This document shows positions 1 through 64,000 of a stretch of DNA of 64,000 bases, in pieces (the first letter of the stretch is position 1; each line of letters starts with the position of its first letter). The notes under the pieces were generated by a model. It had not been told where the DNA came from, did no database searches, and saw nothing but the letters and a program-made list of their open reading frames with translations. The translations under genes and the position numbers were made by a program. This DNA comes from Ahrensia kielensis DSM 5890 (GTDB lineage Bacteria > Pseudomonadota > Alphaproteobacteria > Rhizobiales > Rhizobiaceae), in assembly GCF_000374465.1 (NCBI RefSeq), contig NZ_KB894531.1, positions 327,142-391,141 on the forward strand, written 5' to 3'.

Positions 1-255
<255 letters not shown>

Positions 256-266
256 TTATAAAATTC

Positions 267-1559
267 CTATTGCGCGGCGACAGGCGCTGCATGACGCCCG
301 ATAAGGCGCTCACCATCATTGTTTAATACCTGAACCGCACAAATTGCACCAGCGCGGGCCACAGAACCGTCAACAAAAACGGGGGTGAAATCTTGAGTGC
401 GCCCGATGCCGTCTTTCTCAAACAGTACTGTTTGCACCGTGCCATCAAATTTCTTTAAATGTTGTTGCCAAGCGCTTGCAGCTTTTGCGCGAAGGCGCGC
501 GGCACGGTCTTTGATTAGGGCGCGGTCAAGCTGGGGCATTTTGGCAGCGGGTGTTCCTTCTCGCGGCGAGAATGGAAAGGCGTGAACCCGCGCAAGGCCG
601 CAATCATCAATGATCGATAATGCGTTTTCAAACATTGCTTCGGTTTCGGTTGGAAAGCCCGCAATGATGTCTGCACCAAATGAAGCATCAGGGCGCAGAT
701 CGCGCACGGTCTGGCAAAATTCGATGGAATGATCGCGCAGATGGCGGCGCTTCATGCGCTTTAAGATCATGTCATCGCCATGTTGCAGCGACAGATGGAA
801 GTGCGGCATCAAGCGCTGCTCGGATGCGATGGCGTCAAATAATGCTTCATCGGCTTCAATGGAATCAATCGATGAGAGGCGCAGACGCTCAAGCGATGGT
901 ACTTGCGTCAGAATTTTTTGCACCAGAACGCCGAGCGATGGTTTGCCGGGCAGGTCCGGTCCAAAGCTTGTGAGGTCAACTCCGGTTAAGACAATTTCCG
1001 AATAGCCATTATCTGCTAGCCGTTTAACCTGATCAATAATGCCGCCAATGGGCACGGAACGCGATTGGCCACGGCCATAGGGAATGATGCAGAATGTGCA
1101 GCGGTGATCGCAGCCATTTTGCACCTGAACAAAAGCACGGGTGCGCCCTTCAATCGAATCGACCATATGGGGTGCGTTTTGTGTCACCTCAAAGATATCG
1201 TTGACGCGGACTTTTTCGAACTGATTGACGCCGAATTCGGGCAAGGCGCGGTAGGATGAGGCTTTGAGCTTGTCCTCATTGCCGATCACCAGATCAACTT
1301 CATCCATCGCGCCAAAATCATCAGGATTGATTTGCGCGGCGCAGCCCGTAACGATGATGCGGGCGTTTGGCTGTTCACGGCGGGCGCGGCGAATGGATTG
1401 CTTGGCTTGGCGCACGGCTTCGCCGGTAACCGCGCAAGTATTGATGATCACTGCGCCGCCTTCAAGCTGGCCCAGACCTGCGGCTTCTGCCTCGCGCTTT
1501 ACCACTTCGCCTTCATAGGCGTTTAGGCGGCAGCCAAATGTGAGTGTCTTAATTGTCAT
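267..1559 (-). CDS. mtaB: tRNA t6A37 methylthiotransferase MtaB (MiaB-like radical SAM)
   Basis: Predicted to convert N6-threonylcarbamoyladenosine at tRNA position 37 to its 2-methylthio form in the cytoplasm. The 430-residue product has the UPF0004 domain with three cysteines for one Fe-S cluster (C10 in GCRLN, C42, C73), then the radical-SAM CxxxCxxC motif at C150, C154 and C157. A short TRAM-like tail follows (GRTQDFTPVFV region). The GCRLN start separates the MtaB branch from MiaB and RimO. It lies between dapF upstream and ftsY downstream, all on the minus strand, as is usual in rhizobia, except that here a plus-strand gene separates it from dapF. Confidence 0.93.
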   Translation of the reverse strand: MTIKTLTFGCRLNAYEGEVVKREAEAAGLGQLEGGAVIINTCAVTGEAVRQAKQSIRRARREQPNARIIVTGCAAQINPDDFGAMDEVDLVIGNEDKLKASSYRALPEFGVNQFEKVRVNDIFEVTQNAPHMVDSIEGRTRAFVQVQNGCDHRCTFCIIPYGRGQSRSVPIGGIIDQVKRLADNGYSEIVLTGVDLTSFGPDLPGKPSLGVLVQKILTQVPSLERLRLSSIDSIEADEALFDAIASEQRLMPHFHLSLQHGDDMILKRMKRRHLRDHSIEFCQTVRDLRPDASFGADIIAGFPTETEAMFENALSIIDDCGLARVHAFPFSPREGTPAAKMPQLDRALIKDRAARLRAKAASAWQQHLKKFDGTVQTVLFEKDGIGRTQDFTPVFVDGSVARAGAICAVQVLNNDGERLIGRHAAPVAAQ

Positions 1560-1708
1560 GCGTTTCGCGGTTTAAAATTGCATTGGCTTTATGAAGCACT
1601 TGGGTGCCCAATGCCAGTCATGGCCGTGATATGCAAATCGGCGTGCCTGCTTGCAAGCCCTTGTTGTTTATTGCCATGATGTTTTGGGACTAATTTGAGG
1701 GGAATATA

Positions 1709-2347
1709 ATGCGTTTAATGAAGATTTCCATGATCTGTCTGAGTTCTGTGTTTTCATTTGGAGCACTAGCATCACCGCAACCTGCTTTTGAATGTAAAGG
1801 GGCAAGCGCAGCAACGGCGCAGCTTGCGCCTGATACGGGCGGTGTTGGTGATTTTATCTATGTCATTGATGATGAACGCTATGCTGTATCGGCGTATCCG
1901 GCTGGCGATGATGATTATCTTAATTTAGAGGCGGCGAGCGGTGAGGGTGCGCTTTATACGGGCAAACATATCCGCTTTTTCAAAGCATCCGATGCAAGCG
2001 GTTTGCAGTCAAATGTTCAAATTATCAGCACCGATGAGAGCTTTGAGTGCAAATCCACGAAGGTGGCATCCAATATAGAGGGTGCAGGCGATAAGGGCTG
2101 GGTTGGCGGCATGGCGCTAGAAACAATTGTGCGTGATGGCCCAAATGTGGATGCAAAACGGCTTGATAAACTGCCGCTTAAAGAGCCGATTGCGATTTTG
2201 CGCAATGAGGGTCAGCCTCATCAAGGCTATCCGTGGTTTCAAATCGAATATAGCGAAGGCCTGCGCGGTTATGCGTGGGGCGGCACTTTGTGCAGTGAAG
2301 GCCAGATGATTGAGGGTGTTGCTGCTGAATGCGGCGACGTTCAGTAA
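1709..2347 (+). CDS. Secreted protein with C-terminal SH3-like domain, function unknown
   Basis: A 212-residue protein with a cleavable signal peptide (residues 1-21, ending FGALAS), so probably periplasmic. The C-terminal third (about residues 132-195) looks like a bacterial SH3 domain: VRDGPN, a PLKEPIAIL strand, and a closing W-F-Q-I-E / GYAWGG pattern. The middle contains two cysteines (in AFECKG and SFECKS) that could form a disulfide. A good Shine-Dalgarno (GAGGGG, 1697-1702) sits 6 bases before the ATG. It points opposite to its neighbours, and its stop codon directly abuts the dapF stop codon with no gap. A cell-wall or ligand-binding role is possible but not shown. Confidence 0.75.
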   Translation: MRLMKISMICLSSVFSFGALASPQPAFECKGASAATAQLAPDTGGVGDFIYVIDDERYAVSAYPAGDDDYLNLEAASGEGALYTGKHIRFFKASDASGLQSNVQIISTDESFECKSTKVASNIEGAGDKGWVGGMALETIVRDGPNVDAKRLDKLPLKEPIAILRNEGQPHQGYPWFQIEYSEGLRGYAWGGTLCSEGQMIEGVAAECGDVQ

Positions 2348-3226
2348 TTACACCTCTTCGACAAGGCGCATCCATTTGCCGGTTTGGGCATCAAGCTTGC
2401 CGGCAAATTCCCACTCGGTTGGGCCTGTCATGATGACATGGCTATCGTCGCGCCATTCTATAAATAGATCCCCGCCCGGCACCGTGATTTTAACATCGCG
2501 GCCCGTTAGCTTTTTGCGCGCAGCACTAACAGCTGTTGCACAAGCTGCAGAGCCGCAGGCCTGCGTTAAGCCAACACCGCGTTCCCATGTGCGGATGATA
2601 ATGTGATCATCGCTTTGCACCTGCGCGATAGAAATATTGGCGCGCTGGGGAAAAATCGGATGGTTTTCGAGCAAGGGCCCGAATCTGTCCAAATCATAAG
2701 ACCAGACATCTTTTTTAACCCAAAAAATCGCATGGGGATTGCCCATATTGGCAACCGATGGCGTGTGCAAAACCGGTGCATCAATCGGGCCGATTTGTAG
2801 CTCAATGCCGGTCGTGTCACCGAACTCTTCTTCCAGCGGGATCTGGTCCCAGCGAAAACGCGGGCGGCCCATATCAACCGAAACCATACCGTCTTCGCTT
2901 TCGTCAGCGGTTAAAATGCCGCCAAGTGTTTCGAAGGTGAAATGGTTTTTTCCGGTTTCGGCGCTGAGCGCGGATACGACGCAGCGGGTTCCATTGCCGC
3001 AAGCTTCTGCTTCTGAACCATCATTGTTGAGGATCATCACATAGGCATCGGTACCCTCAGATTTAGGGTCATGAATGGCCATGATCTGATCGAAACCAGT
3101 GTCGCTTTGCGCGTTAAGCTCAATGGCTGCTTGCGGGATAATTTTGTCCGCACGTCCGCGCATATCGGCAACAATGATCCTGTTGCCCAATCCGTTCATT
3201 TTCGCAAAATTAACGTCAAGTGCCAT
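2348..3226 (-). CDS. dapF: Diaminopimelate epimerase
   Basis: Interconverts LL- and meso-diaminopimelate, the last step before lysine and the source of the DAP cross-link in peptidoglycan. At 292 residues it is slightly longer than the roughly 275-residue norm. The two catalytic cysteines are seen: C76 in ACGNGTR and C224 in QACGSAAC. The cofactor-independent epimerase fold begins with the conserved FAKMNGLGN. It is the first gene of the usual dapF-mtaB-ftsY series, though a convergent gene now ends exactly at its stop. Confidence 0.97.
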
Positions 3227-3301
3227 GATTGCGTCCGCTCAGTGATATTTACACTTATATGAGCGAACGCTTGTTAAATTTAAAGTGTTTTCTTTTGTCT
3301 G

Positions 3302-3463
3302 CTAAGCGATGACGAGTATGCCGAAAAGCATGAGCAAGAACAGAATAAGCACAATACCAATTAATAGTTTCGCGCCACTAAGTGCAGCGCCGGACAAGCG
3401 GCTAAATCCCAAGAGACCAAGAACTGCGGCTGCGACGAGGAGTATAAGAATCCATTTAATCAT
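3302..3463 (-). CDS. DUF1328 (UPF0391) small membrane protein
   Basis: A 53-residue protein beginning MIKWILILLVAAAVLGLLGF, with two hydrophobic segments (about 3-20 and 32-53) joined by a Ser/Gly/Ala stretch. This is the pattern of the DUF1328 / YtjA family, integral inner-membrane proteins of unknown function that are often stress-induced in proteobacteria. The start is supported by an AAGGA Shine-Dalgarno seven bases upstream on the minus strand. It stands alone between dapF and the divergently read carbonic anhydrase. Confidence 0.85.
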   Translation of the reverse strand: MIKWILILLVAAAVLGLLGFSRLSGAALSGAKLLIGIVLILFLLMLFGILVIA

Positions 3464-3631
3464 AGTTTCATCCTTGTATTGTAATTGCCTTATTTAACGC
3501 ACATTCTTGAATTGAGTTCCCTGAGGTCTTTTTTGCTCCTATAAACTGGGAAAACTTGGGCTTAGTCAGGGTTTTGAGATGAACTGTCAGAGACTATTGC
3601 CAAAATTTTCGCGCCGTTATATTTGAAAGCC

Positions 3632-4279
3632 ATGACATTTCCCAAACACCTCCTCGACGGTTATCAAAATTTTGCGAACGGCAGACTGCCGGAACAGCGT
3701 GAACTTGCACGTGAGCTTGCAGAAAAAGGCCAAAAGCCTGAAACAATGGTGATTGCGTGCTGTGATAGCCGCGCGGCGCCAGAAACGATTTTTTGCGCTG
3801 ATCCGGGCGAAATGTTCGTGGTGCGCAATGTTGCCAATCTCGTGCCGCCCTATACGCCAGATGGTGAGTTTCACTCGACATCTGCTGCGCTTGAGTTTGC
3901 GGTGCAAAGTCTTCGGGTAAAACATATTGTGGTGATGGGGCATGGGCGCTGCGGCGGTATTTCTGCTGCTCTAACGCCGGATATGGAGCCGCTATCGCCA
4001 GGTGATTTTATCGGCAAATGGGTGAGCCTTCTTGCGCCTGCTGCTGAAGCTGTGGGTGCCAATGCCTATATGACAGGCGCGGAGCGCCAGACGGCGCTGG
4101 AGCGAATTTCTATTCGCAACTCAATTGAGAATTTAAAGACGTTTCCTTGCGTGAATATTCTTCATGGTAAAGGCAAGCTGACACTGCATGGTGCGTGGTT
4201 TGATATTTCTACCGGCGAATTGTGGACCATGAATGATACGGGCGATTTTAAACGCGAAGATAATCCCCAAGCGGAATAA
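3632..4279 (+). CDS. Beta-class carbonic anhydrase
   Basis: Zinc enzyme for reversible hydration of CO2. From ATG 3632 it is 215 residues. The zinc ligands and catalytic dyad are all visible: C43, D45 and R47 in the CxDSR motif, and H104 and C107 in GHGRCGG. I chose ATG 3632, which begins MTFPKHLLDGY as in rhizobial homologues; an in-frame TTG at 3623 would add three residues. It appears monocistronic. It supplies bicarbonate for carboxylation reactions or helps pH balance; no linked transporter is seen. Confidence 0.94.
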   Translation: MTFPKHLLDGYQNFANGRLPEQRELARELAEKGQKPETMVIACCDSRAAPETIFCADPGEMFVVRNVANLVPPYTPDGEFHSTSAALEFAVQSLRVKHIVVMGHGRCGGISAALTPDMEPLSPGDFIGKWVSLLAPAAEAVGANAYMTGAERQTALERISIRNSIENLKTFPCVNILHGKGKLTLHGAWFDISTGELWTMNDTGDFKREDNPQAE

Positions 4280-4380
4280 TCGGCATTTCTAATATTACAA
4301 TTTGGCAATGTACGAAATTGTTACTTGCCGAAAAGGCGGGTGTGTATCTGTAATGGGTCTTCACATATGGAGAGCGCCCA

Positions 4381-5289
4381 ATGAACGAGATGTCACCGAT
4401 AAAAAACCGCAAGACGGCAAAAGATTTCCCGCAGGAACTGCTCGATCTTTATGATTATTACGCGCATGGCAAAATGACCAAGCGCGAGTTTTTGGACCGT
4501 GCAGGAAAATTTGCCATTGGCGGTGTAACGGCCGCGGTTCTGCTTAATCAATTATCGCCCAATTATGCGCTGGCGCAACAAGTGCCCGCTGATGATGCGT
4601 CGATTACCACCGAACGCCTGACCTATAATTCGCCGAACGGCAATGGCGATGTGAACGGCTATTTGTGCAAGCCCGCAAATGCGACAGGTAAATTGCCTGC
4701 CATTTTGGTAATCCATGAAAATCGCGGTTTGAATCCTTATATTGAAGATGTGGCGCGGCGCTTTGCCAAAGCTGGCTTTATGGCGCTTGCACCGGATGGT
4801 TTGACATCTGTTGGCGGTTATCCGGGCAGCGATGATGCCGGACGCGAGCTGCAACAGAAGGTCGATGGCACCAAACTGATGAATGACTTCTTTGCCGGAT
4901 TTGAGCATTTGTTGGCGCGTGAAGATTCAACGGGCAAAGTTGGCGCTGTTGGCTTTTGCTATGGCGGCGGTGTGGTCAATGCGATTGCCGTTGCTTATCC
5001 AGAACTTGCAGCAGGTGTGCCGTTTTATGGACGGCAACCCGCAAGCGAAGATGTAAAAGACATCAAGGCAGCGATGATGATCCAAAATGCGGCACTTGAT
5101 GAGCGTATCAATGAAGGTGCAGCTGCCTATGAAGCAGCGCTAAAAGAAGCGGGCGTTGATTTTGTCGCTCATATGTATCCTGATGTGAATCACGGTTTCC
5201 ATAATGATACGACCCCGCGCTATGACGCGGCGGCGGCAAAGCTGGCCGAAGACCGCACGGTTGCGTTTTTCAATGAAAAACTAAGTTAA
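4381..5289 (+). CDS. Dienelactone hydrolase family protein (YghX-like), probably exported
   Basis: An alpha/beta hydrolase of 302 residues. The nucleophile elbow GFCYGG places C193, with D240 and H271 completing the Cys-Asp-His triad typical of dienelactone hydrolase. The N-terminus is unlike the catabolic enzymes: about 30 residues, then a [15 protein letters not shown] segment and a hydrophobic stretch ending ALAQQ. This resembles a degenerate twin-arginine signal, so the enzyme is likely periplasmic. The YghX group has this architecture. The substrate is unknown, and no aromatic-degradation genes are nearby. A hairpin follows its stop. Confidence 0.85.
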
Positions 5290-5307
5290 GCTGCCTTTTG
5301 GGCCGTG

Positions 5308-5337
5308 ATAACCCGCCCCTGTATTTGGGCGGGTTAT
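5308..5337. terminator. Hairpin between convergent genes
   Basis: An 11-bp perfect stem (5308-5318 with 5327-5337) and an 8-base loop lie between the stop codons of two convergent genes. No run of T follows on either strand, so it may be a weak bidirectional terminator or an mRNA 3'-end stabiliser. Confidence 0.5.
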
Positions 5338-5342
5338 AAAGT

Positions 5343-6146
5343 TCAAATTATCCGGCCAAGCCAAGCGATTAATTGCGCAGACGGTACGAGCAGCAATTGC
5401 GCGAGTATCGTGCCTGCAAGTCTGCTTAAAACCATCCATATGATGAATTTCCGGTAGTAATTCTCGCTGACTTTTCCGCCTGCAACATCATCGGTCAGAC
5501 CGGCCAGATAGGGGTCGATCAGAATAAACATCATGATTGTCGCCAGCCCGTTGATAACGGCCGATAGGCTGCTTGCGGTGACGCGAAATTCTGGCTCCAG
5601 ATAGCCTGCATAGATCGACGCTAATACGCCCACCGTCCAAAGCGCGGTGGCAAGCACGTTTAAGATGATGATCTTTGCTGGAAACTCACTTTTGATCGAC
5701 AATTGGGTAATGTTTTGCCAGCGCGGTAGCGCAACAGAGGATGTGATTGCTGAAATGCCGCGCGGTGTTGCCAGCCTTATAATTAAGGCAGGCATGGAGC
5801 GGTTTTTGCGGAAGCTTTCAACCGCAACACTGCCAAAGCGCTGTACGGTGGGAATAAGCAGGCCGCCGATGATGGTGGCAGCGGATGCAGCCAGCAAGAT
5901 GAGCATGAAATCATTCAGCAGATTATGCACCGCGTGGGCGTTGATTGTGTTTTCAACGCGCTTTGCCAGCAATGGGCCTTGGAACGAATTGGAAATCCGC
6001 GACACGAGCACCATCACATTGAAAATCGAAAACGCTATGGCAATTTGGCGACTGCGAACGCCTGCGATCCGAAACCCATAGGCGAGCGTGCCGATCAGGT
6101 GGATGATGAAGGTGAGAAAGAGAATGGCTAGAAGCTGAACGTCCAC
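5343..6146 (-). CDS. amj: Amj-family lipid II flippase (DUF2837)
   Basis: A 267-residue polytopic membrane protein with about six hydrophobic segments. The opening (IIHLIGTLAYGFRIAGVR, then FNVMVLVSRISNSFQGP) matches what I know of the Amj/YdaH family, which in Bacillus subtilis is an alternative to MurJ for flipping lipid II across the membrane. Family membership is a recognition by eye. It is convergent with the hydrolase gene and 160 bases downstream of hupE on the same strand. No other peptidoglycan gene is adjacent except dapF 2 kb away. Confidence 0.75.
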   Translation of the reverse strand: MDVQLLAILFLTFIIHLIGTLAYGFRIAGVRSRQIAIAFSIFNVMVLVSRISNSFQGPLLAKRVENTINAHAVHNLLNDFMLILLAASAATIIGGLLIPTVQRFGSVAVESFRKNRSMPALIIRLATPRGISAITSSVALPRWQNITQLSIKSEFPAKIIILNVLATALWTVGVLASIYAGYLEPEFRVTASSLSAVINGLATIMMFILIDPYLAGLTDDVAGGKVSENYYRKFIIWMVLSRLAGTILAQLLLVPSAQLIAWLGRII

Positions 6147-6264
6147 GAAAATCTATCCTCGCTGGTGCCTGTATAGGGCCTTGCGCTCTATAAAGTGCGG
6201 CAATGCGGAATGATACTGAAATTCGAACGTTTAGTCGTGGCCAATATGGCTTTACCAATTTTGT

Positions 6265-6297
6265 CATGAGCGGATCTTTGATTAAAGCCCGCTCATG
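6265..6297 (-). terminator. Hairpin downstream of hupE
   Basis: A 9-bp stem (6265-6273 with 6289-6297) and 15-base loop lie just past the hupE stop on the minus strand. No strong T run follows, so termination is only tentative. Confidence 0.4.
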
Positions 6298-6307
6298 AAG
6301 GCGATTT

Positions 6308-6898
6308 TTAAGCCGTCATAAGGCCGATTCCGGCGACGAATGTCAGGCCGCCAAGCACGCGCGTGATGATTACTGCAATGCGTGTGTTGTCTTTAAAAGC
6401 AGCATTGAGACCGTAGCCAATTGCGATGCCGAAGCCATGTAGAATAGCTGTGGCAATGGCAAATCCGGCAGCGTAACTGGCCTGCGTTGCCAATCCGATT
6501 TCACCGCCATGGGCAAAACCATGAAACAGGGCAAAAATGCCGACGATAGCAGCGCTAAGATAAACAGGAACTTTGACGGCCATTGCCACCAATAAACCCA
6601 ATGCGACGACGGATGCCAGAATAGCAGGCTCAACGAAAGGCAATTGCATGCCTGTTAGAGCCAGAACAAAGCCGAAAATCATCGTGCCAACAAAGGCGCT
6701 TGGCACAATCCAAAGCGCTCTTTGACCAATTTGCCAAGCCCAAAGGCCAACAGCAATCATGACAAGAATATGGTCCGTGCCAAATAGGGGGTGTGAAAAA
6801 CCAGCAGCAAATGACCCATGCTCATTGGGATTTAAATGAGCGAAGGCGGGTGTTGCGGTTAAGAGCATTAACGGTAGGCAAATAAGTATTTTCTTCAT
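6308..6898 (-). CDS. hupE: HupE/UreJ family membrane protein
   Basis: A 196-residue protein with a signal-like first segment followed by the family hallmark HP(L)FGTDHILVM and further helices, including HGFAHGGE. HupE/UreJ proteins are secondary nickel (in some cases cobalt) permeases linked to hydrogenase or urease. Histidines in the first conserved segment are candidate metal ligands. I chose ATG 6898 (MKKILICLPL) because an AAAGG Shine-Dalgarno sits seven bases upstream; the in-frame ATG at 6925 has none. No hydrogenase or urease genes are in the window, so the metal it carries is uncertain. Confidence 0.88.
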   Translation of the reverse strand: MKKILICLPLMLLTATPAFAHLNPNEHGSFAAGFSHPLFGTDHILVMIAVGLWAWQIGQRALWIVPSAFVGTMIFGFVLALTGMQLPFVEPAILASVVALGLLVAMAVKVPVYLSAAIVGIFALFHGFAHGGEIGLATQASYAAGFAIATAILHGFGIAIGYGLNAAFKDNTRIAVIITRVLGGLTFVAGIGLMTA

Positions 6899-7029
6899 AT
6901 CAGAACCTTTGTTTAAGTCGTTCAAGCACCCCAGAATGGGTCGTGCTGTTTAGGTATTTCACATTTTTTGAACTTGCGAAAGTTCGAAACGAATTTTTGC
7001 TGATGTGAGGCGTTGTCACTTGCCGTGTG

Positions 7030-7065
7030 TTGACATTTATCGCGAATCGTAACAATGAATGTTAC
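7030..7065 (+). promoter_or_regulatory. Promoter element and palindromic operator at the Rrf2 gene start
   Basis: A consensus TTGACA -35 hexamer lies at 7030-7035. A 6-bp inverted repeat (GTAACA at 7049-7054, TGTTAC at 7060-7065, 5-base spacer) follows and ends on the base before the ATG. It would overlap the -10/transcription start region, the usual place for an autorepressor site. No Shine-Dalgarno precedes the ATG, so the message may be leaderless. The exact -10 is unclear. Confidence 0.5.
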
Positions 7066-7524
7066 ATGAAAAAGAACAGCCGCCTTTCCGCCGTTTTGCA
7101 TGCGCTTCTCCACATGGCAGAGCATGATGAACCAATGACCTCTGATGCGCTTGCGCAATGTTTGAGCACCAATCCCGTTGTCGTGCGCCGAACGATGGGG
7201 CTTTTGCGCGATGCTGAAATTGTCACTTCTGAGCGCGGCCATGCGGGTGGTTGGCGCATCGCTGTGGATTTGTCTTCTGTTACGCTGCGCCAATTGCATG
7301 AGACGCTGGGTGAGCCTGCGATTTTTGCCATCGGAAACTCTAATGAGGATTCGCAGTGCCTTGTCGAGCAGGCGGTCAATGCCGCGCTTGAAGACACATT
7401 TATAGAAGCCGAAGCCCTTCTGTTGAAGCGTTTTGGAGAAATTACGCTGGCAGATTTGGCGAGGGATTTTGCGCGCCGTCATGCGCAGTGGCACCAACAA
7501 AAGGAACTAGAAAATGAATCATGA
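7066..7524 (+). CDS. Rrf2-family transcriptional regulator
   Basis: 152 residues from ATG 7066, with the Rrf2 winged-helix layout: N-terminal RLSAVLHALLHMAEH, recognition region NPVVVRRTMGLLRDAEIV, and the ERGHAGGW wing. Rrf2 proteins sense Fe-S status, nitric oxide, cysteine or oxidants. Only one cysteine (in SQCLVEQ) is seen in the usual ligand region, so a three-cysteine Fe-S sensor of the IscR/NsrR kind is unlikely. An in-frame GTG at 7027 would place the start upstream of the palindrome and is less likely. The stop overlaps the next gene by 11 bases, so the regulator and the reductase-like gene are co-translated. Confidence 0.88.
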   Translation: MKKNSRLSAVLHALLHMAEHDEPMTSDALAQCLSTNPVVVRRTMGLLRDAEIVTSERGHAGGWRIAVDLSSVTLRQLHETLGEPAIFAIGNSNEDSQCLVEQAVNAALEDTFIEAEALLLKRFGEITLADLARDFARRHAQWHQQKELENES

Positions 7525-8392
7525 TGTCATCATCATTGGCGGTAGCTATGCTGGCTTGGCTGCGGCTTTGCAGCTTGTGCGGGCACGTAAATCGGTGCTG
7601 ATTATTGATGCAGGACAGCGACGCAACCGTTTTGCCAGCCACTCACATGGCTTTCTTGGACAAGATGGTGTCGAGCCTGCTGTGATTGCACGCACCGCAC
7701 GCGATGAAGTTGAAGCATATCCAACGGCGACTTTCGTTGAAGATGTGGCTGTCGCAATTTCAGGTGAGAAAGATCAGTTCTCTGTTTTAACGAAAGCGGG
7801 CGAAAATTATCGCGGGCGCCGCATTTTACTGGCAACGGGCGTTGCCGATGAATTGCCGCCCATTGATGGTTTGGCAGAGCGTTGGGGGCAATCTGTTTTT
7901 CATTGCCCTTACTGCCATGGCTATGAACTTGAGGAAGGCCAAATCGGTGTGATTGCGACCGGAGAAATGTCGACACACCAAGCCGAATTACTGACGGAGT
8001 GGGGTCAAGTCACGCTGCTCGTTAACGGGGCTTTTACGCTTGATGCTACTGCAAGGCGCTCTTTAGAAGACATGGGCGCTGTGATTGAAGAAACGCCGAT
8101 TGATAAAATTACAGGCGTGGCAGATGTGCACCTTACCGATGGGCGCGTTTTGAGTTTTGCCGGCATGTTTACAGCGTCGCGCTGTTCGCCATCAACGCCG
8201 CTTGCTGAGGATGCTGGATGTGCGCTGGAAGAAACAATGATGGGTATTCAGATACAAACCAATGAGACGAAAGAAACTTCTGTCGCTGGCATTTTTGCCT
8301 GCGGTGATACGGCGCGTATTCCCCATTCGGTTTCACTTGCTGTTGGCGATGGGGCCATGGCAGGCGTGATGGTGCACCGTTCGCTTGTTTAG
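7514..8392 (+). CDS. Thioredoxin-reductase-like FAD oxidoreductase
   Basis: 292 residues, resembling low-molecular-weight thioredoxin reductases. The N-terminal FAD Rossmann motif is IIIGGSYAGLAAA (residues 6-18), the redox pair is C131 and C134 in HCPYCHG, and the C-terminal FAD motif is GIFACGDTA. The central NADPH-binding motif (normally GGGxSA) reads ATGEMS here, so the electron donor may differ or binding may be weak. Because a linked Rrf2 regulator precedes it and a methyltransferase follows, it probably belongs to a redox-stress response. Its electron acceptor cannot be told from sequence. Confidence 0.85.
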   Translation: MNHDVIIIGGSYAGLAAALQLVRARKSVLIIDAGQRRNRFASHSHGFLGQDGVEPAVIARTARDEVEAYPTATFVEDVAVAISGEKDQFSVLTKAGENYRGRRILLATGVADELPPIDGLAERWGQSVFHCPYCHGYELEEGQIGVIATGEMSTHQAELLTEWGQVTLLVNGAFTLDATARRSLEDMGAVIEETPIDKITGVADVHLTDGRVLSFAGMFTASRCSPSTPLAEDAGCALEETMMGIQIQTNETKETSVAGIFACGDTARIPHSVSLAVGDGAMAGVMVHRSLV

Positions 8393-8425
8393 CCTTAAAA
8401 TGAGTTGAGCAAAAAGGTTGGTTTG

Positions 8426-9097
8426 ATGACGGATCATCCTGCGCTGTCCGGCGCTCACGAGGCAGATTATGCTGGTCGGGTGAGTAAACAAATTCCTGGC
8501 TTGGGGGATATGCACCTTATGGCAGGACTTTTGCTGGCTGAACATGTGCCGACAAATGGGCGTGTTCTTGTGCTGGGTGCAGGCGGCGGGCTTGAACTAA
8601 AAGCTTTTGCGCAATTGCAGCCAGATTGGCAGTTTGACGGTGTTGACCCGTCGGACGTGATGCTCAATCAGGCAAATCATACGCTGGGCAGTTTAGCTGC
8701 GCGTGTTCGCTTTCATGAAGGTTATATCGATGATGCGCCCGATGGCCCTTATGATGGAGCAGCGTGTCTGCTGACTTTGCATTTTTTGCCGGAAGCAGAG
8801 CGGCGCAGAACTGTGACGCAAATGGCAAAACGTTTAAAGCGCGGCGCGCCTTTGGTGGTGATGCACCATAGTTTTCCGTTAGCAGAAACAGATAAATGGC
8901 TTTCGCGTTATTCGGCCTTTACCAATGCAAAAGGCGCATCGCCCATTGGGTTGCAACAAATCGGGATGATGAAGAGAAAACTGCCCGTCCTGTCGCCCAA
9001 AGAAGATGAAGCCGTTTTACGCGATGCGGGATTTGAGGACATCGACATGTTTTATGCTGCATTCACCTTTAAGGGGTGGGTGTGCCGTAAGGTGTGA
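8426..9097 (+). CDS. Class I SAM-dependent methyltransferase, substrate unknown
   Basis: 223 residues from ATG 8426. Motif I (VLVLGAGGGLELKAF) and the acidic residue of motif II (FDGVDPSDVML) give a Rossmann-type SAM site; the LLTLHFLPE segment matches motif IV. The ATG has an AAAAAGG Shine-Dalgarno 8 bases upstream, preferred over TTG 8405. It lies 33 bases after the reductase-like gene on the same strand and is likely third in the Rrf2 operon. Small-molecule substrates are typical of this fold, but none can be assigned. Confidence 0.82.
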   Translation: MTDHPALSGAHEADYAGRVSKQIPGLGDMHLMAGLLLAEHVPTNGRVLVLGAGGGLELKAFAQLQPDWQFDGVDPSDVMLNQANHTLGSLAARVRFHEGYIDDAPDGPYDGAACLLTLHFLPEAERRRTVTQMAKRLKRGAPLVVMHHSFPLAETDKWLSRYSAFTNAKGASPIGLQQIGMMKRKLPVLSPKEDEAVLRDAGFEDIDMFYAAFTFKGWVCRKV

Positions 9098-9120
9098 GTC
9101 TTGACTCTGGCGCACTTCTT

Positions 9121-9203
9121 GGTCATAAGCGCGGCTGTTCAGCGATATTTTTAAACGCCGAGCCACTGACCGGTGCGTAAAATCTTTATGATGCCGGAGG
9201 TCA
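9121..9203 (+). ncRNA. Candidate structured RNA or switching leader upstream of ffh
   Basis: TGACC at 9167-9171 can pair either with GGTCA at 9121-9125 (with CGGC 9132-9135 / GCCG 9157-9160 inside) or with GGTCA at 9199-9203 (with GG/CC inside). The two pairings exclude each other, and a strong terminator hairpin begins two bases after the second. This is the shape of an attenuator or small RNA. I do not recognise a known riboswitch or the SRP RNA here. Confidence 0.3.
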
Positions 9204-9204
9204 A

Positions 9205-9239
9205 CACCCGACAGCGCGATGCGCCCTCGGGTGCTTTTT
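9205..9239 (+). terminator. Rho-independent terminator upstream of ffh
   Basis: Stem CACCCGA (9205-9211) with TCGGGTG (9227-9233), with an inner GCGC/GCGC pair (9214-9217 and 9221-9224) and a GAT loop, followed by C and five T (9235-9239). It could end the methyltransferase operon or act in the leader described for 9121-9203. Confidence 0.7.
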
Positions 9240-9286
9240 GGCTATGTGCGCGGGGGTTTAACAAATTAGCTGAATGCTTATCTTGG

Positions 9287-9303
9287 TTTCACATGGTGTG
9301 AAA
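9287..9303. promoter_or_regulatory. Perfect palindrome before ffh
   Basis: TTTCACA (9287-9293), three bases, TGTGAAA (9297-9303): a perfect 7-bp inverted repeat ending 18 bases before the ffh ATG and just ahead of its AGCAGGA Shine-Dalgarno. It may be a repressor operator or a small mRNA hairpin affecting ribosome access. Confidence 0.5.
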
Positions 9304-9321
9304 TGAAGAGCAGGAACAAAT

Positions 9322-10878
9322 ATGTTTGAATCACTTCAGGACCGTTTAGGTTCGATCTTTTCTGGCCTCACAGGCCGCGGCGCACTTTCCGACAAGGATG
9401 TGGCAGCGGCGCTGCGCGAGATTCGCCGTGCGCTGATCGAAGCGGATGTTGCGCTGGAAGTGGTGCGTGATTTTACCGATCGCGTGCGCGAAAAAGCCGT
9501 TGGCGTTGATGTCGTCAAGTCCGTTAAACCGGGCCAGATGGTCGTCAAGATCGTGCATGACGAGCTGGTTGAAATGCTCGGCAGCGAAGGCGAGACAATC
9601 GACCTTAACGCGCCGTCGCCTGTTGTCATTATGATGGTGGGCTTGCAGGGTTCTGGTAAAACAACGACCTCTGCAAAAATTGCTAAGCGCTTAACAGGCC
9701 GCGATAAGAAAAAGGTCTTGATGGCCTCGCTCGATACGCGCCGTCCAGCGGCCCAAGAGCAGCTTCGCCAGCTTGGTGAACAGGTGGACGTGGTTACCCT
9801 GCCGATCATTGAGGGCCAGTCGCCTTCTGATATCGCAAAACGTGCGGTGCAAGCTGGTAAGCTTGGCGGCTACGATGTTGTTATCCTCGACACGGCAGGC
9901 CGCACGCATATTGACGAGCCGCTGATGATCGAGATGGCGGATATTCGCAAACATGCGGACCCGCACGAAATTCTGCTTGTTGCTGACTCGTTGACGGGTC
10001 AGGACGCTGTTAATCTTGCCAAAAGCTTTGACGAGCGTGTGGGCATTACTGGCCTTGTGCTTACCCGTATGGACGGCGATGGACGCGGCGGTGCTGCTCT
10101 TTCTATGCGTGCTGTTACGGGCAAACCAATCAAGCTGATTGGTACGGGCGAACGCATGGACGAGATGGAAGAATTCCATCCCAAGCGTATTGCCGACCGT
10201 ATTTTGGGTATGGGCGATATTGTTTCGCTGGTTGAAAAAGCCGCCGAAAATATCGACCAAGAAAAAGCGGCCCAAATGGCCAAGAAGATGCAGGAAGGCA
10301 AGTTCGATATGAACGATCTTGCGGATCAATTGCATCAGATGAAGAAAATGGGCGGCATGGGCGGTATCATGGGAATGATGCCGGGCATGGGCAAGATGAA
10401 AGACCAGATGGCTGCGGCCGGAATGGATGACAGCATCTTTAACCGTCAGCTTGCGATCATTGGTTCTATGACCAAGCATGAGCGCGCGCGCCCTGATATC
10501 TTAAAACATAGCCGCAAGAAGCGTATTGCCGCTGGTTCTGGCACGAACGCTGCTGAAATCAACAAGCTTTTGAAAATGCACCGCCAGATGGCCGACATGA
10601 TGAAATCCATGAAGGGCAAAAAAGGCGGCGGCATGATGGGCAAGATGATGGGCGGTCTTGCTGGCAAAATGGGCATGGGCGGCGGAATGCCGGGCGGTAT
10701 GGGCGCTGGTATGCCTGATCTGTCTAGCATGAGCCCGAAAGAAATCGAAAATCTGCAAAAGCAGGCCGAGCAAATGGGTCTTGGCGGCGGCGGCATGCCG
10801 AAACTGCCGGGCCTTGGCGGTCCGAAATTACCTGGTTTAGGCGGCGGCGGTTTGCCGGGCCTGCCTAAAAAGAAATAA
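9322..10878 (+). CDS. ffh: Signal recognition particle protein Ffh (SRP54)
   Basis: Binds SRP RNA and nascent signal sequences and, with FtsY, delivers ribosomes to the membrane. The 518-residue protein has the helical N domain, then the G domain with P-loop GLQGSGKTTT (about 112-121), DTAGRTH and TRMDGDGRGG, and a methionine-rich M domain from about residue 325. The C-terminus ends with a long Met/Gly stretch and GLGG-PKLPGL repeats, longer than the enterobacterial protein. The receptor gene ftsY begins this window. rpsP follows 43 bases downstream. Confidence 0.98.
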   Translation: MFESLQDRLGSIFSGLTGRGALSDKDVAAALREIRRALIEADVALEVVRDFTDRVREKAVGVDVVKSVKPGQMVVKIVHDELVEMLGSEGETIDLNAPSPVVIMMVGLQGSGKTTTSAKIAKRLTGRDKKKVLMASLDTRRPAAQEQLRQLGEQVDVVTLPIIEGQSPSDIAKRAVQAGKLGGYDVVILDTAGRTHIDEPLMIEMADIRKHADPHEILLVADSLTGQDAVNLAKSFDERVGITGLVLTRMDGDGRGGAALSMRAVTGKPIKLIGTGERMDEMEEFHPKRIADRILGMGDIVSLVEKAAENIDQEKAAQMAKKMQEGKFDMNDLADQLHQMKKMGGMGGIMGMMPGMGKMKDQMAAAGMDDSIFNRQLAIIGSMTKHERARPDILKHSRKKRIAAGSGTNAAEINKLLKMHRQMADMMKSMKGKKGGGMMGKMMGGLAGKMGMGGGMPGGMGAGMPDLSSMSPKEIENLQKQAEQMGLGGGGMPKLPGLGGPKLPGLGGGGLPGLPKKK

Positions 10879-10921
10879 CGAAACAATCACACTTTAAAGA
10901 ATACAAATAAGGAAAACTAAA

Positions 10922-11365
10922 ATGGCTACTAAAATTCGTCTTGCACGCGCTGGTTCAAAAAAGCGTCCTTACTACCACATTGTTATTGCTGACGTTCGCG
11001 CGCCACGCGACGGCCGCTTCATCGAGCGTGTTGGTAAATGGGACCCAATGTTGCCAAAAGATGGCGATGCGGTTCGTGTTGAGCTGAACGAAGAGCGTAT
11101 CAAGTACTGGGTAGAAAACGGCGCCGTGCCTACAGACCGCGTTTTGCGCTTTATGGCTGCTGCTGGTCTTGCGACACGCGATGAGCGCAACAACCCGAAC
11201 AAAGGTAAGCCTGGTAAAGCTGCTCAAGAGCGTATTGCTGAAAAAGAGCAAAAAGAGCTTGATAAAAAAGAAGCTGAAGAAGCGGCAAAAGCAGCAGCTG
11301 CTGAAGCTGCGGCTGCTCCAGCTGAAGAAGCGCCTGCAGAAGAAGCTGCAGCGACAGAAGAATAA
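10922..11365 (+). CDS. rpsP: 30S ribosomal protein S16
   Basis: 147 residues. The first 80 or so are the S16 core ([20 protein letters not shown], then [13 protein letters not shown] and [13 protein letters not shown]). The rest is a Lys/Glu then Ala/Glu-rich tail that is common in alphaproteobacterial S16 but absent from E. coli. It follows ffh in the usual order, but rimM does not come next: a strong terminator closes the unit. AAGGAAAA upstream serves as ribosome site. Confidence 0.98.
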
Positions 11366-11391
11366 GTTTCCGTATATTACGGTTATGACAA

Positions 11392-11417
11392 ACGGGGCAG
11401 CGATGCCCCGTTTTTTT
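11392..11417 (+). terminator. Terminator of ffh-rpsP
   Basis: Perfect 8-bp stem ACGGGGCA (11392-11399) / TGCCCCGT (11404-11411) closed by a GCGA tetraloop and followed by a seven-T run. It is one of the clearest intrinsic terminators in the window and separates rpsP from the TCA region. Confidence 0.92.
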
Positions 11418-11590
11418 GTTGTCTATTCATTAACGTAAGCGTTGCACATTAAGCGCATGAAGCGCGCAATTTCGCGCCGATGACCGTTTATTTGAGAAAC
11501 ATTTATTGCGAATTTCCTTGTTTCGCCATTTTATGACGGTATGTAGTTGAATCGGGACAGGTAATTTTATTGCCAATTTGGAGTTATATG

Positions 11591-12163
11591 ATGGGGATTT
11601 CATCCATTAAGCCGATCACGGTTTTACTGGTTGCAGGTGTTGCACTGGCTGGTTGCCAGAGTTCGCGTATAGGCGCTTTGCAAACACAATCGCAGCCTGC
11701 ACCGCTGACACCTGCGCCTGCCGGTACAGTGACAAGCAATCAATTGCCGCCGCCTGTGCAGCCAAACGCTCAGCAGCCAAATGGCAATTTCCCGACTGCG
11801 CCTGAAAATGCATCCAATCCAAATGGAACAGATGTGGCCAATTTGGAAAACCCGTCCAGCATTCAAAATGTTACAACCAATGCGCCTGTTACAAAAGAAG
11901 CATTGGTTGGTGCGTGGAAAGTTTCTACCGGCGGCTCTAACTGCCAGATGTTTATGGCTTTGACCAAGTGGACGGGCGGTTTCCGCGCAGCTTCACGCGG
12001 TTGCCCGGGCGATGCGGCTGCCGTTTCGGCGTGGAATGTGTCTGGCAACAAAGTCGTGTTGAGTGATACCAATGGCAATCAGGTTGCGACATTGTTCCAA
12101 TCCGGTGCAACTCGGTATGACGGGCAAACGAGCGGCGGCAGCGCCATTAGCCTTTCACGCTAA
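11591..12163 (+). CDS. omp19: Omp19-like outer-membrane lipoprotein, AprI/Inh protease-inhibitor fold
   Basis: 190 residues from ATG 11591. The lipoprotein signal ends LAGC with the acylated cysteine at 22. A Pro/Gln/Asn-rich linker (about 35-90) leads to a C-terminal beta-barrel-like domain with two cysteines (GSNCQ, SRGCPG) and the ending YDGQTSGGSAISLSR. Start, linker and ending closely resemble Brucella Omp19, a surface lipoprotein reported to inhibit host proteases. ATG 11591 has GGAG seven bases upstream; the in-frame TTG 11570 and ATG 11588 are alternatives. It precedes zapE and mdh, the neighbourhood I recall from Brucella. Confidence 0.85.
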   Translation: MGISSIKPITVLLVAGVALAGCQSSRIGALQTQSQPAPLTPAPAGTVTSNQLPPPVQPNAQQPNGNFPTAPENASNPNGTDVANLENPSSIQNVTTNAPVTKEALVGAWKVSTGGSNCQMFMALTKWTGGFRAASRGCPGDAAAVSAWNVSGNKVVLSDTNGNQVATLFQSGATRYDGQTSGGSAISLSR

Positions 12164-12242
12164 TTGTTTTTACGCAATTTTGAACGGAAAATCGGTGCCC
12201 ATTTTTCCTGCATTTGCTTTAGAACATATTGGACGCTGAGCC

Positions 12243-13379
12243 ATGCCTGAACGTATCTTGCCGGGCGATTCAGTTCGTGCGCGTTACAACGAACTTGTTG
12301 CCGATGGTGTCATCATGGATGATGCCGCGCAGCATGATTTAGCCGATAAGCTTGATGATCTGAACGCGCGCATTGGTTCTGCGCGTTTGGCCGTTTCGTC
12401 CTCTTCGCTCGGCTGGCTATTTGCTAAAAGAGCACCGAAGAAGAACGTTGTTCGCGGGCTTTATATTCACGGCTCGGTGGGCCGTGGTAAAACCATGTTG
12501 ATGGATTTCTTTTTTCAAGCATGCCCTGAAAAAAAGAAAAGACGCGCTCATTTCAATGATTTTATGGCCGATGTGCATGACCGCATTGGCCTTTACCGCG
12601 ATAAGGTGAAAGCCGGAACGGTTAAAGATACCGACCCTATTGTGCCGGTTGCGCATGATATAGCGTCAGAAACCAAGGTGCTTTGTTTTGACGAGTTTTC
12701 GGTGACAGACATTGCCGATGCGATGATTTTATCGCGGCTTTTTACAGCCTTGTTTGAGCAAAATGTCGTGCTGGTTGCGACCTCTAATGTGGTGCCGGAT
12801 AGTCTTTACAAGGACGGCTTGAACCGCAGCCTGTTTACGCCGTTTATTGATATTCTAAAACGCCATACCGATGTGACGAGCCTTGATGCGGATCAAGATT
12901 ACCGCCTGTCAAAGCTGGCTTTGTCAGAGCGCTATTTTTCGCCGATCAATGCGGTGTCTGACGCTGGTATGGACGATCTATGGCAATCAATTGCTGGTCC
13001 TGAACCAAGGTCGATGACGCTTGAGGTTAAAGGGCGCAAGGTAAAGGTGCCGCAAGCGGGCCTTGGCGCTGCACGGTTCACATTTGAGGATCTATGCGCC
13101 AAGCCGCTTGGTGCGCGCGATTATATGACGATTGCTCGTGCCTATCACACGCTGTTTGTTGATCATGTGCCGATTATGGATATGACCACGCGCAACGAGG
13201 CGAAACGCTTTATTACTTTGATAGATACGCTGTATGATACCCATACCAAGCTGGTGATGTCTGCTGAGGCTGAACCGACTGAGCTTTATAATTCGAAATC
13301 CGGCACCGAAGGATTTGAGTTCGACCGCACCGCATCGCGGCTGATCGAGATGCGATCCGACAATTGGATGGAGGGTTGA
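12243..13379 (+). CDS. zapE: Cell division protein ZapE (AFG1-like ATPase)
   Basis: AAA-type ATPase of 378 residues. Walker A is GSVGRGKT (77-84) and Walker B lies in LCFDEFSV. In E. coli ZapE associates with the Z ring and influences its stability under low oxygen or heat. Sequence continuity and the AFG1 pattern (RAHFNDFMADVH, ATSNVVPDSLYKDGLNR) are clear. It lies just upstream of the VOC gene, whose Shine-Dalgarno is inside its last codons, and of mdh. Confidence 0.94.
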   Translation: MPERILPGDSVRARYNELVADGVIMDDAAQHDLADKLDDLNARIGSARLAVSSSSLGWLFAKRAPKKNVVRGLYIHGSVGRGKTMLMDFFFQACPEKKKRRAHFNDFMADVHDRIGLYRDKVKAGTVKDTDPIVPVAHDIASETKVLCFDEFSVTDIADAMILSRLFTALFEQNVVLVATSNVVPDSLYKDGLNRSLFTPFIDILKRHTDVTSLDADQDYRLSKLALSERYFSPINAVSDAGMDDLWQSIAGPEPRSMTLEVKGRKVKVPQAGLGAARFTFEDLCAKPLGARDYMTIARAYHTLFVDHVPIMDMTTRNEAKRFITLIDTLYDTHTKLVMSAEAEPTELYNSKSGTEGFEFDRTASRLIEMRSDNWMEG

Positions 13380-13381
13380 AC

Positions 13382-13768
13382 ATGGACTCCTTTATATCTG
13401 CGGTCACATTGACCGTTCCAGACTATGATCAGGCGATTGAATTTTATGTCGGCGTGCTGGGTTTTGACCTGCTTGAAGACACGAAACTCAGCGATACAAA
13501 GCGCTGGGTTAAGATTGCGCCTAAGGGCGCACAAACAGCACTGGTTATCGCGCAGGCTGAGGGGCCGTCACAAATTGCTGCTGTTGGAAATCAAAATGGT
13601 GGGCGTGTGTCATTTTTTCTTCAAACAGATGACTTTATAAGTCGCTATGAGGCCATGAGAAATGCGGGCGTTACCTTTACGGAAGAGCCGCGCCGCGAAT
13701 CTTATGGGCATGTTGTTGTTTTTAGCGACCCATTTGGAAATCTGTGGGATTTAATCCAACCGATTTGA
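13382..13768 (+). CDS. VOC (glyoxalase/dioxygenase) superfamily protein
   Basis: 128 residues with the paired beta-alpha-beta-beta-beta layout: TVPDYDQAIEFYVGVLGFDLLED at the start and VVFSDPFGNLWDLIQP at the end. Possible metal ligands are few, so catalysis is uncertain; members range from glyoxalase I to antibiotic-binding proteins. ATG 13382 has an excellent GGAGGG site (13370-13375), which lies inside the end of zapE, indicating translational coupling. An in-frame TTG at 13364 is less likely. A promoter-rich gap separates it from mdh. Confidence 0.85.
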   Translation: MDSFISAVTLTVPDYDQAIEFYVGVLGFDLLEDTKLSDTKRWVKIAPKGAQTALVIAQAEGPSQIAAVGNQNGGRVSFFLQTDDFISRYEAMRNAGVTFTEEPRRESYGHVVVFSDPFGNLWDLIQPI

Positions 13769-13809
13769 TCATTTGCCAACTGATTTGAATGTCTCAATTG
13801 TTGTTTTGA

Positions 13810-13839
13810 TTGACGTTTACGTAATTCCCGCAATATCTA
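13810..13839 (+). promoter_or_regulatory. Possible mdh promoter
   Basis: TTGACG (13810-13815) and TATCTA (13834-13839) are spaced 18 bases apart in the 218-base gap before mdh. This would give a long leader of roughly 140 bases. The match is moderate and unproven. Confidence 0.35.
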
Positions 13840-13959
13840 AACGATTGAAAATATTGCTTTCTCACTTTTCGGTTGATTTTTTATTCAATGCGAGTCACCA
13901 ACACTAGGACTGCGGGAGAGTGCCTAGCTTTGCCAGTGCCTCTTTTCGCACCTTGATAA

Positions 13960-14949
<990 letters not shown>

Positions 14950-14956
14950 AATTTGG

Positions 14957-14981
14957 AAGCGGGCCAATCGGCCTGCTTTTT
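14957..14981 (+). terminator. Terminator or attenuator between mdh and sucC
   Basis: Stem AAGCGGGCC (14957-14965) with GGCCTGCTT (14970-14978), one G-T pair, four-base loop AATC, and a T run to 14981. It would allow mdh to be expressed apart from or above sucCDAB. Confidence 0.75.
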
Positions 14982-15014
14982 CTCTATTCTTATTGAAAGA
15001 CAGGACGTTCAAAC

Positions 15015-16208
15015 ATGAACATTCACGAATATCAGGCAAAGCGCCTTCTACATTCTTACGGCGCACCAATTGCTGGCGGCGTTGCAATTTATTCAGCTGA
15101 ACAAGCTGAAGAATGGGCAAAGAAAATGCCTGGACCGCTTTATGTGGTTAAAAGCCAAATCCACGCCGGTGGCCGCGGTAAAGGCAAATTCAAAGAACTT
15201 GGCGAGGAAGCTGCAGGCGGTGTTCGTCTTGCGCGTTCTGTTGAAGAAGTTGTTCAACACGTCAAAGATATGCTCGGCAATACGCTGGTCACAAAACAGA
15301 CTGGCCCTGAGGGCAAGCAAGTAAACCGTCTTTACATTGAAGATGGTGCGGACATTGAACGCGAATTGTACCTTTCTATCCTGATCGACCGCACAGTTGG
15401 TCGTCCGGCATTTGTGGTTTCCACAGAAGGCGGCATGGACATTGAGGCGGTTGCTGAAGAGACACCTGAGAAAATCTTCACACTGCCAATCGATCCGCTT
15501 AAAGGCATGACCGATGCGGATTCTAGAAAAATCAACCGTGCTTTGAAGCTGACTAAAGAGGCCGCTAAAGACGGGTTGGAACTTTTCCCGATCCTCTACA
15601 AAGCTTTCACTGAAAAAGACATGTCTTTGCTTGAAGTGAACCCGCTGATCGTCATGAAAGACGGCCGTTTGCGCGTTCTTGATGCGAAGGTTTCTTTTGA
15701 TGGTAACGCATTGTTCCGCCATGAAGACATTATGGCGCTGCGCGATTTGAGCGAAGAAGACGACAAAGAGATCGAAGCGTCTAAGCACGATCTTGCCTAT
15801 GTTGCTCTCGACGGCAATATCGGCTGCATGGTGAACGGTGCTGGTCTTGCAATGGCAACGATGGACATCATCAAGCAATATGGCGAAGAGCCAGCGAACT
15901 TTCTTGATGTGGGCGGCGGCGCGACAACTGAAAAAGTGACCGCAGCGTTTAAAATCATCACGGCTGACCCGAAGGTCAAAGGCATTCTCGTCAATATTTT
16001 CGGCGGCATCATGAAATGTGATGTGATCGCGGAAGGTGTTGTTCAGGCGGTTAAAGATGTTGGTCTTAAAGTGCCGCTCGTTGTGCGCCTTGAGGGCACG
16101 AATGTTGAAAAAGGCAAGCAGATCATCAACGATTCTGATGTTGATGTGATCGCAGCTGATGACCTTGATGATGCGGCTCAGAAAATCGTGAAAGCGATTA
16201 AAGGCTAA
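15015..16208 (+). CDS. sucC: Succinyl-CoA synthetase beta subunit (ADP-forming)
   Basis: 397 residues, the usual length. The ATP-grasp domain starts [18 protein letters not shown], with [13 protein letters not shown] as the nucleotide loop; the C-terminal CoA-ligase domain has FLDVGGGA and [11 protein letters not shown]. With SucD it makes ATP from succinyl-CoA. A small membrane-protein gene separates it from sucD instead of the usual direct junction. Confidence 0.98.
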
Positions 16209-16212
16209 TTGG

Positions 16213-16416
16213 ATGGAAGCTGGCCCCCTGATCGGAACATTGCTTCCTTTTGCTGTCCTGTTCGGGGGACTGTTTCTTTTCTTACGTGCGACGAACCGTC
16301 ATTATCAAAAACATGTTCATGAAGTGAACTCGGTGAACCAAGAAATAGCGGATACGAACCGTGAAATGATTGCCGAACTTCGTGAGATCAAACAGTTATT
16401 AAAGGACCGACACTAA
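16213..16416 (+). CDS. Small membrane protein embedded between sucC and sucD
   Basis: 67 residues: one hydrophobic segment (about 6-25, [19 protein letters not shown]) followed by a charged, probably coiled-coil tail with heptad-like spacing (about 30-64). It begins 4 bases after the sucC stop, and its stop codon overlaps the sucD ATG (TAATG at 16414-16418), so it is placed for translational coupling. No family is recognised. The membrane anchor plus coil suggests a tether or scaffold, but that is inference. Conservation at this place in relatives would be the key evidence. Confidence 0.72.
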
Positions 16417-17336
16417 TGTCCATTCTAATCGACAAAAATACGAAAATTCTTGTCCAAGGTCTGACCGGTAAAACCGGTACATTCCACACGGAACAAGCGC
16501 TTGCCTATTTCGGCACAAAAATGGTCGCGGGTATTCACCCGAAAAAAGGCGGCGAAACGTGGACTGCAGGCGAGGGCGCTGGCGAAGCTGCCGGCACTGA
16601 ATTGCCGATTTTCGCAAGCGTTGCGGAAGCTAAAAAAGCAACGAAAGCCAATGCTTCTGTGATTTATGTTCCACCAGCAGGTGCGGGCGCTGCGATCATT
16701 GAAGCGATCGATGCGAAAATTCCACTGATCATCTGTATCACTGAAGGTATTCCGGTGATGGATATGGTTGAGGTTAAAGCCAAGCTCGATAAATCTAAAT
16801 CACGTCTTATCGGCCCGAACTGCCCAGGCGTTATGACACCAGACGAATGTAAAATCGGCATTATGCCGGGCAACATTTTCAAAAAAGGTTCTGTTGGCAT
16901 TTTGAGCCGTTCAGGCACTTTGACATATGAAGCCGTGTTCCAAACAACCAATGAAGGTCTTGGCCAGTCTACGGCTGTTGGTATCGGCGGCGATCCGGTT
17001 AAAGGCACAGAATTCATCGATATGCTTGATCTGTTCCTTGATGATCCTGAAACAGAATCAATCATCATGATTGGTGAAATTGGCGGTTCTGCGGAAGAAG
17101 AAGCCTGCGAATGGCTTCAAGAGCAGGCCAAAAAAGGCCGTTCAAAACCAATGGTTGGCTTTATTGCAGGACGCACAGCACCTCCAGGCCGCACAATGGG
17201 CCATGCTGGTGCCGTGATTTCCGGCGGTAAAGGCGGCGCGGAAGACAAAATCAAGGCGATGGAAGCTGCGGGTATTCGCGTTTCACCATCACCGGCAAAA
17301 CTTGGCGAAACACTTGTAAGTGTTTTGAAGGGTTAA
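16416..17336 (+). CDS. sucD: Succinyl-CoA synthetase alpha subunit
   Basis: 306 residues. The CoA-binding N-terminal domain begins [21 protein letters not shown]; the phosphorylated active-site histidine lies in [11 protein letters not shown]. Forms the catalytic enzyme with SucC. Its ATG overlaps the stop of the small membrane gene by one base. A GC-rich stem-loop follows before sucA. Confidence 0.98.
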
Positions 17337-17360
17337 GTTCGCAATAGTGAACCAAAATGA

Positions 17361-17388
17361 CTTTCCCCCGCCACAATTCGGGGGAAAG
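17361..17388 (+). other. Stem-loop between sucD and sucA
   Basis: A perfect 10-bp stem CTTTCCCCCG (17361-17370) / CGGGGGAAAG (17379-17388) with an 8-base loop and no T run. In the middle of an operon this fits an RNA processing or stability element that sets the ratio of upstream to downstream message. Confidence 0.6.
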
Positions 17389-17450
17389 GGAACCTGAGGG
17401 GAAACCCTTAATACAAATTTGCGGAAGATCCTGAAAGCAAGGCGATCGAA

Positions 17451-20441
17451 ATGGCACGCACCGATAATCAAAACGACATAATGGCGCTGACCTCATTTTT
17501 GTATGGTGGCAATGCCCACTATATTGAAGAGCTATATGCGCAATATCAGGACGATCCGTCATCGGTGTCTGATGACTGGAAGGAATTCTTCAAGGATTTG
17601 AAGGATGCGCCGGAAGACATTCGTAAGAACGCGCAGGGCGCATCTTGGGAACGTGATAATTGGCCAATTGATGCCAATGGCGAACTGACATCTGCGCTTG
17701 ATGGCAATTGGGGCGCTGTTGAAGCCCAGATTGAGAAAAAGATTAAAGACAAGGCAGCGGTTGCGCCGGGCAAATTGTCTGATGTTGATGTCTTGCAGGC
17801 AACACGCGATTCTGTGCGCGCGATCATGATGATCCGTGCCTACCGTATGCGTGGTCATTTGCATGCTAATCTTGACCCGCTCGGCATTGCTGGCACACGC
17901 GAAGATTATCAAGAACTGCACCCTGCGTCATACGGCTTCAAAGAAGCTGATTATGACCGCAAAATCTTCATCGATAATGTGCTTGGTCTTGAATATGCGA
18001 CAGTGCGCGAAATCGTTGATATTTGTAAGCGCACTTACTGCGGCACGATGGCCGTTGAGTTTATGCATATTTCGAATCCAGAGGAAAAACTCTGGTTGCA
18101 GGAACGCATTGAAGGGCCAGGCAAGGGCGCTGATTTTACCGATGAGGGTAAAAAAGCGATCATGCAGAAGCTTATCGAGTCAGAAGGCTTCGAGCAGTTT
18201 TTGGATGTGCGTTATAAAGGCACAAAACGCTTCGGTCTTGATGGCGGTGAATCGCTGATCCCAGCGCTTGAGCAGATTATCAAACGCGGCGGCCAGCTTG
18301 GGCTGCAAGATATTGTTTTGGGCATGCCGCACCGTGGCCGCTTGAACGTGCTGACACAGGTGATGGGCAAACCGCACCGCGCTTTGTTTAACGAGTTCAA
18401 AGGCGGCTCGTTTATGACGGATGATGTGGAAGGTTCAGGCGATGTGAAATATCACCTCGGCGCATCTTCTGACCGTGAATTTGACGGTAATTCTGTCCAT
18501 TTGTCTTTGACAGCAAACCCATCTCACCTTGAGATCGTCAACCCTGTTGTTATGGGTAAAGCCCGTGCCAAGCAGGACCAGCTTGCTGGTGGATCGCACC
18601 GCGCTGAAATTGTGCCGCTTGTCGAGCGCGTTAAAGTATTGCCATTGCTATTGCACGGCGATGCGGCGTTTGCTGGACAGGGTGTTGTGCCTGAATGTCT
18701 TGGCCTATCTGCGCTTCGCGGACACCGCGTTGGTGGTACAATCCACTTCATCGTCAACAACCAGATTGGCTTTACGACGAACCCGTATTTCTCGCGTTCA
18801 TCGCCTTATCCATCTGACGTTGCGAAAATGATCGAAGCGCCGATTTTCCATGTGAATGGCGACGATCCTGAAGCGGTGGTTTTTGCGGCCAAGATTGCGA
18901 TTGAATTCCGTATGAAGTTCCATAAGCCGGTTGTCATCGACATGTTCTGTTACCGCCGCTTTGGTCACAATGAAGGCGATGAGCCGTCGTTCACACAGCC
19001 GCTGATGTATAAGAACATTCGCAGCCACAACACGACTGTTTCTCTGTACGCTGATAAATTGGCCGCCGATGGTGTTATGACCAAGGATGAAGTCGATCAG
19101 CAGAAAGCTGAATGGCGTGACCATTTGGAACAAGAGTTTCAGGCGGGCGACGAATATAAGCCAAACAAGGCCGATTGGCTGGACGGTGCATGGTCTGGGC
19201 TGGCACGTGCGAGCAATGAAGACGAGCGCCGTGTTGGTAAAACCGCTGTGGCAATGAAAACGCTAAAAGAGATCGGCAAAAAGCTCTCGACGGTTCCGGA
19301 TGATTTGAAGGTTCATAAAACCATTCAACGCTTCATGGATAACCGTGCGAAAATGGTTGATACTGGTGAAGGTATCGATTGGGCGATGGGCGAAGCTCTG
19401 GCCTTTGGCTCACTTGCGCTTGAAGGTTATGGCGTGCGTCTTTCCGGTCAGGATTGTGAGCGCGGTACATTCTCGCAGCGCCATTCGGTTCTCTACGACC
19501 AGCAAGACGAAACGCGCTATACGCCTTTGAACAATATCAAAGCGGGTCAAGCGCGCTATGAAGTCATCAACTCGATGTTGTCGGAAGAAGCGGTGCTTGG
19601 TTTTGAATATGGCTATGCATTGGCTGAACCAAACGGGCTAACACTTTGGGAAGCGCAGTTTGGCGATTTTGCCAATGGCGCGCAGGTTATCTTTGACCAG
19701 TTCATCTCATCGGGTGAGCGTAAATGGCTGCGTATGTGCGGTTTGGTTTGCTTGTTGCCGCATGGCTATGAAGGCCAAGGCCCAGAACACTCATCAGCAC
19801 GTTTGGAGCGTTTCCTTCAAATGTGTGCGGAAGATAATATGCAGGTGGCGAACTGTACAACGCCGTCGAACTATTTCCACATTCTGCGCCGTCAGATGAA
19901 GCGTAACTTCCGTAAGCCGCTCATTTTGATGACGCCAAAATCATTGCTGCGCCATAAAAAGGCGACATCAACTTTGGCAGAAATGTCCGGTGAAAGTGCA
20001 TTCCACCGTCTGCTATGGGATGATGCGGAATATCGCAAAGACCATGAGATCAAATTGGTCACAGACAGCAAAATCCGCCGTGTCGTTCTTTGTACGGGTA
20101 AGGTTTATTACGACCTTGAAGAAGAACGCACAGCACGCGGTATTAACGATGTGTATTTGCTTCGTATCGAGCAGCTTTATCCATTCCCTGCCAAAGCGCT
20201 GATCAATGAATTGTCACGCTTTAAAAATGCAGAAATGGTTTGGTGTCAGGAAGAGCCGAAAAACATGGGCGCTTGGTCGTTCATTGATCCGTATTTGGAA
20301 TGGGTGTTGGCGCATATTAATGCCAAGCATCAGCGCATTCGCTATACGGGCCGCGCTGCGGCGGCTTCTACGGCAACAGGCTTGATGTCCACGCATAAAG
20401 CGCAGCTCGCGGCTTTCCTTGATGATGCTTTATCTGAGTAA
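17451..20441 (+). CDS. sucA: 2-oxoglutarate dehydrogenase E1 component
   Basis: 996 residues, typical of E1o. Thiamine-diphosphate-dependent decarboxylation of 2-oxoglutarate and transfer of the succinyl group to the E2 lipoyl arm. The N-terminal signature TSFLYGGNAHYIEELY is conserved; GMPHRGRLNVL and the HLGASSDREF region belong to the catalytic core, and the C-terminal transketolase-like domain contains HGYEGQGPEHSSARLERFLQ in shorter pieces. Followed 37 bases later by sucB. Confidence 0.98.
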   Translation: MARTDNQNDIMALTSFLYGGNAHYIEELYAQYQDDPSSVSDDWKEFFKDLKDAPEDIRKNAQGASWERDNWPIDANGELTSALDGNWGAVEAQIEKKIKDKAAVAPGKLSDVDVLQATRDSVRAIMMIRAYRMRGHLHANLDPLGIAGTREDYQELHPASYGFKEADYDRKIFIDNVLGLEYATVREIVDICKRTYCGTMAVEFMHISNPEEKLWLQERIEGPGKGADFTDEGKKAIMQKLIESEGFEQFLDVRYKGTKRFGLDGGESLIPALEQIIKRGGQLGLQDIVLGMPHRGRLNVLTQVMGKPHRALFNEFKGGSFMTDDVEGSGDVKYHLGASSDREFDGNSVHLSLTANPSHLEIVNPVVMGKARAKQDQLAGGSHRAEIVPLVERVKVLPLLLHGDAAFAGQGVVPECLGLSALRGHRVGGTIHFIVNNQIGFTTNPYFSRSSPYPSDVAKMIEAPIFHVNGDDPEAVVFAAKIAIEFRMKFHKPVVIDMFCYRRFGHNEGDEPSFTQPLMYKNIRSHNTTVSLYADKLAADGVMTKDEVDQQKAEWRDHLEQEFQAGDEYKPNKADWLDGAWSGLARASNEDERRVGKTAVAMKTLKEIGKKLSTVPDDLKVHKTIQRFMDNRAKMVDTGEGIDWAMGEALAFGSLALEGYGVRLSGQDCERGTFSQRHSVLYDQQDETRYTPLNNIKAGQARYEVINSMLSEEAVLGFEYGYALAEPNGLTLWEAQFGDFANGAQVIFDQFISSGERKWLRMCGLVCLLPHGYEGQGPEHSSARLERFLQMCAEDNMQVANCTTPSNYFHILRRQMKRNFRKPLILMTPKSLLRHKKATSTLAEMSGESAFHRLLWDDAEYRKDHEIKLVTDSKIRRVVLCTGKVYYDLEEERTARGINDVYLLRIEQLYPFPAKALINELSRFKNAEMVWCQEEPKNMGAWSFIDPYLEWVLAHINAKHQRIRYTGRAAAASTATGLMSTHKAQLAAFLDDALSE

Positions 20442-20478
20442 GCTGACCAACTTATTTTAATTTAAGAGAGATAGAATA

Positions 20479-21690
20479 ATGGCCACAGAAATTCGCGTAC
20501 CAACCCTTGGTGAATCCGTTTCAGAAGCAACTATTGGCAAATGGTTCAAAAAAGTTGGCGAAGCATTTAGCGATGGCGAAACATTGGTTGAGCTTGAAAC
20601 TGACAAAGTAACGCTGGAAGTGCCTGCACCGTCTGCTGGCACGTTGAGCGAAATCACTGCGCAAGAAGGTGACACTGTTGAAGTGGACGCTCTACTTGGC
20701 ATGATGGAAGCTGGTGATGGTAAGGCTGCAGCACCAAAAGAAGACAAAAAAGAAGAAGCGCCAGCAAAATCTGAACCTGCAAAATCCACGTCTGAGACAA
20801 AATCTGGCGATATGCCTGCAGCACCATCTGCGGCAAAATTGTTGGACGAAAACAACATCTCGAAAGATGATGTTGATGGGTCAGGCAAGCGCGGTCAGGT
20901 GCTAAAAGGCGATGTGCTTGAAGCATTAAACCGTGTGCCAGAAGCACCGGCTGCACCGAAGGCTGCACGCGCAGCATCGGGCGATGATGCATCGCGTGAA
21001 GAGCGCGTAAAAATGACACGCCTTCGCCAGACAATCGCGCGACGCTTGAAAGACGCGCAGAATACAGCGGCCATGCTGACTACTTATAACGAAGTCGACA
21101 TGACTGCCGTTATGGAAATGCGCAAAAAGTACAAAGATCTTTTCGAGAAAAAACACGGTGTGAAGCTCGGCTTTATGGGCTTCTTCACGAAAGCTGTTTG
21201 TCATGCATTGCAGGAAATTCCAGCGGTTAATGCTGAGATTGATGGCACTGATCTTATCTACAAGCACTTCTGTCATATCGGTGTTGCGGTTGGCACAGAG
21301 AAGGGTCTTGTTGTGCCAGTTGTTCGCGATGCGGACGCAATGGGCATTGCCGATGTTGAAAAAGAAATTGGACGTCTTGGTAGAGCCGCACGCGATGGCC
21401 AGCTTTCTATGGCTGATATGCAAGGCGGTACATTCACGATTTCCAATGGCGGCGTTTATGGCTCGCTGATGTCATCGCCGATTTTGAACGCACCGCAGTC
21501 CGGTATTTTGGGCATGCACAAAATTCAAGAACGTCCAGTGGCTGTGAACGGCGAAGTTGTTATTCGTCCAATGATGTATCTGGCGCTTTCTTATGACCAC
21601 CGCATTGTGGACGGCAAAGATGCCGTGACATTCCTTGTGCGCGTTAAAGAAAGCTTGGAAGACCCAGAACGTCTGGTGCTTGATCTTTAA
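20479..21690 (+). CDS. sucB: Dihydrolipoamide succinyltransferase (E2 of 2-oxoglutarate dehydrogenase)
   Basis: 403 residues. N-terminal lipoyl domain with the modified lysine K43 in ETDKVTLEV, then a charged linker, a peripheral subunit-binding domain ([19 protein letters not shown]), and the acyltransferase domain with the catalytic YDHRIVDG near the C-terminus. The multimeric core binds SucA and Lpd, whose genes flank it. The next gene, 9 bases downstream, is an unrelated secreted protein inserted before lpd. Confidence 0.98.
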
Positions 21691-21699
21691 GGAGCGGTC

Positions 21700-22206
21700 A
21701 TGAGACTTCTTGCAGGCATGGTTGGTTTGTGGGTGGCAGTGCTGCCATCCATTACCCACGCTGCGTGTCCGCAAGAACTGGCGGTTTATGAAGCTGACAA
21801 TGGTAATCTTTTGGAGTTCAGCGGCAATAGTAATGCCGAAATGGGATTTCATCAGATTGGACTTTTGCTGCAAGCCAATGATGATCAAGAAACACCGATT
21901 ATTCTGGATGCTTTCGTTGAGAAAACGCATGGGCTTGGACAAGCTGAAATGATTGTGCGCTATGGCTGTCCCGATGGTGATATTCCGCTCGATGATCTTG
22001 ATGAATGTACGATCTATCAAAGTGTTGTTTATGGCGCTGATAATGCAGGGCTGATTGGTGAGTTGCCGGCGGCGGGCAAGCCTGCCGCTGAAACTATCGT
22101 TTTACCGAATTTTACCGCCGATGTGTGGATGCACCCGGCTTGGAAAGAAATAAGTGGGCCGAAACGTCCCGCAGAAATTTTTCAGCTTTCGGGCTGTATG
22201 GAATAA
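21700..22206 (+). CDS. Secreted protein of unknown function between sucB and lpd
   Basis: 168 residues with a signal peptide (about 1-22, ending THAA). The mature part carries four cysteines (AACPQE, YGCPDGD, DECTIYQ, SGCME), consistent with disulfides in the periplasm, and an acidic composition. No family is recognised. It has a plain GGAGCGG ribosome site and lies 9 bases after sucB and 27 before lpd, so it is co-transcribed with cytoplasmic TCA genes though it acts outside the cytoplasm. Regulation with the operon is likely; a functional link is not shown. Confidence 0.7.
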   Translation: MRLLAGMVGLWVAVLPSITHAACPQELAVYEADNGNLLEFSGNSNAEMGFHQIGLLLQANDDQETPIILDAFVEKTHGLGQAEMIVRYGCPDGDIPLDDLDECTIYQSVVYGADNAGLIGELPAAGKPAAETIVLPNFTADVWMHPAWKEISGPKRPAEIFQLSGCME

Positions 22207-22233
22207 GGCGCAGAGGCGCGAAAGGAATTTGAT

Positions 22234-23643
22234 ATGTCATATGATGTGGTAGTAATCGGCTCCGGCCCTGGCGGATATGTTTGTGCAATCAAAGCAGCGC
22301 AGCTTGGGCTTAAAGTCGCAATCGTTGAAAAACGTGCGACGCTTGGCGGCACATGTCTGAACATTGGCTGTATTCCATCCAAAGCGATGCTGCATGCTTC
22401 TGAAGTTTTTCATGAAGCGGGTCATTCAATGGCAGCGCTTGGCGTTGATGTTGGTGCACCAAAACTCAATCTGAAAAACATGCTGGCGCATAAGGATGCG
22501 ACGGTTAAGGCCAATGTTGATGGCGTTGGCTTTTTGATGAAAAAGAACAAGGTTGATGTCTTTACTGGCACCGGCAAAATTGCAGGCGCTGGCAAAGTTG
22601 TTGTCACAGGCGATGATGGCAAGGACCAAAGCCTTGAGACAAAGAACATTGTGATCGCTACTGGTTCTGACGTTGCGGGTATTCCGGGCGTTGACGTTGC
22701 GTTTGATGAGAAGACGATCGTCTCTTCAACAGGTGCACTTGATCTGACAAAAGTGCCTGCGAACCTCGTCGTTGTTGGCGGCGGTGTGATCGGTCTTGAG
22801 CTTGGTTCTGTATGGCAGCGCCTTGGCGCTAATGTCACGGTTGTTGAATATCTCGACACGATTTTGGCTGGCATGGATAAGAGCGTTTCCAAGCAGTTCC
22901 AGAAGATGCTTGAAAAGCAGGGCATGAATTTCAAAATGGGCGCGAAAGTGACCGGCGTTACGAAAGCTAAATCAGGCGCAGAAGTAACATTTGAACCGGC
23001 TAAAGGCGGCGATGCTGAAACGCTAAAAGCTGACATCGTGCTGGTTGCAACAGGGCGCAAACCGTACACCGAAAATCTCGGGCTCGAAGAAGCAGGCGTT
23101 AAGCTTGATGATCGCGGCCGCGTGGCGATTGATGGTCATTGGAAAACAAATGTCGATGGCATTTACGCGATTGGCGATGTTGTTGTTGGCCCGATGCTTG
23201 CGCATAAGGCTGAAGATGAAGGCATGGCCGTTGCTGAAATTATGGCTGGCCAAAAAGGCCATGTGAATTTTGATGTCATTCCATCTGTTGTCTACACTCA
23301 GCCCGAAGTTGCCTCAGTTGGTAAAACCGAAGAAGAGCTAAAGGCTGCAGGCGTTGAATTTACTTCAGGCAAATTCCCGTTCACTGCCAATGGCCGCGCC
23401 CGCGCAATGCTGGCAACGGAAGGTTTTGTGAAAATTATCGCCGATAAGAAAACCGACCGTGTTCTTGGTGTTCATATTATCGGCAAAGGCGCTGGCGAAC
23501 TTATTCATGAGGCCGCTGTCTTGATGGAGTTTGGCGGTTCGTCAGAAGATTTGGCACGTACATGCCATGCGCACCCAACAATGAGTGAAGCTGTACGCGA
23601 AGCTGCATTAGCAACTGCATTTGGCAAACCGATCCATATGTAA
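22234..23643 (+). CDS. lpd: Dihydrolipoamide dehydrogenase (E3)
   Basis: 469 residues. FAD motif VIGSGPGGYVCA, redox disulfide C41/C46 in GGTCLNIGCIP, NAD motif VVGGGVIGLELGS, and the C-terminal active-site histidine in the CHAHPTMSE segment. Reoxidises the lipoyl arms of SucB and regenerates NADH. A two-base gap separates it from the DUF2867 gene. Confidence 0.98.
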   Translation: MSYDVVVIGSGPGGYVCAIKAAQLGLKVAIVEKRATLGGTCLNIGCIPSKAMLHASEVFHEAGHSMAALGVDVGAPKLNLKNMLAHKDATVKANVDGVGFLMKKNKVDVFTGTGKIAGAGKVVVTGDDGKDQSLETKNIVIATGSDVAGIPGVDVAFDEKTIVSSTGALDLTKVPANLVVVGGGVIGLELGSVWQRLGANVTVVEYLDTILAGMDKSVSKQFQKMLEKQGMNFKMGAKVTGVTKAKSGAEVTFEPAKGGDAETLKADIVLVATGRKPYTENLGLEEAGVKLDDRGRVAIDGHWKTNVDGIYAIGDVVVGPMLAHKAEDEGMAVAEIMAGQKGHVNFDVIPSVVYTQPEVASVGKTEEELKAAGVEFTSGKFPFTANGRARAMLATEGFVKIIADKKTDRVLGVHIIGKGAGELIHEAAVLMEFGGSSEDLARTCHAHPTMSEAVREAALATAFGKPIHM

Positions 23644-23645
23644 GG

Positions 23646-24128
23646 ATGAGCCCGCGCGTTCATGAAGTGAACGTCAATTTACCTCATCCGGCGTTACCGG
23701 ATGGGGACTGGGCTGATGGTTTTAGCGTCGTGGTTGACCAGCCTTTTGATAATGCGCGTTCTGCTGGTGATGCGATTATTGCAGCATTTCCAAAATGGAT
23801 GTCTCCGGCTTTGTTTTTGCGAAAAATTTTGGTGGCTCCCTTCGGTTTGAAGGGCGCTATACATCATAATGGTTCAGACCGTGTGGGCATATTTCCTATC
23901 ACCTATGAGGCGAGCGATGCGCTTTATGCGGGCATTGATGAGACGCATTTGAATTTCAGAATTGTCGTTGAAATTGAAGACCATGCGGGCGGCCAGCAGG
24001 TTTTGCTTAAAACAATTATCAAGCGCCATAATGCGTTGGGCCGATATTATTTACGTCTTATAATGCCGTTTCACCGCAGAATCATCACGTCAGCGCTCGC
24101 AAAGCTGAATGAGACAAAGCTGAATTAG
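23646..24128 (+). CDS. DUF2867 family protein
   Basis: 160 residues. The pattern DAIIAAFPKWMSPALFLRK, followed by FGLKG and a C-terminal RYYLRLIMPFHRRI, fits the DUF2867 family, a group of unknown function related to ligand-binding START-like folds. The ATG follows the lpd stop after only two bases (TAAGGATG), so translation is probably coupled. No enzyme motif is seen, and no transmembrane segment. Confidence 0.7.
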   Translation: MSPRVHEVNVNLPHPALPDGDWADGFSVVVDQPFDNARSAGDAIIAAFPKWMSPALFLRKILVAPFGLKGAIHHNGSDRVGIFPITYEASDALYAGIDETHLNFRIVVEIEDHAGGQQVLLKTIIKRHNALGRYYLRLIMPFHRRIITSALAKLNETKLN

Positions 24129-24342
24129 AGACAATGCTTCACGCATAACCAGAGATTTCGCTGTACAGTTTTATGTCAGAACAATGGTTTCTTGCGGTTT
24201 TCCACTGAATTGTCGCTTAAAGGGTCTCATTGTTCGCATTCAGGTGCTAGGGGTTGCCTGCACAATACACTAACCTCGTATATGGTGGGTTTTTCGAAAT
24301 CCTTTGATGAACCCATTCGCGTTAAACAGAGGAGGGTTAATC

Positions 24343-25977
24343 ATGGCAGAACCTACTGCTGCTGAAATCGTAGAAGATGTTCCACATCCGGTGGATACAG
24401 ACTACGAAATCGGACAAAACAATATCACACCACTTGGACTGGATATTCACAATCCGGTATTTCTTATATCTGGCCTTTCGGTCGTAGCATTTGTTCTTGT
24501 TACTTTAATGTTCAAGGAAAACGCTGCGGAGTTTTTTGGTTGGTTGCGCAATACGCTGACGTCAAAATTTGACTGGTTCTTTTTGCTGGCTGGTAACGTC
24601 TTCGTACTTTTCTGTATCGCGTTGATGATTACGCCTTTGGGCAAAATTCGCCTTGGCGGCGATGATGCAACACCGGATTACGGCTATATGGGCTGGTTTG
24701 CGATGTTGTTTGCTGCCGGTATGGGCATCGGCTTGATGTTCTTTGGTGTGTCAGAACCAATGTCGCACTTTGCGTCATCTATGGGCGGCACGACAGTTGA
24801 GGGTGCTGCACGCACCGACTGGGCACCTCTTGGTGCTGCAGCGGGTGACATCGTGGCTGCACGTGACCTTGGCATGGCGGCGACGATCTTCCACTGGGCA
24901 CTGCATCCATGGGCGATTTATGCCGTTGTTGCGCTGTCGCTTGCGTTCTTTACGTATAACCGTGGTTTGCCGCTTACATTGCGTTCGGCTTTCTACCCGA
25001 TCTTGGGTGAACGCGTTTGGGGTTGGCCTGGACACATCATCGATATTATGGCGGTTTTTGCAACTTTGTTCGGTCTTGCTACGTCGCTTGGCTTTGGTAC
25101 TGAGCAAGCGCTTGCCGGATTTAATTATCTGTTCGGCTGGAGCACAGGCGATGGCGCGAAGGTTCTTTTGATCGCAATCATCACAGGACTGGCACTTGTG
25201 TCTGTTTTGCGCGGATTGGATGGGGGCGTTAAAGTCCTTTCCGAGATCAATATCGGGCTGGCAGCATTGTTGCTATTGTTCATTATTGCTGTTGGACCAA
25301 CGGCAACGATCTTTGAAACGATCATTTATGGCGGTGCTGCTTACGTTAAAGAAATCATTCCATTGTCGATGCCATTTGGCCGCGAAGACACGAATTTCAG
25401 CCAAGGCTGGACCGCGTTTTATTGGGCATGGTGGATTTCATGGTCGCCGTTCGTTGGTATGTTTATTGCCCGCGTTTCACGTGGCCGCACGATCCGCGAA
25501 TTTATCTTCTGCGTCATCGTTATCCCAACTGTAGTTTCTATCCTTTGGATGGGCGCTTTTGGCGGTACGGCAATCAGCCAAGTTATCGCTGATGCATCTG
25601 CACCGGTTAAAGATGCAGCACTAGAACTCAAATTGTTCGAAATGCTGAAACCATTGCCATTGGCAAGCATCACGTCGTTTATCGGCATCATCCTCGTCTT
25701 GGTGTTCTTTGTGACATCATCTGACTCTGGATCGCTGGTTATCGATACGATCACGGCTGGTGGTAAAACCGATGCGCCCGCTGCTCAGCGTGTATTCTGG
25801 TGTACGTTTGAGGGTATCGTTGCTGCAACATTGTTGCTGGTTGGCGGTAATCAAGCATTGGATGCTTTGCAGGCGATGGCGGTTTCGACCGGATTTCCGT
25901 TCGCAATTATCTTGCTGGTGATGTGTGTGAGCTTGTTAATAGGCTTGATGCAAAGCCTGCGCGAAGGAAAAAGCTAA
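24343..25977 (+). CDS. BCCT-family transporter (choline/glycine betaine/carnitine type)
   Basis: 544 residues and about 12 membrane segments. The BCCT signature is clear: GMGIGLMFFGVSEPMSHF and WTAFYWAWWISWSPFVGMF in shorter pieces, with the aromatic-rich segment that forms the trimethylammonium-binding box. These carriers import osmoprotectants with sodium or protons. ATG 24343 has a strong GAGGAGGG site (24329-24336), preferred over the upstream TTG/ATG at 24304 and 24307. The roughly 20 residues at the N-terminus before the first helix are acidic. It sits alone after the lpd operon, and a hairpin follows. Confidence 0.92.
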   Translation: MAEPTAAEIVEDVPHPVDTDYEIGQNNITPLGLDIHNPVFLISGLSVVAFVLVTLMFKENAAEFFGWLRNTLTSKFDWFFLLAGNVFVLFCIALMITPLGKIRLGGDDATPDYGYMGWFAMLFAAGMGIGLMFFGVSEPMSHFASSMGGTTVEGAARTDWAPLGAAAGDIVAARDLGMAATIFHWALHPWAIYAVVALSLAFFTYNRGLPLTLRSAFYPILGERVWGWPGHIIDIMAVFATLFGLATSLGFGTEQALAGFNYLFGWSTGDGAKVLLIAIITGLALVSVLRGLDGGVKVLSEINIGLAALLLLFIIAVGPTATIFETIIYGGAAYVKEIIPLSMPFGREDTNFSQGWTAFYWAWWISWSPFVGMFIARVSRGRTIREFIFCVIVIPTVVSILWMGAFGGTAISQVIADASAPVKDAALELKLFEMLKPLPLASITSFIGIILVLVFFVTSSDSGSLVIDTITAGGKTDAPAAQRVFWCTFEGIVAATLLLVGGNQALDALQAMAVSTGFPFAIILLVMCVSLLIGLMQSLREGKS

Positions 25978-25984
25978 ACACAAA

Positions 25985-26016
25985 AAACCCGGTGATCGGG
26001 GAAAATCACCGGGTTT
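25985..26016. terminator. Hairpin after the BCCT gene
   Basis: Perfect 12-bp stem (25985-25996 with 26005-26016) and 8-base loop, 7 bases past the stop. The preceding A run makes a T tract on the minus strand only, so it could stop transcription in both directions with unequal strength. Confidence 0.65.
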
Positions 26017-26157
26017 GACGCCGTTTGGCTTAAATTTGGGAGGAAGCCTTATTGCTTTTAACTGGAGGTCAAAGCGTTCTTTTATGGCGTCTTGTTACTT
26101 GTAAACGCAGTTCGGCTTGGTTCGTTCCCTAAATAAGCTGACGTTATTTCGTGATAA

Positions 26158-26195
26158 AATTAAGGCCCGTATCGTTGCAGATACGGGCCTTAATT
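26158..26195 (-). terminator. Long perfect hairpin, terminator of the 71-residue gene
   Basis: A 16-bp perfect stem (26158-26173 with 26180-26195) and 6-base loop lie 21 bases beyond the minus-strand stop at 26217. On that strand the stem runs into TTAATTTTATC, a usable terminator tail. On the plus strand the tail is weaker. Confidence 0.75.
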
Positions 26196-26216
26196 ATTTG
26201 TGTGAAATTGTTATGT

Positions 26217-26432
26217 TTAATTCGCGTCCGGTGCAGGTGCATCGGGTACGGCTTCTTCAACCACATCAGGTACATCAACGCTGATATTGACATCTTTAGA
26301 GCCGTCCATTGCGCCGCCTGAATATAAATAAGCTCCGCCTGCAATCACTGCGAGCAAGATAAGCACAGCAACGATCCATCCGCCGCTACCACCAGACTTT
26401 ACGACTGTTGTATCCCGTTTTTCGTCAACCAT
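26217..26432 (-). CDS. Small single-pass membrane protein, unknown function
   Basis: 71 residues: charged cytoplasmic start MVDEKRDTTVVKSGGSGG, one hydrophobic helix (about 19-38), and an Asp/Val/Pro-rich acidic tail. I have seen similar short proteins starting MVDEKR in other rhizobial genomes but know no function. An AAGGAG site 6-7 bases before the ATG supports it. It lies downstream of the TraB/GumN gene on the same strand, 75 bases away, and ends in a strong hairpin. Confidence 0.75.
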   Translation of the reverse strand: MVDEKRDTTVVKSGGSGGWIVAVLILLAVIAGGAYLYSGGAMDGSKDVNISVDVPDVVEEAVPDAPAPDAN

Positions 26433-26507
26433 GATATTCTCCTTTTATACCCCTTAAACAGAAAGGGGATAAAAAGGTTCCAATCTCACTTTTGGCGAGA
26501 GAAGAAT

Positions 26508-27602
26508 CTACTGAACGGCAGTGACGGTGTAACCTGCATCTTTGTAAAGCTGAGCCAAACCGTTTTCACCTGGCAGGTGCAGCGCGCCTACAGCGATGAA
26601 GGCATTGCCGCGCTCTAAAAGAGGCGTTGAGCGCTTTAACATTGTTTTGTTGCGTGTATTGACCATCGTTTCTTCAAACTGCGCATAGCCTTCGCTGGAG
26701 GCTGCATCCGTTTGACCAGCCATATCTGATACAGCACGTAGCATTGGCCAGACAGTGCCAGTTTTGCCTTCGGTATAAAGAATGATCATTGTCTCGGTCA
26801 CATCTTTTACGGTGTCACCAAGTGCCAATGTGTCGATCAAGCCTTTAACGTGAAACTTCATCGGCAGGGATGCCATTGCATCAAATTGCTCAATCAGTGT
26901 TTCAAGGCCGACAAGTTCTTTGCCGTCCTTTTCGGCGCTCTGTGCCAAGGCTAAATCAAGAAAAGGCTCGCCTGCTTGTTTGCGTTCAAACTCGCATTCA
27001 GGCAGCGCAAACATGCCGGTCAAAAGCCAAGGCTTCATTCGGTCGATAAGCGCAAGCTGCATACCGCGTTCAGCAAGGTTTTTGGCTAGAACGTCTTTTT
27101 CTTCTTCGTTCAGGAAGTCGGATAGGCGCTTGTCATCAACGAACATTGTCAGCTCTGGTTTTGCCATTAATGCGACCTGCGCGGCGGCAGGATCAAGTAT
27201 CTCAGTGCTTTCAATGGCAACAATATCAGCGCCATCAAGCGCTGCTTGGGCAGCTTTTGGTAATGAGATAACGCGCGGGTCTGTCATGTGCATCGTGCCA
27301 AACAGGTAAGATGGCGCGCTTCCGGCTTTTTCAAGCTTGAATAAAAGACCTTCACCAAAGGGTACTTTGGCCGCTTCGCTTTCAATCGCCGCAAAGCGTT
27401 CCGGATTATCGGCAGCAAATTTTTGCATGAGGTTATTACCTCCGCATGTTTTTGCTGGTGCCTCGGCTTTTGCCTGTGTTGCGGTAAAAGCCAGTAGCAT
27501 TGTTACGGCAAGCACAGTGGCATGAATCGCGCCAATAATAACAAGCGAGGCATCTGAAATGCGATCAACGATCGCGGCGGTGCGGGTGTGATGTGTTTTC
27601 AT
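26508..27602 (-). CDS. TraB/GumN family protein, exported
   Basis: 364 residues with an N-terminal hydrophobic segment (about 15-46, ending ATQAKA) acting as signal or anchor. The family signature is visible: SYLFGTMHM, ADIVAIEST, and the C-terminal FIAVGALHLPGENGLAQLY. TraB/GumN proteins share a Tiki/EreA/PrgY-type fold with conserved GxxH and E residues suggesting a metalloprotease, though activity is little proven in bacteria. The predicted location is periplasmic. It lies 74 bases after xerC on the same strand. Confidence 0.88.
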   Translation of the reverse strand: MKTHHTRTAAIVDRISDASLVIIGAIHATVLAVTMLLAFTATQAKAEAPAKTCGGNNLMQKFAADNPERFAAIESEAAKVPFGEGLLFKLEKAGSAPSYLFGTMHMTDPRVISLPKAAQAALDGADIVAIESTEILDPAAAQVALMAKPELTMFVDDKRLSDFLNEEEKDVLAKNLAERGMQLALIDRMKPWLLTGMFALPECEFERKQAGEPFLDLALAQSAEKDGKELVGLETLIEQFDAMASLPMKFHVKGLIDTLALGDTVKDVTETMIILYTEGKTGTVWPMLRAVSDMAGQTDAASSEGYAQFEETMVNTRNKTMLKRSTPLLERGNAFIAVGALHLPGENGLAQLYKDAGYTVTAVQ

Positions 27603-27676
27603 GGCGATAGAATAGTCATGAAAAGACGATTATTTGGTTAAAACAAAAGGTGCGTTTTAGCCTATTTATCCATTTT

Positions 27677-28630
27677 TTAACCGCGCGGATGGGCGGAGCG
27701 ATACGCATCGAGCAAATGCTTGGTATCAACGCCCGTATAGACCTGCGTAGTGGAAAGGCTGGCATGGCCAAGAAGCTCTTGAATTGTACGCAAATCACCG
27801 CCAGAGGCCAGCAAATGCGTGGCGAATGAATGCCTGAGCGCATGGGGTGTAGCGCTATCTGGCAGGCCAAGCGCACCGCGCAAACGCCGCATATCGCGTT
27901 GAAGAACAGCGGGTTGCAACGCACCGCCGCGCACACCGCGAAACATGGGTGCGCCCTGATGCAGATCATAAGGACAAAGCTTGCGATATGCGTTCACGGC
28001 TTTGAAAACGACCGGCAAAAGCGGCACGGTTCTGGTCTTGTTGCCTTTGCCGGTAATGGCAATAGATTTTGCGTTTTCATCGCGCAGTGCCATGCCATCC
28101 AGTGAAAGCGCTTCGCCAAGGCGAAGGCCGCAGCCATAGAGCAATGTTAAAATAGCGATATTGCGCGCCCGCACCCAAGGTTCTTCAATTAGCTGATCGC
28201 TGTCCGAGACAACGCGCAAAGCGTCCGTCGCGGTTAATGGTTTGGGTAGTGATTTTGGTTGGCGCGGCGCACGCATGGCGCTTGCGGCTGTCGCATTGGC
28301 AAGGCCAGCATTTTCTAAATAGCGCAGAAAAGAACGCACACCCGCAAGGCCGCGCCCCAATGTGCGTGCACCCGCGCCATTTTGGCGTCTTCGGGTTAAA
28401 AATGCGCGCAAATCCATCGGCTTTAAATTGGCTACAGATTTTAGATCGGCCGTGTCACCGAAATATTCCGAAATGAAGAATAAGAACTGGCGTGTATCGC
28501 GCTCATAGGCATCAAGCGTGTGCTCTGACAAACGCCTTTCTTGGCCAAGCTTTTTTAGCCACGCAGAACGATGCGCCAAGAGCTTTGGCGATGCGGGCAG
28601 AAGCAATGGGCTGTTCGGGTTGTTGTTCAT
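27677..28630 (-). CDS. xerC: Tyrosine recombinase XerC
   Basis: 317 residues from ATG 28630. The N-terminal SAM-like core-binding domain (HTLDAYERDTRQFL) precedes the catalytic domain with R in GCGLRLGEAL, HALRHSFATHLL, and HASLSTTQVYTGVD carrying the tyrosine nucleophile. With XerD it resolves chromosome dimers at dif. Its place among housekeeping genes argues for XerC rather than a mobile integrase. The reading frame is open 46 codons further upstream (to 28768), but that would run across the rimM start and is unlikely. Confidence 0.92.
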   Translation of the reverse strand: MNNNPNSPLLLPASPKLLAHRSAWLKKLGQERRLSEHTLDAYERDTRQFLFFISEYFGDTADLKSVANLKPMDLRAFLTRRRQNGAGARTLGRGLAGVRSFLRYLENAGLANATAASAMRAPRQPKSLPKPLTATDALRVVSDSDQLIEEPWVRARNIAILTLLYGCGLRLGEALSLDGMALRDENAKSIAITGKGNKTRTVPLLPVVFKAVNAYRKLCPYDLHQGAPMFRGVRGGALQPAVLQRDMRRLRGALGLPDSATPHALRHSFATHLLASGGDLRTIQELLGHASLSTTQVYTGVDTKHLLDAYRSAHPRG

Positions 28631-28711
28631 GGGGCCATTGTAATGCGGCAAGGTTACCGCATCGTTGCGATTTATATTGGCTTGGCCGCCAAAAACCATT
28701 ATCCGAGCATT

Positions 28712-29323
28712 ATGAGTAAAAACGATCTTGAAAATCCGGTTCTTCTTGGTGTCATTGGTGCAGCCCATGGCATCAAAGGGCAGTGCCGTGTGAAAAGCTA
28801 TACGGGCGACCCCGAAGCGTTGGGCGATTACGGCACTTTATATGCCGAAGATGGCCGCGCTTTTGATGTTGCCGATATTCGCAGCGCGAAAAATGTTGTC
28901 GTTGTGACATTTAAACAGGTCAAAGACCGTAACGCTGCCGAGGCGTTAAACGGCACCGAGCTTTATGTCGACCGCGAACAATTGCCCGATGACATGCTGG
29001 ATGATGATGAGTTCTATGTTGAAGATTTAATCGGCATGGATGTTCTTGATGCAGCTGGCACCCATATTGGTGCGGTTATGGCTGTGCCGAATTTTGGTGC
29101 TGGCGATATGGTTGAAATCGCGATGCTGAATGAAAATGGCGGCCTTTCGAACAAGACCGATCTTTATCCATTCACCAAAGCGGTTGTGCCGACCATTGAT
29201 ATGGAGCGCTGGGCGATAACGCTGGTGCCACCATCTGAAATTATCGTGCCGCCGGAAGGTTCAAAAGAACGCGAAGGCGACCCTGATAATGAGGGGCTTG
29301 ATGTTGAGGGCTCTGAGGAATGA
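28712..29323 (+). CDS. rimM: Ribosome maturation factor RimM
   Basis: 203 residues from ATG 28712 ([20 protein letters not shown]). RimM assists 30S head assembly and binds S19. The N-terminal RimM domain ([13 protein letters not shown]) and the PRC-barrel ([19 protein letters not shown]) are present, with an acidic C-terminal tail of about 25 residues. Its last bases overlap trmD (ATGA at 29320-29323). Usually it directly follows rpsP; here it starts a separate unit divergent from xerC. Confidence 0.96.
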
Positions 29324-30015
29324 GTTTTCGCGCATCGGTTCTCACGCTTTATCCCGAAATGTTTCCAGGCACGCTTGGGCAGTCTTTGGCCGGACGTGCG
29401 CTCGATAATCGAATTTGGGAACTGGACGTTACGCAAATTAGAGATTTTGCTGAAGGTAAGCACAAGAATGTGGACGACACGCCATCTGGCGGTGGGGCAG
29501 GCATGGTGCTGCGCGCCGATGTTGTGGGCCGCGCGATTGATAGCGTGTCATTGCCGGATGATCCGCGCCCACGGCTGATGATGAGCCCGCGCGGCAAACC
29601 GCTCACGCAGGCGCGTGTACGCGATTTGAAAGACGGGCCGGGCGTGGTGATTGTCTGCGGGCGTTTTGAAGGGCTTGATCAACGGGTGATTGATGCGCGT
29701 GATCTGGAAGAGGTTTCCATCGGCGATTATATTTTGTCGGGCGGCGAGGTTGCAGCACAGGTGCTGCTTGATAGCGTTGTGCGATTGTTGCCCGGTGTGA
29801 TGGGCAATGACATATCGGGCGAGACAGAGAGCTTTGAGACTGGCTTGCTAGAGCATCCACATTACACCCGTCCGGCTGAGTGGGAGGGCTTGAGCATTCC
29901 CGACGTTTTGTCCTCTGGCAATCACGGCAAAGTGGAAGAATGGCGGCGGAAGCAGGCTGAAAAGCTGACCAAAGAACGCCGACCAGACCTTTGGGAAGCT
30001 GCACAGAAGAAATAG
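29320..30015 (+). CDS. trmD: tRNA (guanine-N1-)-methyltransferase TrmD
   Basis: Methylates G37 of tRNAs to prevent +1 frameshifting. 231 residues with the SPOUT knot: [25 protein letters not shown], and [11 protein letters not shown], then the C-terminal helical domain. Translation overlaps rimM by four bases. rplS follows after a 206-base gap. Confidence 0.98.
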
Positions 30016-30221
30016 GCGCAATAAAAATGCGCCCAAATAGGTGACAAAGCCTATTATCTGATGTATGTGCGCGCTCAACTCGGACAAAGATCCGAAAATG
30101 ACGTCAATTAGCAATTACGAGCATGACTACCGCTCCGACCTTCTGGGTCAGGTTACACGATAAAATTATTGTGGGCCGTTCGTCGAGCGCTCTGGCAGTT
30201 CAAAAGAACAGGAAAAGACAG
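30016..30221 (+). other. Leader between trmD and rplS
   Basis: 206 bases with no supported gene, although the rplS frame is open back to 30123. It contains a small GACC/GGTC hairpin near 30138-30150 and the AGGA ribosome site at 30209-30213. A ribosomal-protein autoregulatory leader is possible, but no defined L19-leader motif was recognised. Confidence 0.35.
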
Positions 30222-30749
30222 ATGAATATTATTCAGCAGCTCGAGCAAGAGCAGCGCGCGAAAATCGACGAAAAACGCACATTCCCAGAATTTTCTCCAG
30301 GTGATACTGTACGCGTTCAGGTTCGCGTTACAGAAGGCAAGCGTACACGTTTGCAGGCTTATGAAGGCGTATGTATTGCCCGTTCAGGTGCAGGCCTTTC
30401 TGAAAACTTTACAGTGCGTAAAATTTCTTACGGTGAAGGCGTGGAACGTGTGTTCCCAATCTACTCACCATTGGTTGAGGCTGTTGAAATCGTTCGCCGC
30501 GGTAAAGTACGTCGTGCGAAACTTTACTACATGCGTAACCTACGCGGTAAGAAAGCCCGTATTGTTGAAAACACTGGTGTTCGTGCCAAGCGTTTGAACG
30601 ACCTTGAGCGTCAGGCAATGCTCGATCAAAAAGCAGCGCAAGAAGCTGAAAAAGTTGCAGCAGCAGAAGCACTAGCGGCTGAAAAAGCAGCGGCAGAAGC
30701 AGCTGAAGCAGCAGCGGCAAGCGCAGCAGAAGAAAACAAAGACGCATAA
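30222..30749 (+). CDS. rplS: 50S ribosomal protein L19
   Basis: 175 residues from ATG 30222 ([11 protein letters not shown]). The conserved core ([44 protein letters not shown]) is intact. A tail of about 50 residues rich in Ala/Glu/Lys extends past the E. coli end, similar in composition to the S16 tail in this window. An upstream in-frame extension to 30123 is rejected because it lacks L19 similarity. A terminator follows. Confidence 0.97.
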
Positions 30750-30774
30750 GTCTTTTAAATACTGATTTTTGAAG

Positions 30775-30802
30775 AAGGCGCGCTGAAAGGTGCGCCTTTT
30801 TT
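30775..30802 (+). terminator. Terminator of rimM-trmD-rplS
   Basis: Stem AAGGCGC (30775-30781) / GCGCCTT (30792-30798), 10-base loop, T run to 30802. Confidence 0.85.
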
Positions 30803-30903
30803 GTTGAATCGCATTGGGAGGCCTTGCGCGGATTAGTATCGCAGTCCATTTTGCGTACAAGCTAAATACAGCCATTCTCTTTGTGACAGATGGGGACTTT
30901 CCG

Positions 30904-31707
30904 ATGATTACCAAACGCGTATTCTTATCTATGGCAGCTATGGCTGTTGGCATGAGCGCAAGTTTTTCTGCATCCGCGCAGGATCTGCCCGATCTGGGCG
31001 GCAAGACAATTACTGTTGTAACTGAAAATGCATATCCGCCACTTCAGTTCATTGATCCGAAAACAGGCGAGCAAATCGGCTGGGAATATGATGCTGTTGC
31101 TGAAATCGGCAAGCGGCTCAATGCCAAAATCGAATATCAAAACACGTCATGGGATGCGATGATCCAAGCGGTCTCCGATGGCCAATATGATATGGGCATG
31201 ACGGGTATTTCCATTAAAGAAGACCGCAAGGAAAAAGTGGATTTCTCAGACTCTTATCTGGTGTCTGAAATGTTCATGCTGGTGCGCGGCGATGAGGATC
31301 GTTTCACCGATTCTAAAAGCTTTGCAGCGTTTGAAGATGGTTTGGTTGGCGCGCAGCCGGGCACAACACCATTTTACACAGCGGTTTACGATGTGCTTGA
31401 CGGTGATGAAGCCAATCCGCGCATCAAGTTGATGGAAACATTTGGTGCAACGGTTCAGGCATTGCGCGCTGGCGATGTGGATATGGTTTTGACAGACGGT
31501 GTTGCCGGTAAAGGCTATGTTGATGCATCTGACGGTGCGCTAAAGCTTTATGATGAAGCGCTTGGCACAGATAATTTTGGTTTCATTTTTCCAAAAGGTT
31601 CCGAAAATGTTGCGCCGATCAATGCGGCTATCGCATCGATGAAAGCTGATGGCACGATTGATGCGATCAACAAAAAATGGTTCCTTGATTATAAGCTTGG
31701 CGAATAG
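30904..31707 (+). CDS. Amino-acid ABC transporter substrate-binding protein
   Basis: 267 residues from ATG 30904 with a signal peptide ending ASAQ (about residue 24). The SBP family 3 pattern is clear: [53 protein letters not shown] in shorter parts, and the C-terminal KWFLDYKL. These proteins bind polar amino acids or opines in the periplasm; the ligand is not predictable here. The permease gene follows 18 bases later. An in-frame start at 30814 lacks a signal peptide and is rejected. Confidence 0.93.
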
Positions 31708-31725
31708 GCTCGGGTATATCCACTC

Positions 31726-32553
31726 TTGTTGAACCCTGAAAAACACAAGTCGCCCGACAAAAAGTCCGGCGACTTTCCTTATTGGCTTGTCGCGCTTGGC
31801 GCTATAGCGGTTGCGCTGGCTTATGTTATCGCAACAAACCAGCTTTATTCGCAAATTGCGAACGCTGTTTCCAAAGGCGTTTATATTACGGTCTTTGTAA
31901 CGCTTGTTGGGTTCTTTCTGGCGACGATGCTTGGCTTGATTTTCGCGCTGATGGGCCTGTCGAAATCGCTCGTGCTTCGACAAATCGCACGGTTTTATGT
32001 CGAGGTCATACGCGGCATTCCGATGCTTGTGTTGCTTTTCTATATTGCATTTGTTGGCGCGCCTGCATTGGCTTGGCTCATCGATACGATAACGCGACCA
32101 CTGCAAGAGGCGGGCGTGATGGGCGAATTTCGCACCCGTGATATTTCGTTGATGTGGCGCGCGGTTTTAGCGCTGATGATTGGCTATTCAGCCTTTATTG
32201 CAGAAGTATTCAGGGCCGGTATTTTGTCGGTTGATGAAGGCCAAGTTGAAGCGGCCGAAGCGCTGGGCTTGTCGCCTTGGCAGCGTTTTCGTTTGGTTGT
32301 TTTCCCGCAGGCAATTCGCACCATATTACCACCGCTTGGCAATGACTTTGTCGCGATGGTGAAAGATTCGTCGCTGGTGTCTGTGCTTGGCGTTGCAGAC
32401 CTTACCCAGATGGGCAAAATCTATGCGTCCGGCTCATTCAGGTTTTTTGAAACCTATTCTATCGTGGCTTATATTTATCTGGTGCTGACGATTGGGTTGT
32501 CGCTTGGCCTGCGCCAAATTGAAAAGAAATTGCGCAAAGCGCAGGAGCGCTGA
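31726..32553 (+). CDS. Amino-acid ABC transporter permease (HisM/GlnP type)
   Basis: 275 residues, TTG start. Three to five membrane helices and the EAA loop EAAEALGLSPWQRFRLVVFP that contacts the ATPase. The pattern YITVFVTLVGFFLATMLGL and VEVIRGIPMLVLLFY is that of polar amino-acid permeases. It pairs with the upstream substrate-binding protein. No ATP-binding subunit gene follows: the next gene is convergent after a three-base gap. The transporter must therefore use an ATPase encoded elsewhere. Confidence 0.93.
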   Translation: MLNPEKHKSPDKKSGDFPYWLVALGAIAVALAYVIATNQLYSQIANAVSKGVYITVFVTLVGFFLATMLGLIFALMGLSKSLVLRQIARFYVEVIRGIPMLVLLFYIAFVGAPALAWLIDTITRPLQEAGVMGEFRTRDISLMWRAVLALMIGYSAFIAEVFRAGILSVDEGQVEAAEALGLSPWQRFRLVVFPQAIRTILPPLGNDFVAMVKDSSLVSVLGVADLTQMGKIYASGSFRFFETYSIVAYIYLVLTIGLSLGLRQIEKKLRKAQER

Positions 32554-32556
32554 TAT

Positions 32557-33450
32557 TTAAGCGTTGAAAATCAGCGCGCTCCCCAAAATAACAAGAATAG
32601 CACCAATCCATGCGCCGATTGCGGGGGCTTCTTTGGTACGCCACCACAAAATTGGCAATAGCAGTGCTGGCGTTGTTGCCGACAAGGTTGTGATGACGCC
32701 GACCTTTCCGCCCGATAGCGCAAAGAGCAGCAGGGTCATGCCAAGGCCCATGCCGAGAAGGCCGGATAAAGCTACCTGCGTCCAAATGGAAACGCTGCCC
32801 GGATTGGCCTGCTTGAAGTTTTTATGAGGCAGAAGCATCAAGGCCCAAAGTCCAAATGCGGCAGTGCCAACGCGCAAGGCCGATGCTGCAACAGGGTCAA
32901 CGCCTGTCTCCATAATCGGTCTTGCAATTAGCGCACCAATGGCCTGTGCAAGGGCTGCTAATGTGCCGAACAAAATACCGACCCAAAGCGTGCCGGTGAT
33001 GCTCTCCCATTTGTGGAGCTGTGTTTTGCGCTTTCCGAAAATAATGGCGAGAATGACGCCGATAATTGTGATGGACACACCTAGAAATGTTTGCAGTGCC
33101 AGTGCTTCGCCCAAAAACAGATAGCCAAGCAGAACTGAAATCGGCGCATTCATGGAAAACAAAATGGCTGTTCTGCGCGGACCCAAGCGGTTCATGGTTA
33201 GGAACAAAGCGGTATCGCCAAGAAAAATACCGATAAAGCCGGACCAGAATAAAGCCCAAAACGCATCGCCTGTTATGCTCGACCAAGTGCCGAACAGCGT
33301 TGCCCAAGCGATAAGCGCGACAAAAACGATTGTCATGCGCCAGCGGTTAAAGGCAATTGCGCCTAGATGCTTGGCCGGATCGGCGGACAGAATGCTGGTA
33401 AAGGCCCAAGTTAGGGCGGCGAGCATAGCAGCTGCTTCAAAGATAAACAT
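32557..33450 (-). CDS. EamA/DMT-family membrane transporter
   Basis: 297 residues from ATG 33450, with ten predicted hydrophobic helices in two five-helix repeats, as in the drug/metabolite transporter superfamily. The typical repeat-end motif is seen (ISVLLGYLFLGEALALQTFLG). Likely exports small metabolites or amino acids. GAGG nine bases upstream supports ATG 33450; GTG 33465 would add five residues. Convergent with the ABC permease and divergent from leuC. Confidence 0.88.
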   Translation of the reverse strand: MFIFEAAAMLAALTWAFTSILSADPAKHLGAIAFNRWRMTIVFVALIAWATLFGTWSSITGDAFWALFWSGFIGIFLGDTALFLTMNRLGPRRTAILFSMNAPISVLLGYLFLGEALALQTFLGVSITIIGVILAIIFGKRKTQLHKWESITGTLWVGILFGTLAALAQAIGALIARPIMETGVDPVAASALRVGTAAFGLWALMLLPHKNFKQANPGSVSIWTQVALSGLLGMGLGMTLLLFALSGGKVGVITTLSATTPALLLPILWWRTKEAPAIGAWIGAILVILGSALIFNA

Positions 33451-33526
33451 AAATGGCAGCCTCACCCGTGCTTAAAAATTAGCCATGCGCCAATTATTAC
33501 ACGCGCGTCAAGCTGTATTGGTGGCC

Positions 33527-33556
33527 TTGACCCGACCCTAAAGTAGGGTGCATATC
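33527..33556 (+). promoter_or_regulatory. Possible leuC promoter with palindrome in the spacer
   Basis: TTGACC (33527-33532) is followed 17-18 bases later by GCATAT/CATATC (33550-33556). The spacer contains ACCCT-N5-AGGGT (33535-33549), an inverted repeat placed between -35 and -10, which would suit a repressor or a MerR-like activator. Confidence 0.45.
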
Positions 33557-33595
33557 AGCGCTAATAATTTCACTGTATATTCAGGACGAAACGCT

Positions 33596-35002
33596 ATGAC
33601 CGGACCGCGCACGCTTTACGATAAAATTTGGGATGACCATCTTGTCCATCAGGCAGATGATGGCACTTGCCTTCTTTATATTGATCGCCACCTTGTTCAC
33701 GAAGTGACGAGCCCGCAGGCTTTTGAAGGTCTACGTCTGTCTAATCGCACCGTGCGTGCGCCAGAAAAGACATTGGCTGTCGTGGACCACAATGTTCCAA
33801 CATCACCGGATCGTCACCTTGGTATTAAAAACGAGGAAAGCCGTATTCAGGTTGAGGCATTGGCCAAAAACGCTGCTGATTTTGGCGTTGAATATTATTC
33901 AGAGAACGACAAGCGCCAAGGCATTGTTCACATTGTTGGACCTGAGCAAGGTTTCACATTGCCGGGCATGACAATTGTTTGCGGTGATAGCCACACATCA
34001 ACGCATGGCGCATTTGGCGCTTTGGCGCATGGTATTGGTACATCTGAAGTTGAGCATGTTTTGGCGACGCAAACGCTGATCCAGAAAAAAGCTAAAAACA
34101 TGCTTGTGCGTGTTGATGGTGTGGCACCGGAAGGTGTGACAGCCAAAGACATCATTCTGGCTGTTATTGGCGAAATTGGTACAGCTGGCGGCAATGGCCA
34201 TGTGATTGAGTTTGCAGGTGAAGCCATTGAAGCGCTTTCAATGGAAGGCCGTATGACGATCTGTAATATGACGATTGAAGGCGGTGCACGTGCCGGCCTT
34301 ATCGCGCCAGATCAGAAAACATTTGATTATATTACGGGTAAGCCACGCGCGCCTAAAGGTGCAGCGCTCGATATGGCGCTGGATTATTGGAAAACATTGC
34401 AAACGGACGAAGGCGCACATTACGACAAAGTTGTTGTGCTTAATGCTGCTGACTTGCCGCCAATCGTTTCATGGGGCTCTTCGCCAGAAGACGTAATTTC
34501 CGTTGACGGTGTTGTGCCAAATCCTGATGACATCAAGGATGCAAATGCGCGTACTTCTAAATGGCGCGCATTGGAGTATATGGGCCTTAAGCCTGGCACT
34601 AAAATTACTGACATTACATTGGACCGCGTGTTCATCGGCTCATGTACTAATGGGCGTATTGAAGATTTGCGCGCTGTTGCCAAAGTTGTTGAAGGCAAGA
34701 AAGTTGCATCAACTGTTGATGCGATGATCGTTCCAGGTTCTGGTCTTGTTAAAGAAATGGCGGAAGCTGAAGGTCTGGATAAGATTTTTATCGACGCTGG
34801 ATTTGATTGGCGTGAGCCGGGCTGTTCAATGTGCCTTGCAATGAACGACGACCGCCTGAAACCTGAAGAGCGTTGTGCATCAACATCCAACCGTAACTTT
34901 GAAGGCCGTCAGGGCTTTAAAGGTCGCACGCATCTTGTTTCGCCTGCAATGGCTGCTGCCGCTGCAATCGCGGGTCATTTTGTGGATATCCGCACACTTT
35001 AA
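33596..35002 (+). CDS. leuC: 3-isopropylmalate dehydratase large subunit
   Basis: 468 residues from ATG 33596 ([17 protein letters not shown]). Aconitase-family enzyme of leucine synthesis, isomerising 2- to 3-isopropylmalate with LeuD (not in the window). The 4Fe-4S ligands are in IGSCTNGR and the GCSMCLAMN segment. AGGA upstream supports the start. Placed after rplS in the rhizobial order, although four accessory genes or operon parts now lie between them. Confidence 0.97.
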
Positions 35003-35024
35003 GCGTTTTTAAATTCCGACTTTG

Positions 35025-35058
35025 AAGCCCGTTTTGCCCTGTGTGAAGCGGGCTTTTT
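35025..35058 (+). terminator. Terminator of leuC
   Basis: Stem AAGCCCG (35025-35031) / CGGGCTT (35049-35055), long loop, T run to 35058. Confidence 0.75.
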
Positions 35059-35068
35059 GCTGCTTTTA

Positions 35069-35097
35069 TTGACGTTACGGAACTTTTTTCATAAATC
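35069..35097 (+). promoter_or_regulatory. Possible promoter of the diguanylate cyclase gene
   Basis: TTGACG (35069-35074), 17-base spacer, TAAATC (35092-35097). It lies right after the leuC terminator and about 100 bases before the likely start codon. Confidence 0.4.
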
Positions 35098-35195
35098 ATA
35101 AACCATGTTGATTGGATGCTGTTGATAAAACACGGCATTTTAAAACAATTGATAATACTTTGCCTTATAGTTCGCCCAGAACCACGGGGATTATA

Positions 35196-36389
35196 GTGAG
35201 CAGCCAATTATACTTTCAATTGATCACGCCATTGATTTTCCTTGTGTTCGCAATGGGATTTGGACTGATATATCGCTATACAAGTGATCAGGATTCAGCC
35301 CGCTATTTTGCAATTTCATACTTATTTGGCGCTATCGCTTTTGTGCTGGATATTTGCCGGAGTTTAATACCGGGCATCATCGATAATATGGTCTCGAACT
35401 TGGCCTATATGTTGTCAGCAGGCCTGTTTTCTGTCGCTCTCATGGCGCATTACCGCCGAAAAAAACCTTGGGCTGTATTGAGCATTATCGGGTTGGTTGC
35501 GCTTTGCACGTCCTATTATTTCATGCTCATTGATGATGACATGGCCGTGCGGGCACTTGTCTTGAATTTCTTTGGTTCTTTGCTGCTTGGATATCCGGTC
35601 ATTGCTCTACGCGGCATGAAAAGGCGTCCGATAGACCGCTTAATCTATTGGGTGGTCGCATTCACAGTTGTGCAATTTCAATTGCGAACAATAATTGTTC
35701 TGATGATCGAAGGAAGCACGCTTTCAGAAGAAACCTATTCTGGATCGCTTTCGGCAGTAACATTCCAACTTCTAACATCTGTTTCAGCGCTGCTAATGGC
35801 TTTGGCTTTGTTTGCTATGTTTGGCATGGAAATCGTGTTGAAACTTCGCCGTAATAGCGAGACCGATATTCTTACTGGATTGCTGAACCGTCGCGGTGTT
35901 GAAGCAAAATTACCAGAATTTGAAAATGCGCTTGCCAATGGTGTTAAAAGTCACGGCGTGCTGGTGTTAGATATTGATCACTTTAAAGAGGTTAATGACA
36001 CTTTTGGACATAGTGCCGGCGATGAGGTGCTGGTTGCCTGTGCAAATCTGCTTAAAGAGCTGAAGGTCGAGCAATCGATTGTCTCTCGCGTGGGCGGTGA
36101 AGAGTTTAATGTGGTTCTATATAATGTAGACGAGAATACTGCAAAATTGGTGGCGGAGTATGCGTGTAGTGCATTCTCCAATCTTACACATCCAGCGATT
36201 GATAATAAGGTTGTCACGGTCAGCATTGGTGTCGCTTTATGGGACGTTGATGCAAGCTTTGCCGAAGCTACACGCAAAGCTGATACAGCGCTTTACCGCG
36301 CCAAATCTGGCGGGCGTAACCGCGTCGTTGTTGCGCGCACGAAAATTGTTCAATTCCAGACCAGAGGTGCGGAGCGCCGCGCCTCTTAA
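35196..36389 (+). CDS. Membrane-bound diguanylate cyclase (GGDEF)
   Basis: 397 residues from GTG 35196. Six or seven hydrophobic segments (about residues 8-215) form an unrecognised membrane sensor, followed by a GGDEF domain with DILTGLLNRRG, LDIDHFKEVNDTFGH and the active-site GGEEF, all needed for making cyclic di-GMP. No EAL domain and no clear inhibitory RxxD is seen. GTG 35196 has GGGGA five bases upstream; a TTG at 35112 in the same frame would add 28 residues. Flagellar genes in this window are a plausible downstream process, but no link is shown. Confidence 0.88.
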   Translation: MSSQLYFQLITPLIFLVFAMGFGLIYRYTSDQDSARYFAISYLFGAIAFVLDICRSLIPGIIDNMVSNLAYMLSAGLFSVALMAHYRRKKPWAVLSIIGLVALCTSYYFMLIDDDMAVRALVLNFFGSLLLGYPVIALRGMKRRPIDRLIYWVVAFTVVQFQLRTIIVLMIEGSTLSEETYSGSLSAVTFQLLTSVSALLMALALFAMFGMEIVLKLRRNSETDILTGLLNRRGVEAKLPEFENALANGVKSHGVLVLDIDHFKEVNDTFGHSAGDEVLVACANLLKELKVEQSIVSRVGGEEFNVVLYNVDENTAKLVAEYACSAFSNLTHPAIDNKVVTVSIGVALWDVDASFAEATRKADTALYRAKSGGRNRVVVARTKIVQFQTRGAERRAS

Positions 36390-37339
36390 ACTGGAATTAT
36401 AACGCTTAAGGCATAGAGCCACACCGTTGCCGTGAGTACGGAAAGTGCGGTGCAGATCAAAAATGCTGATGCAGCTAAACTGACAGCGCGGTCATACATC
36501 ACTGCAAAAATGTAAATGTTCATGCCAGGCGGCATGGCCGCGAGTGTGACAACTGCGCGTACCGTTTGTGGCTCTAGCCCAAAGATATAATGGGTAAGCC
36601 CAAAGGCAATGGCGGGATGCACGATCAAAGACAGACAGGCAACCAGCATGCTTTCAGACAGGCCAGCGCTGATCTTATATTTTGTCATCGCAGCGCCAAT
36701 GCCAACCAGCGCCACAGGTATGGCAGCGGTTGCCAGCATATCAACAGCAGAAATGACGGGTTCAGGCAGTTGAATGCCTGAAAAATTCATGGCGACGCCG
36801 ATCAAAATGCCGATCATCAGAGAGTTGGCGAGGATGGATTTTCCAGCGGTTTTTAATGTGGTGGCCAAGGATTTTCCATCACGCCGCATCAGCTCCATTG
36901 TGACCATGCCAAGAATATATAGGCTTGGCGCGTGGAAGGCGATGATACCAAAGGCAGGCGTTAATGCTTCGCTGCCAAATGTTCGCTCAATAATGGCAAT
37001 GCCTAAAAGTACCGAATTGGAAAATGTTGCGGCAAAGCCAACGGACACGGCTTCACCGGGCCTGCGCTTGAAGATTTTTCGGGCCAGAATAATGCCAAGG
37101 ACAAAGCAGGAAACGGCACCGGTATAAAACCCAATGAGTGCAGGCGCAGAGAAGGCGGCCGCAAAATCAAGGTTGAGCATGGCGCGAAATAAAAGCACCG
37201 GCACGGCGACCTTAACGGCAAAACTGTTAAGGGCATCACCAACCGTATTGGGAACATAGGCTGTGCGCACTGCACCATAGCCGATAGCGATCAGAATAAA
37301 GACCGGCAGAACGGCCAAAAAAATAGAGAGCAATTGCAT
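36386..37339 (-). CDS. AEC-family transporter (auxin efflux carrier type)
   Basis: 317 residues with about ten helices in the 5+5 arrangement of the auxin efflux carrier / malonate permease family. It opens with LSIFLAVLPVFILIAIGYGAV and has a C-terminal TLAAMPPGMNIYIFAVMYDRA in shorter parts. Probably carries an organic anion. Its stop overlaps the convergent diguanylate cyclase stop by four bases. Confidence 0.87.
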   Translation of the reverse strand: MQLLSIFLAVLPVFILIAIGYGAVRTAYVPNTVGDALNSFAVKVAVPVLLFRAMLNLDFAAAFSAPALIGFYTGAVSCFVLGIILARKIFKRRPGEAVSVGFAATFSNSVLLGIAIIERTFGSEALTPAFGIIAFHAPSLYILGMVTMELMRRDGKSLATTLKTAGKSILANSLMIGILIGVAMNFSGIQLPEPVISAVDMLATAAIPVALVGIGAAMTKYKISAGLSESMLVACLSLIVHPAIAFGLTHYIFGLEPQTVRAVVTLAAMPPGMNIYIFAVMYDRAVSLAASAFLICTALSVLTATVWLYALSVIIPV

Positions 37340-37456
37340 ATCCTTTATACGCGGGTAATCTATGACCTATCGCGTAAACCGCAAGGAAATAATGTGCTTC
37401 AGTTTTGCAGTATTCAGACTATTGCGCGGTGCTGTGGGACATTGTATTTTAATGCG

Positions 37457-37789
37457 ATGAATCGCTATCTTTACAAAATAATGGGTCTTTCAACCCTCAT
37501 CGCCACTGTTACCCTTAGCGCTTGTTCGTCATCTGGCGGCGGCGGTGTTGGTAATTCAGTCCAGCCAGCTTTAGCGAAATGGCGCTGTACGGGCGGCGTT
37601 ACGATGACGGTGCGCCGTGAAGGCGCAAATCTTTTGGTGTCTGATTCGCGCGGTGTTGAAACAGAGTTGCCTGCCGATCCGCCTGGTCAACGTGAGCGTT
37701 ACAGTAAAACTGGTTATGCGTTGGTTTTTGAAGGGCGCAATGCCAGCTGGTTTGCCAGCGGCAAAGCACCAACTGATTGTCAGCGTTAA
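37457..37789 (+). CDS. Small lipoprotein, unknown function
   Basis: 110 residues from ATG 37457. The signal has a lipobox LSAC (acylated cysteine at about residue 23) and a Ser/Gly linker. The mature part (KWRCTGGVTMTVRREG, then LVFEGRNASWFASG) has a second cysteine pair member near the C-terminus (PTDCQR) and resembles MliC-type C-type lysozyme-inhibitor proteins in its WRC and YxxxG-like spacing. That assignment is tentative. The frame is open to TTG 37334, but only the internal ATG gives a signal peptide. Confidence 0.65.
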   Translation: MNRYLYKIMGLSTLIATVTLSACSSSGGGGVGNSVQPALAKWRCTGGVTMTVRREGANLLVSDSRGVETELPADPPGQRERYSKTGYALVFEGRNASWFASGKAPTDCQR

Positions 37790-37822
37790 GGCGTTTGATG
37801 CGAATCACGAGCCTATATGTGC

Positions 37823-37869
37823 TTGATTTTGCGCAATTGTGATCAATTTCAAGAATGGATTGATATACT
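37823..37869 (+). promoter_or_regulatory. Possible FNR/FixK-type box and extended -10 upstream of sdhC
   Basis: TTGATTTTGCGCAA (37823-37836) fits the FNR/FixK pattern TTGA-N6-GCAA. Directly after it comes TTGTGATCAA (37837-37846), another dyad. An extended -10, TGATATACT, lies at 37861-37869. The box centre would be near -46 from the expected start point. This suggests oxygen-dependent control of succinate dehydrogenase. Confidence 0.4.
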
Positions 37870-38003
37870 TTGGTGCTGTTTTTTTAAGATTAGGGCGTTT
37901 CAAACGGTTCAGGACTTTGACGTACTCCAATATCGGGTTTAAAGACTTGCAACAAAGGTGGCAATTTTGTGATTGCCCCATAGTTTAACTCGGGGGATTT
38001 CTC

Positions 38004-38396
38004 GTGTCTTCGACGTCTACGAAGCGGCCGCTTTCACCGCATCTTTCTATTTATAAGCCTATCCCGACAATGGTCATGTCTATCATGCACCGTATTACGG
38101 GCGTTGCTCTTTATACAGGCACATTGCTGGTTGCGTGGTGGCTCATTGCTGCTGCATCAAGCGAAGCCTACTTTAATTGGGTGAACGGCTTTTTTGCCTC
38201 ATGGTTCGGCATTCTCGTCATGTTTGGTTACACATGGGCACTCGTGCTTCATATGCTTGGCGGTATTCGCCATTTCGTCTGGGACACTGGCGCCCTGATG
38301 GATAAACACACATCAACCAAACTTGCTTATGCTTCGATGATTGCATCTATCGTCATCACGGTCCTGATCTGGATCGTTGGTTTTAGCGTTACATAA
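38004..38396 (+). CDS. sdhC: Succinate dehydrogenase cytochrome b556 subunit
   Basis: 130 residues, GTG start with a GGGGGA site seven bases upstream. Three membrane helices. The N-terminal [12 protein letters not shown] and [11 protein letters not shown] segments and the haem-ligand histidine in [13 protein letters not shown] are conserved. Anchors the complex and forms part of the quinone site with SdhD. Confidence 0.96.
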
Positions 38397-38407
38397 GGGG
38401 ATCGAAT

Positions 38408-38788
38408 ATGAGTATGCTTACACCTCTTAAACGCGTTCGCGGCCTTGGTGCTTCTAAATCAGGCACCGAGCATTTTTGGCGTCAACGCCTAACGGCCCTT
38501 GCCAATGTGCCGCTGCTGCTGGCGTTTGTTTGGATTATTGTTACGACCATTGGTCAGCCTTATGAGGCTGTGCTTGCAACGCTTGGCAGTCCGTTTGTTG
38601 CGGTCATTCTACTGCTCGTTATTTTGAGCGGCTTGTATCATGCCAAGCTTGGTATGCAGGTTGTCATTGAAGATTATGTTCACACAGAAAGCAGCAAATT
38701 TGTGCTGCTGATCCTCAATATCTTTTTCACAATTGTCATTGCTGCTGTCAGCATCTTTGCCATTCTAAAAATGGGTTTCGCCAACTAA
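38408..38788 (+). CDS. sdhD: Succinate dehydrogenase membrane anchor subunit
   Basis: 126 residues with three helices. The conserved haem-side histidine region is [16 protein letters not shown], and the N-terminal [20 protein letters not shown] is the alphaproteobacterial SdhD start. Its stop overlaps the sdhA ATG by one base (TAATG). Confidence 0.94.
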
Positions 38789-40635
38789 TGAGCACGCAAG
38801 ATTCAAAGGCGACCGGTTCTGCCGGCAAAGCCTATAAATTTGAAGACCATAAGTTTGATGTTGTTGTTGTTGGTGCAGGCGGCGCAGGTTTGCGCGCAGC
38901 GCTCGGCATGGCCGAACAAGGTTTTAAGACAGCCTGTATTTCAAAAGTTTTTCCGACACGCTCGCACACGGTTGCAGCGCAGGGCGGCATTGCTGCTAGC
39001 TTGAAAAATATGACGCCGGATTCATGGCAGTGGCATATGTATGACACGGTCAAAGGCTCGGACTGGCTTGGTGATGTTGACGCTATGCAATATCTGGCAA
39101 TGGAAGCTCCCAAAGCGGTTTATGAGCTGGAACATTATGGTGTTCCGTTTAGCCGCAATGAAGAAGGCAAAATCTACCAGCGCCCATTCGGCGGCCACAT
39201 GCAGAACTATGGTGAGGGACCGCCCGTACAGCGCACATGTGCTGCGGCAGACCGCACAGGCCATGCTATTTTGCACACGCTTTACGGCCAAAGCCTGAAG
39301 CACAATGCGCAGTTCTTTATTGAATATTTTGCGCTTGATCTGATCATGGATGATGATGGCACCTGTACCGGTGTTGTTGCATGGAACCTTGATGACGGCA
39401 CGATCCACCGCTTTTCTGCGAAGATGGTTGTTTTGGCGACGGGCGGTTATGGCCGCGCATATTTCTCGGCAACATCAGCGCACACATGTACTGGTGATGG
39501 CGGCGGCATGATTGCACGCGCCGGATTGCCGCTTCAAGACATGGAATTCGTACAGTTTCACCCAACCGGAATTTATGGCGCAGGCTGCCTGATTACGGAA
39601 GGTGCGCGCGGCGAAGGCGGTTATCTGGTTAACTCCGAAGGCGAGCGCTTTATGGAGCGTTATGCGCCATCGGCAAAAGACTTGGCATCCCGCGATGTTG
39701 TCTCACGCTGTATGACGATGGAAATTCGTGAAGGGCGCGGTGTTGGCAAAGATAAAGACCATATCTTCCTGCATCTGGACCATTTGGACCCTGCGGTTTT
39801 GAACGAGCGATTGCCGGGTATTTCTGAATCAGCGAAAATTTTCGCTGGTGTGGATGTTACCAAAGAGCCGATTCCGGTTCTGCCAACAGTTCATTATAAT
39901 ATGGGCGGTATTCCGACCAATTATTGGGGCGAAGTTTTGAACCCAACCGCTGACGAGCCGGACCGTGTAACGCCGGGCTTGATGGCTGTGGGCGAGGCTG
40001 GCTGTGCATCTGTGCATGGTGCGAACCGTCTGGGTTCTAACTCGCTGATCGACCTTGTGGTGTTTGGCCGTGCAGCGGCTATTCGTGCGGGTGAAGTGAT
40101 TGACCGCGAAAGCGCGATCCCTGATATCAATGAGAAATCTTGCGATAAGATCATGGAGCGCTTTGACCGTCTGCGTCATGCTGATGGTGGCACGCCAACG
40201 GCTGAATTGCGCCTGACTATGCAGAAAATCATGCAGGAAGATGCTGCCGTATTCCGCACGCAAGAAACGCTTGAAAGCGGTTGTCGCCGGATGGACGATG
40301 CTTACAAACAGCTTAGCGATTTGAAAGTCACCGACCGCTCGATGATCTGGAATTCTGATCTGGTGGAAACATTAGAGCTTGAAAACTTGATGGCCAATGC
40401 GATCACAACTGTTTATGGCGCGGAAGCCCGTAAAGAGAGCCGTGGTAGCCATGCACGTGAAGATTATGTGGATGGTCCTTATGGCGGCCGTGATGATGAA
40501 AACTGGCGCAAGCATACGCTGAGCTGGGTTTCGGATGCCGGAGAAGTGACGCTTAAATATCGCGGCGTACACACAGAGCTTTTGCAGCCGGGTATCGATC
40601 TGGCAAAAATCGCGCCGAAAGCACGGGTGTATTGA
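38788..40635 (+). CDS. sdhA: Succinate dehydrogenase flavoprotein subunit
   Basis: 615 residues. Oxidises succinate to fumarate with covalently bound FAD. The FAD motif is [12 protein letters not shown], the flavinylated histidine is H60 in SHTVAAQGG, and the active-site HPTG and GARGEGG segments are present. The C-terminal flavoprotein domain is complete. Confidence 0.98.
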
Positions 40636-40644
40636 GGAAATAAA

Positions 40645-41424
40645 ATGGCTGAATTAACACTCCCAAAAAACTCGACGATGTCTGAAGGCAAAAGCTGGCC
40701 TAAGCCGGAAGGCGCGAAGAATATTCGTGAATTCCGTATTTACCGCTGGTCGCCAGATGATGATGCCAATCCGACAATCGACACCTATCATATTGATATG
40801 GATGATTGCGGGCCGATGGTTCTTGATGGTCTTTTGTACATCAAAAACAAAATCGATCCGACGTTGACATTGCGCCGTTCATGCCGCGAAGGCATTTGCG
40901 GTTCATGTGCGATGAACATTGACGGCACAAACACGCTGGCCTGTACCAAGGGTATGGATGAGGTCAAAGGCACGGTGAAAGTCTATCCGCTGCCGCATCT
41001 GCCCGTGGTTAAAGACCTTGTGCCAGATTTGACGAATTTTTACGCGCAGCACCGTTCGATTGAGCCTTGGCTTAAAACAACAACGCCAGCGCCTGAAAAA
41101 GAGTGGAAACAGAGCCATGAAGACCGCCAGAAACTGGATGGTCTTTATGAATGTATTCTGTGTGCGTGTTGTTCAACGTCTTGCCCATCCTATTGGTGGA
41201 ATGGCGATCGTTACCTCGGCCCTGCGGTCTTGCTACAAGCCTATCGCTGGTTGATTGACTCGCGCGATGAAGCAACAGGTGAGCGTCTGGACGATCTGGA
41301 AGATCCGTTCCGTTTGTATCGTTGCCACACGATCATGAACTGTGCGCAATCATGTCCAAAGGGCTTGAACCCTGCGAAAGCTATTGCTGAAGTTAAAAAG
41401 ATGATGGTTGAGCGACGCGTATAA
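40645..41424 (+). CDS. sdhB: Succinate dehydrogenase iron-sulfur subunit
   Basis: 259 residues. All three clusters are visible: the plant-ferredoxin type 2Fe-2S (CREGICGSC ... C), the 4Fe-4S ([12 protein letters not shown]) and the 3Fe-4S ([14 protein letters not shown]). Passes electrons from SdhA to the quinone. A GAGGA site precedes the start, nine bases after sdhA. A terminator ends the operon. Confidence 0.98.
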
Positions 41425-41449
41425 GCACCGAGCACACTCTATATTTTTG

Positions 41450-41480
41450 AAAGCCCGTGGCCCAAAGCTGCGGGCTTTTT
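41450..41480 (+). terminator. Terminator of sdhCDAB
   Basis: Stem AAAGCCCG (41450-41457) / CGGGCTTT (41471-41478), 13-base loop, T run to 41480. Confidence 0.88.
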
Positions 41481-41604
41481 GTTATGGTCGTTTGTGCCAT
41501 GCCTTGATCACGTTTGTTTGAAGCCAAGTTTAATTGCGCTTCGAAACTTAAAGCATAATGTGTGCGTTAGATTGTTAGATATAAAATTTAAATGGAGTCT
41601 ATGC

Positions 41605-42252
41605 ATGCTCAAATCCACATTAAAAGCTGGTTTACTCGCCGCACTATTTGCGGCGGGTGCAGCGACAACAGCCACTGCTGAAACCAAAACAGTGGTTGTT
41701 GCGGGTGGATGTTTTTGGTGTGTTGAATCTGATTTTGACAAGGTCAAAGGCGTTACAGCAACCACATCCGGTTTTGCTGGCGGCACAAGCCCCAACCCAA
41801 CTTATAAAAGCCATGCGGGTCACTATGAAGTTGTCAAAATCGATTATGATTCCGATGTCACGGACTATAAAACGCTGGTGACGACTTTTTTGCGCACGAT
41901 TGATCCAACCGATGGTGGCGGGCAGTTCTGCGACCGCGGGATGACATATGCGCCAGCGCTTTTTGCCTCTACACCTGAGGAAAAATCCGCCGCAGAAGCA
42001 GCACTTGCCGATGCATCAACGCAGCTTGGTAAAAAACTACCTGTACCTGTAAAGGGCGCGCCAAACTTTACGGCTGCTGAAGACTTCCACCAGAACTATT
42101 ATCGTAGCCAAGAAAATCAGCTGACGCGTTTTGGCCTTATCAAACGCGCTGATGCTTATAAGAAGTACCGCGCAGCGTGCGGGCGCGACGAAACGGTTAA
42201 AAAAGTGTGGGGCAATGCTGCTTATCAAGGCGTTGCTGGCCACGGCAGTTAA
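41605..42252 (+). CDS. msrA: Peptide methionine sulfoxide reductase MsrA, exported form
   Basis: 215 residues from ATG 41605, with a signal peptide (1-26, ending TATA-E). The catalytic cysteine is C36 in GGCFWC, and resolving-cysteine candidates are C39 and the C-terminal AACGRDE. Reduces methionine-S-sulfoxide. Most MsrA proteins are cytosolic; the signal places this one in the periplasm, where it would need an exported thiol donor not seen here. GGAG seven bases upstream supports the start over the in-frame 41479. Monocistronic with its own terminator. Confidence 0.92.
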   Translation: MLKSTLKAGLLAALFAAGAATTATAETKTVVVAGGCFWCVESDFDKVKGVTATTSGFAGGTSPNPTYKSHAGHYEVVKIDYDSDVTDYKTLVTTFLRTIDPTDGGGQFCDRGMTYAPALFASTPEEKSAAEAALADASTQLGKKLPVPVKGAPNFTAAEDFHQNYYRSQENQLTRFGLIKRADAYKKYRAACGRDETVKKVWGNAAYQGVAGHGS

Positions 42253-42279
42253 AAATAACACGCCTCGTATCAAAAATTG

Positions 42280-42316
42280 AAACCGCCCTGCGCATGCATT
42301 GACGCAAGGTGGTTTT
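42280..42316 (+). terminator. Terminator of msrA
   Basis: A 13-position stem (42280-42292 with 42303-42315; one mismatch and one G-T pair), 10-base loop, ending in four T. Confidence 0.72.
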
Positions 42317-42388
42317 ACGGCCTATGCGCTTGTGTCATAAGGTTGTGACATTAATTAGCGATAGGGGACCATATGCCAACCGGAACAC

Positions 42389-43297
42389 ATGGCTATGGAC
42401 AATCAGACCACAGTGGCTTTTTTCGATATGCTTGCGCAGCGTAGCGCGGGCGTGGCGCGCCACGAGGATTTGCACATCGTTGATCAATTGATCAATGAGC
42501 GCGGACATACACTGATTAAACATTGGATTTGGCCTGTTATCAAAAAGCCGCTGCATGGTGTTTTGCACTATAAGCAGGCTGTGAAGATGGCTGACGAAGT
42601 GCAGGGCATGAGCGGGCTTGAGTGCTTTGAATATGTTAGCCAGCTTTTGAGGCTTGATGTGCCGGTTCAAGGCATTGAAAACATCCCTGAAAAGGGTGGG
42701 TTCATTCTTGTGTCGAACCATCCAACCGGTATTGCCGATGGTATTGCGGTTTATGACATGATCAAAAACAAGCGCGATGATTTGGTGTTTTTTGCCAACC
42801 GCGATGCGATCAGGGTCAATCAAAGACTTTCTGAAATTATCATTCCAGTGGAATGGCGTGCAGACCAAAAGTCGATGGCGAAAAGTCGCCAAACATTGGT
42901 GCAAACCAATAATGCTTTTAAAGACGAACGCGCGATTATGCTGTTTCCGTCTGGCCGTATTGCTTATTGGACCAGAAATGGGCTGACCGAGCGGCCTTGG
43001 ATGGCGACAGCATTGCAAATGGCCAAACGCTATAAAGTGCCGATTATTCCAATGAATATGAAGGCGCGCAATTCAGGGCTTTTCTATCTTTTAGCGCACC
43101 GTAATACAGAGCTGCGCGATATGACCATTTTCCATGAGCTGCTCAACAAAAAGGGTAAAATCTTTGAGATGACGATTGGCCAACCGATTGATACATCGGC
43201 GCTCGAAGGTGATGTTCAAGATCTAACCGTGACATTGCAAAAGCACTGCGAGATCACGCTGCGCGATGACCCAAAAGCTGTCTCGCCTTTTGGTTAG
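42389..43297 (+). CDS. Lysophospholipid acyltransferase family protein
   Basis: 302 residues. A PlsC-like acyltransferase core from about residue 90: VSNHPTGIADG (catalytic histidine, with the aspartate one residue further away than in classic HX4D), then LFPSGRIAYW and the VPIIPMNMKARN segment. The N-terminal 85 residues are helical and lack a clear membrane span. The HPTG form is found in a branch that includes ornithine-lipid and hemolysin-like acyltransferases; the true acceptor is unknown. It ends convergently with the SDR gene, four bases overlapping. Confidence 0.82.
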   Translation: MAMDNQTTVAFFDMLAQRSAGVARHEDLHIVDQLINERGHTLIKHWIWPVIKKPLHGVLHYKQAVKMADEVQGMSGLECFEYVSQLLRLDVPVQGIENIPEKGGFILVSNHPTGIADGIAVYDMIKNKRDDLVFFANRDAIRVNQRLSEIIIPVEWRADQKSMAKSRQTLVQTNNAFKDERAIMLFPSGRIAYWTRNGLTERPWMATALQMAKRYKVPIIPMNMKARNSGLFYLLAHRNTELRDMTIFHELLNKKGKIFEMTIGQPIDTSALEGDVQDLTVTLQKHCEITLRDDPKAVSPFG

Positions 43298-43983
43298 TCG
43301 TCCTGTTTGGCGTAGTTAGGCATTACCAATATTTCCGAGACATTGACATGTTCGGGCTGTGAGACTGCATACATCACAGCCTGCGCGATGTCTTCTGCGT
43401 GAAGTGCTTCGGTCGCACCATCATCGAAAAATGGTGTGTCCACTTTGCCAGGCTCAATTAATGTGACCCGCACGCCATCATCTTTGACTTCTTCGCGCAA
43501 ATTACGCCCATAGCCTGTGACCGCCCATTTGGTTGCGCCGTAAACCGAGCCTTTAAGCGTTACGCGGCCTGCGACTGACGAGGTCAATATAAAATGGCCC
43601 TTTGACTTTTTAATTTCATCCAGCGCGGTGCGGCAGGTCATGATGCAGCCATAGATATTGGTGAGAATCATGTCTTTCCAGTTTTCAGGATCACCGCCAG
43701 CTGTGCCTGATCCGGTTGCGCCAAAACCTGCATTGGCAAAAACAACATCAATAGAGCCGAAAGTTTCAACGGCGGTACTGATGAGCTTTTCCTGATCGCC
43801 GTCTTGGGTCACATCGCATGCGACAGCGATGGCATATTCCGGTCCGCCAAGCTCTTTTGCTAATTCTTCAAGTTTTGATTTTGATCGTGCGGCCAGCACA
43901 ACGCGGTAACCTGCATTGCGTGCGCGGCGTGCGGTGGCAGCGCCAATGCCGGAAGATGCGCCCGTGATGAGAAAAGTTTTCAT
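43294..43983 (-). CDS. SDR-family oxidoreductase (YdfG-like)
   Basis: 229 residues, a classical short-chain dehydrogenase. The cofactor motif TGASSGIG is at 7-14, NAG at about 84-86, and the catalytic S136/Y148/K152 are in LTSSVAG and YGATK. R33 after the second strand suggests NADP(H). Homologues reduce 3-hydroxy acids or malonic semialdehyde; the substrate is not predictable. The terminator of tal lies directly before its start, so it likely has its own promoter. Confidence 0.9.
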   Translation of the reverse strand: MKTFLITGASSGIGAATARRARNAGYRVVLAARSKSKLEELAKELGGPEYAIAVACDVTQDGDQEKLISTAVETFGSIDVVFANAGFGATGSGTAGGDPENWKDMILTNIYGCIMTCRTALDEIKKSKGHFILTSSVAGRVTLKGSVYGATKWAVTGYGRNLREEVKDDGVRVTLIEPGKVDTPFFDDGATEALHAEDIAQAVMYAVSQPEHVNVSEILVMPNYAKQDD

Positions 43984-44030
43984 AAAAAAGCTCCGGTTAT
44001 TGCTGGGTACCCATGCAACGACCGAAGCTT
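43984..44030 (-). terminator. Terminator of tal
   Basis: On the minus strand, a 10-bp stem (44021-44030 with 43988-43997, one G-T pair) encloses a nested GGGTACCC palindrome, followed by a run of six T (43984-43989). It sits directly upstream of the SDR start codon. Confidence 0.75.
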
Positions 44031-44058
44031 GTTTAAGTTCCGAGATTTAAGGCGGCGA

Positions 44059-44715
44059 TTAACCCGCGATATTCTGTCCGGTTTTTGCCCAGTCAGCTGT
44101 GAACTGCTCAAGGCCTTTATCTGTAAGCGGATGCTTAACAAGCGCTTTCAATGTTGAAGGCGGAATTGTTGCAACGTCTGCACCGATAAGAGCAGCTTCT
44201 TTAACGTGATTTACTGTGCGGATAGAGGCCGCAAGAATTTCAGTTGAGAAACCGTAATTGTCATAGATCGTGCGAATTTCGCCGATCAATTCCATGCCGT
44301 TGATCGCCATGTCATCAAGGCGGCCAATAAATGGGGAGATGAATGTCGCGCCAGCTTTAGCAGCAAGCAAAGCTTGGTTTGCAGAAAAGCAAAGTGTGAC
44401 GTTTGTTTTGTAACCGTCAGATGTAAGCGCTTTACAGGCTTTCAATCCGTCCATTGTGAGCGGCAGCTTGATGCAGATATTGTCTGCAATTTTGGACAAG
44501 ACGGCGGCTTCTTTCATGATCGTTTCATAATCGCTTGCAGCGACTTCTGCTGAAACGGGACCATCGACTTCTGCGCAAATTTCTTTAGTCACTTCAAGAA
44601 TGTTGCGACCAGATTTAAGAATGAGCGACGGATTAGTTGTCACGCCATCGAGAAGGCCAGTTGCGTTCAATTCGCGGATGTCGCCAATATCGGCTGTGTC
44701 TACAAAGAATTTCAT
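44059..44715 (-). CDS. tal: Transaldolase, MipB/TalC (fructose-6-phosphate aldolase-like) subfamily
   Basis: 218 residues, the short decameric type. [17 protein letters not shown] and the Schiff-base lysine K83 in CIKLPLT are conserved, plus SPFIGRLDD. Either transaldolase of the pentose phosphate pathway or fructose-6-phosphate aldolase; in alphaproteobacteria this form generally serves as transaldolase. An AAAGGA site precedes the start. Confidence 0.95.
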
Positions 44716-44790
44716 TGTTTCTGTCCTTTGTGTTTCTATATGAAGGTTCTAACTTGTCGTTTAGACTAAACTAGCGGCAAGGTCACGCCT

Positions 44791-46989
44791 ATGGTGAACG
44801 ATTCGATAAATAAAATTAAAACGATTAGTATTTTGGTGCCGACACCTTCGCCGGTCCCTTATAGCTATGCTCTACGCGCTGACCAAACTGCCGGACCTGG
44901 GTCTATTGTACAGGTGCCGCTTGGCCCGCGGCAGGTTTCTGGCTTGGTGGTGGAAGATCTGCCAGATGCCAAGCCGATTGATCCGGCAAAGCTGCGTGAA
45001 GTAACGCAGGTTTTCGATTGTCCGCCGATCACCCCCGACATGTTACGCTTTATTGACTGGGTTGCCAAATATACATTGTCTGCACCGGGCATGGTGGCAC
45101 GCATGGTGCTGCGCTCGCCGACCGCATTTGACCCTGAACCACCGACCAAAGGCATTGTCGCAACCGGTACGCAGCCGGAACGATTGACCGATGCGCGCAG
45201 GCGGGTGATGGAGCAGGTCGCAGAAGAGCCGCAAATGGCTTGGACGCGCAGCGGGCTTGCCCATGCCACAGGCGTAACGACCTCGGTGATTGATGGTTTG
45301 ACCAAGCTGAATGTGTTTTCTGAAATTGAAATTCCGGCTCGTCCGATTGTTGCAAAGCCTGATCCATCTTTTGGCGAACCGGAACTGATCGGCGATCAGC
45401 GCGATGTTGCCGAAGGGTTGGCTGCAACTGTTTCGGAACAGAAATTTTCTGTCACGCTTTTGGAAGGTGTCACAGGCTCGGGTAAAACCGAGGTTTATTT
45501 TGAAGCGATTGCGGCGGCGATTAGCCAAGGCAAGCAGGTGCTTGTGCTGTTGCCAGAAATTGCGTTGACGCAGGTATTTCTTGAGCGTTTCCACGATCGT
45601 TTCGGGGCCGAACCTGCGCCATGGCATTCTGATTTGGCACCGCGCACACGCGAACGCGTCTGGCGACAAGTAACCGAAGGCCAAGTGCAAGTGGTGGCCG
45701 GCGCGCGCTCGGCGCTTTATCTTCCGTTTCAAAATTTAGGGTTGATCATTGTCGATGAGGAGCATGATGCTGCTTATAAACAAGAGGACCGTGTTTTTTA
45801 TAACGCACGCGATATGGCCGTTGTTCGGGCGCATTTGGGCGGCTATCCGGTTATTTTAGCCTCAGCCACGCCATCGGTTGAAACGCGCCACAATGCGCAA
45901 GAAGGCCGCTATAAATATGAGCGCCTTGATAAGCGCTATGCCGATGCTGCCCTGCCAACGCTGAAAGCGATTGATATGCGCAAATCGCCGCCACAGCGCG
46001 GTGGGTTTATATCGCCAGCGCTCATCGAAGCGATGCAGGAAACGCTTGAGCGCGGCGAGCAGAGCTTGTTGTTTTTGAACCGTCGCGGCTATGCACCGCT
46101 CACACTATGCCGTGCCTGCGGGCATCGTTTCGAGTGTAGTAATTGTTCGGCTTGGCTGGTGGAGCACCGTTTTCGCAAACAGCTTGTGTGCCACCATTGT
46201 GGGCATAATGAACATGTGCCTGAATCATGTCCTGAATGCGGAACCTTTGACCATTTGGTTGCGTGTGGCCCTGGCATTGAGCGCATCGCCGAAGAAACGC
46301 TTTCGCACTTTCCCGATGCGCGCATTATTGTGCTGTCGTCCGATATGACGGGCGGGGTAAAACGCTTGCGGCTAGAAATGGATGCGATTGCCAAGGGCGA
46401 AGCTGATATTGTGATCGGCACGCAGCTTGTTGCCAAGGGACACAACTTTCCAAACATGACGATGGTGGGCGTGGTTGATTCTGATTTGGGTCTTGCCAAT
46501 GGCGATCCGCGTGCCGCCGAACGCACGTTTCAACTTTTATCGCAGGTGACTGGCCGTGCAGGGCGAACCGGTAAAAAGTCCGTCGGTTTGCTGCAAACTT
46601 TTCAGCCGGAACATCCTGTTATGCAGGCGATTATATCGGGCGATATGGATGCGTTTTATGAAAAACAAATTGATGAGCGCGAACGGGGTAAAATGCCGCC
46701 ATTTGGCCGTTTGGCCTCGCTGATCATTTCGGCAGCGACAAGGCTGGAGGCGGAACAACATGGCCGCGCTTTGCGCGGTGCAGCACCTATTGCCAAAGAT
46801 GTGATGGTGCTCGGGCCTGCCGAAGCGCCAATTGCGATGGTGCGCGGGCGTCATCGGTTCCGTATTTTGGTCCACGGTGATCCACGCACAAATGTGCAGG
46901 CTTATTTGCGTGAGATGATTAGCAAGGCACCGCGTCCGCGCGGGTCGGTTAAAGTGCAGATCGATGTCGATCCGCAGAGCTTTTTGTAA
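44791..46989 (+). CDS. priA: Primosomal protein N' (replication restart helicase PriA)
   Basis: 732 residues. The N-terminal DNA-binding domain starts VPTPSPVPYSYALRA; the helicase core has Walker A GVTGSGKTEV and DEEHDAAYKQ; the zinc-binding module has eight cysteines (from CRACGHRFECSNC to CPECG). Reloads the replisome at stalled forks. Its last 52 bases recur as a separate copy 1,144 bp downstream. In rhizobia the F1 ATP synthase operon usually follows closely; here 4.4 kb intervenes. Confidence 0.97.
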   Translation: MVNDSINKIKTISILVPTPSPVPYSYALRADQTAGPGSIVQVPLGPRQVSGLVVEDLPDAKPIDPAKLREVTQVFDCPPITPDMLRFIDWVAKYTLSAPGMVARMVLRSPTAFDPEPPTKGIVATGTQPERLTDARRRVMEQVAEEPQMAWTRSGLAHATGVTTSVIDGLTKLNVFSEIEIPARPIVAKPDPSFGEPELIGDQRDVAEGLAATVSEQKFSVTLLEGVTGSGKTEVYFEAIAAAISQGKQVLVLLPEIALTQVFLERFHDRFGAEPAPWHSDLAPRTRERVWRQVTEGQVQVVAGARSALYLPFQNLGLIIVDEEHDAAYKQEDRVFYNARDMAVVRAHLGGYPVILASATPSVETRHNAQEGRYKYERLDKRYADAALPTLKAIDMRKSPPQRGGFISPALIEAMQETLERGEQSLLFLNRRGYAPLTLCRACGHRFECSNCSAWLVEHRFRKQLVCHHCGHNEHVPESCPECGTFDHLVACGPGIERIAEETLSHFPDARIIVLSSDMTGGVKRLRLEMDAIAKGEADIVIGTQLVAKGHNFPNMTMVGVVDSDLGLANGDPRAAERTFQLLSQVTGRAGRTGKKSVGLLQTFQPEHPVMQAIISGDMDAFYEKQIDERERGKMPPFGRLASLIISAATRLEAEQHGRALRGAAPIAKDVMVLGPAEAPIAMVRGRHRFRILVHGDPRTNVQAYLREMISKAPRPRGSVKVQIDVDPQSFL
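46938..46989 (+). repeat. Direct repeat copy 1: 3' end of priA
   Basis: 52 bases ending with the priA stop codon. Identical to 48082-48133 at 49 positions, differing at 46945, 46947 and 46966. The match begins and ends sharply, and it extends exactly through the stop codon. Confidence 0.95.
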
Positions 46990-47010
46990 GCGTAGCGATC
47001 TTAATTCAAA

Positions 47011-47553
47011 TTATGAAAATCTAATTTCAGGCGCGGTGACACTGCTTAGCACTGCGCCTGTGTTTATAGCGCTATATATCGACCTTGGCGGGCGTGCGGT
47101 CTCATCCACGCTGCGTGCCACCCAGCTTCTGGATTCCATGGATTTTAGGGATTGCGACAACGCTCGGTCGGTTATTGTGTGTAGGTTTCGTTTGATGTCA
47201 TTGAAGTGACACGGCACGTGAAGCGATGTTAACACCGGCAAAGTCCAAGACTTACGAAGCAAATCCTGCCCTTCTCCTGCCGATAGAGTTTGAATTTTGT
47301 TCGCAATAGCAGCGGCGGCAATACCTTGTTGTGTGAGCCGAAATTCAGGGCGTAATGGATGGTCATAACCGGGGTTTCTTTCCATTAGCCCTAATTCGAT
47401 TAGATGATCCAGACTTTGTGTGAATGCGGTTCTGCTGGCGCCTGTTGCAGCCAGAAGTGTAGCCTGACGCCCAGCAATGCCAGCGTGCAGGTTCGACAAT
47501 ATGGGGAGAGCCCACGCTCTTGATGTGATGTTGACAAATGTTTTTATGTCCAT
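47011..47553 (-). CDS. Tandem winged-helix (HxlR-like) transcriptional regulator
   Basis: 180 residues that appear to hold two HxlR-like winged-helix units. The first, residues 1-75, contains RAWALPILSNLHAG and FTQSLDHLIELGLMERNPGY. The second, residues about 98-165, contains KSWTLPVLTSLHVP and LSQSLKSMESRSWVARSVDE. Single-domain HxlR proteins act as dimers, so a fused pair could bind as a monomer. No conserved redox cysteine is seen near the N-terminus. Divergent from the VOC gene with a dyad between them, so it probably controls both. The gene lies between the two copies of the priA end. Confidence 0.75.
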   Translation of the reverse strand: MDIKTFVNITSRAWALPILSNLHAGIAGRQATLLAATGASRTAFTQSLDHLIELGLMERNPGYDHPLRPEFRLTQQGIAAAAIANKIQTLSAGEGQDLLRKSWTLPVLTSLHVPCHFNDIKRNLHTITDRALSQSLKSMESRSWVARSVDETARPPRSIYSAINTGAVLSSVTAPEIRFS

Positions 47554-47557
47554 AAAG

Positions 47558-47570
47558 TATAGTTAGTATA
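47558..47570. promoter_or_regulatory. Near-palindrome between divergent regulator and VOC gene
   Basis: TATAGTTAGTATA, a 13-bp dyad with one mismatched pair, also readable as AGTATA direct repeats (47556-47561 and 47565-47570). It starts five bases upstream of the regulator start codon and would block its ribosome or polymerase access when bound. Confidence 0.45.
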
Positions 47571-47592
47571 TTTAATGACAAAAGGAAAGACC

Positions 47593-47973
47593 ATGTCACT
47601 TATTTCGTTGGATAACACCATAAACATCGCATTGTCGGTTAAGGATCGGCATGTAAGCGCTGCGTGGTACGAAAAAATGCTCGGGTTTAAGACGATCTAC
47701 CACGCAGACGATGCAGGTTGGTCAGAACTGCAAACAAACACTCAAGGGGTTACAATCGGGCTTGGAGAGCACACTAAGCCCGTGCCGGGCAATTGTGTTC
47801 CTGTGTTCGGCATAGCTGATTTGGATTCTGCAAGACAAAAGTTGGAACAGGCCAAAGTCAAATTTGATGGTGAAACCGATGTGATTGAAGGCATGGTCAA
47901 GACCGCAACCTTTTATGACCCTGACGGCAATGCTATGATGCTCGCTCAAGATTTGACAAATGGAGCCGCATGA
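47593..47973 (+). CDS. VOC-family protein (glyoxalase/bleomycin-resistance type)
   Basis: 126 residues from ATG 47593 (AAGGA 6 bases upstream; ATG 47575 is a weaker alternative). One VOC unit: NIALSVKDRHVSAAWYEKMLGFKTIY, and FYDPDGNAMMLAQDL at the end. A glutamate and histidines that would bind metal are few, so it could sequester a toxic ligand rather than catalyse. Divergent from a regulator in the segment between the priA-end repeats; such pairs often give inducible resistance. The inducer is unknown. Confidence 0.82.
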   Translation: MSLISLDNTINIALSVKDRHVSAAWYEKMLGFKTIYHADDAGWSELQTNTQGVTIGLGEHTKPVPGNCVPVFGIADLDSARQKLEQAKVKFDGETDVIEGMVKTATFYDPDGNAMMLAQDLTNGAA

Positions 47974-47988
47974 TTGGCAGCTGCAAAT

Positions 47989-48034
47989 GCTGCGGCATAT
48001 ATTCAGATGGGTATTGCCGCAGCCGAACTCTTTT
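47989..48034 (+). terminator. Probable terminator of the VOC gene
   Basis: Perfect 9-bp stem GCTGCGGCA (47989-47997) / TGCCGCAGC (48015-48023), 17-base loop; a four-T run comes seven bases after the stem, so it is weaker than usual. Confidence 0.5.
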
Positions 48035-48081
48035 AAAGGGTATAATTCGGCTCTGTCGTTGATGAATATCTAAACTGCTCG

Positions 48082-48133
48082 GCGCGGGGCAGTTAAAGTG
48101 CAGATCGATATCGATCCGCAGAGCTTTTTGTAA
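48082..48133 (+). pseudogene. Direct repeat copy 2: detached fragment of the priA 3' end
   Basis: A 52-base copy of the last priA codons including the stop, 49 of 52 identical to 46938-46989. In the priA frame it is open only from 48074, so it is a non-functional remnant. One difference changes Val to Ile in the IDVDP segment. It marks the right border of the 1.14-kb segment holding the HxlR-like regulator and VOC gene. Confidence 0.92.
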
Positions 48134-48157
48134 CTCCGCGGATTTAGTTATTTACTA

Positions 48158-48613
48158 TTAGCGTATTGTTTTGCTTCGTGAGTCGTAGCCGCCCCAAACT
48201 TTTGTTGTACTTGACCCACTCGCGCTTACATCGAAGCGATAGTTAGAAACAGAATTTCCAGTCGTGTTACAAGGCGGTAGAAATTTGTGATTTACCGTTG
48301 TTGTGCCTGAAGCGTTTGACATAACGCGTGTGCGACGGTGCTCGTATGTGTTTCCGTTGCTAATTTTGTCCCACATACGTATTTTAATTGGAACGCCGCC
48401 AACTGCAGAGTGCTTAATGGTCAATGTTGGAGCTGTGCCTTGCCCTCCAAGTTGTTTGCAAACGTTGTTTAAAGTGAGAGGCGAAACAGAAACCGACGAG
48501 ATTTGAAAATTAGAACTTACTGAAGCTTCGCTTGAGCTGCCCGCTGTTTCACTGCACGCCATAAGCGCTAGTGATGCTATGCCTGATAATCCAACTGATA
48601 GATATGATTTCAT
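48158..48613 (-). CDS. Lipoprotein of unknown function
   Basis: 151 residues with a lipoprotein signal ending LMAC (cysteine at about residue 20), a Ser-rich linker, then a beta-rich mature domain with two cysteines (NNVCKQLGG, LPPCNTTG) likely forming a disulfide. No family is recognised. It faces the direct-repeat remnant, 25 bases away. Its Ser/Thr/Asn-rich composition differs from the housekeeping genes around, as is common for surface proteins or transferred genes. Confidence 0.7.
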   Translation of the reverse strand: MKSYLSVGLSGIASLALMACSETAGSSSEASVSSNFQISSVSVSPLTLNNVCKQLGGQGTAPTLTIKHSAVGGVPIKIRMWDKISNGNTYEHRRTRVMSNASGTTTVNHKFLPPCNTTGNSVSNYRFDVSASGSSTTKVWGGYDSRSKTIR

Positions 48614-48728
48614 AGTGCCTCCCGATATTAATACTTTACGAAGCGTAACTGTTGTGTGCGGCTATTGTTCTTGTCAATAGTTCCAAAGTTAATTCATTCT
48701 AGTAAAGATTAATTATGACACTTTTATT

Positions 48729-48932
48729 CTACGCTCTGCGGCCCCAGCGTATTTTTGACCAAAACCGTTCATGGATAAAATAGAACACAAAGCCTGTCGC
48801 GCTGGCGGACAGTGCAAGCATGATCGAATCAATCAGATTGCCGGATTGAAAAAGCGCAAGCAGGGTCATGGTCGCTATGCCAAGTAATTGCCATGTGATG
48901 GCTTTGACAAATGTTCTGCGCGGCAGTTCCAA
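48729..48932 (-). CDS. DUF2061 membrane protein
   Basis: 67 residues, TTG start supported by AAGGAG six bases upstream (48939-48944 on the plus strand). The pattern RTFVKAITWQLLGIATMTLL, and YFIHERFWSKIRWG at the end, is that of DUF2061, predicted two-helix membrane proteins of unknown function. Alone on the minus strand, divergent from the XRE regulator. Confidence 0.85.
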   Translation of the reverse strand: MELPRRTFVKAITWQLLGIATMTLLALFQSGNLIDSIMLALSASATGFVFYFIHERFWSKIRWGRRA

Positions 48933-49058
48933 TGTGGGCTCCTTCGATTCGAATGTGTTCAGATGTGGTTTACGTACCGCATATTTTGGCTTGCCGGAAT
49001 TTGGAAAGAGTGAAACATTAAGTCCATAATGTTTAAAAAAAACACCAAAGTAGATTAA

Positions 49059-49895
49059 ATGAACAAGCTAGATAGAGCCGCATTATTTCGTGACCGTGTT
49101 GTCGAGCGGCTCACTGCTGCGAAAATCAGCCGTTCACAGCTGTCGCGTGATGCAGGTATTGACCGTTCAACTGTTGCGCAAATTCTCAATGGTGAAGATG
49201 CGCGCTTGCCCAATGCGCACATAGCGGCTGAATTTGCGGCGGCACTCGGTGTAAGCGCTGATTGGTTGCTTGGCTTGTCGGATCGTTCCGAGCGGGCAGC
49301 GCAATTGCTGAGCGCAGGTTTGAATTTTGCCGATGCACAGCGCACGCCTGCCGATGAGCAATTGATCGCTTGGCACCGTGAGGCGGCGGGGCATAAAATT
49401 CGCGCCGTACCGACAACGCTGCCTGATATTTTGAAAACCGGCGCGATGCTGGAATGGGAATATGAGTTGTTTCAGGACAAAACGCCTGAACAGGCCAGTG
49501 CGGCGATGCGCGATACAGCCGATTGGCTACAAGCCCCGGGGTCGGATTATGAAATTTGTGTACCGATAGAGACGGTGAAATCATTGGCGCGCGGCGAGGG
49601 TTATTTTGAAGGAATACCCAAGGATGTGCGTGTTGAGCAGATAATGCATATGGCAAAACAATGCGGCGATCTTTACCCGTCCGTGCGGCTTTATTTATTT
49701 TCCAGCCGCAAAGTCCATTCTGCGCCCTTGGTAATTTTCGGACCGTTGATTGCCGCTGTTTATGTCGGGCAGTTCTATATGGTGTTTCGAGAGCGCAAAC
49801 AGGTGCAGGGTTTAACCCGTCATTTTGATGAATTGGTGCGTGCCTCTAGTGTTGATGCACGCTCGGCGGCGCAGGTTATCCGGTCTTTTCTTTAA
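49059..49895 (+). CDS. XRE-family transcriptional regulator
   Basis: 278 residues. An N-terminal helix-turn-helix of the Cro/C1 type (about 13-70: ISRSQLSRDAGIDRSTVAQIL, LGVSADWLLGL in shorter parts) and a 200-residue C-terminal domain of unknown function that may bind a ligand. No cupin signature is seen. It could control the EamA exporter 42 bases downstream, which is an inference from position. Confidence 0.85.
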   Translation: MNKLDRAALFRDRVVERLTAAKISRSQLSRDAGIDRSTVAQILNGEDARLPNAHIAAEFAAALGVSADWLLGLSDRSERAAQLLSAGLNFADAQRTPADEQLIAWHREAAGHKIRAVPTTLPDILKTGAMLEWEYELFQDKTPEQASAAMRDTADWLQAPGSDYEICVPIETVKSLARGEGYFEGIPKDVRVEQIMHMAKQCGDLYPSVRLYLFSSRKVHSAPLVIFGPLIAAVYVGQFYMVFRERKQVQGLTRHFDELVRASSVDARSAAQVIRSFL

Positions 49896-49937
49896 GGGGT
49901 AAATCTGCCAGAGCGATTGAAGCACTTATTCGGACAT

Positions 49938-50840
49938 ATGATCTTGCAAACCAAATCTCCTATCGCAGAAATACCAATGCCGCCGATTGCTATTGGTATT
50001 GCGCTGTTTTCGTTCTTCTGTTTTTCACTGCTCGATGCGTCAGCCAAATGGCTTGTGGTTGGTGGGCAGGCAGTGTTTTTTGTTGTTTGGGTCAGGTTTG
50101 CGATTCAAGCTCTGTTTTTGCTCCTGTTCTTTAAGGGTTGGATTAATCCAAAACTATGGAAGATGGAGCGGCCTGTGCTGCAGGTTTGCCGTGGACTTTT
50201 ACTGCCCGCGATGACGTGCTTCAATTTTCTTGCGCTTCAATATTTGCAACTTGCCGAAACAATTTCTGTGCTGCTTGCTTCTCCTATTGTGGTTGCTGTT
50301 CTGGCTGGTCCTATGCTGGGTGAATGGGCAGGGCCGCGCCGATGGATTGCGATTTTTATCGGATTTATCGGTGTGTTGATTGTTGTGCGGCCGGGAACAG
50401 ATGTTTTTAGCTGGCCGGTCCTGCTGATCATCGGCTCAATGCTGTGCAATTCGTTCTATCTGGTGCTGACACGAAAGCTGGCTTCGGTTGAAACGCCGGA
50501 AAGCCTGATCTTTTATTCCTGCTTCTTTGGTGTGCTTATCTTTGCACCACTTGGTATTCCTGAAGCGCAGATGCCGCAGCAAATGTCTGACTGGTTTGCT
50601 TTTGCTCTAGCGGGCATGGCGGGCATGGTTGGCCATATGGGGTTGATTAAAGCAAGCAAGCTTGCCGATGCGGCAAAGGTTACGCCGTTCATCTATACGC
50701 AGATCATATGGATGACATTGCTCGGGTTTCTTATTTTTGGTGATCTGCCTGACGGCTGGACCGTATTGGGTATGATGGTTGTCGCGGGGTCGGGCCTTTA
50801 TCTGTGGTACCGCGAGCACAAACTTAGAAAGAGGGCATAA
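49938..50840 (+). CDS. EamA/DMT-family transporter
   Basis: About 300 residues from ATG 49938, ten helices in two repeats. The first repeat end is AETISVLLASPIVVAVLAG and the second ends at LLGFLIFGDLPDGWTVLGM. Resembles the S-adenosylmethionine/riboflavin-type and drug exporters of the superfamily; the substrate is unknown. The start is uncertain (TTG 49917 and ATG 49977 are in frame). One-base overlap (TAATG) with the next gene indicates co-translation. Confidence 0.85.
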   Translation: MILQTKSPIAEIPMPPIAIGIALFSFFCFSLLDASAKWLVVGGQAVFFVVWVRFAIQALFLLLFFKGWINPKLWKMERPVLQVCRGLLLPAMTCFNFLALQYLQLAETISVLLASPIVVAVLAGPMLGEWAGPRRWIAIFIGFIGVLIVVRPGTDVFSWPVLLIIGSMLCNSFYLVLTRKLASVETPESLIFYSCFFGVLIFAPLGIPEAQMPQQMSDWFAFALAGMAGMVGHMGLIKASKLADAAKVTPFIYTQIIWMTLLGFLIFGDLPDGWTVLGMMVVAGSGLYLWYREHKLRKRA

Positions 50841-51232
50841 TGCAAGAAGTGATTATCAATGAGCCTGCAGGCGAATGGTTTGCGCTCGCATCGGCATATA
50901 TAACGATTGGCTTCGGACTGATTCTTCTTTTGGCACCGCGCAAGGCATTTCAGATTTTGCGCTTGCGCACCGCTGAAGGTGTGCCGGAGGCTTTATCGGA
51001 AAGTCGTGCGACAATGGCTGGGTTCTATTTTGGCGTCGGTATTCTAGCGATTCTCTTTAGCCAGCCGTTATTATGGCTGACGCTGGGCGCAGGCTGGGCA
51101 TTCACCGCATTAGGCCGTTTGGTTTCGATTATCGTTGACCGTGGCAACACGCGTTTTAACTGGATTTCGATAGCAATGGAGGCCGCATTGGCGGCTGGAC
51201 CGCTGATTTATGGCTATACAGCGTTATTTTAA
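50840..51232 (+). CDS. Small membrane protein, DUF4345-like
   Basis: 130 residues with four hydrophobic segments. The SESRATMAGFYFGVGILAILF part and the GRLVSIIVDRG turn fit the DUF4345 pattern of four-helix membrane proteins, of unknown function. Translationally coupled to the EamA gene upstream, so it may work with it. Confidence 0.6.
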   Translation: MQEVIINEPAGEWFALASAYITIGFGLILLLAPRKAFQILRLRTAEGVPEALSESRATMAGFYFGVGILAILFSQPLLWLTLGAGWAFTALGRLVSIIVDRGNTRFNWISIAMEAALAAGPLIYGYTALF

Positions 51233-51268
51233 GCCTTTTATATGCGACAAAAGAGTAGGTTCAACACC

Positions 51269-51395
51269 TTGCACCATGCTAAACCCTATGCTAGATCGCC
51301 ATCATCTTGCTTAGGGGTTGCGGCTTGTAGATCCTAAGTGTTTAAAAAAAACAATTTAATCAACGTGTTAGGGCTTTAATCCGTTTTGGAGCCCT
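51269..51395 (+). promoter_or_regulatory. Possible atp operon promoter and leader hairpin
   Basis: TTGCAC (51269-51274) with TAGATC (51292-51297) at 17-base spacing, followed by a leader containing AGGGCT (51370-51375) / AGCCCT (51390-51395), a 6-bp stem with 14-base loop. Both are modest matches. The 190 bases between 51233 and 51422 hold no supported gene. Confidence 0.3.
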
Positions 51396-51422
51396 TTAAC
51401 ATTATCTAGCTAAGAGAAGTGA

Positions 51423-51986
51423 TTGCCTGTGGCTACATCGTCTCCTACCTCTCAAGTTGCCGCGCGTTATGCGGGTTCATTGTATGAACTTGCTGTTGAT
51501 GCGAAGGCTGCAACCAAGGTCGAAGCATCGCTTGATGCGTTCGAAGCTATGGTTTCCGGCAGTGCCGACCTAAAGCGCCTTATTGAAAGTCCTGTCTTTT
51601 CATCAGACGATCAAGTGGCAGCAATTAACGGCATTACTGCCAAAGCAGGTTTTCACCCGCTTGTTACAAATTTCCTCAAAGTAGTTGCTGGCAATCGCCG
51701 CCTCTTTGCAGTGCCTTCCATCATTAAAGCATTTCGTGAAATCGCAGCCGATGGCCGCGGTGAAGTGTCTGCTGATGTGACTGTGGCCACAAAGTTGACT
51801 GCTGCTCAGGAAAAAGAATTGAAGGTTGCATTGAAAGATGTTGCCGGCAAAGACGTGACGCTCAACGTAACAGTTGATCCGTCAATTCTCGGAGGTTTGA
51901 TAGTGAAGGTCGGCTCACGCCAGATCGATACATCACTAAAGACCAAACTCTCCTCACTTAAGATTTCGCTCAAAGAGGTCGGATGA
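51423..51986 (+). CDS. atpH: ATP synthase F1 delta subunit
   Basis: 187 residues. Connects the F1 head to the peripheral stalk. The N-terminal [15 protein letters not shown] helix and the C-terminal [21 protein letters not shown] motif are conserved. The TTG start gives MPVA..., the start I remember from other rhizobial AtpH proteins; GTG 51429 is an alternative. First gene of the F1 operon; F0 genes are elsewhere, as is normal in this group. Confidence 0.96.
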
Positions 51987-53515
51987 TGGACATTCGCGCG
52001 GCAGAGATTTCTGCAATACTTAAAGACCAAATCAAGAATTTCGGCAAAGAAGCTGAGATTTCCGAGGTTGGACAAGTTCTATCTGTAGGTGACGGTATTG
52101 CCCGTATCTACGGTTTGGACAAAGTTCAGGCTGGTGAGATGGTCGAATTCCCTGGTGGCATTCGTGGCATGGCGCTCAACCTCGAAGAAGACAACGTAGG
52201 TGTTGTTATCTTTGGTGCTGACCGTGACATTAAAGAAGGTGACACAGTTAAGCGTACAGGCGCGATTGTGGATGTGCCGGTTGGTAAAGGTCTTCTTGGC
52301 CGTGTTGTCGACCCGCTCGGTAACCCGATTGATGGCAAAGGCCCTATCAAAGCTGAAAAGCGCATGCGCGTTGACGTTAAGGCGCCGGGCATTATCCCAC
52401 GTAAATCTGTTCATGAGCCAATGTCTACTGGTCTTAAAGCTATCGATGCTTTGATCCCTGTTGGCCGTGGTCAGCGCGAACTTATCATTGGCGACCGCCA
52501 AACAGGTAAGACAGCGATCATTCTTGATACATTCTTGAACCAGAAGCCAGCACACGAGACAGGCACAGAAAGCGAAAAGCTTTACTGTATCTATGTTGCG
52601 GTTGGTCAGAAGCGTTCAACTGTTGCCCAGTTCGTGAAGGTTCTTGAGGAGCGCGGCGCGCTTCCTTATTCAATCATCATTGCTGCGACAGCATCTGATC
52701 CTGCTCCACTGCAGTTCCTTGCACCATTTGCAGGCTGTACAATGGGTGAATATTTCCGCGACAACGGCATGCACGCTTTGATCGGTTATGATGACCTTTC
52801 AAAACAGGCTGTTGCTTATCGTCAGATGTCACTTCTTCTTCGTCGTCCTCCGGGCCGTGAAGCTTATCCTGGTGACGTTTTCTATCTTCACTCACGCCTT
52901 CTTGAGCGTGCAGCGAAATTGAACGAAGACGAAGGCTCTGGTTCATTGACGGCTTTGCCGGTTATTGAAACACAGGCGAACGACGTTTCTGCTTATATTC
53001 CGACTAACGTGATTTCGATCACTGACGGTCAGATCTTCCTTGAAACGGACTTGTTCTTCCAGGGTATTCGTCCTGCTGTGAACGTTGGTCTATCGGTTTC
53101 TCGTGTTGGTTCTGCTGCGCAGATTAAAGCGATGAAACAGGTTGCTGGTTCTATTAAGGGTGAGCTTGCTCAGTACCGCGAAATGGCTGCGTTTGCGCAG
53201 TTCGGCTCCGACCTTGATGCTTCCACACAGCGTTTGCTGAACCGTGGTGCGCGTTTGACAGAATTGCTTAAACAGCCACAGTTCTCGCCGCTTAAAACGG
53301 AAGAGCAGGTTGCTGTTATCTTTGCTGGCGTGAAAGGTTATCTTGATAAGCTTCCAGTCAACAAGGTTGGTGAGTTTGAGCAAGGCCTTCTGACGCATAT
53401 GCGCGGTGAAGGAAAATCCATTCTCGAAACGATTGCAAAAGAACAGAAGCTAACTGATTCAACAGAAGAAGCGCTGAAATCTGCAATTGAGGCATTCGCA
53501 AAGAGCTTCGCTTAA
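51986..53515 (+). CDS. atpA: ATP synthase F1 alpha subunit
   Basis: 509 residues from ATG 51986 ([16 protein letters not shown], the family start; AGAGG seven bases upstream). ATG 51983 directly before it overlaps the atpH stop. Non-catalytic nucleotide site with P-loop [10 protein letters not shown] and the arginine finger region [10 protein letters not shown]. Forms the hexamer with AtpD. Confidence 0.98.
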
Positions 53516-53548
53516 TTTAGCGAGGCTCTTAGGTAAGGGTTATAAGAT

Positions 53549-55992
<2,444 letters not shown>

Positions 55993-56018
55993 TTGAAATA
56001 GCTCGAAAGGAGCCGGTG

Positions 56019-56219
56019 ATGAATAATAGGTTGCAATTTATTGCGGAACTTACATTCGCCGGTTTCCTTGTCGGACTGCTTATCGGACCGAGTACTCTCG
56101 ACCAGTTTTTCGGTCTGGACTATGATAATTCAGTAAGCTTTAATCTCATTGTTGGTTCTTTGATCGGCGCTGGATTAGGCTTTTTGGGTTCACTTTTGCC
56201 ACAGAGCGAAGTTGAGTAA
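56019..56219 (+). CDS. Small membrane protein embedded between atpD and atpC
   Basis: 66 residues with two hydrophobic helices (about 8-24 and 41-60) around the loop DQFFGLDYDNSVS. ATG 56019 has a strong AAAGGAG site (56006-56012); the preceding in-frame GTG 56016 is unlikely. It lies 26 bases after atpD and 5 before atpC in an operon where these two genes are normally adjacent. Not recognised as AtpI, AtpZ or the zeta inhibitor, which is soluble. A role in assembly or regulation of the synthase is an inference from position. Confidence 0.75.
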   Translation: MNNRLQFIAELTFAGFLVGLLIGPSTLDQFFGLDYDNSVSFNLIVGSLIGAGLGFLGSLLPQSEVE

Positions 56220-56224
56220 TATTT

Positions 56225-56632
56225 ATGGCTGACGCATTTACATTCGAGTTGGTTTCTCCGGAGCGCCTGCTTCTATCTGAGCAAGTCACACAGGTTGTTG
56301 TACCTGGTAGTGACGGCTATTTCACGGTGATGGCTAACCACGCAGCGACAATGTCAACTTTGCAACCCGGTGTTGCGAAAGTGACGACTGCTGAAGGCAA
56401 ACAAGAAGATTACGTCATCTTTGGCGGCTTTATTGATGTTCTTCCAACATCATGCACAATTCTTGCAGAATCTGCTGTTGCCGTGTCTGACGTTAACAAA
56501 GCTGATCTTGATGCGCGTATTGAGGCTGCAAAGGCTGATGCAGCGGCTGCGACCGAAGGCGAAGATCAAGCCAAGGCAAATAATTATCTTGCACAGCTGA
56601 CAACACTTAATCAGCAAATTCTACCAGCTTAA
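56225..56632 (+). CDS. atpC: ATP synthase F1 epsilon subunit
   Basis: 135 residues. The N-terminal beta-sandwich (FELVSPERLLLSEQV, VPGSDGYFTVMANHA) is complete; the C-terminal helical part is rich in Ala/Asp/Lys. Part of the rotor foot and regulates ATP hydrolysis. Ends the operon before a strong terminator. Confidence 0.96.
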   Translation: MADAFTFELVSPERLLLSEQVTQVVVPGSDGYFTVMANHAATMSTLQPGVAKVTTAEGKQEDYVIFGGFIDVLPTSCTILAESAVAVSDVNKADLDARIEAAKADAAAATEGEDQAKANNYLAQLTTLNQQILPA

Positions 56633-56658
56633 TCGCTTTTAAAATTTCGCTTTGATTG

Positions 56659-56680
56659 GCCGCCTAATGGGCGGCTTTTT
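56659..56680 (+). terminator. Terminator of the atp operon
   Basis: Stem GCCGCC (56659-56664) / GGCGGC (56670-56675), five-base loop, five T. Confidence 0.9.
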
Positions 56681-56692
56681 CATGTCTGGGGT

Positions 56693-57196
56693 TTAGCCCA
56701 CGGCCGCGAATTGTGCTGGGTAAAGCAATTCACCAGAAGCATTTGCAAGTGCGCCTTCTTCAAGCTCAAGTGCTTGAAATTCGCGGCATTGGAAAGCACA
56801 TTGAACGCGCTCCGCCAATTGGGAGTTAAACCCAAAGCGCCCATAATAAACTGGATCGCCTAAGACAAATATGCTTTTCCAGCCTTGCGCTTTTGCTTCG
56901 TCAATCAAGCGGCGAACAATTTCTGTTCCGATTAAAAAATCGCGCCAATCTGGATCAACGGCTAGTGGCGCGAGCGCCAAAGCGCGGTCTTGGCCCTCAA
57001 GTGCTGTAAGCAATGCATGGCCAACGATCTGTGTGTCGATAAATGCAGCCATATCGAGCGTTGGAATATCTGATAGCAGAAGTGCTTCCACCAAATTAGG
57101 TTCAAAGCTTGCGCCAAATGCGCGTTCATGAACGATTTTAACAGCGTCGATCTGAGCATATGTGGAAGGTGCGAAAATGGTCTTGTCGAGTATCAT
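56693..57196 (-). CDS. GNAT-family N-acetyltransferase (YhbS-like)
   Basis: 167 residues. The acetyl-CoA site is seen in LAPLAVDPDWRDFLIGTEIVR with a degenerate Q/RxxGxG loop (RDFLIG) and the VLGDPVYYGRFGF segment typical of YhbS proteins. The acceptor is unknown. Convergent with atpC across the terminator. Confidence 0.85.
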   Translation of the reverse strand: MILDKTIFAPSTYAQIDAVKIVHERAFGASFEPNLVEALLLSDIPTLDMAAFIDTQIVGHALLTALEGQDRALALAPLAVDPDWRDFLIGTEIVRRLIDEAKAQGWKSIFVLGDPVYYGRFGFNSQLAERVQCAFQCREFQALELEEGALANASGELLYPAQFAAVG

Positions 57197-57504
57197 GGTA
57201 AAACCTGCTGATTTAAAATCATCGTGATCCGTTCTTAGCTATATCGCATATATGACATTAAAATTCACGGCGTGATTAGAAATCAATGTATGCAGTAAGC
57301 GTGTCGCATGACGATTGTAATTGTTAATGACATAGCGTCAATTTTAACTAATTTTTAGTGCTTCAATGGCAGCGTCATGCATGGCGGCAACAGTACTTGT
57401 TGATGATGATCTTCGCCAAAACGCTCGCTATGCGCAGCATGTCCTTCCCGAAATTGAATAGTAATGAAGCCGTGGCTCCGTTTTAGACGGCTGATCCGGT
57501 TTTT
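57197..57504. other. Intergenic stretch before the chemoreceptor gene
   Basis: 308 bases between divergent genes. It is AT-rich around 57230-57360, a plausible promoter area for both, but no clear -35/-10 pair was found. A short ATG frame at 57366-57461 (31 codons) has no ribosome site and no recognisable product. The chemoreceptor frame may begin later, at 57553, extending the gap. Confidence 0.6.
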
Positions 57505-60318
57505 ATGTCAATTTCTCAGCAATATATTCCAAGAACGTATGTGGTTTTATCAATGGCGCTGTCAAAAGATCTGTTTAAATTTGCTCGTAAATCTAAAAGC
57601 AAAGCTCCGGTACAGAAATTAGCTAATAAGTCAGACCGCAAAACGCTTGGTGTCAGGACCAAACTCAGCGCTTCTATCGCCGTTGTTGGTTTGCTTACTG
57701 CTGTTGCAATCACCATCGCCGTTTATGCGTTTAATTCGGCAAGTAACCAGTTCCGCGCTATTAATGAAGAGCGCGTTCCGTCTCTTGTGGATGCAGGCAC
57801 GCTGGCCATTCAAAGTACAGAGCTTACGATCGCAGCCTCAGAACTGATTGGCGCGGATCAACAAGATGCACGTCAAGAAGCTTTCGATACATTGTCACTC
57901 ACTGTTGAGAACCTGCTCAACCGTGTTCCAGCCTCCAATCAAACGGGGCCTGCAGCGGACGATATTGCTAAACTGCGCAAAGCAGTTGAGGGATTTAGCA
58001 GTCAGCTTTCCGCACTTGATGCAATGACCGATGGAAATCTTTCAATTAAAGCGCAGTCATCTGAACTGCTGCTTGAGCTGTTTAAAACAGACACACTGAT
58101 TGGCGCTTTATTGTCGCCAGCCATCAGTAAAGCCTATTCAGAACTGCAAGAAGGCGGCCAAAATGCGGGCCGTGAAGCGGGCATGCTCGTTGACCGCTTG
58201 ATGAAAACAGAAGTGTTTACATTCCGCTCATTGATGAACCTTCAAGCTGATGTTGGTTTGTTGAGCGGTGCTGCATCGTCCTATCTTTTGGTTAACCAGC
58301 CGAAACTTGAAAATGAATTCAAATCAATTCTTGAGCGTAGTTCAATAAGTATAAAAGCGACGGCAAAAAGACTGATGTTTTATGATGACATTTCTCGTGA
58401 AACAGCAGCTAGGCTCAATACGCTTGCTGATCGAGGCACAGAAGCCATTAAAATGCGTGAATTGGTAAATTACTTTCCAAATTCGGGCTCGGTGCAAACA
58501 TTCTTGAACGATATGCTTGCTTTGCATCAGGAAATCGAAAAGGAACTAGCAACGGCGGTTGAGGACAAATATAATGGTATGGCAGTCAGCGCGCAGAAGG
58601 CTGCTGCTGAGAATAAAGGCATTATTGATGATTTGCTGAATATCCAGATGAAGCAAGTGCGTAGCAGCTTGGAAGCAATGTCTACTTTGCGCCAGTTTAC
58701 ATCAATGGTGGTTCAAGGTGCGTTGACCGACGACCCAAAGGTCGTAGATACGATGCAGCAGAGCGTTGGCTTTATTGTTTCGCGTCTTAACAATTTGCTT
58801 GGCGCAGTTGGCAATTCAGACACTGTAGAAAATGCCAAAAAGCTCAATGACCTTGTTCATCCCGACACGGGCCTTATTGCCCTTCGTAAATCTGTATTGA
58901 ATACCAGCGAGGCCGTAGAAGGTCTTGTTCAAGATGTTTACCGCGAAACAAAACTCATCAACAGCATCATCTTTGATATTTTGACGGCGGAACGTGCTGA
59001 GATCGCAACGTCATCTGCCCAGCTTGATGAGCAGCTTGCTTGGAGCACGAATGTCCTGATTGGTATTGGAGCGGCTGCGCTTCTGACATTGTTGCTGGTT
59101 GCCTTTATCGTGATTAACCGCGGCATTGTTAATCCACTGTCTAAGCTTATTGGTTCCACCCGTTCGCTTGCCAAAGGTGAGCTTGATACGGAGATTAATT
59201 ATACCAATCGCGGCGATGAGCTTGGCCAACTTGCAAAAGCACTTTTGGTTTTCCGTGACAACGCATTGGAAAAAATTCAGGTTGAAAGCAATTCTGAAAA
59301 AGTGCGGTTGGAAGTTGAAGAAGAACGCCTCGAAAATGAAAATATGAAGGCTGAAGAAGCACGTCAAATCCAATCTGCCGTCGATGAGCTCGGCTTTGGT
59401 TTGAAAGAACTGGCACAAGGAAATTTGAGTGCTCGTTTGGAAAAACCATTTTATGGCACATTGGATAATGTACGCGCAGACTTTAACCAGTCTCAGGAAA
59501 CATTGCAGTCCGTGATGCTGCTTGTGGCGCACAATACGGGCGATATCAGCTCAGGTACGACACAGCTGCGTTCTGCGGTGGCACAGCTTGCTGAGCGCAC
59601 AGAGCACCAGGCAAACCAAATTGAAGGTGCTGCGCAGACATTGGGTGAAGTAACGAACAAGGTTAAAGCCTCTTCTGAGCGTGCGATGGAAGCCACCCAA
59701 ATGGGACTTCAATCGCAAGATCATGCTCGCAAAGCATCCGATGTTGTATCGCAAGCCATTGAGGCAATGGGCCGTATTGAAGATACGTCATCAAAAATTG
59801 CTTCTATCGTGTCGATGATCGAAGATATTGCATTCCAAACAAATCTGCTTGCTCTGAATGCGGGCGTTGAGGCAGCGCGTGCTGGCGAAGCGGGACTTGG
59901 CTTTGCTGTTGTTGCGCAGGAAGTGCGTGAACTTGCACAACGTGCATCGACAGCTGCCAAAGAAATTGACGGCCTGATTTCGACATCTGGTGATGAAGTT
60001 GAAAATGGTGTGCGCTTGGTTCAATCAACCGGCACGTCAATTGCGGCAATTGAAGAAAACATTACTTCGGTCAATGCATTGATTGACCTGATTGCAACGG
60101 CATCAACAGAGCAGTCAGAAGACTTGCAGGAAGTAAATAGTGTGATCGGACAGCTTGACCAGTCCACACAGCAAAACGCTGCAATGGCAGAAGAAACCAA
60201 TGCAGCAACACAAAAGGTTGCTGAATTGACGGCAGATCTTATGGCAACGGTGTCGCGCTTTAATGTGTCAGGCGAAGCATCACAGTCTCATAATGAAGAG
60301 TGGCAAAAAGCTTCGTAA
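57505..60318 (+). CDS. Methyl-accepting chemotaxis protein
   Basis: 937 residues from ATG 57505; ATG 57553 (921 residues) is equally possible as neither has a ribosome site. First helix about 56-76, an unusually large periplasmic region of about 440 residues that is mostly helical, second helix about 515-538, then HAMP ([13 protein letters not shown] and following), a second HAMP-like unit near 625-660, and the signalling domain. The conserved hairpin tip is near 776-812 ([21 protein letters not shown] in shorter parts). No CheR-binding pentapeptide ends the protein. Lies beside flagellar genes. Confidence 0.95.
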
Positions 60319-60331
60319 GTTAAGCTGCTCG

Positions 60332-60811
60332 TTAACGGCGTAAACTGGTGTGAGAAAGAATAGCCTCACCCAGTGGTCGCATATTTCCGAGCGCCACTTT
60401 GCCTAGATAGTTTTCTTCAATCTCGCGGCAACATGAATCTTCTAGATCTTGCTGACTTATGTCGGAGTTAGCCGACGTTGTATGCAGCAGCTTAATCGTT
60501 GCATAGGTATCATACAGAACAATATTGACGACGTTGCGAGCGCGAGCGCCATTAAAACTGATGTTGAGTGAGACAGATGCTTCTGTTCCCCAATCAGATG
60601 AAACAGACGCAACTTTTTCCAACTGCAGAAAATCAGGCGCAAAATAAAGCTGTGAGGCTTCGCCAACAATATCGGCCAAACAATCGAAACGATCCATCTG
60701 AATATAGCTGACATAGTGGGCCAGATCGACGAGTCTTAACTCGCCGATAAAGCCGCGCATTGTCGCTGCAAGCTGGGTTTCGATTTTGGAATGGGTTGTA
60801 ATTTCATTCAT
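60332..60811 (-). CDS. Uncharacterised protein at the end of the flagellar switch operon
   Basis: 159 residues, soluble, no signal or helix spans. Its start overlaps the flhB stop by four bases (ATGA), so it is translated with the flagellar genes. Visible features are a MRGFIGELRLVDLAHYVSYIQMD segment in shorter parts, a beta-rich middle and two adjacent cysteines in DSCCREIEE. No family is recognised. A chaperone or regulator for the motor is a reasonable guess from position only. It is convergent with the chemoreceptor gene. Confidence 0.72.
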   Translation of the reverse strand: MNEITTHSKIETQLAATMRGFIGELRLVDLAHYVSYIQMDRFDCLADIVGEASQLYFAPDFLQLEKVASVSSDWGTEASVSLNISFNGARARNVVNIVLYDTYATIKLLHTTSANSDISQQDLEDSCCREIEENYLGKVALGNMRPLGEAILSHTSLRR

Positions 60812-61899
60812 ATAGCAGGACCTAATGGGTTGCTTTTATTGGTTTGATTACGAAGAAACGCGATGATCTGAGCAACCGCTTGAAAGAAGTCAGGCGGAAT
60901 TGGTTGATCAACGGTTGAAATTTTATAAAGGCCGCGTGCCAATTGAACATTTTCAATGATCGGCACTTCGTGGGTTTTTGCAATTTCACGAATACGCAGC
61001 GCAAGCACATCTTGGCCCATTGCTACGACCATCGGGGCGGGATCCTTGTCCGGGTCATAGCGAAGCGCCACAGAAAAGTGTGTTGGGTTGGCAATAATGA
61101 CGGTCGCTGTTGGGACCGCTGCCATCATACGGTTTCGAGAGCGATCAAGCGCCATAGACCGCTGACGTGAGCGCAGCAGCGGATCGCCCATTGCCTGCTT
61201 CATTTCGTCTTTGACTTCCTGCTTACTCATTTTCAAATCATCAAGCCATTGCTTGCGTGAGATGAAAACATCGATGGCCGTGATGACCGTCATCGTGACA
61301 AGAATAGCAGAGACAATGCCGATTAATTCCAGTTGAAGGTGGGTCAGAAAATCTGCCGTTCTGGTGTAAAAACCAGACATCAAACCTTCGATGAAATTCG
61401 AGGTTAGAAAATAAACTATAAAGATAGAGATACCGACTTTAGCAACGGATTTTAGAAATTCGATAAAGCCTTTGCCGGAAAAAATGCGCTCACGGCCTTT
61501 GCCAATGGAAATTCTTGATAGTTGCGGCGTTACGCGCTTCCAGACGATTGAAGGCGGGTTTTGCGATACGGAACTCACAATACCGGCGAGCATTAGACCG
61601 ACGAAAAACGGTGCGGCCAAAATAGCGCCAATGGCCACGCAGACTTTCATCAGCTCCATAACATCATCGTTAGAAGCTAGGTAAATTTCACCTGACCTAT
61701 TCAGCAAGCCGGCCAATTGATCGCCTGTTGCCATCATGTTTTCGGACATACCGAATACGATGAGCGCGAGAATAACCAAGAGGCTAAAAAAGATGGAGAG
61801 CTCTTTGGAGACAGGTGTTTGACCTTTCTCCAATGCATCCTTGATCTTCTGCTCAGAAGCATCTTCGGTTTTCTGGTCTTTATCTTGATCGTCGGACAT
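60808..61899 (-). CDS. flhB: Flagellar export switch protein FlhB
   Basis: 363 residues. Four membrane helices between about 35 and 215 and a cytoplasmic domain with the autocleavage motif NPTH (271-274). Cleavage between N271 and P272 switches export from rod/hook to filament substrates. The N-terminal DASEQKIKDALEKGQTP segment is typical. Downstream of fliG by 13 bases, as in rhizobial motility clusters. Confidence 0.97.
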   Translation of the reverse strand: MSDDQDKDQKTEDASEQKIKDALEKGQTPVSKELSIFFSLLVILALIVFGMSENMMATGDQLAGLLNRSGEIYLASNDDVMELMKVCVAIGAILAAPFFVGLMLAGIVSSVSQNPPSIVWKRVTPQLSRISIGKGRERIFSGKGFIEFLKSVAKVGISIFIVYFLTSNFIEGLMSGFYTRTADFLTHLQLELIGIVSAILVTMTVITAIDVFISRKQWLDDLKMSKQEVKDEMKQAMGDPLLRSRQRSMALDRSRNRMMAAVPTATVIIANPTHFSVALRYDPDKDPAPMVVAMGQDVLALRIREIAKTHEVPIIENVQLARGLYKISTVDQPIPPDFFQAVAQIIAFLRNQTNKSNPLGPAI

Positions 61900-61912
61900 G
61901 ATCTATGATGTC

Positions 61913-62911
61913 CTATTTTTCAGGAAGGGTAATCTGACCTTCTGCGGCCATTTTGAGAGCGAGCGTCGCTATGGACTTGCGCGCTTGAATAACCGTGCTT
62001 TCCTGTATTTTGACATCGTCGCCCATCTCAGATTCGATCATGCGACGTGTACGTTGACCAAGGCTCGACAGTACCGCTTCGGCGACATCTTTGTCGGCAT
62101 TAAATAATGCATTGGTTAGAAGTTCTTGTGGCAGCCCATCACAAAGCTTGGTGCGGTCTACGGGCGACATGTGAACCAAATCTTCAAACCGGAACATCAT
62201 CGATTTAACGAGAGCCAATTTCTTTTCTTCAACTTGGCCTTCCATCTGCGCTAGCATTATATCGCAGGTTTCAGTGTCCATCTCGTTCAAGATTTCAGCC
62301 ATTTTAGAAGCTGATTCGCGCAAGCCACCAGAATTTGGATTAGGCTTGAATTCTTCGCGCAAATTCTTCTCAATGGCTTCGAGCATGCGGTCACTAATAT
62401 CACGCGACGACAGCATACGAGCGACGGTTTTCTTGCGCTTGTCTTCCGGCAAATGCTTGAGCAATGCTGCGGATGTTTTTGGCTGAAGGCGTTTTAAAAT
62501 GATGGATGCGAGCTGGGCAGGTTGTTTTTCAAGATAAGCAATGACCTTTTCAGGTTCGGTCTCTTCTAACTGCTGCCAAATGTTGATGGTTTCTTTTTCG
62601 GGCGATTCCATTTGTTCGCGTTTGATGAAATCTTTAAGCTCATCATCGCTCATGAAGTCGCTAAGAATGTTCTTCATCGTATCGGCTGAATCAATCAGGC
62701 CAACGCCCTTGGTAAATTCAGCTTCAAATTCTTGAACGAGTTTTTCCAAATCCGGCTGCGGGATTGTTTGTAATGTGTGCGCAGCATCAATCATCACACG
62801 CAGCTCTTCGCTTTTGAATGTTTTCAAAACAATGCCAGCGCGTTCTTTGCCCATTGCTACGAGAATGGCTGCGGCGCGTTGTGGTCTGCTGAGTGTGTAA
62901 ACTTTTACCAT
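61913..62911 (-). CDS. fliG: Flagellar motor switch protein FliG
   Basis: 332 residues. N-terminal (RAAAILVAMGKERAG), middle (KQPAQLASIILKRL with the EHPQ-equivalent region) and C-terminal domains are present; the C-terminal torque helix carries charged residues (LGQRTRRMIESEMGDD). Interacts with MotA and FliF. Two bases after fliN. Confidence 0.97.
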   Translation of the reverse strand: MVKVYTLSRPQRAAAILVAMGKERAGIVLKTFKSEELRVMIDAAHTLQTIPQPDLEKLVQEFEAEFTKGVGLIDSADTMKNILSDFMSDDELKDFIKREQMESPEKETINIWQQLEETEPEKVIAYLEKQPAQLASIILKRLQPKTSAALLKHLPEDKRKKTVARMLSSRDISDRMLEAIEKNLREEFKPNPNSGGLRESASKMAEILNEMDTETCDIMLAQMEGQVEEKKLALVKSMMFRFEDLVHMSPVDRTKLCDGLPQELLTNALFNADKDVAEAVLSSLGQRTRRMIESEMGDDVKIQESTVIQARKSIATLALKMAAEGQITLPEK

Positions 62912-62913
62912 GC

Positions 62914-63354
62914 TTATGAGCCGAGTTTAACGATTCGCACGCAAAGTGAATTGGGGTCATGCGCATTAATTTCTAATTCGCCTTCGCCAATCTTTTTGCC
63001 GTTTACTGCGATATCTACGGGTTCTCCAATTTTTGAATCAAGCGTGACAACCGTGTCCGGCTCCATTGCCATGAGCTGTGACACTGACATGCTGGTTGAA
63101 CCAATGATAACTTGCACTTCCACGGGAACATCAAAAACGCTTTTATTGTAATTGGCATTGCCAGAAAATTTTCTCGCCGCGCCATCAAGCTCGTCATCAG
63201 AAATTGATTTTTGCAATTCATCGATTGCCTCGTTGAGAGGATCTGAATCAACAAATTTTGCTGGCTCTTCTGCTGGAGCAAGCTCACTTTGTTCAAGTGG
63301 CTCTAGTGGTTCGAGGTCCATATCGAGGGGGCTATCGGCCTTTAAATCTATCAT
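62914..63354 (-). CDS. fliN: Flagellar motor switch protein FliN
   Basis: 146 residues. An acidic, low-complexity N-terminus of about 60 residues precedes the SpoA domain (VPVEVQVIIGSTSMSVSQLM, then DIAVNGKKIGEGELEI). Forms the lower C-ring with FliM. Sixteen bases after fliM. Confidence 0.96.
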   Translation of the reverse strand: MIDLKADSPLDMDLEPLEPLEQSELAPAEEPAKFVDSDPLNEAIDELQKSISDDELDGAARKFSGNANYNKSVFDVPVEVQVIIGSTSMSVSQLMAMEPDTVVTLDSKIGEPVDIAVNGKKIGEGELEINAHDPNSLCVRIVKLGS

Positions 63355-63370
63355 AATGGTGGCCCGCTTT

Positions 63371-64000
63371 CTAAACAGCTGAAGTTATAATCGACTGAAT
63401 CGGCTCGTGCGCTTCTTCGACTAATAGTGCGTATGAATTCTCATCTTGCCCGAGTTGGCATTTGTGAAGCTTGCGCCCCTTCGATGAAAGTGTCGTTTGA
63501 CAATTTTTATTGTCGCCTAAAGCCAGAACTGCGCCTGGTTTTAGCTTCGCGACATCTCTGAGTGTCATCTCGCTTAAGTGAACAATGCCGAAAATTTCAA
63601 TGTCGACATCTTTTTCCGGCGTAATATTGCCTTTGTTCTCGCGGATAGGTTCAGGCGCTTTTTCGCGAAAATTAAGCTTTAGAATTGCGCTCTGCGATAG
63701 CAAAATTTCAAATGTGTAGCTCTGGTCGCCGTGCTGAACTGTCATGGCAAAGCTTGCATGGTCGCCAAGACCATTTTGCGTTGCTTGGCCTGTCATCTTA
63801 TCAAGGCTTAACCGGCTGGAAAGCTCCAAAACAGATTCAATGGTTGCGGCCATTAGGTTGCCGAACTCGATCAAAATGGATTCTTGAAACTCTGTCAGTT
63901 TTGGCGCTGTTGCTTCGCTTTCAAGTTCAGGGTCAGAACCCAGCATCATGTCAACGAGCATTGAGCCTTGCTCGGGTACAACGCACATCGCAGCAGGTGT
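63371..64000 (-). CDS. fliM: Flagellar motor switch protein FliM, C-terminal part (runs off window end)
   Basis: The frame stays open to the window edge, giving the last 209 residues; the true start lies beyond position 64000. The CheC-like middle part (FGNLMAATIESVLELSSRL) and the SpoA domain at the end (VDIEIFGIVHLSEMTLRDV, LGDNKN) identify FliM, and the order with fliN, fliG and flhB is the rhizobial one. The middle domain is divergent from enteric FliM, as usual in this group. An internal ATG at 63986-63988 is not the start. Confidence 0.9.
   Translation of the reverse strand, partial: TPAAMCVVPEQGSMLVDMMLGSDPELESEATAPKLTEFQESILIEFGNLMAATIESVLELSSRLSLDKMTGQATQNGLGDHASFAMTVQHGDQSYTFEILLSQSAILKLNFREKAPEPIRENKGNITPEKDVDIEIFGIVHLSEMTLRDVAKLKPGAVLALGDNKNCQTTLSSKGRKLHKCQLGQDENSYALLVEEAHEPIQSIITSAV

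Follow-up and report, generated by a model that had tools for sequence, protein, structure and literature searches.

The window, a 64,000-nt stretch of the Ahrensia kielensis DSM 5890 genome, encodes on its plus strand an intact 732-aa replication restart helicase PriA (44791 to 46989), recognized by TIGR00595 and NF004071 with scores above their cut-offs. The last 52 nt of this gene (46938 to 46989) recur at 48082 to 48133 with 49 of 52 positions identical, and both copies terminate in a TAA codon in the priA frame; extended to 46935 and 48079, the repeat is identical at 51 of 55 positions. This recount agrees with the repeat described in the earlier note. The next-best places for the 52-mer in the window match at 30 and 27 of 52 positions on the plus strand and at 27 of 52 at most on the minus strand, and the two copies are the sole pair returned by a self-BLAST of the window (E ≤ 1e-4). 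The A. kielensis genome contains two priA ends in all, and priA is the one good match of copy 2 elsewhere in it. Copy 1 (46935 to 46989, plus strand), the functional 3' end of the gene, holds the near-palindrome GATCGATGTCGATC, and copy 2 (48079 to 48133, plus strand), a displaced or foreign 3' end, holds the perfect palindrome GATCGATATCGATC.

The DNA between the two copies encodes, as had been read from the sequence alone, an HxlR-family regulator (47011 to 47553, minus strand, convergent with priA; Pfam HxlR, 1.4e-14) and, divergently from it, a VOC/glyoxalase-family protein (47575 to 47973, plus strand; Pfam Glyoxalase, 5.9e-10). Just past copy 2 lies P0005 (48158 to 48613, minus strand), a small lipoprotein-like open reading frame of no known family with a lipobox recognizable by eye. 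HxlR homologs with E values below 1e-49 were found in 4 of the 60 other genomes in the search of relatives, and VOC homologs (E ≤ 1e-35) in 22 of 397 genomes of the order, A. kielensis included. P0005 had no homolog among 60 other genomes, and 385 genomes of the class returned nothing more than the protein itself and one weak match with stops; a 68% identical homolog sits between two priA ends in Oceaniradius (locus L013). No recombinase domain was found by Pfam in the three inserted proteins (P0003, P0004, and P0005), Pfam, NCBIfam, and PHROGs indicated no likeness to DNA-moving enzymes for the HxlR or the VOC protein, and none of the inverted repeats of at least 18 nt in positions 44500 to 50500 joins the two ends of the segment, all in line with the earlier statement that the segment contains no integrase, transposase, or terminal inverted repeat. 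Rfam searches at gathering scores produced nothing in positions 44000 to 52000 of the window or in loci L003, L245, L043, and L013.

Two genomes of the same genus, A. marina LZD062 and G002, lack at this locus the second priA end and everything up to position 48730, as revealed by the comparison of the interval downstream of priA that the earlier note had proposed. In G002, the priA stop codon nearly abuts DNA that matches the window from 48731; in A. marina, whose PriA is 94% identical to that of the window, a different filling of ∼430 nt follows priA, and homology to the window resumes at 48751. The pattern named earlier as speaking against an insertion, with all relatives carrying the same genes but no second priA end, was not seen. 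The whole nonancestral interval extends from 46990 to 48730, so that the extra DNA, previously sized at 1.1 kb, comes to ∼1.74 kb and includes ∼600 nt past copy 2 with P0005; it looks like two stacked acquisitions, the HxlR/VOC segment and the P0005 segment. Direct repeats of a gene end flank the cargo and are present as a single copy in the empty relatives, which is the arrangement sought for attachment-type integration. A long direct repeat that is single in the empty site and comes without a transposase or terminal inverted repeat is also the pattern of insertion with long target duplication.

Second priA ends next to priA, with other cargo between, were detected in four more genomes (L013, L043, L055, and L245), as the earlier note had proposed to look for. 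Their matrix scores were 77 for L043, 60 for L013, and 18 for L055, compared to 56 for the window and −24.8 for the best other match; with a softer matrix, the second end of L245 scored 44 and the best other match 0.6. In L013, the distal copy ends in TTTCCTTTGA followed by CGTAT, as it does in the empty relatives L014 and L015, and the gene copy ends in TTTTCTGTGA. From the distal copy onward, the DNA of L043 and L055 aligns with the empty loci L085 and L062. In these three genomes, the distal copy adjoins native downstream DNA, and the material therefore entered at the priA 3' end, which bears out the earlier view of an insertion that duplicates the end of its host gene. All four genomes, which are more distant from A. 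kielensis, have the second end without the HxlR/VOC genes, a combination that the earlier note had held against the inserted cassette; however, other DNA is always found between the ends, and no locus was seen with two priA ends and nothing between them. The methyltransferase cargo of L043 also follows a priA end in Aminobacter (L033, L041, and L020), the cargo element of L245 does so in A. marina, and the lipoprotein-like cargo gene of L013 does so in the window.

Several apparent leads from these comparisons were set aside. Of the differences between the two ends in their last 57 nt, counted by eye, 6 of 7 in L013 and 3 of 3 in L043 fall in third codon positions, but silent differences were not taken as proof of foreign origin, since the changes tolerated in the functional copy are mostly silent; those in the window are mostly not silent. 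The VapC/VapB-like genes of L043 were considered as a second cassette and dismissed, as the empty relatives show them to be native downstream DNA. Genome G829 has two priA ends on two contigs, each with the same neighbor gene, as in a mixed assembly, and a second match in G951 (E = 0.0097), located on a different contig, was attributed to chance.

Alternatively, the priA end could simply have been duplicated in tandem, with its spacer captured or replaced later. Gene ends are indeed duplicated without an obvious cargo gene in A. marina, where the sdhB stop codon is followed by a tandem-like array of three additional partial copies of the sdhB 3' end. At priA, however, the spacers hold DNA common to other lineages, and the empty relatives place the spacer between the priA end and the native downstream DNA, which makes such an origin very improbable.

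Integrative elements that insert at gene 3' ends, as well as CIMEs, leave the host gene whole and its end duplicated; they encode a recombinase and use a fixed att site, or descend from elements that do. If the priA 3' end were an attB site, the segments could be tiny nonautonomous CIME-like elements bounded by attL and attR, with the recombinase acting in trans or since lost. Such a system would fit the exact ending of the repeat at the stop codon, its near-palindromic core, the possible stacking in the window, the intact L013 gene with its native end displaced, and the occurrence of three cargos each after a priA end in two lineages. It would also fit the enrichment of second copies, found for 5 of 122 distinct priA ends and, in the same loci, for 2 of 1304 ends of other genes (Fisher p = 8e-5), where many of the 1304 may be operon internal, which could account for part of the difference, and the control count includes a possibly chance 31/45 match in L018. 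Without the window, the enrichment persists (p = 6.5e-4); downstream copies matching at 31 or more of 45 nt were found for 4 of 1593 gene starts and 7 of 1552 gene middles. Unlike in the known elements, however, neither a recombinase nor a fixed att site was found at the window priA. Credible second priA copies were found in 3 of 382 genomes of the family that have a priA end, all within 1.2 kb of priA, and no element large enough to hold an integrase was detected between two priA ends in this set; up to 21 first-look candidates per genome were scored, so that weak copies may be missed. The L043 priA end matched none of 50,697 phage records and, weakly and partially, one of 72,556 plasmid records. 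Of the earlier proposal that the priA 3' end acts as an attachment site, the presence of acquired DNA at a duplicated end holds, whereas a dedicated site fits poorly with the absence of a recombinase domain from the three inserted proteins and with duplicated tails that vary from about 46 to 80 nt among genomes (alignments read by eye). Altogether, site-specific integration is given a minor, though appreciable, chance.

The other loci of the HxlR/VOC pair further weaken the case for a dedicated priA site. In L124, the pair lies between copies of a glutaredoxin-gene 3' end (29 of 30 positions, in an alignment of about 115 nt) and, in a weaker case, L138, between copies of part of the 3' end of a phnN-like gene (24/30). 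The same pair thus uses priA, glutaredoxin gene, and (weakly) phnN-like ends rather than a constant site, and a priA-specific attachment site is possible but not favored. These flanks were judged at a threshold of 24/30, fixed before the fresh loci were collected; 150 draws of mismatched flanks gave 23/30 at most. L314, with a repeat of 23/30 and some protein-level likeness, is only suggestive, and the 23/30 repeat of L318 was judged a chance match. The pair itself might be mobile, with an enzyme inserting it at gene 3' ends and generating a target duplication of ∼50 nt, a mode of insertion suggested earlier for restriction-modification genes of Helicobacter, given that its genes are divergent in all 35 complete loci, in varied contexts, and that repeats of three different genes flank it in 3 of these. 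However, the remaining 32 loci, including all 10 fresh ones, have no repeat around the pair that reaches the threshold, the same structure arises at priA with unrelated cargos, and neither protein looks like a DNA-moving enzyme, so that a mobile pair appears unlikely. No PriA match, and hence no donor for this segment of the window, was found in 23 HxlR/VOC loci (flanks mostly of 1.5 kb); adjacency to a priA end in a possible donor lineage was seen for the three other cargos but not for this pair.

On balance, we lean toward a horizontal acquisition in which recombination anchored at the conserved priA 3' end brought in the segment, with no recombinase encoded on the element itself. The incoming fragment would have comprised the last ∼50 to 80 nt of a relative's priA with neighboring DNA and would have recombined with the resident priA end, either as a small circularized fragment through a single RecA-type crossover or through homology-facilitated illegitimate recombination (HFIR), in which one end pairs by homology and the other is joined illegitimately. 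After a single crossover, the insert has the stretch of homology on both sides. Either route would leave priA whole, the cargo just past its stop codon, and a second end on the far side, where it would decay. In the window, this would apparently have happened twice in one spot, with the P0005 segment and with the HxlR/VOC segment. We infer the donor fragments, circularization, and RecA involvement, as well as the two events and their order. Several observations sit uneasily with entry by such recombination: the enrichment at priA is predicted more directly by a site-specific system, all the tails are short (about 46 to 80 nt), whereas random joining points would permit longer ones, a search further up in priA revealed no foreign tract in L013, L043, or the window, and the pair loci yielded neither PriA matches (23 loci) nor fresh cases (0 of 10).

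Insertion with long target duplication, as in the work of Nobusato et al. from 2000, reportedly involves no transposase. It is described as a polymorphism between Helicobacter pylori strains, often with restriction-modification genes, in which a long direct repeat of the target likewise lies on either side of the insert (PMC1643837, PMC4978471); here, the repeat comes from the end of a conserved gene. Integrase-free routes have been published in other bacteria (PMC3240628, PMC5361080). HFIR, named in pneumococcus, Acinetobacter baylyi, and Pseudomonas stutzeri, and the single crossover of ligated linear fragments similarly bring in foreign DNA at homology without a mobile-element enzyme; they are known from laboratory recombination, in contrast to the old between-species events at a gene end proposed here (PMC3240628). 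In the type VI immunity-gene displacement arrays of Vibrio cholerae, for which an HFIR-like mechanism has been proposed by the authors, successive acquisitions 3' of a conserved locus also push older parts downstream, but effector genes are replaced there, while in the window the housekeeping gene stays intact beside cargo that bears no relation to it (PMC5361080). The titles and abstract openings of the papers listed contained no mention of priA as an insertion site.

It is often unclear how bacteria acquire single genes or gene pairs in the absence of a recognizable mobile element. In this case, traces of the event survive, namely, the second end of the gene, relatives in which the site is empty, and others in which it holds different cargo, which makes the route testable by transformation and, from sequence alone, by looking for nearby second copies of gene 3' ends. 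Comparison of the locus with relatives suggests that bacteria can gain small pieces of DNA when ordinary recombination takes hold at the end of a gene held in common, with no dedicated mobile-element enzyme. A bolder generalization, in which conserved housekeeping-gene 3' ends are general docks through which very small cassettes (∼0.4 to 1.1 kb) circulate among Alphaproteobacteria and stack next to one gene, with priA preferred, HxlR/VOC a recurrent passenger, and a dedicated enzyme acting in trans, has little probability in our estimate. In a scan of the window and of 40 stretches from G000 and G870, covering 419 and 332 gene 3' ends with a cut-off of 30/45, the window priA end was recovered with a score of 42, and four lower matches in G870 (38, 34, 31, and 30) were classed on visual inspection as repeats or chance matches and not as gene-end copies.

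The 3' end of priA (44791 to 46989, plus strand) is duplicated, as the earlier note had reported: the terminal stretch at 46935 to 46989 recurs at 48079 to 48133, with 49 of 52 nucleotides identical (51 of 55 including the edge), and both copies terminate with a TAA in the priA frame. In a scan of the 64-kb window, the next-best match to the 52-mer reached 30 of 52 positions on the plus strand and 27 of 52 on the minus strand, and in the whole genome, priA itself is the sole other good match to the second copy. Between the two copies lies a divergent gene pair, HxlR (47011 to 47553, minus strand) and VOC (47575 to 47973, plus strand). Two other genomes of the genus, those of A. marina LZD062 (94% PriA identity to the window) and G002 (80% PriA identity; 81% complete assembly), have one priA end each. 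In A. marina, ∼430 nt of different DNA separates priA from the point, window position 48751, at which homology to the window resumes; in G002, homology from position 48731 starts almost immediately past the priA stop codon. No homologues of HxlR or of P0005, a lipoprotein-like open reading frame (ORF) beyond the second copy (48158 to 48613, minus strand), were found in these two genomes, and no VOC was found in the A. marina locus. Thus, three members of the genus have three different contents after priA. An inserted segment is indeed present, but the extent initially assigned to it was too short, as the non-ancestral interval spans positions 46990 to 48730. The P0005 stretch ranks in the bottom 1% of the window by GC content (42.4%), and the ORF shows no Pfam, NCBIfam, or PHROG match; the one good relative found, in Oceaniradius, likewise adjoins a priA end.

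Extra priA ends followed by different cargo, a possibility raised in the same note, were found in the loci L013 (Oceaniradius), L043, L055, and L245 (genome G870). Among 80 named priA loci, the last 40 nt of the gene had a second copy in L043 (38 of 40), L013 (37 of 40), and L055 (30 of 40), the rest giving 20 to 25; position-specific matrix scores were 77 for L043, 60 for L013, 56 for the window, and 18 for L055, with −24.8 as the best other score. A DNA search of 394 family genomes with the L043 end, using the best two candidates per genome among the matches listed, provided 80 regions from 79 genomes, mostly top-ranked, in which L245 was one further second priA end (score of 44 versus 0.6 for the best other). 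A profile of the last 25 PriA residues, with the best 21 or fewer candidates scored per genome, recognized a priA end in 382 of 394 family genomes and two matches in five of them: A. kielensis itself, G829, G870, G939 (identical to L013), and G951. The three credible second copies from this search are located 478 to 1144 nt from the first copy, and the best 21 or fewer candidates in each of the 382 genomes revealed no integrase-sized element carrying a second priA end. The second match in G951, on another contig (E value of 0.0097), was set aside, as was that in G829, which looks like a mixed assembly. The G829 contigs C44 (L173) and C33 (L174) carry the same priA end and neighbor gene (84% protein identity), which points to either a mixture of strains or a duplication left unresolved in the assembly.

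Second ends are enriched at priA: in the same loci, 5 of 122 distinct priA ends had another copy no farther than 3.5 kb away that matched at 31 or more of 45 nt, versus 2 of 1,304 other gene ends (P = 8e-5; 6.5e-4 with the window left out), a comparison qualified by the fact that many of the compared genes may lie inside operons, where insertion would harm. A fixed recombinase site at the priA 3' end, the attachment site of the earlier reading, would account for this enrichment. One of the two other gene ends is that of A. marina sdhB (named from its C-terminal motif and Pfam on the Oceaniradius homologue), and the remaining one may be due to chance. No other convincing second copy was found among 751 gene ends in 40 stretches of the A. 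kielensis and G870 genomes plus the window. The A. marina sdhB end (L012, 1701 to 2227) has three further partial copies past the stop codon in a tandem-like array, with hairpin-like GC-rich stretches visible by eye between them; the sdhB end in the window (41424) is single.

At the cut-offs used, VOC matches were present in 22 of 397 genomes of the order and 12 of 279 genomes of the class, A. kielensis included. The divergent HxlR/VOC pair is scattered over the class, with DNA similarity limited to the genes, and no PriA was found in the flanks (mostly 1.5 kb) of 23 loci. When 37 HxlR/VOC loci were examined for flank repeats, a match of at least 24 of 30 was found in 3 of the 35 complete ones: at the priA 3' end in the window, in the 3' part of a glutaredoxin gene in L124 (29 of 30, a decayed copy), and, in L138, close to the 3' terminus of what we take to be a phnN-like gene (24 of 30). 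Mismatched flanks reached a maximum of 23 of 30 in 150 draws. None of 10 complete loci retrieved once the threshold was fixed reached 24 of 30, so the flank-repeat result for the pair comes from the first set. L314, with a 23-of-30 repeat and protein-level likeness (IDIEIR.AD.D) to the adjacent gene, is a possible further, decayed bracket. The HxlR stop codon in L013 (1529) is 16 nt from that of sdhB (1512), and HxlR in L109 ends ∼56 nt from the end of a presumably rpoD-like gene; neither pair has a flank repeat at the threshold. In L013 (1529 to 2516, directly after sdhB) and L015 (1953 to 2871), the pair is located ∼4 to 4.5 kb upstream of priA, with 57 to 66% protein identity to the pair in the window.

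The fixed recombinase site is possible but not favored, as it leaves unexplained why no recombinase is found, why the tails vary in length, and why the same pair occurs at the ends of other genes. These three features fit recombination anchored on a conserved gene end, a model that accounts less well for the shortness of the tails and for the enrichment at priA. The acquired, gene-end-anchored segment of the original interpretation is real, whereas priA as an attachment site is not favored. According to PMC3240628, E. coli either degrades incoming linear DNA or ligates it and integrates it by a single crossover, and homology-facilitated illegitimate recombination is rare there; a similar step is proposed for stacked immunity genes in PMC5361080. 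Possible routes of entry for the DNA are natural transformation, gene transfer agents, and conjugation. What is new is that the arrangement recurs at a housekeeping gene and that one gene pair is bracketed by the ends of different genes.

In L013, the distal copy terminates with TTTCCTTTGA followed by CGTAT, as in the empty relatives L014 and L015, and the gene copy terminates differently; a crossover within the shared core and a distal copy that is native throughout fit these data equally. L043 aligns with its empty relative L085 from the distal copy onward, indicating that the VapC/VapB-like genes are native and the methyltransferase segment alone is new; L055 and L062 compare in the same way. 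Native copies were compared in these three loci, the window having no close empty relative for naming its foreign copy.

Some of the cargo, in contrast to HxlR/VOC in the 23 loci with flanks examined for PriA, also follows priA in a second lineage, which is predicted alike by a locus-exchange model and by a priA-specific element. The L043 methyltransferase gene is found directly after priA in Aminobacter-type loci (70 to 72% nucleotide identity). In A. marina, the position immediately past priA is occupied by the L245 non-coding element (80% over 161 nt and 83% over 47 nt), and the sole good relative found for the L013 lipoprotein-like gene is that of the window, past the second copy (68%). 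The partly conserved non-coding element comprises ∼350 nt (L012, ∼9203 to 9550; L245, 6620 to 6970, minus strand), with no Rfam match in L003 or L245. By eye, its reverse strand contains a short leader-peptide-like ORF in both A. marina and G870.
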